Assembly (NCBI GenBank): GCA_001603075.1
Contig: LVBB01000079.1
Location: 1 to 47,895, forward strand
Source: Phycisphaerales bacterium Planc_01
GTDB lineage: Bacteria; Planctomycetota; Phycisphaerae; Sedimentisphaerales; Anaerobacaceae
Direction of reading: 5' to 3'
DNA: 47,895 nt
A program made the translations under genes and the position numbers. The notes beneath the pieces were generated by a model. It was not told where the DNA came from. It did no database searches and worked only from the letters and a program-made list of their open reading frames with translations. Positions 1 through 47,895 of this stretch are shown here, piece by piece. Each line of letters starts with the position of its first letter. Within the stretch, counting starts at the first letter, position 1.

Positions 1-1221
1 CTTCGATTCTACTACGGCTCGCAGGACCGACTGCTCAAGCGGGCGGTCCGGGGCGTGGATGAATTGCTCAAGAGGATTCAGGAAGAGACCGCGGTCGCCG
101 AGCCGGAGCCGCAGGAGGAAGCGCTCGAAGGCGGCCTCCTGGCCGGCATGGCCGAGGTGGCCCAGTTCAGTCACGCCGAGCAGGTGCCCGCGTATGTTCT
201 GACCGTCAACGATCTGATGCTCGACAACGTGCGGGTAGCCTTGAGTCGATTGCGCGGGTTTCAGGAGGGCCACGCCCAGCGATACAAGGACTACATGTAC
301 ACTGTTCTGAAGGGCATCAAGACGATGACCGAGGACAGCGTCAGTGCCGGAGTCCCTTCCAGTCTGGCGGTCGATGCCCGCGAGTACTTTCAGGATGAGA
401 AGCGCTACAAGGCATGGAAGAAGCTGCTGGGCGGTCTGCACGAACGAGGCGAGAACCAGGAGACGATTGACAGCTTCCTGCTGTTCATGCGGGACCTGAA
501 GGAAGGACGGCCTCTGGCGGCACCGGCGCCGACGTCATCCGTGCAGGAGGATTCGACGGTGGCGGAGGACGGACCGAAGCCGGAAGTCCCCGAGGTCCTG
601 AACGAGGAGACCCTGCCGGCCGTTCAGAAGGCCGCCGCAAAGGAGGCGGTCAATCTGGTGGCGATGGCGCAGGGCGCCAGGCTGCCGAACCAGGGATGCT
701 CCTGGCAGTTCGAGCTGGTGCGGCGACAGCAGCAGTTGCCTTCCAGGGAGGAGGCGCAGAGAATGCTGGTCGTCTTCCTCAGCGCCGAGAGAAGAGCGCT
801 GCCGCAGATCACCGGGACTCGGATGTTGCCCTGTCGAACACTGGAGCACCTTTGGCACATGCTCGGTGTCACCGACCTGGCCGAATTGAATCAGCGGGTC
901 CAGACGCGGCTGGTCAACATCCAGGAGGCCATCGTCATCGCAAAGGCGTTTCTCCAGACCTTTGCCAAGCGGCCATCCCTCGAACGGGTTTACGGCCGGG
1001 GCGCCGAGGCGGCCCTGATGATGGACCTTCATATTCCGCCACTGCGGCGCGAGACCCTGGCCCTGTTGCGTCGGCTGCACGAGACGGAGCCGGATCGCCT
1101 GGCCCGGGCGACGCAGGCGCTGAACGAAGAGGAAACGCCGCAGCACAATGAGGTCCTGCGTCTGATCGAGCAGTACGTTCATCGCCGGCGCCAGCCGCCG
1201 GAGAGCGCGGCACCGCAGTGA
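1..1221 (+). CDS. Hypothetical protein, 5'-truncated by window edge
   Basis: The reading frame is open from base 1 (LRFYYGSQDRLLKR...) to a TGA at 1219-1221, so the true start lies upstream of the window; the GTG at 55 is only an internal candidate. I do not recognise the family. The visible 406 residues are hydrophilic, with no signal peptide or membrane segment. There is an acidic, alanine/proline-rich linker around residues 165-215 separating two predominantly helical, Leu/Arg/Glu-rich parts. It ends about 60 bases before the cold-shock promoter and is a separate transcription unit from it. No function can be assigned from sequence alone. Confidence 0.6.
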   Translation, partial: LRFYYGSQDRLLKRAVRGVDELLKRIQEETAVAEPEPQEEALEGGLLAGMAEVAQFSHAEQVPAYVLTVNDLMLDNVRVALSRLRGFQEGHAQRYKDYMYTVLKGIKTMTEDSVSAGVPSSLAVDAREYFQDEKRYKAWKKLLGGLHERGENQETIDSFLLFMRDLKEGRPLAAPAPTSSVQEDSTVAEDGPKPEVPEVLNEETLPAVQKAAAKEAVNLVAMAQGARLPNQGCSWQFELVRRQQQLPSREEAQRMLVVFLSAERRALPQITGTRMLPCRTLEHLWHMLGVTDLAELNQRVQTRLVNIQEAIVIAKAFLQTFAKRPSLERVYGRGAEAALMMDLHIPPLRRETLALLRRLHETEPDRLARATQALNEEETPQHNEVLRLIEQYVHRRRQPPESAAPQ

Positions 1222-1281
1222 GCACCGATCGATGTCGGCCTGGAAACTTGAGCCTTTTTCCTCGTTTTGGGATTTATTTTG

Positions 1282-1311
1282 TTGACAGTTTGTCGCTTCT
1301 TCCGGTAGAGT
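1282..1311 (+). promoter_or_regulatory. Sigma-70-type promoter of the cold-shock gene
   Basis: TTGACA at 1282-1287 is a perfect -35 box. It is followed after 18 bases by TAGAGT at 1306-1311 (4 of 6 to TATAAT). Transcription from about 1318 would give a leader of roughly 95 bases before the GTG start at 1415; long leaders are common in cspA-family mRNAs. Confidence 0.65.
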
Positions 1312-1414
1312 GCACGCTCAGTCAAGGCGTATACTTTCCCCCTCGAAGTCTGCTCCTTACGAAAAAACAGAGGGAACGTGCGTTGTGGGTCTCTCCGGAC
1401 CCAAGGAGAACATT

Positions 1415-1618
1415 GTGGCAAAAGGTACAGTGAAATGGTTCAACGATCAAAAGGGCTTCGGATTCATCGTTCCTGACGACGGCAGCGAGGATCTGTTTGT
1501 CCACCACTCCAACATCAACGGCAGTGGATTCAAGACGCTCGCCGAAGGTCAGTCCGTGGAGTATGTTGCCGCCCAGGGTCGCAAGGGCCCCGAGGCGCAG
1601 AGTGTCACTCCCTGCTGA
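1415..1618 (+). CDS. csp: Cold-shock protein, CspA family
   Basis: A 67-residue single cold-shock domain that binds single-stranded RNA/DNA and acts as an RNA chaperone in the cytoplasm. RNP1 (KGFGFI, residues 14-19) and RNP2 (LFVHHS) are intact and the start AKGTVKWFN is typical. GTG at 1415 is chosen because AAGGAG at 1403-1408 lies 6 bases upstream and the product then has the family's usual length; the longer frame back to 1310 has no family homology. The gene is monocistronic: own promoter at 1282-1311, own terminator at 1648-1678. Confidence 0.93.
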
Positions 1619-1647
1619 TCGCCGGTGACGGACACATAGTCTGACTC

Positions 1648-1678
1648 AAGGCCCCGATCATGCGATCGGGGCCTTTTT
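1648..1678 (+). terminator. Intrinsic terminator of csp
   Basis: A perfect 10-bp stem GGCCCCGATC / GATCGGGGCC (1650-1659 with 1664-1673), loop ATGC, is followed by TTTTT (1674-1678). Two A-T pairs (1648-1649) can extend the stem into the T run. It lies 30 bases after the csp stop, and the next gene converges from the other strand. Confidence 0.93.
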
Positions 1679-1885
1679 ACTACACCGGGTTCAGGAACTT
1701 TCACGCAACCGGTGTCATGCACTACGAGCCTGCTCCGTGTTGGGGGCAAGGGACATGGCCTGATCGCTTGGCGTTCGCCTTGTTGGCGGGGCTGATGCCG
1801 GTTGGCCGTTCGGGCAACGGAGAGGCTGCACGCGGGTGGCCTCTGTGCGCAGCGATCCATTCTTCCTCGAGGTAGGGCCGACGGT

Positions 1886-3988
1886 CTAACGTTGCGTTGA
1901 GACTCTGACCGTCGGGGTTCCTTCGGGGAAGTGGCTCTCATAGAACTTGTGCATGGGCCCGTCGTACATTGCGATGCGAACCGTTCCCCAAGTGGCCTGG
2001 TCGCCGGTGGCGTAGTAGATGTAGGTTCGTCCGTCGAACTCGAACAGGTCGATATCGGAGTTGTTGATTCCCTCGCCGGCTCCGGCTTCCATGATCGGAT
2101 TGAAGGGCGAGAGGTCCCAGGCGATCAGGTCTCTTGATCTGGCCATGAAGGGGACCCACCCGTTGTGGCCCGGGACAGCGGCGTGGAGATAGATCACGTA
2201 GTAATAGGGCGCGAAATACCGCAGCACAGGACAGGCGGAATACTCGTTGCTAACCCCGGTGAAGATCAGGCCGGGGACCTTCTCCCACGAATCCAGATCG
2301 TGCGAACGGGCGAACTTGAAGCAGAACGCGACCGGCTGGTTGGACTCGTAAGCCATCACGTAGTCTTCTTCGCCCCGCGTCACGGAGCAGTTGAACAGGT
2401 GTTCGTCGCCTTCGAGCGGGATCGCAAGCGTGCGGTCCCACTGCTGCATGTCGGTGGTGGTGAACTGGTAGATGCTCTTGAACCAGTCGTCGTTGGTCCC
2501 CTGGCTGGCGAAGATGCGAAGGATGTCGCCGTCGACCAAGGCCGAAACGAAGGAATGCCCTGCGCCGAAGCGAGCCACTCGGGCGCCGGTGTTGAGGTCC
2601 TGGATGTAGAGGTGCATGTTCTCTTCGCTGGCGTAGTCACCGACCCGGTCCTTGGCGTCGTTGCGATGGTTGAGCGCGAGGTAGGGCGTGCCCTTGTAGA
2701 CGAAGGGGGTATTCTCCATCGCGGCGCCGAAGTTGGTGGGAACCTTCACGAGCACAGGACGCGGGGTCCTGTCGCCCGCGGGACCCCATCGGTCCGGGAT
2801 CAGATCGTCGAACGTCTCCACGGGCCAGTAGCGCAGTCTCTCCATGCCCTGAGGGACCGGCTGGCGGTATTGCACGTAGGCGCTGACCTTGCCCTTGATG
2901 GTGTAGGAGACGTTGCCGTTGAGCCTGCGGCCCTGGGCTTCGGTCGCGCCGAAGACCTGGTATCCCATGAGCGTGCAGTCTTCGAAGTCGACATGAAGTT
3001 GCTCGGCCTTCTTGCAGCCGCAGCAGATCACGCCGGTGGACGGGGTGCCGTGCGGCTGCGAGAAGTTCAGCACGATCAGTTTGCAGTCCTTGAAGCGGAC
3101 CCGTGTGTAGAGTTCATCGACGCCGGGATAGCCCGCCTGCAGCGCGTTGTCGGGCCCCACGAGGGTGCAGCTTTCAAAGGTTGCGTGGGGCACCTCGGGC
3201 ATCGAGCTGTCTTCCCCTCGAACGTAGACGGCGCCCGCGTCACCCCACCAGTCGAGGTTGGCGAAGTAGCTGTTACGGAACACGACGGGCTCACCGGCGC
3301 GAGGCTTGTGCGCCATGACCGCGGCCCCGGCGAAGCGGCCGATCCCTACGCAGCGGTCCACGACGATGGAAAACTCCGACCCCTTCGCGTTGGTGATGTC
3401 CACTCCCATGCCGCCTTCCGAGCCGGTGACGTAGAGGTTACGAAAGATCCAGCGGTCCCAGACAATGCCGCTGAACTCCGGCGCACACTTCCACGGTCCC
3501 CACCAGTCGACGCTTTTGAGTCCCCATTCGGCGGCGGGATCGCCCTGGTCCAATGTCATCCACGTGGGATTGCCTGTGGGGGCGTTCGGATTGGTGCGGA
3601 CGACGACGGCCGGAGCGCCCGAGTCGATGACGACGCGGCCGGTTTGCCCGGAGCCGTACGCGCCCTCGGTGTCGCCGATCAGCAAGTTGTAGGAGCCCTG
3701 CGCCCCCTTGAAGGACGGATAGAGATTGGCTTCCGCATAGGTCCCGGGCGCGACAACGATTCGATGGCCGCCCTTGTCGTCGGGGACCGCCAGAAGGCCC
3801 GTCTGGATCGTGCGAAACGCTGTGGCCCAGGTACGGCCGTTTGAATCATCGCCTTGCGACGAGACGTAGATCGTCGTGCCCCGGCGGCCGGTGTAGTCCG
3901 ACGCGCCCGGATCGAAAGGCTCGGCCCATGCGACGCCGATGCACGTCAGTACGAGAAGACAACCCCACAACGACATCGACTCTGACAT
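1886..3988 (-). CDS. Secreted beta-helix plus beta-propeller protein (glycosidase-like)
   Basis: 700 residues. The start at 3988 is chosen because GGGAG lies 8 bases upstream and the protein then opens with a good signal peptide (residues 1-22, cleavage after AWA). The N-terminal half (about 30-370) begins TIYVSSQGDDSNGRTW, a DUF1565-like opening, and continues with the short Val/Ile/Asn-rich strands of a right-handed parallel beta-helix. The C-terminal half (about 400-690) has repeating SRDLIAWD / FEFDGRTYIYYATGD-type strands resembling five-bladed GH43/GH32/GH117 propellers. Likely a periplasmic or extracellular polysaccharide-processing protein; activity and substrate are inference. It is last in the - strand operon, 73 bases after the NagB-LmbE gene. 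Confidence 0.75.
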   Translation of the reverse strand: MSESMSLWGCLLVLTCIGVAWAEPFDPGASDYTGRRGTTIYVSSQGDDSNGRTWATAFRTIQTGLLAVPDDKGGHRIVVAPGTYAEANLYPSFKGAQGSYNLLIGDTEGAYGSGQTGRVVIDSGAPAVVVRTNPNAPTGNPTWMTLDQGDPAAEWGLKSVDWWGPWKCAPEFSGIVWDRWIFRNLYVTGSEGGMGVDITNAKGSEFSIVVDRCVGIGRFAGAAVMAHKPRAGEPVVFRNSYFANLDWWGDAGAVYVRGEDSSMPEVPHATFESCTLVGPDNALQAGYPGVDELYTRVRFKDCKLIVLNFSQPHGTPSTGVICCGCKKAEQLHVDFEDCTLMGYQVFGATEAQGRRLNGNVSYTIKGKVSAYVQYRQPVPQGMERLRYWPVETFDDLIPDRWGPAGDRTPRPVLVKVPTNFGAAMENTPFVYKGTPYLALNHRNDAKDRVGDYASEENMHLYIQDLNTGARVARFGAGHSFVSALVDGDILRIFASQGTNDDWFKSIYQFTTTDMQQWDRTLAIPLEGDEHLFNCSVTRGEEDYVMAYESNQPVAFCFKFARSHDLDSWEKVPGLIFTGVSNEYSACPVLRYFAPYYYVIYLHAAVPGHNGWVPFMARSRDLIAWDLSPFNPIMEAGAGEGINNSDIDLFEFDGRTYIYYATGDQATWGTVRIAMYDGPMHKFYESHFPEGTPTVRVSTQR

Positions 3989-4061
3989 GGCCTTGCACTC
4001 CCGTTGTTCCATCCTGAATCGCTCGACCTTGCCGTCGGTCCCGGGGTACGCCACCATCGTG

Positions 4062-6416
4062 TCAGCGGGCTTCGACAGACTGACGCAGTTCGCGGCAGGA
4101 CTGGAAGAACTCGCCGGGCGACATCTCCCGCAAGAAGACCATGCCGCGCGCCGCGCGGATCATTGCGCTGGAGTGGTTATGGAACCACTCGCGCCCCAGG
4201 CAGGTCTTGATCTTGCGGTATTGCTCGACCTGGACGCGCTGGGCCAGCAGCGAGAAAGGCCCGTCGTATTCATAGCTCGGGAACGACGCGTCCTTCTGTG
4301 TGATGAACGCGTTCATGAAGGCGTCGTGCGTCGTGGCGAACATGGCCAGGGAGATGGGCACCAGGACGTTGGCCTCCGACGGATCGAAGCGGAACCAGAC
4401 GTTGCGATAGCCCCAGATCTTCAGGTCGGGCTTGGGGCGTTTCTTCAGATAGATCCGGATCGCCTCGGCCAGCGCCTGCATGACCTTGTAATGCGTATCG
4501 GGGCCGCTCGCCTCCGGGTCGAAGGCGACCGTGATGATGTCGGGGTCGATGCGTTCCAACTCCGCGACGATCGGCGGGACGTCATGGTCCATCGACGGGT
4601 CTTTGGTGAAGACGTCACCGGTGTAGAAGCTCAGTCGCAGATGGCGCACATCCTCGCACTGCCAGCCGTAGTAGCCCCAGAGACACTCCGCCTCCCATTC
4701 GCGGCACATGCCCTTGAGCTTCTGGATGGGCTCGGGGTCTTTCTTGCCGGGGTACGTCGTGGCGAAGTACTCTTCAATCTCGCGGGTGTACCGGTCGATG
4801 TGGTTGAGGAAGTCCCCGTCGAACAGCTCGATCAGGTTGCGCAGCATCCGGCGGGCGTTGCCCTCGGCCTTCTCGTGATCGTCGCGGCCGGCGACGCCGT
4901 CGAGGTACTGCCACACGTCGCGGTTGCGGTCGATCATGTTGTTCTGGGCGAAGTAGCCCTGCTCGATCAACTCGGCGAACGTGCCCGCCTCCAGGAACTG
5001 CCGGAGGTTGGCGATCTGCGCCCGCATGAACTCATTGGTCACGGCGGTGAAGCCGCTGGTCAGCGTCATGAAATGGTGCCGGTTGGTCACGCGGCGGAAA
5101 TGGCGAACGACCTGTGCGAAGTAGCCGAGCATGATGTCGTCGTGATGTGGCTCGGTGTGCAGGAAGCACTTCTCCTTGTAGATACTGACTCCTGCCTCGA
5201 TCTTACCGATCAGGCGATCGTGGACGGCCTTTGCCAGTTCAGGCAACGTCTCGCTGCGGCGTTGCAGAACCAGAGCGGCAAGCGAATGGGCCCGGGCGTC
5301 GTCTTCGGTCAGGTCGAGCAGTCGCTTGTTGCACTGCACGGCCAGCTCGATGAGGGTCTTTTCCACGTCGTCGTCGCTGACGGCCTCGGATTGGCGCAGC
5401 GAGACGATCCGTCGCTCGGTCAGACCGGCCGCCGCCCCACGCGTGATGTAGAACCGCGCGTTGGGCAAGTGCTGGAGACAGCTTGCGGGGATGTTGATGT
5501 GGTTCGGCGCCTGAATGGCCTCAGCCGCCAAAGCCGCCTTGGCCTGTCCGGCGGCGATGACGATCGCCGTGCAGTCGGGATTTCGCGTGATGGTCCGCAG
5601 GCCGATCGTGATGACCAGGCACTGGCGGGCGATTTCGATTCCGCCCAGATCGGTGGCGGCGGCGGCCTGTGTCTCGTAGTTGGTCGTACACAGACGCGTC
5701 GTCGAATTGTGGTCGGAGCCCTTGATATTGAATCCGATGTGGCCGTCGGGCCCGATGCCGCCGAGGAAGAAGCCGATTCCGCCGAGCTTGCGGATGCGGC
5801 GTTCGTATTCCATGCACCATTGATCGACGTCTTCGAGCAGTGTCTTCTGCCGGCGCTCCAGGTTGGTCCGCGCGTGGCGATACCGCAGCGTCAGATCCAC
5901 ATGCTTGTCCAGCCAGACGCTGGCGAGCGTTTCGTCCGGGCGCAGGCCGATCGCCGCCGAATCGATCAGCAGGGCCTTGGCCGGATCGAGACCGAAGCCC
6001 TCGAGGTAGAACTTCTTCACGTAGTGGTAGAAGCTGTTGTGCTGGGCCGAGTCCAGCGGATAGAAGTCGTCGATCTGCACGAAGTGCAGGCTTGCCATGT
6101 CGGGCTTCTTGCCCGGATCGACACCCGCCCCTTCGAGGATCTTGCGGGTCTCGGGCTTGTCCCAGTCCGTCAGCAGCCGCTGCACCCAGCGGATGAAGTG
6201 TTCAGGCGTCTTGCCCGTGGGCAGGCTGATGACCCCGCCGGGATGGTTCTGCACCCATTCGATGAATCGCATCGCCGCCAGCTTGCCCAGTGCGGGGAAG
6301 TTCTCGACCACGATTGTGGGGATCTTCTCCGTCGGATGATACAGTACGTCGAAGGACGAGGCCCGGACGGCGGCGGCCTCCACCGGTGTCAACACTACAG
6401 GTTTGTCTTCTTGCAT
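4062..6416 (-). CDS. nagB: Glucosamine-6-phosphate deaminase / LmbE-like deacetylase fusion
   Basis: 784 residues with two enzyme domains. Residues about 35-340 are a NagB-type aldose-ketose isomerase: LPTGKTP phosphate-binding loop (65-71), IDDFY at 115-119 (NagB DEY region), and GPDGHIGFN with His226. NagB converts glucosamine-6-phosphate to fructose-6-phosphate and ammonia. Residues about 415-700 are LmbE/PIG-L-like: PHHDD at 423-427 matches the zinc-binding PHPDD motif, and GPDTHY supplies the later His. Such fusions are known in Bacteroidota and related groups. The ATG is 5 bases after the hexokinase stop, without a clear Shine-Dalgarno sequence, suggesting coupled translation. Whether the second domain is catalytic is uncertain. 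Confidence 0.88.
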   Translation of the reverse strand: MQEDKPVVLTPVEAAAVRASSFDVLYHPTEKIPTIVVENFPALGKLAAMRFIEWVQNHPGGVISLPTGKTPEHFIRWVQRLLTDWDKPETRKILEGAGVDPGKKPDMASLHFVQIDDFYPLDSAQHNSFYHYVKKFYLEGFGLDPAKALLIDSAAIGLRPDETLASVWLDKHVDLTLRYRHARTNLERRQKTLLEDVDQWCMEYERRIRKLGGIGFFLGGIGPDGHIGFNIKGSDHNSTTRLCTTNYETQAAAATDLGGIEIARQCLVITIGLRTITRNPDCTAIVIAAGQAKAALAAEAIQAPNHINIPASCLQHLPNARFYITRGAAAGLTERRIVSLRQSEAVSDDDVEKTLIELAVQCNKRLLDLTEDDARAHSLAALVLQRRSETLPELAKAVHDRLIGKIEAGVSIYKEKCFLHTEPHHDDIMLGYFAQVVRHFRRVTNRHHFMTLTSGFTAVTNEFMRAQIANLRQFLEAGTFAELIEQGYFAQNNMIDRNRDVWQYLDGVAGRDDHEKAEGNARRMLRNLIELFDGDFLNHIDRYTREIEEYFATTYPGKKDPEPIQKLKGMCREWEAECLWGYYGWQCEDVRHLRLSFYTGDVFTKDPSMDHDVPPIVAELERIDPDIITVAFDPEASGPDTHYKVMQALAEAIRIYLKKRPKPDLKIWGYRNVWFRFDPSEANVLVPISLAMFATTHDAFMNAFITQKDASFPSYEYDGPFSLLAQRVQVEQYRKIKTCLGREWFHNHSSAMIRAARGMVFLREMSPGEFFQSCRELRQSVEAR

Positions 6417-6421
6417 TGGTC

Positions 6422-7732
6422 TCAGTTGGTCAGGCCCGCGATGGCCGCTCCGATCAGCGTGGCGTTCTCGACGCTGACGATTTCATAATAGATGTTCTTC
6501 TGGTCCACGAGATATTGCTTGAGATAGTATTCCACTTTCGGGCGCAGGCCTTTGAGGTGGTAAAACGTTGTGCCCTCGGCGACGATACAGACGGGCCGGC
6601 AGGGGTCCTGTCCCTTGCCGCACTTGATGGCGGCCGAGGAGAGATTGGCGGCGGTCAGCTTGGCCGCCCGCTCGATGAGCGCATCGACCAGATAGTACAC
6701 CGCCGAGACGTCCTGCCCGGCGCCGGCCAGCGCTCTGCCCAGCACGTTGTCGGCACTCTCCGGGCGACTGAGAAACTCACTGACATCCTTGGTCGTCGCT
6801 TCTTTGATCGCCAGCAACTTGCCGGCGGCAGCCTTGCCGAACAGGCCTTCCTCGGCCCCCTGGCGGATCGTCGCAAAGCACAGCGGTCCGAGATAGGCGC
6901 CCGAGATCATCTTCTCGAAGGTATTGATCCCCGGATTCGCGCTGGCGGCGTTGAACTGCTCGTCGATGCCGCCGCGAGGGGCCTTGCCAAACCCGCCCGA
7001 CTCGACGTTGACAATCTGGCTCTTGGCGACGTCGAGGCCCTTGGCCTTGGTGATGTTGACATTGTGCTCGACATAGGCGGTGTTGGTCCCCGTGCCGAGG
7101 ATGAATCCGATGTAGCTGTCGTAGTTGCGGCCGTCGGAGGTGCCCCGGCCGGCCAGCAGCGTCGCGACGGTGTCGTTGAGCAGCACCATCTGCTTGGCGT
7201 CGGAACTGGTGGACTCGACGATGGCGGCGTTGAGCCCTTCGCCGATCATCTTGCCAACGACCTCCGGGGCCTTGATCTCCTTGGAGAAATACAGGACGCG
7301 TCCGTCCTTGTTGGGTGACATCTCGATCGGGTAGGAGAAGCAGAACCCCACGCACTTGCTCTTGTCGATGATGTCCGCGACGTAGCCGGCCATCGTGCCG
7401 AAGAAGTGCTCCCGGCTGACCTCTTTCTTGATGCCGGGCATGGGGAAGACCCGGAAATCCGCGATCTCGGGATCGCCCTGGTCCTTGAAGCAGACCGTCG
7501 CGACGCGGAAGTTGGTCCCGCCGGCGTCCATGACGATCACCGGCTTGTTCCGGGGCAGCTTGCGCTCGGTCTCGATATAGGTCGGCAGCATGGCCAGCGA
7601 ACTGCCGATGCTGGCCAGGCCCTTGGCCATCTCATCCAGGAACGAGTCACAGGTCTTTTCAATACTGATATCGGCGTGGAACATGCCGTGCTTTCTGAGG
7701 AATGATTCGATCTTGCCTTTGATCTCATCCAC
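6422..7732 (-). CDS. Hexokinase family sugar kinase (eukaryote type)
   Basis: 436 residues from GTG 7732. The ATP/sugar-binding motifs of the two-domain hexokinase family are visible: MDAGGTNFRV (phosphate-1 loop), CFSYPIEM, LLNDTVATLLAG with the catalytic Asp, and GFILGTGTNTAY (phosphate-2 loop). It would phosphorylate a hexose or amino sugar with ATP, feeding the NagB reaction encoded next to it; substrate is inferred. The start is ambiguous: GTG 7732 has AGAAGGAG 8 bases upstream, while ATG 7765 has no Shine-Dalgarno but lies 8 bases after the galE stop. I prefer GTG. The family is mostly known from eukaryotes, with members in Bacteroidota and Planctomycetota. Confidence 0.87.
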   Translation of the reverse strand: MDEIKGKIESFLRKHGMFHADISIEKTCDSFLDEMAKGLASIGSSLAMLPTYIETERKLPRNKPVIVMDAGGTNFRVATVCFKDQGDPEIADFRVFPMPGIKKEVSREHFFGTMAGYVADIIDKSKCVGFCFSYPIEMSPNKDGRVLYFSKEIKAPEVVGKMIGEGLNAAIVESTSSDAKQMVLLNDTVATLLAGRGTSDGRNYDSYIGFILGTGTNTAYVEHNVNITKAKGLDVAKSQIVNVESGGFGKAPRGGIDEQFNAASANPGINTFEKMISGAYLGPLCFATIRQGAEEGLFGKAAAGKLLAIKEATTKDVSEFLSRPESADNVLGRALAGAGQDVSAVYYLVDALIERAAKLTAANLSSAAIKCGKGQDPCRPVCIVAEGTTFYHLKGLRPKVEYYLKQYLVDQKNIYYEIVSVENATLIGAAIAGLTN

Positions 7733-7740
7733 CGTCCGGT

Positions 7741-7748
7741 CTCCTTCT
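7741..7748 (-). promoter_or_regulatory. Ribosome binding site deciding the hexokinase start
   Basis: AGAAGGAG on the - strand, 8 bases before GTG 7732. It lies inside the longer frame that begins at ATG 7765, so if it is used the first 11 codons of that frame are leader. Confidence 0.55.
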
Positions 7749-7773
7749 GTCTTGGTTTGCTCCATTGGTCTGG

Positions 7774-8757
7774 TCAGTCGGAATATCCATTCGGGTGTTC
7801 GCTGTGCCACTGCCAGGCGGTCGCCACCATCGTCTCCAGGGCAGGCTTCTGACAGGTCCAGCCCAGTTCTTGTCTGGCCTTGCTCGCATCGCTGGTCAGC
7901 ACCGCCGGGTCGCCCGGTCGGCGGTCGGCCTCGACGACCTTGAAATCCCTGCCCGAGACGCGCCGGACTGTCTCGATCACCTCTCGAACTGAATACCCCT
8001 GGCCGTTGCCGAGGTTATAGACCTGTTCAGGCCGTTCGTCCAGCTTGCCCAACGCCAACAGATGGGCCCTGCACAGATCATCGACATGGATATAGTCGCG
8101 GATACAGGTCCCATCGGGGGTTTCGTAGTCAGTTCCGTATATCCGGATGTCGGGGCGCTTGCCCATCGCGGCCTGGACGGTCAGCGGGATCAGGTGTGAT
8201 TCGGGCCTGTGGTCCTCGCCGCACAGGCCGTTGTTGCCGGCCCCACAGGCATTGAAGTACCTCAGGGCCACATAGCGCAGCCGGCCCGCTTCGCTCTGAT
8301 AATGACACATCCTCTCGACAGCCCACTTGCTCTCCCCGTACGGGTTGATCGGGGCTTTGGGCATCTCTTCAGTGATTGGAACCGTCTGCGGCATACCGTA
8401 GACGGCCGCCGTGCTGCTGAAGACGAACCGCCCGACCCCGGCCGCCTCCATCGCCGAAAGCAGATTCTGCGTGTTCGACGTGTTGTTTCGATAGTACCTC
8501 AGCGGCTCAAGGACGGATTCGCCCACCTCGATCCAGGCGGCGAAGTGCATCACCGCGTCGATGCGCCGGCTCCTCAGCGTCTCGACGAGCAGATCGTAGT
8601 CCGCCAGATCGCCACGAACGATCTCCACGTTGCGGACGGCCGCCCGGTGCCCCTTGCTGAGGTTGTCGAATACTACCGGCTCGTGGCCCTCGGCGGCCAG
8701 CAGAGCGGTCATGTTGCTGCCGATATACCCGGCGCCGCCGCAAACAAGGATCCTCAT
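7774..8757 (-). CDS. galE: UDP-glucose 4-epimerase
   Basis: 327 residues, the usual GalE size. Extended short-chain dehydrogenase fold: NAD-binding GGAGYIG at 7-13, catalytic SST at 114-116 and YGESK with Tyr140 and Lys144; later RDYIHVDDL and YNLGNGQGYSV are GalE signatures. It interconverts UDP-glucose and UDP-galactose, or the N-acetyl forms, in the cytoplasm. The start at 8757 overlaps the lipoprotein stop as ATGA (8757-8754), so the two are translationally coupled; a longer open frame upstream lacks homology and overlaps the lipoprotein gene. The substrate range (Glc/Gal or GlcNAc/GalNAc) cannot be read from sequence. Confidence 0.92.
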   Translation of the reverse strand: MRILVCGGAGYIGSNMTALLAAEGHEPVVFDNLSKGHRAAVRNVEIVRGDLADYDLLVETLRSRRIDAVMHFAAWIEVGESVLEPLRYYRNNTSNTQNLLSAMEAAGVGRFVFSSTAAVYGMPQTVPITEEMPKAPINPYGESKWAVERMCHYQSEAGRLRYVALRYFNACGAGNNGLCGEDHRPESHLIPLTVQAAMGKRPDIRIYGTDYETPDGTCIRDYIHVDDLCRAHLLALGKLDERPEQVYNLGNGQGYSVREVIETVRRVSGRDFKVVEADRRPGDPAVLTSDASKARQELGWTCQKPALETMVATAWQWHSEHPNGYSD

Positions 8758-9347
8758 GTCGTCTGGTCTTTCCTGGACTGCTCGATGTCTCGTACGATTC
8801 TTCTGAGTATTTCGGCGGCAAGCCCCGGGTCTTCGCCCAGCTCGATCCACTGCATCGCCTCTCTCTGGGAGGGATGCAGATCGATCCGTTGCGTCGCCGA
8901 CTTGCTCTTTGAGTGGATTCGATAGGTCTGGGAGACGCTTGCCACCTCGTTTTCGGGCAGGCTCAGCCTCTGTACACGCGTGGTGCACTGAATGGTGACC
9001 TGGCCGTCCGCCTCGAACAAATCCACCCGGACCGACCTGCGCAACGTCTGGAGATTGGCCTCCAGGGTGCTGGCGGCGCCGACGTTGTCCGATCGCCAGA
9101 ACTCGAAGAATTGCCCGCCGGTCAGCGGCAGCGTCCGGACGACACCCGCTTTGGCGTCGGCCTTGTCCACGACGAAGTGCATCCGCCGCAAGGTGGTTTC
9201 GGCCGCCTCGATTGCCTGGTCCGTCGTAACATCAGCGATTGCAACGGCTTGTGCGGGCTCCGAGCGGAGCTGCTGGCGGGCGCAACCGGCTGCCAGCACG
9301 GCAGCGAGCAGCGCCAAAAAGAGACTGAGTTTCGCGGGTCCGGTCAT
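8754..9347 (-). CDS. Predicted lipoprotein of unknown function
   Basis: 197 residues. A lipoprotein signal peptide with lipobox LAAGC (Cys22) predicts export and lipid anchoring. The mature part has alternating strands and helices (for example ATTDQ-like helical start, then VVRTLPLTGGQFFEFW and VRVDLFEADGQVTIQCTTRVQ). It resembles small outer-membrane-associated lipoproteins that are widespread but uncharacterised in Planctomycetota. I cannot name the family. The start is supported by AAGGA 6 bases upstream. It is first in the operon, 4 bases overlapping galE and about 30 bases after a good promoter. Confidence 0.75.
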   Translation of the reverse strand: MTGPAKLSLFLALLAAVLAAGCARQQLRSEPAQAVAIADVTTDQAIEAAETTLRRMHFVVDKADAKAGVVRTLPLTGGQFFEFWRSDNVGAASTLEANLQTLRRSVRVDLFEADGQVTIQCTTRVQRLSLPENEVASVSQTYRIHSKSKSATQRIDLHPSQREAMQWIELGEDPGLAAEILRRIVRDIEQSRKDQTT

Positions 9348-9382
9348 TTGAATCCTTGCGTCCAGGTTGAAAGCAAACGGCG

Positions 9383-9411
9383 ATTATACGTTCGGGCTCG
9401 GCTCGGCTCAA
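9383..9411 (-). promoter_or_regulatory. Promoter of the lipoprotein-galE-hexokinase-nagB operon
   Basis: Read on the - strand: TTGAGC (9411-9406) -35, 17-base spacer, perfect TATAAT (9388-9383). The start point would be near 9376, about 29 bases before the lipoprotein ATG. The rest of the 246-base divergent gap (9348-9593) shows no gene and no convincing + strand promoter for xerD. Confidence 0.7.
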
Positions 9412-9593
9412 GCGCGATCGAGCGACAACCATCAGAATCTCTAACGCATCGCATCACGGCCTGTCGATCCGGCGGCGATTCGGCAAATCCAACGATTCTG
9501 TCTGCTTTGCCTGCCGACGTGCTAAAGCCGGGGTTCTTTCTGCGCCGATATGGCTGATGAAACCCAGTCTGACAACGGGAGTGTGTCGTTACG

Positions 9594-10532
9594 ATGTCGT
9601 CGGTCCAAAGGCAATCGATTACCGCAGAACTCCGTTCGCTGCCCTTGGGCCGGACGGTCATCGAATTCCTCGATTACCTCGTTGTCGAGGCGGGTCTTTC
9701 GGAGAACACTATCCTCGCATACGGGCGCGACCTCAGGGGGTTCCTGCAATATTGCCAGGTGCACGGGGTCGACACGGTCGCAAGTCTAAAGCCCAGAGTC
9801 GTCCAGGGGTATGTCCACGAGCAGGCTCGCGGCCCGAAGGGCGAGAACACCGTGAAGCGCGCCCTGGTTGCGATCCGCATGCTGCTGAGGTTTGCCAAGC
9901 TGACCGGCCTGATCGACGATGACGGGACCGATGTGCTCGAAACACCCAAGACCTGGTATCGATTGCCCGTAGTCTGCAACAAGCAACAGGTGGCCAGGTT
10001 GCTGGGGGCTCCGAGCCCGAACGAACCGTTCTACCTTCGCGACCGTGCGATGCTCGAACTCCTCTACGCCACCGGCGTCCGCGCAAGCGAACTGGCGGGC
10101 CTTTCGATTTCCGACCTTAACTTTGATGTCGGATATTTGCGATGTCTGGGAAAGGGGAACAAGGAACGTGTGATTCCAGTCGGCAAGACGGCAATTGCAG
10201 CGACACGGGAGTATCTGGCGGTCCTTCGACCCAAGTTAGCCAGGTCGCACAGTGGTATGCACCTGTTGCTTTCGCGAACAGGAAGGCCACTGACGCGTAT
10301 TGAAATATGGAGACTGGTCAAGAAGTACGCGATACGAGCAGGGATGCCCCGCAATCTGACGGTCCACACGCTGCGCCATTGTTTTGCGACACACCTGCTC
10401 AGCGGTGGGGCCGATTTACGAAGTGTGCAGGAGATGCTCGGGCATGTGGACGTGGGAACCACGCAAATCTACACGCACGTCGACCATGAGCGATTACGAC
10501 AGATTCACAGGCAATTTCACCCAAGGCCATGA
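9594..10532 (+). CDS. xerD: Tyrosine recombinase XerD/XerC
   Basis: 312 residues. N-terminal SAM-like core-binding domain (about 18-105) and C-terminal catalytic domain (about 125-305) with all six catalytic residues: Arg163 (GVRASELAGL), Lys187 (GKGNKE), His258 and Arg261 (HTLRH), His284 (LGHVD) and Tyr293 (TQIYTHV). The ending RQIHRQFHPR is typical of XerD. Xer recombinases resolve chromosome dimers at dif. No dif-like site was evident nearby and no mobile element surrounds it, so a housekeeping role is more likely than an integrase role. GGGAG lies 12 bases before the ATG. XerC cannot be excluded. Confidence 0.9.
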   Translation: MSSVQRQSITAELRSLPLGRTVIEFLDYLVVEAGLSENTILAYGRDLRGFLQYCQVHGVDTVASLKPRVVQGYVHEQARGPKGENTVKRALVAIRMLLRFAKLTGLIDDDGTDVLETPKTWYRLPVVCNKQQVARLLGAPSPNEPFYLRDRAMLELLYATGVRASELAGLSISDLNFDVGYLRCLGKGNKERVIPVGKTAIAATREYLAVLRPKLARSHSGMHLLLSRTGRPLTRIEIWRLVKKYAIRAGMPRNLTVHTLRHCFATHLLSGGADLRSVQEMLGHVDVGTTQIYTHVDHERLRQIHRQFHPRP

Positions 10533-10623
10533 GGCTGGGTGCAAGGGTAAGACAGCGGACGCGGTGGGTCGCCGGAGTCTTCGTTCTTGTTTCGGAAAAT
10601 GGTGAAATTCGCATTTTATGGAG

Positions 10624-10653
10624 TTGACTCAGGTCGATTATCAGGGCTAATAT
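10624..10653 (+). promoter_or_regulatory. Promoter of the HEAT-repeat gene
   Basis: TTGACT (10624-10629), 18-base spacer, TAATAT (10648-10653), in the 164-base gap after xerD; transcription would start about 37 bases before the ATG at 10697. Confidence 0.5.
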
Positions 10654-10696
10654 AGCGGATGATAGAATAGGCAAGCGTCTTCTAAAGGTTTCTCCA

Positions 10697-12973
10697 ATGA
10701 ACGCTCGGCGGCGCGGCACGCTCTTGCTACTCCTGGCGATCGGATCCTTCCAATGCCTCTGGGCTCAGGAGGCAGCACCGGTGTCGCCGCAGGAGGCCGG
10801 GCAGGCAGAAATCGACAAGCAGGTCAAGCTCAACAAGAGCATTCTCCTTGAAGGCAAGGACGAGCGAACGCGGATGGATGCCGCGACCTTGCTGCTGCTG
10901 AGCGAAAGTCGTGAGGCGCGCAGGGACGTGCTCGATGTCCTTCGCGATCCGAACAACCCCGCCGCCCGGGCGGCCGTCTGCCGAGCCATCGTCGCGGCAC
11001 GCGACAACAGGCGGCAGATCGCTGGCAAGGAGGAGTTCGTCGAGCCTCTGATGGCCCTTCTCAGCACTGAAAACGATCCTCTGCGCGCCGAACTGGCCGC
11101 TCAGGCCCTGTTGATATTCACATACGAGAGCATTCAGCGACGGCTCGAGACACTGATCTCCGACGCCAACACCCCCCAGACAGCCCGCCTGAACGCGGTC
11201 CGGGCCTTGAAGTACCAGCCTGACGAGAGGGCGGTTTTCAAGTTGATCGGTCTGCTCGGCAGCCCGGTGCCGGGGGTCGACGAGGAGTCGAGGAAGGCAC
11301 TGGCGACGCTGGGTGTGGCGGTCCCGACCGACTCGAATGAGGTCGGTGCTCTCAGCGAGGCGCTTCAGCGTCGGGGTCCCGAGGCGCTCCTGAAGAATCC
11401 CGAGATCATGCGGAACTGGCTTATCAGTAGAGAAAACCGGGTCCGCGAGCTGACGGCCTCCGTCGCCGCATGGGAGCAGCGCCATATGGTGCTCCTCGGG
11501 AGGCTCTACGATGTTCAGCCCGATGAGAAGACGCGGAGCGACTTCCTTGCTCAGCAGTTGAACTCGGTCGAGCCCGGAGTCAAACTGTGGGCGCTGGGCA
11601 AGCTGGAGGAAATGCGCAAGGGGACAGGCAAGAGCAAGCTCTCCGAGCAGGTGGAGAACATACTGCTGGGGCTGATTTCGCACCGTGACAAGCGGGTTCG
11701 CCTGAAGACGGCGAGTCTGCTGTCGCTGACGTGGGAGTTGAATTCGACCACGCAGCTTCTGGACCAGCTCCAGGTGGAGGAAGACCCGGAGGTCAGGCAC
11801 GGTCTGTTCGTTGCTCTTGGGAACGTGTGCTACTATGCATCGCTGCCCACCTCGGGCGTGAAGGTCCCTGATGAGGTCAGGAGGCGGACCCTGGACCTGG
11901 CTGTCAGGTTCCTCAATGTACCCGATGCGGACAAGACGCGAAGCGGCGCCGACGTGATCTGGAGGCTGCTGGAGCAGGATGGGCTTAAGCCTGAGGAGAT
12001 CGAGGTATATCTGAAGGCACTGGCGAGCCGGTACGGGCAGGTGCGGCCGGAAGCCAATCATGGCCTGCGAGCCGAGCTCCTTGGCGCGATGGCGCGTTTG
12101 TGCGCCGAGCGGAGCAAATGCAGGGTTCAGGCAGCTAAGCTATTCGGTCCGGTTTTCGAGCAGGCGTTGGGCGACGAGTTGGAGACCGTGCGGCAGGCCG
12201 CGTTGGACGGGCTGGTGAATATCGACAAGGCCACGGCCATGCGAAGGGCTCGGTCGGGTCTTGTGGACGATTCCGGCACGGCGGTTCGCCTGAAGGTGAT
12301 CGACCTGGCCGGCGAGGTTGGGGGACAGGAAGACCTGGATTGGCTGTCGAAGAGGCTCGCGGCGGAGGGCGAGGGAGAACCTGCGTGGCAGGCAGTACTC
12401 AAGATTCTCCGGCGTTCTGCTGCCGACCTTGTGGGCCAGTGGGTAGACGCAGCGGAGGCGGACCCGGCAAAGTGGTCCGTCGAGCGGAGGGGCTCGCTGT
12501 TGGTTCTGCTCGAACAGAAGGCGCAGGGTGAAAACAAGCCCGAGAAGGTGCGTGAGGCCCGGACGAGGCTTTTCTGTCTTTATGCGTCCTCCGGGGACAC
12601 GGCCCGGGCCCTTGAGTTGGCCAACGCGATGTGGGAGGCGGCGAAGGACGGCCCGGAGCGGTCGGCCCTGATGGCTGGGTTGCTCGACAGGTGCCTCGAG
12701 GCCGCCAATCCGGCGGCCGACCTGGTGGGCGGGCTTGTCGAGAAGCTACTGTCGGTGCATGACCTTGTCGCAGACGGGCCTGTGGCAAAGTCGCTCGGTG
12801 CCTTTCTGAAGGCGCCGCCCGCCACGGCCGATCCGAACGCCGTGCTGACGCGGCTTCGCCAGATCAAGGTCGAGCAGCCAGAGGCCCGCAAGGGCTGGCG
12901 CAAGCAATTGCTCGAGTGGGAAGCGTTTGCCAACGCCAGAAAGCCTGAAGATTTGGAGAAGGTGAGCAATTAG
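10697..12973 (+). CDS. Exported HEAT-repeat protein
   Basis: 758 residues. An Arg-rich start followed by LLLLLAIGSFQCLWA is a signal peptide cleaved near residue 23. The remainder is a long series of helix pairs of about 30-37 residues, such as ERTRMDAATLLLLSES, RAELAAQALLIF and VRQAALDGLVNID, typical of HEAT/armadillo solenoids; the last third is Glu/Lys-rich helices. Such proteins are binding scaffolds; no catalytic motif is visible. It stands alone between xerD and the tRNA-Thr/tuf unit, with its own promoter. A weak stem GAAGC/GCTTC near 13012-13025 and T-rich DNA just downstream may end its transcript. Confidence 0.75.
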   Translation: MNARRRGTLLLLLAIGSFQCLWAQEAAPVSPQEAGQAEIDKQVKLNKSILLEGKDERTRMDAATLLLLSESREARRDVLDVLRDPNNPAARAAVCRAIVAARDNRRQIAGKEEFVEPLMALLSTENDPLRAELAAQALLIFTYESIQRRLETLISDANTPQTARLNAVRALKYQPDERAVFKLIGLLGSPVPGVDEESRKALATLGVAVPTDSNEVGALSEALQRRGPEALLKNPEIMRNWLISRENRVRELTASVAAWEQRHMVLLGRLYDVQPDEKTRSDFLAQQLNSVEPGVKLWALGKLEEMRKGTGKSKLSEQVENILLGLISHRDKRVRLKTASLLSLTWELNSTTQLLDQLQVEEDPEVRHGLFVALGNVCYYASLPTSGVKVPDEVRRRTLDLAVRFLNVPDADKTRSGADVIWRLLEQDGLKPEEIEVYLKALASRYGQVRPEANHGLRAELLGAMARLCAERSKCRVQAAKLFGPVFEQALGDELETVRQAALDGLVNIDKATAMRRARSGLVDDSGTAVRLKVIDLAGEVGGQEDLDWLSKRLAAEGEGEPAWQAVLKILRRSAADLVGQWVDAAEADPAKWSVERRGSLLVLLEQKAQGENKPEKVREARTRLFCLYASSGDTARALELANAMWEAAKDGPERSALMAGLLDRCLEAANPAADLVGGLVEKLLSVHDLVADGPVAKSLGAFLKAPPATADPNAVLTRLRQIKVEQPEARKGWRKQLLEWEAFANARKPEDLEKVSN

Positions 12974-13069
12974 GTTCGTGGCGGAACTCGCATAGCCTCT
13001 TTGATGGGGTGAAGCGGTCGCTTCGATCGATCCGAGCGAGGTTTTTTCCTTTTTTTCACGTTTTTCTGT

Positions 13070-13098
13070 TTGCACTCGCACCGCCGGTCCCTTATATT
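13070..13098 (+). promoter_or_regulatory. Promoter of the tRNA-Thr-tuf transcription unit
   Basis: TTGCAC (13070-13075), 17-base spacer, TATATT (13093-13098). It lies in the 291-base gap between the HEAT gene and tRNA-Thr, which otherwise holds only T-rich sequence and a short palindrome TGTCTTTAGACA. Transcripts would carry about 160 bases before the tRNA. Confidence 0.55.
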
Positions 13099-13264
13099 CA
13101 TCGATTTATAGCCAACAAGTGCCGGACTAGGGCCAGGGTCTTGTCTTTAGACACGGGGAAAACCGTTTGTGGGGACGTTATCTCTCGACCCCAAGACATC
13201 GCTCTGCCACCGCTATGCGTGTCGGCTTATGGTGGTCCGGATGGGACCGTTCGTTGAGTGCAAT

Positions 13265-13340
<76 letters not shown>

Positions 13341-13350
13341 TGCAGGTATG

Positions 13351-13420
13351 GCAGGCCCGAAGGGCTTGCAGATGGTGATAGAACGATAAGAATAGATGGG
13401 CTGGCTGTGGATCGCCGGCC
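13351..13420 (+). other. Two hairpins between tRNA-Thr and tuf
   Basis: Hairpin 1: GCAGGCCC (13351-13358) with GGGCTTGC (13362-13369), triloop GAA, one G-U pair. Hairpin 2: GGCTGGC (13399-13405) with GCCGGCC (13414-13420), 8-base loop, one G-U. Neither is followed by a T run, so they more likely mark RNA processing or tuf leader structure than termination. A 9-base direct repeat GAACGATAA occurs at 13381-13389 and 13438-13446. Confidence 0.4.
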
Positions 13421-13505
13421 CCAGGCTCGTTTGACGCGAACGATAAAGAAGGCAAAGAGCTGAGCGAATAACCGCTAACCAGGCACATTGGAGGTTTAAG
13501 TTAAG

Positions 13506-14720
13506 ATGGCTAAGGCAGTGTTTGAGCGGACCAAACCCCACATCAATATCGGGACGATCGGTCACATCGACCATGGGAAGACCACGTTGACCGCTGCGAT
13601 TACGATGCGCTTGGCAGTGAAGAGCGGCAAAGGGAACGTCAAGAAGTACGACGAAATCGACAACGCGCCGGAAGAGAAGGAGCGCGGCATCACGATCAAC
13701 ACGGCCCACGTCGAGTACGAGACGGATAACCGCCACTACGCGCATGTGGACTGCCCCGGCCACGCCGACTACATCAAGAATATGATCACCGGCGCCGCCC
13801 AGATGGACGGTGCAATCCTGGTGGTCGCGGCCAGCGACGGCCCGATGCCGCAGACCCGCGAGCACATCCTTCTGGCCCGTCAGGTGAACGTGCCGAGCAT
13901 TGTGGTCTTCATGAACAAGGTCGACCAGGTCGACGATCCGGAACTGCTCGAACTGGTCGAGTTGGAGATCCGCGAGCTTCTGAGCAAGTACGACTTCCCG
14001 GGCGACGATCTGCCGATTATCCGCGGCTCGGCCCTGAAGGCGATGGAGGCCGAGGGCAAGGGCGACGAGGCCTGCAAGTGCATTGACGAGCTGATGGCGG
14101 CCGTTGACGCCTATTTCCCGTTGCCGCAGCGCGACGTGGACAAGCCGTTCCTGATGCCGATTGAGGACGTCTTCAGCATCAAGGGCCGTGGCACGGTCGG
14201 CACGGGCCGTATCGAGCGCGGGCACGTTCGCGTCGGCGAAGAGGTCGAGCTCGTCGGGATGGCCAAGGAAATCCGCAAGACGGTCGTCACCGGTGTCGAG
14301 ATGTTCAACAAGACGCTGGACGAAGGGCAGGCGGGCGACAACGTGGGTATTCTGCTCCGCGGCGTCGAGAAGAAAGAGCTGCAGAGAGGGCAGGTCATCG
14401 CCGCGCCCGGCAGCATCACCCCGCATACCAAGTTCCACGCGGAAGTGTACGTTCTGACGCAGGGCGAAGGCGGACGGCACACCCCGTTCTTCCCGGGCTA
14501 CAAGCCCCAGTTCTACTTCCGCACCACCGACGTGACCGGGCAGATCCACGGGCTGCTCAGCGAGGAAGGCAAGAGCGCCGAAATGTGCATGCCCGGCGAC
14601 AACATCACCATGGACGTCGAGATCATCTCGCCGATCGCCATGGAAGATGGGCTGCGTTTCGCGATTCGCGAAGGCGGCCGAACGGTCGGCGCCGGTGTCG
14701 TTACGAAGATCCTCGAATAG
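13506..14720 (+). CDS. tuf: Elongation factor Tu
   Basis: 404 residues, slightly longer than the usual 394-400. GTPase domain: P-loop GHIDHGKTT (19-27; Ile replaces the commoner Val), DCPGHADY switch II, NKVD for guanine recognition; domains 2 and 3 follow and it ends GVVTKILE. It delivers aminoacyl-tRNA to the ribosome. GGAGG at 13490-13494 precedes the ATG by 11 bases. Instead of following fusA in the str operon, it sits between tRNA-Thr and rpmG at the head of the secE-nusG-rpl group. No second tuf copy is in the window. Confidence 0.98.
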
Positions 14721-14798
14721 GTGTGATGAAGAACGTCTGGGTGTCTCCGGGGGTGCGGTCAGTGGCCGCCGGGGCAACGAGACCATGAAACGGGGCCG

Positions 14799-14835
14799 CG
14801 GCCGTGCGGACAGAGACCTGTTCGTCCGGCGGCCG
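14799..14835 (+). other. Strong GC hairpin between tuf and rpmG
   Basis: CGGCCG (14799-14804) pairs with CGGCCG (14830-14835) and CGGAC (14807-14811) with GTCCG (14824-14828), with a small internal loop and a 12-base apical loop. It lies in a 140-base gap with no gene and no T run, 25 bases before rpmG. It may lower readthrough or protect the abundant tuf message. Confidence 0.4.
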
Positions 14836-14860
14836 GGGCATCCGGATGGAATAGAGTGGC

Positions 14861-15028
14861 ATGGCGAAGAAGAGCAAGAGAGAAAACGTCTGGCTGGAAT
14901 GCACCGAGTGCAGTCAGCGCAATTACAGGACGAACGTCAGCGTCGCCGAAGGCGCCCCGAAGCTGGAGTTGAAGAAGTTCTGCAAACGCGAGCGCAAGCA
15001 CACGGTTCACAAGCTCAGGCGGAAGTAG
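14861..15028 (+). CDS. rpmG: 50S ribosomal protein L33
   Basis: 55 residues, standard size for bL33: MAKKSKRENVWLECTEC start, central LELKKFC and HTVHKLRRK end. A Cys pair is present at 14 and 17, but the second half of the zinc ribbon has Cys41 followed by Glu44 rather than Cys, so it is a mixed or degenerate C+ form. It lies between tuf and tRNA-Trp, as in many bacteria. The gene is too short for routine ORF cut-offs. Confidence 0.95.
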   Translation: MAKKSKRENVWLECTECSQRNYRTNVSVAEGAPKLELKKFCKRERKHTVHKLRRK

Positions 15029-15053
15029 CCGCAGGGACGTCTCTGTGTGGAAT

Positions 15054-15126
15054 AGGCCAGTAGCTCAATTGGCAGAGCGTCGGTCTCCAAAACCGAAGGT
15101 TGGGGGTTCGATTCCCTTCTGGCCTG
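15054..15126 (+). tRNA. tRNA-Trp (anticodon CCA)
   Basis: 73 bases, 3' CCA not encoded. Acceptor stem AGGCCAG / CTGGCCT with discriminator G; anticodon stem TCGGT/ACCGA with loop CTCCAAA giving CCA; T loop TTCGATT is normal, with two G-U pairs in the T stem. rpmG - tRNA-Trp - secE - nusG is a conserved order in many bacteria. Confidence 0.97.
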
Positions 15127-15190
15127 GTCCGTATTGGAATGCGGCGAACGACGGCGCATCCGGTGGAAAAGTTGGCAGGATAGGCGGCTC

Positions 15191-15574
15191 ATGTTGACGC
15201 AGATATACAAGTCGGGACAGGGCAAGTACACGCGGCTTTGCAGCGGCTTCTCCGCCGCGGCGATCATGGGCTTCGGTTGCTGGCGGCTCTACCAGAAACT
15301 GGGGGCCACGGACCTGAATCCGTGGGTGGTGTACCTGACGCCGGTGATCGTTTTCGCCGCCTTGGCCGTGCTGGTCTATTGGCTGATGAACAAGCCGTCG
15401 GTGGCGGATTTTCTGATCGCGGCCGAAGGCGAGCTGAAGAAGGTCAACTGGTCGAGTCGTCGAGAGGTGGCGGTTTCGACGATCGTTGTGATCGTCGTGG
15501 TGGTGTTCATGGCGGTGCTTCTGGGGGCCACGGATCTGGTGTTCCAGATGTTCTTTGGGTACCTCCTCAGTTAG
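15191..15574 (+). CDS. secE: Preprotein translocase subunit SecE
   Basis: 127 residues. Two N-terminal membrane segments (about 18-36 and 45-66) precede the conserved amphipathic element ELKKVNWSSRRE (81-92) and the C-terminal membrane helix (94-113). Three-segment SecE occurs outside the minimal single-span form. It clamps SecY in the inner membrane. The start at 15191 is chosen since the longer frame from 15134 begins only 8 bases after tRNA-Trp and its extra residues are unlike SecE. Confidence 0.92.
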   Translation: MLTQIYKSGQGKYTRLCSGFSAAAIMGFGCWRLYQKLGATDLNPWVVYLTPVIVFAALAVLVYWLMNKPSVADFLIAAEGELKKVNWSSRREVAVSTIVVIVVVVFMAVLLGATDLVFQMFFGYLLS

Positions 15575-15778
15575 CGGGGGGGCCGGCGTGCGAGGGGATG
15601 TGCGCCGGAGTGGTTGGCCTGCTGGTAACGGATGACCGGCCGGGTAGCAAGCGAAGGGTAACAAGCAGTAGTTGAGTGCGCTCGCTTCGACGCCGGATGT
15701 TGAAGCGGTGCAATGAGCCGGGCGCGGCAGCCCAACGAGTGTAGACCGCTTCCAGAGCGGCAAGCCAAAGGCATCAGG

Positions 15779-16321
15779 ATGCATTGGTACGTCTTACGAG
15801 TCGCGGCAAACAAAGAGATGCAGGTCAAAGAGGCGCTCGAGCGCAAGACCGCGCAGGAGGGCCTCGGCGAGATCATTGGACGCATCGAGGTGCCGACCGA
15901 GCAGATCAAGCGGATCCGCGCGGGCAAGCAGACCGTTCATAAGCGCAAGCTCTACCCCGGCTATGTGTTCATGGAGATGGAGCCCACGGAGGACGGCCGC
16001 GTCCCGGAGGGGGCCTGGTTCATGATCAAGGGCACCGGCGGCGTCGGTGACTTCATCGGGACCGAAGGGATGCCGACGCCGATGCGGGACACGGACGTCG
16101 CGAAGATGCTCCTCGACGCGGACAAGCCCGAGGAGGCCCCGAGCATCAAGGTGGAGTTTCAGAAGGGCGACCATATCAAGATTCGCGAGGGCGCCTTTGA
16201 GAACTTCGAGGGCACGGTGGATTCGATCGATGCCGAACGGGGGATCGTCAAGGTGATCGTGACGATCTTCGGTCGGAGCACGCCGCTCGACATCGAGTAC
16301 TGGCAGATCGAAAAGGTGTGA
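15779..16321 (+). CDS. nusG: Transcription termination/antitermination protein NusG
   Basis: 180 residues, the usual length. The N-terminal NGN domain starts HWYVLRVAANKE, contains LYPGYVFMEME, and is followed by a C-terminal KOW domain (about 125-178: FQKGDHIKIREGAFENFEG). NusG binds RNA polymerase and couples it to Rho or to ribosomal S10. AAAGG 8 bases upstream supports ATG 15779. The 204-base gap after secE (15575-15778) holds no gene; it contains a hairpin CCGGCG/CGCCGG (15583-15608). Confidence 0.96.
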   Translation: MHWYVLRVAANKEMQVKEALERKTAQEGLGEIIGRIEVPTEQIKRIRAGKQTVHKRKLYPGYVFMEMEPTEDGRVPEGAWFMIKGTGGVGDFIGTEGMPTPMRDTDVAKMLLDADKPEEAPSIKVEFQKGDHIKIREGAFENFEGTVDSIDAERGIVKVIVTIFGRSTPLDIEYWQIEKV

Positions 16322-16390
16322 AGTCAAGTCAGTCACAGGGCCTCGTAGCGAGTGCTGCGGGGCGATCGCACGATAGCGCAAGGGTGTGAG

Positions 16391-16816
16391 ATGGCAAAAG
16401 AAGTCGTTACGAAGATCAAGTTGCAGGCCCCGGGCGGCAAGGCGACCCCGGCGCCTCCGATCGGTCCGGCTCTCGGGCAGCATGGGGTGAACATCGGGCA
16501 GTTCGTCTCGCAGTTCAACGATCGCACGCGCGAGCTGAACGGGATGACCGTGCCCGTGGTCATTACGGTGTATGGCGACAAGACGTTCTCGTTCGAGGTG
16601 AAGAGCCCGCCGGCGGCCGTGCTGCTCAAGCAGGCGGCGGAGGTCGCCAAGGGCAGCGGGGTCCCGAACCGAGAGAAGGTCGGGACGGTAACCGCGGCGC
16701 AGGTGCGCAAGATTGCCGAGACGAAGTTCAACGATCTGAATGCCTACGATCTCGAGCAGGCCGACAAGATGATTCGCGGCACGGCGCGCAGCATGGGAAT
16801 TGACATCGAAGACTGA
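16391..16816 (+). CDS. rplK: 50S ribosomal protein L11
   Basis: 141 residues, as in E. coli. uL11 forms the GTPase-associated stalk base with 23S rRNA: N-terminal [23 protein letters not shown] with the Pro-rich hinge, C-terminal RNA-binding domain ending [15 protein letters not shown] 16391 is chosen for its position 6 bases after AGGG and for the normal N-terminus. It follows nusG by 69 bases. Confidence 0.97.
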
Positions 16817-16838
16817 TTAGGATTTGGGCGGCGTTGAT

Positions 16839-17516
16839 ATGAAGGCCAAAAGCAAACGATACAAGAAAGAGTCGCAGCAGGTCGGCAAGGAAGCGCTCAG
16901 CCTGGATGCCGCGGTGGACCGGATCAAGTCGTTCACGTCGGTGAAGTTCGATCAGACGGTGGAATGCGTGTTGCACCTCGGGATCGATCCGAAGCAGGCG
17001 GACCAGTTGATCCGGGGCTCGCTGTCACTGCCGCACGGCGTGGGCAAGCAGAAGCGGGTGATTGCGTTCTGTAGCGACGCAGATGTGGAGGCGGCCAAGA
17101 AGGCCGGCGCGATCGAAGCGGGCACGGACGAGTTGATTCAGAAGATCACCGACGGATGGCTGGACTTCGACGTGGCGGTCGCTTCGCCCAAGGTGATGGG
17201 CAAGGCCGGCAAGCTCGGGCGCATCCTCGGTCCGCAGGGCAAGATGCCCTCGCCGAAGAACGGCACGGTGACCGACGATGTGGTGACCGCCGTGGCCGAG
17301 TTCACGGCCGGCAAGATCGAGTTCCGCAATGATGCGGGCGGGAACGTGCACGCGGTCGTGGGCAAGCAGAGCTTCGACAAGAAGAAGCTGGTTGAGAACA
17401 TCGAGGCATTTGTCTCGCATATCAAGAAGATCAAGCCGAGTTCGGCCAAGGGAACCTATATCAAGAAAGCCTGCCTGGCGGCGACGATGAGTCCGGGTGT
17501 GATGGTAAGCGTGTAA
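16839..17516 (+). CDS. rplA: 50S ribosomal protein L1
   Basis: 225 residues. uL1 binds the mobile L1 stalk of 23S rRNA and in many bacteria represses its own rplK-rplA message. Signatures: VECVLHLGIDPKQADQ, LGRILGPQGKMPSPKNGTV and IEAFVSHIKKIKPSSAKG. Start ATG 16839 matches the family; the five-codon longer GTG form is unlikely. It lies 22 bases after rplK. Confidence 0.97.
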   Translation: MKAKSKRYKKESQQVGKEALSLDAAVDRIKSFTSVKFDQTVECVLHLGIDPKQADQLIRGSLSLPHGVGKQKRVIAFCSDADVEAAKKAGAIEAGTDELIQKITDGWLDFDVAVASPKVMGKAGKLGRILGPQGKMPSPKNGTVTDDVVTAVAEFTAGKIEFRNDAGGNVHAVVGKQSFDKKKLVENIEAFVSHIKKIKPSSAKGTYIKKACLAATMSPGVMVSV

Positions 17517-17563
17517 CGGACATCGGCGCGACGGTTTGGGATCGTGGATAGACGGGAGACGAA

Positions 17564-18097
17564 ATGAGCAAGTACGTGAAAGAACTTCTCCAGGCGCAAC
17601 TGGAACAGAAGATCGTCGGCGATGGAATCCGGGATTTCGTCGTGGTCAGGGTCAAGGGCGTTGGGGGTGTCGACAACAACGTGATGCGCGGGGCGCTGAA
17701 GGAGAAGGGCATTCGTTTGCTCGTGGTTCGGAACGCACTGTTCCGGCGTGCCTTGCGCGGCCATGCGATGGATGCGGCGGCGAGCCTGTTCAGCGGCCCG
17801 ACGGCCATCGTCTATGGCGGCGACAGTGTGGTGGACGTGGCCAAGGAGATGGTGGACTGGTCCAAGAAGCTGGCGCCGGTCGAGATCAGCGGGGCGTTTC
17901 TGGATGGGATGGCGCTGGATGCATCCGGCGCGGTGCAACTGTCTCAGATGCCGACGCGAGCCGAGCTTCAGGGGCGGATCTCGTCGTGCATCACGTCTCC
18001 AGGTGCGAGAGTGGCCGGGGCGGTCATGGGACCGGCCGGTGTGATCGCGGGCTGTCTCAAATCCATCATCGAGAAAGCGGAAAAACAGGCGGCCTGA
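17564..18097 (+). CDS. rplJ: 50S ribosomal protein L10
   Basis: 177 residues. uL10 anchors L7/L12 dimers at the stalk base: N-terminal globular domain with [11 protein letters not shown] and [10 protein letters not shown], and a C-terminal helix ([15 protein letters not shown]) for L7/L12 binding. GGAGA six bases before the ATG. It is 47 bases after rplA; a 133-base gap separates it from rplL. Confidence 0.96.
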
Positions 18098-18174
18098 GGC
18101 GTCGCCGGGTCTATCGCTTCAATCTGTCATATGGAATCACTAACGGCCTGGACGGTTGCCCCGCAAGGGTTAAA

Positions 18175-18192
18175 CGGGACGGTGGAGTCCCG
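18175..18192 (+). other. Hairpin in the rplJ-rplL gap
   Basis: CGGGAC (18175-18180) and GTCCCG (18187-18192) form a perfect 6-bp stem with loop GGTGGA. No T run follows, so it is not an intrinsic terminator. It lies 38 bases before rplL. Confidence 0.35.
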
Positions 18193-18230
18193 GCTACCAT
18201 CGGGCGTTGGACCTATAGGAGTCTGTACAC

Positions 18231-18671
18231 ATGGCTGAAGAGCAAGTCAACGAGACGACACAGGAGACAAAGGCATCCAGGCAGTGGGGCGCCGGGATCA
18301 AAGAGATCGCCGACAAGATCGTGGCCCTGAGCCTGCTGCAAGCCAAGGAATTGGCGGACTGTCTGAAGGAAGAGTATGGGATCGAGCCGGCGGCCGGCGG
18401 TGCCGTGATGATGGCCGGTCCGATGCCGGGCGCTGGCGGCGGCGAACAGGCCGAAGAGAAGACCAGCTTCGACGTGATCCTCAAGGGCTTCGGCGACAAG
18501 AAGATCCAGGTCATCAAAGAGGTCCGCGCCTTGACCGGGCTGGGTCTGAAGGAAGCCAAGGAGCTGGTGGACGGCGTGCCGAAGCCGGTGAAGGAAGGCG
18601 TGAGCAAGGAAGACGCCGAGGCGGCCAAGAAGCAGCTCGAAGAGGCCGGCGCGGAAATCGAGATCAAATAG
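18231..18671 (+). CDS. rplL: 50S ribosomal protein L7/L12
   Basis: 146 residues, about 20-25 more than usual; the extra part is a polar N-terminal extension ([16 protein letters not shown]) before the dimerisation helices. The flexible hinge (about 55-78) is Gly/Ala/Met-rich ([18 protein letters not shown]) and the C-terminal domain ([20 protein letters not shown]...[11 protein letters not shown]) is canonical. It recruits translational GTPases to the ribosome. AGGAG lies about 10 bases before the ATG. Confidence 0.96.
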
Positions 18672-18712
18672 TCCCGACGTATCTGTTGGTTTGAGAATCA
18701 GGGGTGTTGCGG

Positions 18713-18733
18713 GGGCCGGGTATTGCCCGGCCC
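18713..18733 (+). other. Perfect 8-bp GC hairpin between rplL and rpoB
   Basis: GGGCCGGG (18713-18720) and CCCGGCCC (18726-18733) with loop TATTG. No T run follows. The site corresponds to the rplL-rpoB gap of E. coli, where an attenuator and an RNase III site adjust rpoBC output relative to the ribosomal genes. Confidence 0.5.
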
Positions 18734-18770
18734 GTGCGAGTCGGACAGCTACAAGGGGTAGGAGCCTTCA

Positions 18771-22529
<3,759 letters not shown>

Positions 22530-22568
22530 GGGTGGCATGCCGGTTTCTGACATGATAAGGGGCGTTCG

Positions 22569-26936
<4,368 letters not shown>

Positions 26937-26967
26937 GCAAGAACGGTTCTAAATCGAGATTTGGGTT

Positions 26968-27339
26968 ATGCCGACGATCAATCAGTTAGTGAGAAAACCA
27001 AGAGCGAAGTCCAAAGGGAAGAAACGCGTCTCGGATATCAGCGGTTCGCCCCAGAAGCGGGGCGTGTGTCTGATCGTCAGGACGCAGACGCCGAAGAAGC
27101 CGAACTCGGCATTGCGGAAGGTCGCGCGTGTGCGGCTGACCAACGGCAAGGAAGTGACGGCCTATATCCCCGGGATCGACCACAACCTTCAGGAGCACAG
27201 CACGGTGATGATTCGCGGCGGCCGCGTTCGCGACCTGCCCGGTGTCCGCTACCATATCATCCGCGGCGTGCTGGACTGCTCCGGCGTCAATGGGCGTCGG
27301 CAGGGTCGCAGCAAGTACGGGGCCAAGAAGGCGAAATAG
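26968..27339 (+). CDS. rpsL: 30S ribosomal protein S12
   Basis: 123 residues. uS12 lines the decoding centre: [15 protein letters not shown] and [14 protein letters not shown] are intact, including the Lys and Asp of the streptomycin/fidelity loops. Starts [12 protein letters not shown] as in nearly all bacteria. It sits 31 bases after rpoC and 44 before rpsG. Confidence 0.98.
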
Positions 27340-27383
27340 CACTGGGAACCTTATAGCAGGCATTTGAAGCGACAGGAACCGTT

Positions 27384-27857
27384 ATGGCCAAGAAGTTTAC
27401 CGCTTCCAGCGTCCAGTTGAAGCCGGACCCGAAGTTCAACAGCAAGCTGGTCTCGAAGTTCGTCAACTGCATGATGTTGGACGGAAAGAAGAGTACGGCG
27501 CAGCAGATTTTCTACGACGCGATGGAGATCGTCGGCGGCAAGCTCAAGGACGTGCCCCCGGTGGAGATCTTCGAGACCGCGATCAACAACGTCAAGCCGC
27601 TCCTGGAGGTCCGCAGCAAGCGGGTCGGTGGTGCGAGCTACCAGGTTCCGATGCAGGTCAATCCGAGGCGGCAGCAGTCGCTGGCGTTTCGGTGGATTCT
27701 GGCGTCGGCACGAGGCAAGAAGGGCAAGCCCATGTGCCAGCGTCTGGCGGGCGAGCTTCTGGATGCCTACAACAAGCAGGGCGGCGCGATGACGACGCGC
27801 GAGAACGTTCACCGTATGGCGGAGGCGAATAAGGCGTTTGCCCACTTTGCCTGGTAG
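27384..27857 (+). CDS. rpsG: 30S ribosomal protein S7
   Basis: 157 residues, uS7, the primary 16S rRNA 3' major domain binder. Signatures: LMLDGKKST-like [24 protein letters not shown] and the ending NKAFAHFAW. Last gene before the intrinsic terminator at 27875-27912, so the rpoBC-rpsLG transcript ends here rather than running into fusA. Confidence 0.98.
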
Positions 27858-27874
27858 GATGGTTGAAGGACAAC

Positions 27875-27912
27875 GCCACGGCGGGTTTCCCATGAGCCGT
27901 GGCTTTTTTTTT
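27875..27912 (+). terminator. Intrinsic terminator after rpsG
   Basis: GCCACGGC (27875-27882) pairs with GCCGTGGC (27896-27903), 13-base loop, followed by nine T (27904-27912). This is a strong terminator between rpsG and fusA. Confidence 0.93.
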
Positions 27913-27960
27913 GTGTGCATCGGGTGGAACTGGGCCGCGTGAGGGGCAGCGGCGATTCGT

Positions 27961-30033
<2,073 letters not shown>

Positions 30034-30532
30034 TGGTCCGGACGAGAAAAAAATTGCGTTTTTTCCGATATTTCCCCACAGGGCTGTTGACGCCGCGTGG
30101 GCTTCATGATAAGTTTATCGTTTTTCGGCTGTAGCGAGCATCGTCAGGACGACGGTGCGATACGTAGTTACGCTGTGGCATATCTGTGATTGCCATCAGG
30201 GATGGCTCAATGGGTTTTCTGTGGTACCGGGGTTTGGCAAAGCCGACAAGCGCTTTGTATGGGTCCTGACGTGGGCCCAAGCCTCTACCCCTTAAGGAAG
30301 GCCAAGTTCGGCTTTCGGCAGGGCGCCGATGAGCAGCCCCGACCGTGGGTCGAAGCCTTTTCTGCCAGTGACCAAGCGCGTTGCATCAGGCCGGGGCAGG
30401 AGTGTCTTCTGTTCCGGGGGGTCGGCGTGTAGGTTTGGATAACGATGTGGGTGCCCGTGGCGATCGTCGCAGCCGCGCAGAGCGAGTTGTTCGCTGGCAA
30501 GATGCGGTGGTCGGGTGGTCCAGAGGAGTAAT
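30034..30532 (+). other. Gene-free 499-base region: candidate structured leader of the S10 operon
   Basis: No convincing coding frame. It begins with an AT hairpin GAAAAAA/TTTTTTC (30046-30065), possibly the fusA end, then a promoter candidate at 30087-30115. Downstream are several stems: GCCATC/GATGGC (30192-30206, loop AGG), GGTTT/AAGCC (30231-30244), TGGGTCC/GGGCCCA (30260-30279), AAGGCC/GGCTTT (30298-30315), and CGACC/GGTCG (30340-30352). GGCTT at 30310-30314 can pair either with 30298-30303 or with AAGCC at 30353-30357, so two alternative folds exist. In E. coli the S10 leader mediates L4 autoregulation; a similar role here is inference. Confidence 0.5.
30087..30115 (+). promoter_or_regulatory. 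Candidate promoter of the S10-spc-alpha operon
   Basis: TTGACG (30087-30092), 17-base spacer, TAAGTT (30110-30115; a weak -10, preceded by TGA). It would give a leader of about 410 bases ahead of rpsJ. Confidence 0.4.
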
Positions 30533-30847
30533 ATGGCTGCCGAAACAGAGAGAATACGGATTCGGATGGAGGCGTACGACCATCGTGCGCTGGACGCCTC
30601 GGCCCGAGAGATCGTAGAGCATGCTCGTCGGACGAACGCCCGTGTCAGCGGCCCGGTCCCGCTTCCGACGCGGATCGAGCGGTACACGGTGTTGCGCAGT
30701 CCGCACATCGACAAGAAGTCGCGCGAGCAGTTCGAGTTGCGGACGCACAAGCGGCTGATCGACATCCACGAGGCGAACGCGAGGACGGCCGAGGTGCTGA
30801 ACCGGTTGGTGGTCCCCGCGGGTGTGTTCGTGAAGATCAAGGCGTAG
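30533..30847 (+). CDS. rpsJ: 30S ribosomal protein S10
   Basis: 104 residues. uS10 is part of the 30S head and also the NusE partner in antitermination, contacting NusG. Signatures: [32 protein letters not shown] and HKRLIDI. ATG 30533 is chosen because AGGAG ends 6 bases upstream and the preceding in-frame codons are unlike S10. First gene of the S10 operon. Confidence 0.97.
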
Positions 30848-30865
30848 AGCAAGGAACGTAAGACC

Positions 30866-31519
30866 ATGGCCATGCTGTTAGGGAAAAAGGTGGGGATGAC
30901 CCGTGTGTACGACGAATCGGGTCGGCTGATCCCGGTGACGGTGATCGAGGCCGGTCCGTGCACGATCACGCAGGTCAAGACTGCCGAGACGGATGGATAT
31001 GACGCCATCCAGGTCGGGTTCGATGACGTCAAGGCGTCGCGGCGGAAGCAGCCGCAGGTCGGCCACACCGAGAAGGCCGGCACGACCCCGAAGCGGTTCG
31101 TCCGGGAGTGGCGATTCGACGGCAAGCCCGAGGCGGAGTATCACGCGGGCGACGCGTTGACGGTGGCGCTGTTCAACGAAACGAAATATGTCGATGTGGT
31201 CGGCACCAGCAAGGGCAAGGGGTTTGCCGGCGTGATGAAACGCCATGGGTTCGGTGGCTTCCCGGCCTCGCACGGCACCGAGCGCAAACACCGGGCTCCG
31301 GGGTCGATCTCGAGCTTTTCGAGCAACGCCGGTACCGGCGGCCACCCGAAGAAGGGCAAGCGGATGGCCGGGCATATGGGCCATCGGCGCATCACGACCA
31401 AGAATCACAGCCTGGTGGCGATCGACGAGGAAAAGAACCTGTTGATCGTCAAAGGTGCGGTTCCGGGTCCGGCCGGTGGCTACTGCATCGTGCAAACTGC
31501 AAAGAGGCCCCAGAAATAG
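30866..31519 (+). CDS. rplC: 50S ribosomal protein L3
   Basis: 217 residues. uL3 starts LLGKKVGMTRVYDE and has KGKGFAGVMKRHGF and RAPGSI, GKRMAGHMG. The loop between PGSI and GKRMAG has 15 residues (SSFSSNAGTGGHPKK) against 11 in E. coli, and the methylated Gln150 of E. coli is not conserved. This loop reaches the peptidyl-transferase centre. The gene follows rpsJ by 18 bases and precedes rplD by 15. Confidence 0.97.
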   Translation: MAMLLGKKVGMTRVYDESGRLIPVTVIEAGPCTITQVKTAETDGYDAIQVGFDDVKASRRKQPQVGHTEKAGTTPKRFVREWRFDGKPEAEYHAGDALTVALFNETKYVDVVGTSKGKGFAGVMKRHGFGGFPASHGTERKHRAPGSISSFSSNAGTGGHPKKGKRMAGHMGHRRITTKNHSLVAIDEEKNLLIVKGAVPGPAGGYCIVQTAKRPQK

Positions 31520-31534
31520 AGAAGTGTACCAGCG

Positions 31535-32170
31535 ATGATTGAATTGAGTGTCTACAACCGCAGTGGCCAAGAGGTCGAGAAGTTCAGCGTCGATGAGAAG
31601 GTGCTGGGCGGGGCGGTGCGGTACGCGTTGCTCAAGCAGGCGATCGTGATGTACCATGCGAATCAGCGGCAGGGAACCGTCAAGACGAAGGGCCGCAGCG
31701 AGGTCGCCGGTTCGGACAAGAAGCTCTTCCGTCAGAAGGGCACCGGCAACGCTCGCGTGGGCAATCGTCGGACGGGCAAGCGCGTCGGCGGCGGCATGAC
31801 GTTTGCCAAGGTCCCGAGGGATTTCCGTCAGGCGATGCCGCGCAAGCAGCGACGGCTGGCGCGGGATTCCGCGGTTCTGGCGAAACTCCGCAAGAACCAG
31901 GTGGTGGTGGTGGACGGGCTGGGATTCGACAAGCCGAAGACCAAAGAGTTTGCCGGCGTCCTGAAGAGCCTGAAGATCGATCGCAGTTGCCTGGTGGCGG
32001 TCAAGGAGTACGACCAGAACCTGTACAAGTCGGTCCGGAACGTTCAGAAGGTGGACGTGCTTCCTGTGGCCGACCTGAATGCGGGCGACATTTGCACGCA
32101 CCAGAGAATGCTGTTCACGAAGGATGCCCTGGTGGCGTTCCTGAATCGAGATGCCGACAGCGAGAGCTGA
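31535..32170 (+). CDS. rplD: 50S ribosomal protein L4
   Basis: 211 residues. uL4 lines the exit tunnel: N-terminal YNRSGQEVEKFSV, the tunnel loop KGRSEVAGSDKKLFRQKGTG and GGMTFAKVPRDF. In E. coli it represses the S10 operon through the leader. Here the next gene, rplW, is separated by 65 bases that contain a strong hairpin (32190-32212), while most neighbours are closer. Confidence 0.97.
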   Translation: MIELSVYNRSGQEVEKFSVDEKVLGGAVRYALLKQAIVMYHANQRQGTVKTKGRSEVAGSDKKLFRQKGTGNARVGNRRTGKRVGGGMTFAKVPRDFRQAMPRKQRRLARDSAVLAKLRKNQVVVVDGLGFDKPKTKEFAGVLKSLKIDRSCLVAVKEYDQNLYKSVRNVQKVDVLPVADLNAGDICTHQRMLFTKDALVAFLNRDADSES

Positions 32171-32189
32171 CGGGTAAGCGTACAGACAG

Positions 32190-32212
32190 GCCGATCCGCA
32201 AGGCGGGTCGGC
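32190..32212 (+). other. Strong hairpin between rplD and rplW
   Basis: GCCGATCCGC (32190-32199) pairs with GCGGGTCGGC (32203-32212), triloop AAG, ten pairs including one G-U. Three bases later there are only four T (32215-32218), so it is a partial terminator or an RNA-processing stem. It is the only such structure seen within the S10 operon. Confidence 0.5.
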
Positions 32213-32235
32213 GATTTTGAGAATGCGGTCTTGTG

Positions 32236-32514
32236 ATGGATGATTTCAACGTGATAGTCCGGCCCCTGGTTACGGAACAGGGGATGCACTTCGCCAATGT
32301 GAAGGGCGCGTATTCCTTCGAGGTCAATCGGAAGGCGAACAAGACGCAAGTCAAGAACGCCGTCGAGAAGATCTACGGGGTCAAGGTGGACAAGGTGCGA
32401 ACGGCCAACCGCAAGGGCAAGCAGAGGCGGCGCGGGCGGACGATCGGCATGACGTCGAGCTGGAAGAAGGCCGTCGTATACTTGCAGCCGGACTACCACA
32501 TCGATCTGTTCTAA
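32236..32514 (+). CDS. rplW: 50S ribosomal protein L23
   Basis: 92 residues from ATG 32236 (a GTG directly before it, 32233, is the alternative). uL23 docks trigger factor and SRP at the tunnel exit. Signatures: NVIVRPLVTEQG, YSFEVNRKANKTQVKNAVEKIYGVKV and RRGRTIGMTSSWKKAVV. The Shine-Dalgarno sequence is weak; coupling to rplD is broken by the 65-base gap. Confidence 0.95.
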   Translation: MDDFNVIVRPLVTEQGMHFANVKGAYSFEVNRKANKTQVKNAVEKIYGVKVDKVRTANRKGKQRRRGRTIGMTSSWKKAVVYLQPDYHIDLF

Positions 32515-32541
32515 GGTGGCACGGTAGAGAGAGAGTGCGTT

Positions 32542-33393
32542 ATGGGCATTCGGATTTATAGACCAACCAGCGCCGGGCGGCGGAACAGCTCCGTGAACGA
32601 CTATGCGGAACTGACGACGAATCGGCCGGAAAAGACGTTGTGCAAGCGGATCAAGAAACGCGGCGGGCGCAACCACCACGGGGTCACCACGACACGGTTT
32701 CGTGGCGGGGGCGCGCGGCGGATCTACCGCATGATCGATTTCAAGCGCAACAAGGACGGGGTTGCGGCGACGGTTGCGACGGTCGAGTACGACCCGAATC
32801 GCAGTTGCTTCATCTCGCTGCTCCAGTACGAGGACGGAGAGAAGCGGTACATCCTGTCCCCGATGGGCGTGAAGGTCGGCGATGTGATCGAGAGCGGCCC
32901 GGTGTGCGAGCCGAAGCCGGGGAACGCGATGCCTCTGGCGGCGATCCCGGCGAGCCTCGAGGTCCACAACGTCGAGATGACGGCGGGCCAGGGGGGCAAG
33001 CTGGTTCGCGGCGCCGGAAACGCGGCACGGATTGTCGCCAAAGATGGCGACTGGGTGACGCTGGTTCTGCCGAGCGGCGAGATGCGTATGGTTCGCAAAG
33101 AGTGCCGGGCGACGATCGGCCGGCTCAGCAATGCCGAGCATCAGAACGTGCGCATCGGCAAGGCCGGTCGCAAGCGGCACATGGGCCGTCGGCCTCACGT
33201 TCGCGGCAAGGCGATGAACCCGGTGGCGCACCCGATGGGCGGCGGCGAAGGCCGGTCGAACGGCGGGCGGCACCCGTGTTCGCCCAAGGGCAAGCTGGCC
33301 AAGGGCGGCAAAACGCGGAACCCGCGCAAGACGAGCAACAATCGCATTATTCGACGGCGCAAGAACACGCGGCAAGGACAGTTGACGCTGTAA
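32542..33393 (+). CDS. rplB: 50S ribosomal protein L2
   Basis: 283 residues. uL2 is needed for subunit joining and sits near the peptidyl-transferase centre. Signatures: RTSAG-like PTSAGRRNSSV start, GGRNHHGVTTTRFRGGG, AGNAARIVAKDG and the C-terminal VAHPMGGGEGRSNGGRHP with the conserved His. Normal length; start ATG 32542 is 27 bases after rplW. Confidence 0.98.
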   Translation: MGIRIYRPTSAGRRNSSVNDYAELTTNRPEKTLCKRIKKRGGRNHHGVTTTRFRGGGARRIYRMIDFKRNKDGVAATVATVEYDPNRSCFISLLQYEDGEKRYILSPMGVKVGDVIESGPVCEPKPGNAMPLAAIPASLEVHNVEMTAGQGGKLVRGAGNAARIVAKDGDWVTLVLPSGEMRMVRKECRATIGRLSNAEHQNVRIGKAGRKRHMGRRPHVRGKAMNPVAHPMGGGEGRSNGGRHPCSPKGKLAKGGKTRNPRKTSNNRIIRRRKNTRQGQLTL

Positions 33394-33462
33394 GGATGAC
33401 TGGTGCCTCGGGGAATGCGGCGGCTTGGTCGCAGCGGGCCCCGGGCCATGAAGAGAGCCAAG

Positions 33463-33732
33463 ATGAGTAGATCGCTCAAAAAGGGACCGTTTGTTGACGA
33501 GAAGCTGTTTGCCAAGGTGAACCGGCAGATCAGCGAGGGCAGTCGCAATCCGATCAAGACCTGGGCGCGTCGGTGTACGATCGTCCCGGAGTTCGTCGGG
33601 TTTACCTTCATGGTCCACAACGGCAAGCTGTTCCACAAAGTGTTCGTGACGGAAGATATGGTCGGGCATAAGCTCGGGGAGTTTTCGCTCACGCGGACGT
33701 TCAAGGGCCATTCGAGTAAGAAGATCAAATAG
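33463..33732 (+). CDS. rpsS: 30S ribosomal protein S19
   Basis: 89 residues. uS19: [14 protein letters not shown] start, [21 protein letters not shown] and [16 protein letters not shown] 33463 is chosen from the family N-terminus; the frame extends 20 codons upstream, where homology is absent. It lies 69 bases after rplB and 49 before the unusual rplV. Confidence 0.97.
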
Positions 33733-33781
33733 GACGTGCGTGTGGGCGAGACGTTGACCCACCGGGTACGGAACCGAAGGT

Positions 33782-34330
33782 ATGATTAGCGCAACGAAAC
33801 TTAGAGAAGTGTGCCAGCAGCAGCGGATGACCGCCGACGACCTGGGCAAGAGTATCGCGCGGGGCGGGTTCGACGACAAGGCGGCGGCGGCGGCGGTGCG
33901 GAACTGGCAGAGGGGCCTGTTCAAGCCGAGGCCTCGGACGGAAGACATCCGCCGGCTGGCGGAGGCGCTGGACGTCGAGCCGGTCGAGATCGCGGACTGG
34001 CGGTCGTCGTATCAGTACGCTCCGATGTCGGCGCGGAAGGTGCGGCTGGTAACGCAGTTGATCGTCGGGCGCAGCGTGCAGGATGCAATGGACATCCTGA
34101 AGTTCACCCGCAAACGCGGCGCACCGATGGTCGACAAGGTGCTCAAAGCGGCGGTGGCGGATGCCGACGAGCAGCAGGCGGACGTCGAGCAGTTGTACGT
34201 CAGCGAGGCGCGCGTCGACGATGCCGGGGTTCGGCTGGGGACCAAGCGATGGATCCCGAAGGACCGCGGTCGGGCGCACCCGATTCGCAAGAGGGCCTGC
34301 CATATTCACGTGACCGTGACGCAGGCGTAG
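33782..34330 (+). CDS. rplV: Ribosomal protein L22 with N-terminal XRE-like helix-turn-helix
   Basis: 182 residues, against about 110 for uL22. Residues 76-182 are L22: YAPMSARKVRLVTQLIVG, AVADADEQ, the tunnel hairpin GTKRWIPKDRGRAHPI and the ending HIHVTVTQA. Residues 6-73 read like a Cro/XRE helix-turn-helix: KLREVCQQQRMTADDLGKSI, AVRNWQRGLFKPRP, then EDIRRLAEALDVEPVEIADW. That is the classic five-helix pattern, with the recognition helix about 34-42. The start is supported by conserved reading from ATG 33782 with no better internal start before the L22 part (first internal Met is 16; next is 82, inside L22). The extra domain may bind RNA or DNA; function is unknown. Confidence 0.92.
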   Translation: MISATKLREVCQQQRMTADDLGKSIARGGFDDKAAAAAVRNWQRGLFKPRPRTEDIRRLAEALDVEPVEIADWRSSYQYAPMSARKVRLVTQLIVGRSVQDAMDILKFTRKRGAPMVDKVLKAAVADADEQQADVEQLYVSEARVDDAGVRLGTKRWIPKDRGRAHPIRKRACHIHVTVTQA

Positions 34331-34363
34331 GCAGGAGAATGTAGGGAAGATACCGAGCGGACT

Positions 34364-35146
34364 ATGGGCCAGAAGACATCGCCAATTGGTTTCAGAACGG
34401 GAGTCACCCTCGGATGGCAGAGCACGTGGTTCGCGCCGAAAGCGAGCTACGGGGACTGCCTGGTCGAGGATCAGAAGATTCGAGAGTTCGTGGATCGGCG
34501 GTTCAACCAGCGGATGCCGAAGGGGGCGGTGGCGCGGGTCGAGATCGTGCGGACGCGGAATGAAGTGAACGTGACGATGCACAGCGGCCGGCCCGGCGTG
34601 GTCATCGGGCCGCGCGGGGGCGAGGTCGATAAGGTCCGTGAGGAGCTTGAGACGTTCATCGGCCGCAAGGTCACGGTCAACGTGGTCGAGATCAAGGAGC
34701 CCGACCTGAATGCGGCGCTGGTGGCCCAGGGGATTGCCGAGCAGTTGGGCAAACGGGCGTCGTTCCGGCGCACGATGAAGCAGTACTGCGAAGGCGCGAT
34801 GAACGCCGGGGCGCGAGGGGTGAAGATCATGTGCTCCGGGCGTCTGGCGGGTTCGGAAATGGCCCGGACCGAGACGCAGAAGATGGGGAGCATCCCGCTG
34901 CACACGCTGGACGCGGACGTGGACTACGCTCTGGGCACGGCCCGGACGACGTACGGGGCGATCGGCATCAAGGTGTGGATCTACAAAGGGAAGTTCGGGG
35001 AGGAGAAGGAACTGGTGCGGCGGCGTCCGCCGCGACGCAGGCCGATGCGATCGGGAGGCGGTCCCAGGTCGGAAGGGCCCCGGGGCGAAGCCGCCGAGGC
35101 AGGCAGTGACGGCGGCGCCGAGGCAGGGTCCGCACCGAGAGAGTAG
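34364..35146 (+). CDS. rpsC: 30S ribosomal protein S3
   Basis: 260 residues, longer than the usual 210-235. uS3: MGQKTSPIGFRTGV start, KH domain with GVVIGPRGGEVDKV (GxxG is GPRG), then the S3 C-terminal domain GARGVKIMCSGRLAGSEMART and YGAIGIKVWIYKGKFG. The last 40 residues are a low-complexity Arg/Gly/Pro/Glu tail (RRRPPRRRP..., then GGAEAGSAPRE). S3 lines the mRNA entry channel. 33 bases after rplV. Confidence 0.97.
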   Translation: MGQKTSPIGFRTGVTLGWQSTWFAPKASYGDCLVEDQKIREFVDRRFNQRMPKGAVARVEIVRTRNEVNVTMHSGRPGVVIGPRGGEVDKVREELETFIGRKVTVNVVEIKEPDLNAALVAQGIAEQLGKRASFRRTMKQYCEGAMNAGARGVKIMCSGRLAGSEMARTETQKMGSIPLHTLDADVDYALGTARTTYGAIGIKVWIYKGKFGEEKELVRRRPPRRRPMRSGGGPRSEGPRGEAAEAGSDGGAEAGSAPRE

Positions 35147-35199
35147 ACGCGGTCCGTCCGGGTGCATGGGCGGCATTGAGTAGTAAAGGGTCGTAAGTC

Positions 35200-35619
35200 A
35201 TGGCGATGATGCCGAAACGAGTCAAGTACCGCAAGAGCCAGCGTGGCAAGATGAAGGGCAACGCCACGCGGTGCAACTACGTTGCGTTCGGCGATTATGG
35301 TCTTCAGGTGCTCGAAACGAGTTGGATCACGGCCAAGCACATCGAGGCCGGACGCGTCGCGGCGACGCACTTCCTTCATCGCGAAGGCAAGGTCTATATT
35401 CGGATCTTCCCGCACAAGCCGGTCAGCTCGAAGCCGCTGGAAACCCGAATGGGTAAGGGCAAGGGCGAACCGGAGTTCTGGGTGGCCAGGGTTCGGCCAG
35501 GCCAGGTGTGCTTCGAGATCGGCGGCGTGGGTGAAGACGTGGCCCGGGAGGCCCTGGCGAGGGTGGCGCACAAGATGCCCATCCGGTGTCGGTTCGTGCG
35601 ACGCAGGCATACGGTCTGA
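35200..35619 (+). CDS. rplP: 50S ribosomal protein L16
   Basis: 139 residues. uL16 organises the A site of 23S r[21 protein letters not shown] start, [40 protein letters not shown] with the Arg-Met-Gly-Lys motif. Standard length; 53 bases after rpsC and 13 before rpmC. Confidence 0.98.
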
Positions 35620-35632
35620 GAGAGGATATCAC

Positions 35633-35821
35633 GTGAAGGCCAAGCAGTTGAGAGAGATGAACCAGGACGAGCTCCAGAGCACGATGGAAGACCTCCAGAG
35701 GCGCCTCTTCGACCTGCGGTCGCAGTCGGTGACGGAGAAGCTGGAGAACTCGAAAGCAATCATCAATACGCGTCGCGACGTGGCACGCATCAAGACGCTG
35801 TTGCGTGAGCGCAAGAAGTAA
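35633..35821 (+). CDS. rpmC: 50S ribosomal protein L29
   Basis: 62 residues from GTG 35633, with GAGAGGA 6 bases upstream. uL29 at the tunnel exit: [45 protein letters not shown]. The GTG is chosen because the frame upstream overlaps rplP and has no L29 homology. It ends 28 bases before rpsQ. Confidence 0.95.
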
Positions 35822-35849
35822 CGGACACGATCGCAGGCACGGGTTGGAT

Positions 35850-36122
35850 ATGGTCCCTATGGAAACGCAGAAAGAACCGAGAACGCTGACGGGCGTGGTC
35901 ACCAGCAAGAGCGGCATCAAGAGCATTCGGGTGACGATGGAGTACAAGGTGAAGCACCCGAAGTACGGCAAGTACGTGCGGCGGCGGACGAAGCTGGCCG
36001 TGCACGACGAGCAGAACGGCTGTGGCGTGGGCGATCTGGTGGAGATCGCGGAGTGCCGGCCGCTGAGCAAGACGAAGAGTTGGCGCGTGTTGCGCGTGAT
36101 CCAGAAGGCAGTGGCGGTCTAA
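35850..36122 (+). CDS. rpsQ: 30S ribosomal protein S17
   Basis: 90 residues from ATG 35850; ATG 35859 (87 residues) is equally possible because neither has a clear Shine-Dalgarno sequence. uS17: [58 protein letters not shown]. It binds 16S rRNA early in 30S assembly. 24 bases before rplN. Confidence 0.95.
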
Positions 36123-36146
36123 TACCGAATTTGAGATCCGAAGACG

Positions 36147-36533
36147 ATGATTCAGCAAGAAACCATGTTGGACGTGGCCGACAACTCCGGCGTGAAGACC
36201 GCGCTGTGTATCAAGGTGCTCGGCAAGGGCGGAGCGCGGGGCAAGTACACGCGGCCGGTGGCGCGGGTGGGCGATGTGGTCTGTGTGGCCATCAAGAAGT
36301 CGTTGCCCACGTGCCAGTTGGACGACAAGAAGGTCCACAAGTGTGTGATCATTCGGACGAAGAGCCCGGTGCGCAGGCCGGACGGCAGCTACGTTCGATT
36401 CGACAGCAACGCCGCCGTGATGATCGATAACGACGGCAACCCCATCGGTACGAGAATCTTCGGGGCGGTGGCGCGCGAGCTTCGAGAGAAGAACTACATG
36501 AAGATCATCTCGTTGGCGAGTGAGGTGGTTTAG
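36147..36533 (+). CDS. rplN: 50S ribosomal protein L14
   Basis: 128 residues. uL14: [45 protein letters not shown]-like [57 protein letters not shown] few residues longer than E. coli L14. It forms an intersubunit bridge. 48 bases before rplX. Confidence 0.97.
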
Positions 36534-36581
36534 CTCCTTGCTGGAACGCTTTCGGGAACAGGACACGAGGCAGAAGAAGAC

Positions 36582-36911
36582 ATGGCCTTACACGTAAAAC
36601 GGGGCGACATGGTGCAGATCATCGCGGGGGACCACAAGGGTGCCACCGGGCGGGTGCTGCACGTGTATCCGGACAAGCAGGCGGTGGTGGTGCAGGGGCA
36701 GAACGTGGCGAAGCGGCACGTGCGGCCGTCGCGGCGGAATCCGCAGGGCGGCCGAATCAGCATCGAGCAGCCGATCCACATCAGCAACGTGCTGCCGTTG
36801 AATCCGAAGTCGGGCAAGGGCAGTCGGGTCCGGTACGAGAGCCAGGGGGGGGCCAAGAAACGGGTGGCCACCGACGGCACGGAGATCGGAACGGTTCGAA
36901 AGGCGAAATGA
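36582..36911 (+). CDS. rplX: 50S ribosomal protein L24
   Basis: 109 residues. uL24 assembly initiator: KOW motif GDMVQIIAGDHKGATGRVLHV near the start, then VVQGQNVAKRHVRPS, QGGRISIEQPIHISNVLPL and RVRYESQGGAKKRVA. 58 bases before rplE. Confidence 0.96.
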   Translation: MALHVKRGDMVQIIAGDHKGATGRVLHVYPDKQAVVVQGQNVAKRHVRPSRRNPQGGRISIEQPIHISNVLPLNPKSGKGSRVRYESQGGAKKRVATDGTEIGTVRKAK

Positions 36912-36969
36912 CAATCGCGCGTCCCGGCGGCGTCGAGCAGACGGTCCGGGGTGCGACAGGTAGAGAACC

Positions 36970-37533
36970 ATGGCGCGTTTACGAGATCTGTACAAATCGA
37001 AGATCGTTCCCGAGTTGACCAGGGAGTTCAGCTACACGAACGTGATGGCGGTGCCCAAGATGGTCAAGGTGGTGGTCTCGATGGGCATCGGCAAGGCCTG
37101 CCAGGACAAGAAGTTCCTGGAGATGGGCAAGAAGGATCTGGCGATGATCACGGGCCAGTCGCCGGCGGTGTGCAAGGCGAAGAAGAGCGTCTCGAACTTC
37201 AAAGTCCGGGAAGGACAGGAGACCGGCGTGAAGGTCACGCTGCGGGGCGTTCGTATGTACGAGTTCATGGATCGCCTGATCAACCTGGCGATCCCGCGGG
37301 TTCGGGATTTTCGAGGTCTGAATCCGAATGGGTTTGACGGACGGGGCAATTATTCGATGGGGTTGGGCGAACAGAGCGTGTTTCCGGAGATCAACCCGGC
37401 GAAGGTGGAAGCCCAGCAGGGGATGAACGTCTGCTTTGTGACCACGGCCAAGACGGACGAGGAGGCACGCAAGCTGTTGTCCCTGTTCGGGATGCCGTTC
37501 CGGGGGCAGACGGAAGCCAAGCCGGCGAGCTGA
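36970..37533 (+). CDS. rplE: 50S ribosomal protein L5
   Basis: 187 residues. uL5 binds 5S rRNA: ARLRDLYKSKIVPEL, NVMAVPKMVKVVVSMGIGKA, ITGQSPAVCKAKKSVSNFKVREGQ, LRGVRMYEFMDRLINLAIPRVRDFRG, FDGRGNYSMGLGEQSVFPEI. Normal size and start. 36 bases before rpsN. Confidence 0.97.
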   Translation: MARLRDLYKSKIVPELTREFSYTNVMAVPKMVKVVVSMGIGKACQDKKFLEMGKKDLAMITGQSPAVCKAKKSVSNFKVREGQETGVKVTLRGVRMYEFMDRLINLAIPRVRDFRGLNPNGFDGRGNYSMGLGEQSVFPEINPAKVEAQQGMNVCFVTTAKTDEEARKLLSLFGMPFRGQTEAKPAS

Positions 37534-37569
37534 GAAGGCCGGGGCAAAGGACAGAGTGGAGCGCGTTGA

Positions 37570-37755
37570 ATGTCGACGAAAGCGTTGGAACTGAAGGTCA
37601 AGAAGAAACAGAAATTCCGGGTCCGGCAGTACACGCGATGCGAGCTGTGCGGCCGGTCGAAGGCCGTGTACCGGAAGTTCAAGGTCTGTCGCATCTGTTT
37701 TCGAACGTTGGCGAACGAAGGCAAGATCCCGGGCGTCAAGAAAGCCAGTTGGTAG
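37570..37755 (+). CDS. rpsN: 30S ribosomal protein S14, zinc-binding type
   Basis: 61 residues, the short type-Z uS14. Zinc ribbon CELC (24-27) and CRIC (40-43) intact; [27 protein letters not shown] is the standard end. The organism therefore uses the zinc form at this locus. 46 bases before rpsH. Confidence 0.97.
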
Positions 37756-37801
37756 GGTTTGGCCGGTGCGGTAGAGCCCGGAGCATGCAGGATACTGAAC
37801 T

Positions 37802-38200
37802 ATGAGTTTGAGCGACCCAATAGCCGACATGTTGACGCGAATTCGCAACGCGACGCGCGTGCGGAGAGCGCAGGTTGATGTGAAGGCGTCGAAGATCTGC
37901 GAAGGCATCGCGGCAGTCCTGAAGAGCGAGGGCTACATCGAGGGCTTCGATCGGATCGAGGACGGCAAACAGGGCACCCTGAGGGTCTTCCTCAAATACG
38001 ATCAGCAGGGCGACCCGGTGATCAGCGATATAACGAGAACGAGCAAGCCGGGCTGCCGGGTGTACGTGGGCGTCGACGATCTGCCCACGGTCCTCGGGGG
38101 CATGGGCATTGCGGTCGTTTCCACAAGCAAAGGGGTTATCAGCGACCGGGGCTGCCGCGCGAACAAGGTCGGTGGCGAGGTCCTGTGTACGGTAAGCTAA
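37802..38200 (+). CDS. rpsH: 30S ribosomal protein S8
   Basis: 132 residues. uS8: DPIADMLTRIRNATR, SKICEGIAAVLKSEGYIEGF, ISDITRTSKPGCRVYVG, LGGMGIAVVSTSKGVISD. In E. coli it represses the spc operon at rplE; no equivalent element was identified here by eye. Its stop is one base from the rplF ATG, so translation is coupled. Confidence 0.98.
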   Translation: MSLSDPIADMLTRIRNATRVRRAQVDVKASKICEGIAAVLKSEGYIEGFDRIEDGKQGTLRVFLKYDQQGDPVISDITRTSKPGCRVYVGVDDLPTVLGGMGIAVVSTSKGVISDRGCRANKVGGEVLCTVS

Positions 38201-38201
38201 G

Positions 38202-38783
38202 ATGAGTCGGATTGGAAAGAAACCGGTTGAGATCCCCAAGGGCGTGAAGGTCGAACAAAAAGGCCGGCTGGTCAAGGTGACCGGGCCCTTGGGTACGCTT
38301 GAGATGGACTGTCACCCGAACATCACGGTGACCGTGGACGATTCGGCGAGCCGGATCGACGTGGTCAACCCGAAGCCGGATGACCGCAAGGGCAAGCAGC
38401 TCCATGGCACGATGCGGGCGTTGCTGGCCAACATGGTTGCCGGTGTGAGCAAAGGGTTCGAGCGCAGGATGGAAATCTACGGAACCGGCTACAGCATCAA
38501 GGACCAGGGGGGCAAGCTGGTTCTTCAGATCGGTTTCTGCCATCCGGTGGAGTTGGCGATCCCGAAAGGGATCAGCGTGAAGATCGACGTGGCCGCGACG
38601 CGAGGCAACGACATTCCCGCGAAGTTCTCGCTGAGCGGGATGGACAAGTGCGTTCTGGGTCAGTTTGCGGCGAATATCCGGCGGGTTCGGCCCCCGGAGC
38701 CATACAAAGGCAAGGGCATCCGTTACGCGGACGAGCATGTCCAGCGCAAGATGGGTAAGGCGTTCGCCTCAGGCGGGGCATAA
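38202..38783 (+). CDS. rplF: 50S ribosomal protein L6
   Basis: 193 residues, about 15 more than usual, with additional C-terminal residues (HVQRKMGKAFASGGA). uL6: MSRIGKKPVEIPKGVKV, KGPLG-like VTGPLGTLEM, VSKGFERRMEIYGTGYSI, KCVLGQFAANIRRVRPPEPYKGKGIRY. It lies one base after rpsH and is translationally coupled. Confidence 0.98.
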   Translation: MSRIGKKPVEIPKGVKVEQKGRLVKVTGPLGTLEMDCHPNITVTVDDSASRIDVVNPKPDDRKGKQLHGTMRALLANMVAGVSKGFERRMEIYGTGYSIKDQGGKLVLQIGFCHPVELAIPKGISVKIDVAATRGNDIPAKFSLSGMDKCVLGQFAANIRRVRPPEPYKGKGIRYADEHVQRKMGKAFASGGA

Positions 38784-38799
38784 GTGAGAAGTCGGCTTT

Positions 38800-39165
38800 A
38801 TGAAGAGTGAACAACACAAGAAGGCGGCGCTGCGTCGCAAGCGACACGTGCGAAGGAAGGTCTGCGGAACCCCCGAGCGGCCGCGACTGTCGATTTTCCG
38901 GTCGAACCGCCATATTTACGCGCAGATCATCGATGACGTGGGCGGCGTGACGCTGGTGGCGACGAGCAGCCAGTCCAAGACCCTGCGCGACCAGTTGGCA
39001 GGGGGGTCGAATCGCAAGGCGGCCGAGACCATCGGTGAGGCGCTGGCGAAGAAGGCCCTGGACATGGGCATCAAGTGCGTGTGTTTCGATCGCAACCGTT
39101 ACAGGTACCATGGGCGTGTGAAGTCCTTGGCCGATGCGGCCAGAAAGGCCGGCTTGGCCTTTTGA
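38800..39165 (+). CDS. rplR: 50S ribosomal protein L18
   Basis: 121 residues. uL18 carries 5S rRNA to the large subunit: [72 protein letters not shown] (this frame continues to the stop). Standard size. 16 bases after rplF. Confidence 0.97.
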
Positions 39166-39183
39166 CAAGGGCGCTTGGAAACT

Positions 39184-39188
39184 GGGAG
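39184..39188 (+). promoter_or_regulatory. Ribosome binding site fixing the TTG start of rpsE
   Basis: GGGAG, 6 bases before TTG 39195. No ATG or GTG start with S5 homology exists between the rplR stop and the conserved S5 core, so TTG is the best start. Confidence 0.75.
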
Positions 39189-39194
39189 ACGACA

Positions 39195-39698
39195 TTGGCT
39201 GCAGAACCGGTGAGAAAACCCGAGCATGAAGAGAAGCCGTTGGAAGATACGGTGGTCAAGATCTATCGCTGTGCCAAGGTGGTCAAGGGCGGGCGGCGCT
39301 TCAGCTTCGCGGCCCTGGTGGTCGTCGGCGACCGGGCCGGGAACGTAGGTGTTGGCTACGGGAAGGCCAACGAGGTGCCCTTGGCGGTAGAGAAGGGGAT
39401 GAAAGACGCGAAGAAGTCGATGCACAGCGTGCCGCTGGTGGAGCGGACGATTCCGCACCAAGTGATCGGCCGGTTTGGGGCGACGAAGATCGTCCTGGTC
39501 CCGGCCAGTCCGGGTACGGGCGTCATCGCCGGCTCGAGCGCCCGAGCGGTGCTCGAGTTTGCGGGGGTCCACGATGTGTTGACGAAGGTGTACGGAAGCA
39601 CGGCGGCCAAGAATGTGGTGAAAGCCACGCTCAACGGATTGCTGAGGCTGCGCAACAGAGAAACGATTGAAGCGTTACGGGGTGTCAGCATTTCGTAG
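39195..39698 (+). CDS. rpsE: 30S ribosomal protein S5
   Basis: 167 residues from TTG 39195, 29 bases after rplR, with GGGAG 6 bases upstream. uS5: DTVVKIYRCAKVVKGGRRFSFAALVVVGD, GNVGVGYGKANEVPLAVEKGM, PGTGVIAGSSARAVLEFAGVHDV, YGSTAAKNVVKATLNGL. It acts in decoding fidelity and mRNA helicase activity. A rare TTG start in a highly expressed operon suggests tuned or coupled translation. Confidence 0.96.
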   Translation: MAAEPVRKPEHEEKPLEDTVVKIYRCAKVVKGGRRFSFAALVVVGDRAGNVGVGYGKANEVPLAVEKGMKDAKKSMHSVPLVERTIPHQVIGRFGATKIVLVPASPGTGVIAGSSARAVLEFAGVHDVLTKVYGSTAAKNVVKATLNGLLRLRNRETIEALRGVSIS

Positions 39699-39727
39699 CG
39701 GCCACGATGACCAATTGGGTGATCTAA

Positions 39728-40210
39728 ATGTTGAGTCATGAGATAACTTCTGTCGTAGGCAAACACCAAGGACGCAAGCGCGTGGGACGCGGGCGCGGCG
39801 CGGGCTCAGGGAAGACCGCCGGCCGCGGGCACAAAGGCAGCCACAGCCGGGCTGGAGCGGGAAGATTGTCGCTCTATGAAGGCGGGCAGATGCCCTTGTT
39901 CCGACGGGTGCCGAAGCGCGGGTTTAACAATAAGCAGTTTGCCAGTCGATTCGAAATCGTCAACGTTTCGCAGTTGGAAGGCTTTGAGGATGGCGCGCAG
40001 ATCGGCGTCGAGCAGCTCTTGCGGGCCGGCCTGGTCGACGATGTCCAGAGCAAGGTCAAGATCCTCGGGGACGGCGAACTGACGAAACGGCTGCTCGTGG
40101 CGGCCCATAAGTTCAGCAAGACGGCCGAGCAGAAGATCGTCGGCTGCGGCGGTACGGCGACGAGAGTCGGCGGCAAGGAAAACAAGAGTGTCCGACGCAA
40201 GCGCGCCTGA
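39728..40210 (+). CDS. rplO: 50S ribosomal protein L15
   Basis: 160 residues. uL15: KRVGRGRGAGSGKTAGRGHKGSHSRAG, EGGQMPLFRRVPKRGF, VGCGGTATRVGGKENKSVR (short end). It begins 29 bases after rpsE: rpmD (L30), which normally lies between rpsE and rplO, is absent and nothing in 39699-39727 could encode it. Confidence 0.97.
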   Translation: MLSHEITSVVGKHQGRKRVGRGRGAGSGKTAGRGHKGSHSRAGAGRLSLYEGGQMPLFRRVPKRGFNNKQFASRFEIVNVSQLEGFEDGAQIGVEQLLRAGLVDDVQSKVKILGDGELTKRLLVAAHKFSKTAEQKIVGCGGTATRVGGKENKSVRRKRA

Positions 40211-40267
40211 GGACGGGCGCACGGGGCGGCGGCGAAAGGTCCGAAGCGGACAGCGGAGAACAGGTAA

Positions 40268-41620
40268 GTGATCGGAACGATTGTCAATATCTTTCGGATA
40301 CGGGATCTGAGGAACAAGATCCTGTTCACGATCGCGCTGCTGATCATCTATCGCGTGGGCTTCCACATCCCGAACCCGGGGTTCGACCACGGTCGGATCG
40401 CCGCCGTCTTCGAGACGGGCAGGGACACGGAGAGTCCACTGGGTCGGGCGGCGGAGTACTTGCAGATGTTCACGGGCGGTACGCTCAGCCGAAGCAGCCT
40501 GTTCGGACTGGGCATTATGCCCTATATCACGGCCTCGATCATTCTGATGCTGCTGGGCGAGGTGGTCCCGGCACTCAAGAAGCTCCGCCAGGAGGGGCAG
40601 ACCGGGCACAAGAAGATCCAGGAGTACACGCGGTATCTGACGGTGTTGATTTGCGTCGTTCAGGCGGTGATGTATATGAAGATGCTCGGCGGGTACACCT
40701 ATCCGGGCATGCAGGTCCAGGCCTATATCATGGGCATCATCGGCATGACGGCCGGGACCGTGTTCCTGATGTGGCTGGGCGAGCAGATCGACGAGTACGG
40801 CATCGGCAACGGGATCAGTCTGATCATCATGGCGGGGATCATCGCGCAGATGCCGTGGGCGATCATGCGGCTGGGCCAGCAGGTGGATTTCACGCTGGGC
40901 GCCCCGACGGGATCGATCGGGCCGGCCCGGATCCTGTTCCTGATCGCCTCGTTCGTCTTCGTCGTTGCCGGAGCGATCCTGATCACGCAAGGGCAGAGGC
41001 GGATTCCGATCCAGCAGGCCAAGCAGATGCGCGGCCGTCGGATGTACGGCGGACAGCGACATTACCTGCCGCTGCGGGTCAATCACGGCGGTGTGATGCC
41101 GATCATCTTCGCGTCGAGCTTTATGATGTTCCCTCCGATCATCGTGCAGCAGATCGCGCAGTTCTATCCGCGATCCATGGTCCTGCAAACGATCCTGGGG
41201 GCGCTGCGGGGCGACGCCTACACGTACAACGTTCTGTACATGTTGCTGATCTTCCTGTTCGCCTACTTCTGGGTGACGGTGCAGTTCCAGCCCCGCGAGA
41301 TGGCGAAGAACCTTCGCGATTCCGGGAGTTTCATCCCTGGGCTGCGGCCGGGGCGGCGTACGGCCGAGTACCTGGAGACGGTGATGACGCGGATCACGTA
41401 CTTCGGTGCGGCGTTCCTGGCCGTGATCGCGGTGGTGCCGACGTTCCTGACGTACTTCCTGAACATCGACTGGACGATCACCACGTTCATCGGTGGAACG
41501 GGTCTGCTGATCGTCGTCAGTGTGTCGCTGGACCTCGTCCAGAAGATCGAGGCCAATCTGCTCATGCGGAGCTACGACGGGTTCAGCTCGTCGGGCAGGA
41601 TTAAAGGGGCGTATGCATGA
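40268..41620 (+). CDS. secY: Preprotein translocase subunit SecY
   Basis: 450 residues from GTG 40268. Ten-span channel protein: start IVNIFRIRDLRNKILFTIALLIIYRVGFHIPNPG, plug region, LGIMPYITASIILMLLGEVVPALKKL, the cytoplasmic loop region with RGRRMYGGQ and RPGRRTAEYLETVMTRIT. It forms the SecYEG pore with SecE (15191-15574). The stop overlaps the adk ATG by ATGA, so the two are coupled. Confidence 0.98.
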   Translation: MIGTIVNIFRIRDLRNKILFTIALLIIYRVGFHIPNPGFDHGRIAAVFETGRDTESPLGRAAEYLQMFTGGTLSRSSLFGLGIMPYITASIILMLLGEVVPALKKLRQEGQTGHKKIQEYTRYLTVLICVVQAVMYMKMLGGYTYPGMQVQAYIMGIIGMTAGTVFLMWLGEQIDEYGIGNGISLIIMAGIIAQMPWAIMRLGQQVDFTLGAPTGSIGPARILFLIASFVFVVAGAILITQGQRRIPIQQAKQMRGRRMYGGQRHYLPLRVNHGGVMPIIFASSFMMFPPIIVQQIAQFYPRSMVLQTILGALRGDAYTYNVLYMLLIFLFAYFWVTVQFQPREMAKNLRDSGSFIPGLRPGRRTAEYLETVMTRITYFGAAFLAVIAVVPTFLTYFLNIDWTITTFIGGTGLLIVVSVSLDLVQKIEANLLMRSYDGFSSSGRIKGAYA

Positions 41621-42264
41621 GAGTGGTCCTGTTGGGAGCCCCGGGCGCGGGCAAAGGAACGCACTGCAAGAAGATCGTCGGCCGGTATGGCCTGCTGCAT
41701 CTGTCCAGCGGGGACATTCTCCGGCGCGAGCGCGCCGAGGGAACCGATCTGGGCAAGAAGGCGCAGAGCTATATGGACGCCGGGACTCTGGTGCCCGACG
41801 ATCTGATCGTCGAGATGATGAGCAAGGCCGTCAAGGCGGCACCGCAGAGCGGGTTCGTCCTCGACGGCTTTCCACGCACGGTCTATCAGGCCGAGGCGCT
41901 GGATCGTTCGCTGGCGAAGGGCAACAGCGGCATCGATGTGGTGGTCAATCTTCAGGTCGACGACGAGATCGTCGTCGATCGGATCACGGGTCGGCGGAGT
42001 TGCCCGAAGTGCGGCGCGGTTTATCATGTCAAGAACATGCCGCCCAGGCAGGCCGGCGTGTGCGACCATGACGGCGCGGCTCTCGTTCAGCGGCCCGACG
42101 ATACGGCCGAGGTGGTGAAGAACCGGCTCGCTACGTATTACGAGCAGACCGAGCCCGTGGTGGAGTACTACAAGGCCCAAAGGGACGTCCGTGACGTGCC
42201 GGCGGATGGCGATGCCGACGCCGTGGCGGCCGTGCTGTTTGAAGTATTGGATGCAATGAAATAG
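41617..42264 (+). CDS. adk: Adenylate kinase
   Basis: 215 residues, long (zinc-lid) type. P-loop GAPGAGKGT (7-15), AMP-binding SSGDILRRE and DGFPRT, LID with Cys129, Cys132, Cys149 and Asp152, a known zinc-binding set. It catalyses ATP + AMP to 2 ADP. secY-adk-map is a widespread order. The ATG at 41617 overlaps the secY stop. Confidence 0.97.
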   Translation: MRVVLLGAPGAGKGTHCKKIVGRYGLLHLSSGDILRRERAEGTDLGKKAQSYMDAGTLVPDDLIVEMMSKAVKAAPQSGFVLDGFPRTVYQAEALDRSLAKGNSGIDVVVNLQVDDEIVVDRITGRRSCPKCGAVYHVKNMPPRQAGVCDHDGAALVQRPDDTAEVVKNRLATYYEQTEPVVEYYKAQRDVRDVPADGDADAVAAVLFEVLDAMK

Positions 42265-42317
42265 GCCGACGCCGGAACGACGGAAGGTCTCGGCCCGGGA
42301 AATATGAAGCTGGATCG

Positions 42318-43100
42318 ATGGCTGTAACGCTTCGGAGCCGCAGAGAGATTGAGTTGATGCGCCGGGCGGGTGCGGTTGTCGCCGGCGTTCTTTCAAAACT
42401 ACAGGAGATGGCAGAGCCGGGTGTCACGACGGCCCAATTGGACCGCGTGGCGCTGGAAATGGTTGCCGAGGCCCGAGCCGAGGCCCTGTTCAAGGGCGTG
42501 CGGAGTCCGCAGGCGCGACAGCCGTTTCCCGGAGCGATCTGTGCGTCGGTCAACGACGAGGTGGTCCATGGGATCCCTTGCGAGACGACCGTCCTTCGGG
42601 CGGGCGATCTGTTGAGCGTTGACTTCGGCGTCAGGCTGGGCGGCTACTGCGGTGATTCGGCCACGACGGTGGCGATCGGCGAGGTCTCGCCGGAGAAGCG
42701 AAGGCTCATGGACGCGACGAAAGGGATGCTGGACGTCGCGATTGCGGAAGCCCGGCCTGGGGTCCGCTGGAGCCAGATCGCTCGGAAGATGCAGCAATAC
42801 GTCGAGGACGCCGGGTTCTCCATCGTCCGGGATTTCGTGGGGCACGGCATCGGGACGAAGATGCACGAAGAACCGAAGGTCCCGAACTTCGTGAGTCGCG
42901 AGCTGCTGGCGGACGACATCTTCCTGACCGAGGGAATGGTGCTGGCGGTCGAACCGATGGTCAATGCGGGCAGCTACCACGTCCGCACGTTGGCCAACGG
43001 GTGGACGGTGGTGACGAAAGACGGTAAGTGCTCGGCCCATTTCGAGCACACGATTGCGATCGTCAAGGGCGGATGTGACGTCCTGACGGCAAGAGTGTAG
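42318..43100 (+). CDS. map: Methionine aminopeptidase, type I
   Basis: 260 residues. Substrate His84 (VVHGIP), metal ligands Asp102, Asp113, His176, Glu212 and Glu243, all in canonical contexts (SVDFGVRLGGYCGDSATT, GHGIGTKMHEEP, MVLAVEPM, HFEHTIA). It removes the initiator methionine from nascent proteins. No N-terminal zinc-finger or insert domain. 53 bases after adk. Confidence 0.97.
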   Translation: MAVTLRSRREIELMRRAGAVVAGVLSKLQEMAEPGVTTAQLDRVALEMVAEARAEALFKGVRSPQARQPFPGAICASVNDEVVHGIPCETTVLRAGDLLSVDFGVRLGGYCGDSATTVAIGEVSPEKRRLMDATKGMLDVAIAEARPGVRWSQIARKMQQYVEDAGFSIVRDFVGHGIGTKMHEEPKVPNFVSRELLADDIFLTEGMVLAVEPMVNAGSYHVRTLANGWTVVTKDGKCSAHFEHTIAIVKGGCDVLTARV

Positions 43101-43159
43101 CGGTGGTCCGGCACACGAGAAAAGGGGCGGCGTCCGCCCCGACGAAGATAGAGATGTAG

Positions 43160-43375
43160 ATGGCGAAGAAAGACGCGATACGGTTGCAGGCCAAAGTGAT
43201 CGAAGCTCTACCGAACGCGATGTTCAAGGTCGAGTTGGAGGGCGGTCACAAGATTCTGGCCCACGTCTCGGGCAAGATGCGAATGAACTTCATTCGGATC
43301 CTGCCGGGAGACATGGTGACCGTGGAGATGTCGCCGTACGACCTCAATCGAGGGCGGATCGTACTGCGGCACTAA
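43160..43375 (+). CDS. infA: Translation initiation factor IF-1
   Basis: 71 residues, a single S1-like OB fold: [63 protein letters not shown]. It binds the 30S A site. IF-1 next to rpmJ and rpsM is conserved. 59 bases after map, 63 before rpmJ. Confidence 0.98.
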
Positions 43376-43438
43376 GTGTGTGGTCGCCGGTCGGCGGACC
43401 GCAGGGTACGAGAGCCGTCGGAAAGCGTGGAACGGAAG

Positions 43439-43552
43439 ATGAAGGTAAGAAGCTCGGTAAAACGCATTTGTGAGAATTGCAAGATCGTCCGTCGTCGCGG
43501 GGTGGTTCGGGTCATCTGTTCGAATCCCCGCCACAAGCAGCGTCAGGGCTGA
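43439..43552 (+). CDS. rpmJ: 50S ribosomal protein L36
   Basis: 37 residues. bL36, zinc type: Cys11, Cys14, Cys27 and His32 (CENC ... CSNPRH). [14 protein letters not shown] start and KQRQG end are standard. GGAA and GGAAG precede the ATG at 43439. It is shorter than usual ORF cut-offs but lies at the expected place between infA and rpsM. Confidence 0.97.
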
Positions 43553-43621
43553 GAAGCCGCTGGAGCAGCGCAGGCGGACCGACCCGCGTCGATTGCAGAT
43601 GGATGCTAAAAGGGAGCCAAT

Positions 43622-44005
43622 ATGCCGCGTATAGTGGGTATCGATATTCCGGACAACAAGACGATCTGGGTGTCTCTGACGTACATCCCGGGAATCGGCC
43701 GGCATACGTCCGAGTTGATTCTGAAAGAGGCCCGGATCGAGGTGATGACCAAGGCGAACAAGCTCAGCGAAGACGAGTTGAGTCGGATCACGCAGATCAT
43801 CGACCGCAACTACGTCGTCGGGGGACAGCTTCGCCGGCAGGTGGCGCAGAACATCGCCCGGCTGCGGGACATTGCCTGCTATCGCGGGATTCGGCATCGG
43901 CGCGGGTTGCCCGTGCGAGGCCAGTGTACGCAGAGCAATGCAAGGACGCGCAAGGGCCCTCGGAAGACCGTGGCGGGCAAGAAGGGCGTCAAGGAAAAGC
44001 GCTGA
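43622..44005 (+). CDS. rpsM: 30S ribosomal protein S13
   Basis: 127 residues. uS13: [71 protein letters not shown]([14 protein letters not shown]). It contacts P-site tRNA and L5. Normal size. 70 bases after rpmJ. Confidence 0.97.
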
Positions 44006-44087
44006 CGCAGGGCGACCGTGCCGTCCAGGGACGAGGGGTCGTTGGGGCCGGAACAAGCAAAGCAGAGTTTATCGGTAAGAGATCCAG

Positions 44088-44468
44088 ATGGCAAAGAGCG
44101 GAAAACGAAAGGTTCGGAAGAACGTCGTTCGGGCGATCATCCATATCAAGGCGACGTTCAACAATACGCTGATCACGGTCACCGATATGGACGGCGACAC
44201 GATCTGCACCGGTTCGGCCGGATGCGTCGGGTTCAAGGGGTCGCGCAAGAGCACGCCCTTTGCGGCGCAGCAGGCGGCGCAGCGGTGTGCGAGCACCGCC
44301 ATGCGAAACGGGGTGCGCGAGGTCGAGATCAAGGTCAAGGGGCCGGGGTCCGGTCGCGAGTCGGCGATTTCCGCGCTCCAGGGCGCCGGTCTTCGGATCG
44401 CATCGATCGAAGACGTCACGCCGCTGCCGCACAACGGGTGTCGACCGCCGAAACGCAGAAGGGTATAG
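44088..44468 (+). CDS. rpsK: 30S ribosomal protein S11
   Basis: 126 residues. uS11: [71 protein letters not shown] end. It is part of the 30S platform. 39 bases before rpsD. Start ATG 44088 fits the family. Confidence 0.98.
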
Positions 44469-44506
44469 GCTGAGGCTCCAGAAGACTCTACAGGAGATTG
44501 ATTGAT

Positions 44507-45139
44507 ATGGGACGTTATCTCGGTCCATCGTGCAAGCAGTGTCGCCGCGAGGGGATGAAGCTGTTCCTCAAGGGGCTCAAGTGTGAAACCGCCAAGTGCC
44601 AGGTCGAACGCCGACAGCGGAATCTGGCGCCGGGCATGCACGGGTGGCGCCGGGCACGGTTGAGCGAATACGGGGTCCGCCTTCGGGAGAAGCAGAAGGT
44701 CAAGAGGTATTACGGGCTCTATGAGCAGCAGTTCATGCGATACTTCCACGAGGCCGAACGCCTCAAGGGCAACACCGGGGAGAATCTGCTGCAACTGCTG
44801 GAACGACGGTTGGACAACGTCGTGTACAAACTGAATTTTGCGCCGTCTCGCAAGGGGGCTCGACAACTGATCGCCCATGGTCACATCTACGTCAACGGAC
44901 GGAAAGTGGACGTGAGTGATTACACGACCAAGGTGGGGGATCGGATCGAGGTGAAGGACTCTGACAGAAGCCGCAAAGAAGTGAAACAGCAACTCGAGAG
45001 CAATCCGAACTTCACGACCCAGACGTGGTTGCAGTTGGACCGCGAGAAACCGGCGGCTACCATCGTGGCCCTGCCGAGCAGGGAAGACGTGCAGATCCCT
45101 GTCGAAGAACAACTGGTCGTCGAAATCTGTTCGCGATAG
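44507..45139 (+). CDS. rpsD: 30S ribosomal protein S4, zinc-binding form
   Basis: 210 residues from ATG 44507; AGGAG ends 10 bases upstream, and the TTG at 44498 lies inside it and is not used. uS4 N-terminus is the C+ form: CKQCRREGMKLFLKGLKCETAKC. S4 RNA-binding domain RRLDNVVYKLNFAPSRKGARQLIAHGHIYVNGRKV. It initiates 30S assembly and, in E. coli, represses the alpha operon. A 104-base gap precedes rpoA. Confidence 0.97.
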   Translation: MGRYLGPSCKQCRREGMKLFLKGLKCETAKCQVERRQRNLAPGMHGWRRARLSEYGVRLREKQKVKRYYGLYEQQFMRYFHEAERLKGNTGENLLQLLERRLDNVVYKLNFAPSRKGARQLIAHGHIYVNGRKVDVSDYTTKVGDRIEVKDSDRSRKEVKQQLESNPNFTTQTWLQLDREKPAATIVALPSREDVQIPVEEQLVVEICSR

Positions 45140-45243
45140 GCTCGGAGGTGGAAGATGCGGAATGGGGTGGCCCGGAACTCGGGATTCGGTTCTGCATGGT
45201 GCTGTGCAGTGTACGGACGAAAGTTTAGATCGGAGGCCTACAT

Positions 45244-46245
45244 ATGCGAGTGACATGGCGTGGGTTAGAATTGCCGACTCGTGTTGAAAAGGACAGCGTC
45301 ATCTCGACGGACAAGTACGGGCGGTTCTTCATTGAGCCGTTCGAGCGGGGGTTCGGTACGACCGTCGGGAACAGCCTGAGGCGCGTGTTGCTCTCGTCGC
45401 TCGAAGGCAGTGCGGTCACCTCGATCAAGATCAGTGGAGTGGATCATGAGTTCACCTCCGTCGCCGGTGTGATGGAGGATGCCACGGACATCGTGCTGAA
45501 CGTCAAAAGTCTGGTCATCCGTTTGCAGGGGGACGGGCCGAAGACGATGAAGGTCTCGGCCGACAAGGTGGGCGTCGTCACGGCGGCGGACATCGTGGCC
45601 GACCCGGCGATCGAGGTGTTCAGCAAGGACACGGTGCTGGCCACGCTGACGGAAAACATCCACTTCGAACTGGAAATGGTGGTCGAGAACGGGCGCGGCT
45701 ATGTGCCGGTCTCGGAACGAATCGCCGATGCCGACCGGTTCGATCAGGAGATCGGCCTGATTCATCTGGATGCGGTGTATTCCCCCGTGACGCGTGTCCG
45801 GTACACGACGGAGAATACCCGCGTCGGCCAGCGGACGAACTACGACCGTCTCATCATGGAGATCTGGACGAACGGCACCGTGGCGCCGGAAATGGCGCTG
45901 GTGGAAGCGGCCAAGATCCTCCGCAAGCACATCAATCCGTTCGTTCAGTACTTCGAGGTGGGCGAGGAGACGGTCGCGGGCGAGATGGCGCCCGAGGAAC
46001 CGGAGGTGGCCGTCGATGAGGAGTTGGAGGCCAAGCTCAATACGCCGATCCAGGAATTGGAACTTTCGGTTCGAGCCAGCAACTGTCTGGAGTCGGCCAA
46101 GATCGAGACCGTGCGGGAATTGGTGGCGATGAACGAGGCGGACCTGCTGAAGATTCGCAGTTTCGGAAAAACGTCGCTCCGCGAAATCAAACGAAAACTC
46201 GCCGACATCGGTTTGTCGCTGGGATTGAAGGACGGAGGACAATAG
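45244..46245 (+). CDS. rpoA: RNA polymerase subunit alpha
   Basis: 333 residues. N-terminal assembly domain: EPFERGFGTTVGNSLRRVLLSSLEGSAVTSIKI; C-terminal domain (about 265-330): LELSVRASNCLESAKIETVRELV, LLKIRSFGKTSLREIKRKL. alpha-CTD contacts UP elements and activators. GGAGG at 45232-45236 precedes the ATG. Standard length, intact. Confidence 0.98.
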   Translation: MRVTWRGLELPTRVEKDSVISTDKYGRFFIEPFERGFGTTVGNSLRRVLLSSLEGSAVTSIKISGVDHEFTSVAGVMEDATDIVLNVKSLVIRLQGDGPKTMKVSADKVGVVTAADIVADPAIEVFSKDTVLATLTENIHFELEMVVENGRGYVPVSERIADADRFDQEIGLIHLDAVYSPVTRVRYTTENTRVGQRTNYDRLIMEIWTNGTVAPEMALVEAAKILRKHINPFVQYFEVGEETVAGEMAPEEPEVAVDEELEAKLNTPIQELELSVRASNCLESAKIETVRELVAMNEADLLKIRSFGKTSLREIKRKLADIGLSLGLKDGGQ

Positions 46246-46303
46246 ACCTCCGGGCCGGTCCACGAGAGCGGTCTGACACTATCGAGAAGAGGAACGTTGG
46301 CAT

Positions 46304-46885
46304 ATGCGTCATCGAGTTGCAGGACGTCGGTTAGGCAGGACGAGCGAGCATCGTCTGGCGTTGCGCCGGAATCTGGCTCAGTCGCTGATCGAGCATGAAA
46401 CGATCTCGACCACGATCGAGAAAGCCAAGGAGATCAAGCCGTTCGTGGAGAAGCTGATCACGTTGGCCAAGAAGGGCAAGCTCGAGCATCGTCGCCGTGC
46501 CATCGCCTTGCTCGGCAACCGCGGTATCGTCGATATCGAAGACGGAAAGTCCACGAAGAAGGGGACGGTGGTCGGCAAGCTGTTCAGCGAGCTTGGCCCA
46601 CGTTACCTCGAGCGGCCGGGCGGCTACACGAGGATCATCCGTCTGTCGTTGCGACGCTTGGGCGACAATGGGGAACTCGTTCTGCTCCAGCTCCTGGGGC
46701 AGGATGAACCGATCAAGAAAGAGCGCAAGGCCGCGACGAAGAGAGGCAAGGGCAAGAAGCTCGCCGCGCCGGCCAAAGCCCGGAAGACGGCCAAAGCTGC
46801 TTCTGCAAGCGACGCCCAGGCCCGAGCGGAGTCAACAGAGGCCGAGGCGACCAAGTCGCCGGAAGGTGCCGAGGACAAGCAGTAA
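46304..46885 (+). CDS. rplQ: 50S ribosomal protein L17
   Basis: 193 residues; the first about 120 are bL17 (MRHRVAGRRLGRTSEHRLALRRNLAQSLIEHETI, RRLGDNGELVLLQLL). The last 60-70 are a Lys/Ala/Glu-rich disordered tail (KAATKRGKGKKLAAPAKARK...). L17 sits near the exit tunnel. C-terminal tails like this occur in several phyla. It is the end of the ribosomal cluster. Confidence 0.97.
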   Translation: MRHRVAGRRLGRTSEHRLALRRNLAQSLIEHETISTTIEKAKEIKPFVEKLITLAKKGKLEHRRRAIALLGNRGIVDIEDGKSTKKGTVVGKLFSELGPRYLERPGGYTRIIRLSLRRLGDNGELVLLQLLGQDEPIKKERKAATKRGKGKKLAAPAKARKTAKAASASDAQARAESTEAEATKSPEGAEDKQ

Positions 46886-46917
46886 TCCGGCGGTACCGCG
46901 TGCAGGATGGAGCGAGC

Positions 46918-47331
46918 ATGGATGATTGCGTCTTCTGCAGGATGGTCGCCGGAGAGATTCCGGTAGTCAAGGTCTACGAGGATCCGGCCGTACTGGCCTT
47001 CCTCGATATCGGTCCGGTGAGCGATGGGCATGCGCTGGTGATTCCGAAAGCACACTGTGCCATGGTCCACGAATCGGATCCGGAGATCCTTGCGGAGGTG
47101 TGGCGGCGTCTCGGACGGATCGCGGGGGCGATTGTAGCTGCCATGGATGCGGATGGCTACAACGTGTTGTGCAACAACGGCCGGGCGGCCGGCCAGGTTG
47201 TTGACCATCTGCATTTTCACATCATACCGCGGAGGACGGGTGACGGCGTGTTCGAGCGGTGGCCGGCCTACAAGTACAGGGAAGGCCGGATTGCGGAGAT
47301 CGCAGAAAAGATTCGCAAAAGTCTGATATGA
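46918..47331 (+). CDS. HIT-family nucleotide hydrolase
   Basis: 137 residues from ATG 46918, with GGAG 7 bases upstream; the 6-codon longer GTG form is less likely. The histidine triad is HLHFH at His97, His99 and His101. Cys4, Cys7, with His46, fit the PKCI/HinT-like zinc site. HIT enzymes hydrolyse nucleoside phosphoramidates or dinucleotides in the cytoplasm. It lies 32 bases after rplQ and is probably cotranscribed with it. Confidence 0.94.
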   Translation: MDDCVFCRMVAGEIPVVKVYEDPAVLAFLDIGPVSDGHALVIPKAHCAMVHESDPEILAEVWRRLGRIAGAIVAAMDADGYNVLCNNGRAAGQVVDHLHFHIIPRRTGDGVFERWPAYKYREGRIAEIAEKIRKSLI

Positions 47332-47344
47332 ACCGATCTTGTGC

Positions 47345-47373
47345 TTGATCTTCCCGTTGATTTGTGCTAATCT
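47345..47373 (+). promoter_or_regulatory. Candidate promoter of tRNA-fMet
   Basis: TTGATC (47345-47350), 17-base spacer, TAATCT (47368-47373), ending 62 bases before the tRNA. It is weak, but the spacing is good; no terminator was seen after the HIT gene. Confidence 0.35.
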
Positions 47374-47435
47374 CTTGGCTCGTATGGATCGGCTGAACCA
47401 AGGGTTGATCTGTACGTATTTGTGATGAATTTGAC

Positions 47436-47509
47436 CGCGGGGTAGAGCAGTCTGGTAGCTCGTCGGGCCCATAACCCGGAGGTCGGAGGTTCGAATCCTC
47501 CCCCCGCTA
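47436..47509 (+). tRNA. Initiator tRNA-fMet (anticodon CAT)
   Basis: 74 bases, 3' CCA not encoded. Initiator hallmarks: the 1-72 pair is broken (C1 against U72), three G-C pairs flank the anticodon loop (GGG at 29-31 with CCC at 39-41), and position 11-24 is A-U. Anticodon loop CCCATAA gives CAT; T loop TTCGAAT is normal. In E. coli the mismatch is C1-A72, so U72 is a less common version. Confidence 0.95.
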
Positions 47510-47523
47510 TTATGGATAAGTCT

Positions 47524-47561
47524 AGCAGGAACAGGCACTTGCGTCGGTTCCTGCTTTTTTT
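47524..47561 (+). terminator. Intrinsic terminator after tRNA-fMet
   Basis: AGCAGGAAC (47524-47532) pairs with GTTCCTGCT (47547-47555), nine base pairs, followed by a T run to 47561. It lies 15 bases after the tRNA. Confidence 0.9.
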
Positions 47562-47584
47562 ATGCGCGGCTGTTTGGACGCGAA

Positions 47585-47602
47585 TGTAGCCAAATTGTAG
47601 CC
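47585..47602 (+). repeat. Tandem TGTAGCC pair upstream of the integrase
   Basis: TGTAGCC occurs at 47585-47591 and 47596-47602, start-to-start 11 bases, about one helical turn, in the 159-base stretch between the tRNA and the integrase start. It could be an arm-type or regulatory site of the element. Low certainty. Confidence 0.4.
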
Positions 47603-47668
47603 GTCGCTGCAACGCAGGGGGCAGGATCCGATGCCTTCTCGGCCGCAAGGTCGGAAAGGGGTCGATCC

Positions 47669-47895
47669 ATGGCTAGCATCTACAAACGGGGCAAGACGTG
47701 GTGGGTGAAATTTCATCTCAAAGGCATACCGGTCCAACAGTCGCTCAATACCACCCATGAACGGGTCGCCCAGGCGAGAAGGTCGCAGATTGAGTATAAA
47801 CTGGGTACCGGGACACTGGTCATGCCTTCGGAGACGCCCATTGGTGATTTCCTGGAGGGATTCTGCCAGTACCTCAGGGGCACCCGAACGCGGAA
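47669..47895 (+). CDS. Phage-type tyrosine integrase, N-terminal part (cut by window edge)
   Basis: The frame opens at ATG 47669 and runs off the window with 75 codons and no stop. It starts MASIYKRGKTWWVKFHLKG, the typical arm-type DNA-binding start of phage/ICE integrases, then QQSLNTTHERVAQARRSQIE and IGDFLEGFCQYLRGTR, the start of the SAM-like core-binding domain. A purine-rich GGAAAGGGG lies about 7 bases upstream. Catalytic residues are beyond the window. With the adjacent tRNA-fMet this suggests an integrated element extending to the right. Confidence 0.85.
   Translation, partial: MASIYKRGKTWWVKFHLKGIPVQQSLNTTHERVAQARRSQIEYKLGTGTLVMPSETPIGDFLEGFCQYLRGTRTR

Follow-up and report, generated by a model that had tools for sequence, protein, structure and literature searches.

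The window, by which we mean the whole 47,895-nucleotide stretch of DNA that was analysed, contains an open reading frame at 33782-34330 (+) that encodes a protein of 182 amino acids. Residues 78-179 match Pfam Ribosomal_L22 (PF00237) at 104.8 bits against a cut-off of 28, and the protein scores 92.1 bits against the bacterial rplV model TIGR01044 (cut-off 73.65). uL22 is a universal ribosomal protein. Here its gene lies between those for S19 and S3 (recognized through Pfam), as a single-copy member of the S10 operon, and it gave the sole PF00237 match found in the draft genome (5.65 Mb, 97% complete). The operon begins with rpsJ, its ATG selected within an open reading frame (30515-30847) that we take from its sequence to be rpsJ (S10). 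What sets the protein apart is the 75 residues that precede the L22 core. The features discussed below are collected in Table 1.

Table 1. Features of the uL22 gene and of the start of the S10 operon (positions are those of the window)
Feature	Coordinates	Strand	Basis
Conserved structured leader RNA 5' of rpsJ, candidate target of autoregulation	30120..30215	+	Covariance model, covariation
rpsJ (S10), at the head of the operon	30533..30847	+	ATG selected within the open reading frame
N-terminal XRE/Cro-C1-type HTH domain of uL22 (residues 1-75)	33782..34006	+	Pfam matches of relatives, predicted fold, conservation
Predicted HTH helices	33791-33823, 33833-33856, 33875-33910, 33938-33970	+	AlphaFold
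uL22 (rplV) core (residues 76-182) and stop codon	34007..34330	+	PF00237, TIGR01044
uL22 residues 146-156	34217..34249	+	11 residues in 35/35 rows of the order, 8 in 29/29 rows of the second lineage

A few features of the surrounding genes may be recorded here. An EF-G-like gene (27961-30033, +; so called on our own reading of its sequence) directly precedes the leader RNA. Downstream of uL22, a 61-amino acid S14-like open reading frame (37570-37755, +) has four cysteines arranged as two CxxC pairs, the pattern of zinc-type S14. Further on, between an rpsE-like and an rplO-like gene, the interval 39698-39728 offers no space for rpmD (uL30), and PF00327, which matches 13 of 14 control genomes, finds nothing in the whole draft genome. 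Within uL22 itself, residues 146-156, in the hairpin region, include three extra residues in all 35 aligned rows from the window's order, and these are present in none of the 29 rows from the second lineage that bears the extension (described below).

The first-pass annotation had read the N-terminal addition as a helix-turn-helix (HTH) domain of the XRE/Cro type fused to L22, and that reading is supported by the Pfam scores of relatives, by the predicted fold, and by conservation. The HMM search that it proposed divides, however, between the window and its relatives. The window's own extension falls below the Pfam cut-offs (18 bits against 27 for HTH_31, 16.8 against 22 for HTH_26, and 16.4 against 23 for HTH_3), but the extensions from five of eight selected relatives reach a cut-off, one of them merely equalling it (27 against 27). 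Amongst these, HTH_19 scores as high as 35.3 bits (cut-off 30.2) and HTH_3 as high as 33.7 (cut-off 23). When 64 full-length proteins were searched at E<=0.001, 11 matched HTH_31, 5 HTH_3, 3 HTH_19, and 1 HTH_26, and most had no match. The window's own sequence being sub-threshold, the assignment is one that the family supports.

Structure prediction points the same way. The AlphaFold model, another check that had been proposed, is a confident one, with a mean pLDDT of 91.1 and a pTM of 0.82 for the full protein and a mean pLDDT of 92.8 for the domain alone. Helices are predicted at residues 4-14, 18-25, 32-43, and 53-63, followed by a continuous strand (71-80) that bridges the HTH and the uL22 fold. 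The structural neighbours of the domain are of the XRE type: the top structures returned by Foldseek are XRE controllers and repressors, at a probability of 1.00 (best E 0.011, none below 0.001), and VIA-align gave C.Csp231I at Z 10.1, with an rmsd of 2.2 across 69 residues, in a range (Z below about 13) that can be middling with helical folds. It is on the Pfam matches of the selected relatives that the assignment rests. The 50 rows of VIA-align consist of regulators, repressors, and similar HTH entries, except for 16 that are HppE, HEPD, or MPnS enzymes, and in those the matched part is presumably XRE-like.

An N-terminal addition might be no more than a misplaced start codon, and proteomic evidence of a start near Met82 had been named by the first-pass annotation as one of the observations that would refute its claim. 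When the rows were compared, Met82 proved not to be conserved: it is present in 20 of the 35 rows from the order and in 0 of the 29 from the second lineage. Met16 fares no better (15 of 35 and 2 of 29), and an internal start at either position was rejected on these grounds. L22 was matched in 57 of 61 relatives, every one within an open frame of at least 183 residues. Fifty of these 57 loci were inspected, taking as the start the ATG closest to 76 codons before the core, and 49 have an ATG approximately 72-81 codons ahead of the core, opening the same domain. The single exception (L049) is divergent, yet the extension profile matches there too, at E 1.5e-12 (G045). Shine-Dalgarno sequences did not help to fix the start, as they precede it in 20 of 35 rows and also occur at 65 of 140 control places.

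The pattern of substitution bears on the same question. In comparisons with seven relatives, third codon positions vary the most, and dN/dS lies between 0.06 and 0.33 for the extension and between 0.02 and 0.11 for the core, dS being close to saturation in the most distant of the seven pairs. These values indicate that the extension is translated and selected, and conservation together with the codon pattern rejects chance or an artefact of reading frame. The extension is under purifying selection, less tight than that on the core, since both dN and dN/dS are greater in the extension in each of the seven pairs. The 75-residue addition, first noticed in one sequence, is real, old, conserved in relatives, and under selection in two planctomycete lineages.

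The looser selection on the extension, and also its absence from many related genomes, would suit a domain that assists the folding of uL22 or an early step in 50S assembly, or one that is a near-neutral passenger or relic, in each case with no role in the mature ribosome. Such an explanation must contend with the purifying selection just described, with the near-constant length of the domain, and with residues that are invariant in distant genomes, and we consider it quite unlikely.

How widely is the domain shared? The earlier suggestion that relatives might have it was borne out, both in the window's order and beyond it, by a survey of L22 N-termini of the kind then proposed. Of 59 genomes sampled from the order, 56 match a profile of the extension alone, once each and always in a frame of at least 183 residues. 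The order, taken here to be Sedimentisphaerales, sits in class Phycisphaerae according to NCBI, and in a sample of that class 89 of 298 genomes match: 60 from the window's order, 27 from family f10, and 2 from family f25. The remaining 209 have no match to the extension. In a sample of the phylum, 15 of 294 genomes match, 14 of them from the class. The fifteenth (G363) is a partial match of 29.7 bits within a 912-residue frame that is not L22. In the class sample, one genome (G015) gives, besides its first match, a second hit of 22.8 bits, also in a much longer frame. As these two hits were the only candidates, stand-alone copies of the extension were rejected, at the depth of the class and phylum runs, where at most 19 candidates were scored per genome and weak stand-alone kin could escape. 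Looking instead from the side of L22, 64 of 80 named loci carry the extension (among the 16 that do not, L158 ends at a contig edge). In a set of 20 loci of the class it is missing from 13, and in a set of 58 loci from class and phylum it occurs in 0.

The bearers do not form a single group. A tree based on L2, S19, S3, and L16 (74 rows, 718 columns, made by a quick method) places them in two groups, requiring two changes of state, with support of 89 for the window's order and 55 for the second group. A larger FastTree run agrees with the two groups. Those members of the second group whose titles give an order or family are Phycisphaerales or Phycisphaeraceae. The tree of the L22 core, with only 101 columns, also rejects the bearers as a single clade (AU p 0.0076), and with that the transfer of a whole HTH-L22 gene from one lineage to the other was rejected. 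The core tree splits the second lineage as well (2 changes, at forks that are weak), and family f25 may stand apart from the rest of it.

Did the two lineages then acquire their domains separately? Profiles of the extension from one lineage score 36-75 bits against the other, whereas frames at five HTH_3 loci, a small set of decoys all from the window's own genome, do not exceed 9 bits, and the best non-L22 hit of a mixed profile in the phylum sample reaches 29.7 bits. Furthermore, residues 73 to 86, which span the junction, are ungapped in all 64 rows, and both lineages join L22 at the identical residue. Given the cross-scores and the identical junction, independent fusions of unrelated XRE domains are unlikely. 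The simplest readings of these sequences would be one old fusion followed by several losses, or else a transfer confined to the gene's 5' portion.

Clues to what the domain does come from the residues that are kept and those that are not. W42 is found in 64 of 64 rows and N41 in 63. Positions 33, 34, 36, and 37 of helix 3, which are base-facing in XRE repressors, show high entropy among orthologues. Their variability speaks against one fixed DNA target, although it would also be expected if different lineages bound different DNA sites. Beyond helix 3, the second lineage retains a loop (D47 in 24 of 29 rows, H48 in 27, P49 in 29, R50 in 26), while in the window's order no position of the domain is more variable than position 50 (entropy 3.13 bits). 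The extension is basic, with a median pI of 9.5 over the 35 rows of the order and 9.7 over the 29 of the second lineage, but its net charge is modest (medians of +3 and +4, range -2 to +9).

Perhaps uL22 moonlights in transcription, as the first-pass annotation suggested, acting as an XRE transcription factor either off the ribosome or after cleavage, or perhaps it couples nascent ribosomes to DNA. The XRE fold would lend itself to such a task, and repressors and controllers that bind DNA are frequent among its nearest structures. But with base-facing positions that are not conserved and a predicted junction that runs unbroken from HTH to uL22, we regard this explanation as quite unlikely.

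The variable base-facing positions, set against the constant N41-W42, favour a domain docked on the ribosome over a reader of DNA. Computation finds the domain in frame, under purifying selection, with a predicted XRE fold, and as part of L22. We infer, with a probability of roughly 0.5, that uL22 in these organisms is a two-domain ribosomal protein, whose HTH is docked on the 50S subunit in a structural or docking role rather than in the reading of DNA. According to the model, the XRE-type HTH (residues 1-75) would run via the predicted strand 71-80 into the uL22 fold and would be retained on the solvent face of the mature 50S subunit, close to the tunnel exit. The end of helix 3 and the loop that follows (N41-W42...G45...P49) would bind rRNA or a neighbouring protein. 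The domain might stabilize the surface of the 50S subunit in a lineage-specific manner, or it might offer a docking site for a factor that acts at the tunnel exit.

Published accounts provide a setting for this model. uL22 lines the nascent-chain tunnel (PMC13338714), and in the E. coli ribosome uL22, uL23, uL24, and uL29 encircle the exit of that tunnel (PMC5071890); the same paper describes long extensions on uL22c of the chloroplast ribosome. There is also precedent for a Cro/C1-type HTH at work on a ribosome, in that EDF1/Mbf1 has its HTH lodged between h16 and h33 of 18S rRNA (PMC7486125), and this position between helices of the small-subunit rRNA may serve as a model for docking. Several observations weigh against a docked domain. 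The D47-R50 loop is kept in the second lineage only and not in the window's order, the net charge is modest, and the domain is missing from most of the sampled genomes of the class (209 of 298). Also, the invariance of W42 may reflect mere packing of the core.

The leader RNA upstream of rpsJ raises a different possibility. Seven sequences were used to build a covariance model, which matches 37 of 61 relatives. These include 33 of the 37 genomes from the window's family and 4 of the 24 others from the order, though a miss says little, the model's training sequences having come from close kin. In all 29 of the relatives' loci that were checked, rpsJ lies approximately 209-479 nt downstream of the leader, and of the seven weakest matches, six are by their coordinates on the L22 contig, about 3.4 to 3.9 kb ahead of L22. 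In an alignment of 30 sequences (which was fitted to the covariance model), 85.7% of cells form pairs. In 29 cells both sides of the pair have changed, versus 3-8 when the pairing is slid by 1-3 columns. By another measure covariation is not above chance: six pairs changed on both sides, a number reached by 143 of 500 shuffles. The window's leader, folded as a single sequence, is only mildly stable (z -1.31, with 18 of 200 shuffles equally good). Rfam gave 0 matches at E<=1 over positions 29000-36000 of the window. A dyad within the leader was considered as the operator of a regulon and rejected, since the genome has one such site when up to 1 mismatch is tolerated.

In E. coli, uL4 serves as an autogenous regulator of the S10 operon. 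HTH-uL22 might do the same, as the first-pass annotation had also proposed, if the free protein, present in excess, bound to the S10 leader RNA or to promoter DNA and so shut down the operon. Its gene does belong to that operon, and the leader is conserved among relatives, consistently followed by rpsJ, richer in two-sided changes than its slid controls, and unmatched in Rfam. However, the leader is found in only 4 of 24 genomes of the order outside the family, although those groups carry the extension, and its ligand could be a different protein of the S10 operon. Furthermore, the single occurrence of the dyad gives no regulon, one measure of covariation is at the level of shuffles, and the single-sequence fold is weak. 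Regulation of this kind by HTH-uL22 is possible but doubtful. The RNA itself makes a good candidate autoregulatory leader and would be a natural target, with either the HTH or another protein of the operon as its ligand.

The two roles need not exclude one another. HTH-uL22 might be structural near the tunnel exit and, when unassembled, recognize the S10 leader RNA and thereby set the output of ribosomal proteins. We think such a dual role unlikely. If it were true, then this would be a ribosomal protein with a captured repressor-type domain as its autoregulatory module.

The two-domain protein may be compared with systems already known. In its core score, its position between S19 and S3, and its single copy, the window's protein resembles other bacterial uL22 proteins (PF00237, TIGR01044). 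It differs from them by the 75-residue N-terminal HTH and, in the window's order, by the 3 additional residues at 146-156. The N-terminal part resembles XRE/Cro-C1 domains (HTH_3, HTH_19, and HTH_31; C.Csp231I, C.AhdI, and P22 c2) in helix pattern, in the W..G...P motif, and in fold, but it belongs to a ribosomal protein and has variable residues at the base-facing positions. The uL22 extensions also make up a subfamily of their own, scoring 36-75 bits between lineages as opposed to at most 9 bits for the five decoy loci and 29.7 bits for the best non-L22 hit of the mixed profile.

Mbf1/EDF1 offers an HTH of the same class acting on a ribosome (PMC7486125), but as a separate protein of eukaryotes and archaea, bound to the small subunit, in which the HTH is C-terminal and follows another domain. 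No MBF1 or zinc-ribbon domain lies ahead of the HTH of uL22, the protein beginning with helix 1 at residue 4. PRK12279 (NF008917) is, by its family title, a fusion of uL22 with an unknown domain, but the window's protein matches its L22 part only (residues 82-179, 50.2 bits against a cut-off of 526). The uL22c of chloroplasts (PMC5071890) and uL22m of mitochondria are likewise enlarged at their termini. The alignments of two spinach chloroplast chains start at query residue 55, and those of some mitochondrial chains at residue 67, so that they reach the end of the extension only, and none covers the whole HTH.

No case of an HTH-L22 fusion was known to the first-pass annotation, and none was found described in the titles and abstracts of the open-licence PMC literature, among the matches listed. 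Both parts of the protein belong to known families, but their stable fusion within a universal ribosomal protein appears to be new. It shows that a bacterial ribosomal protein can acquire a whole folded domain of the repressor type and retain it.
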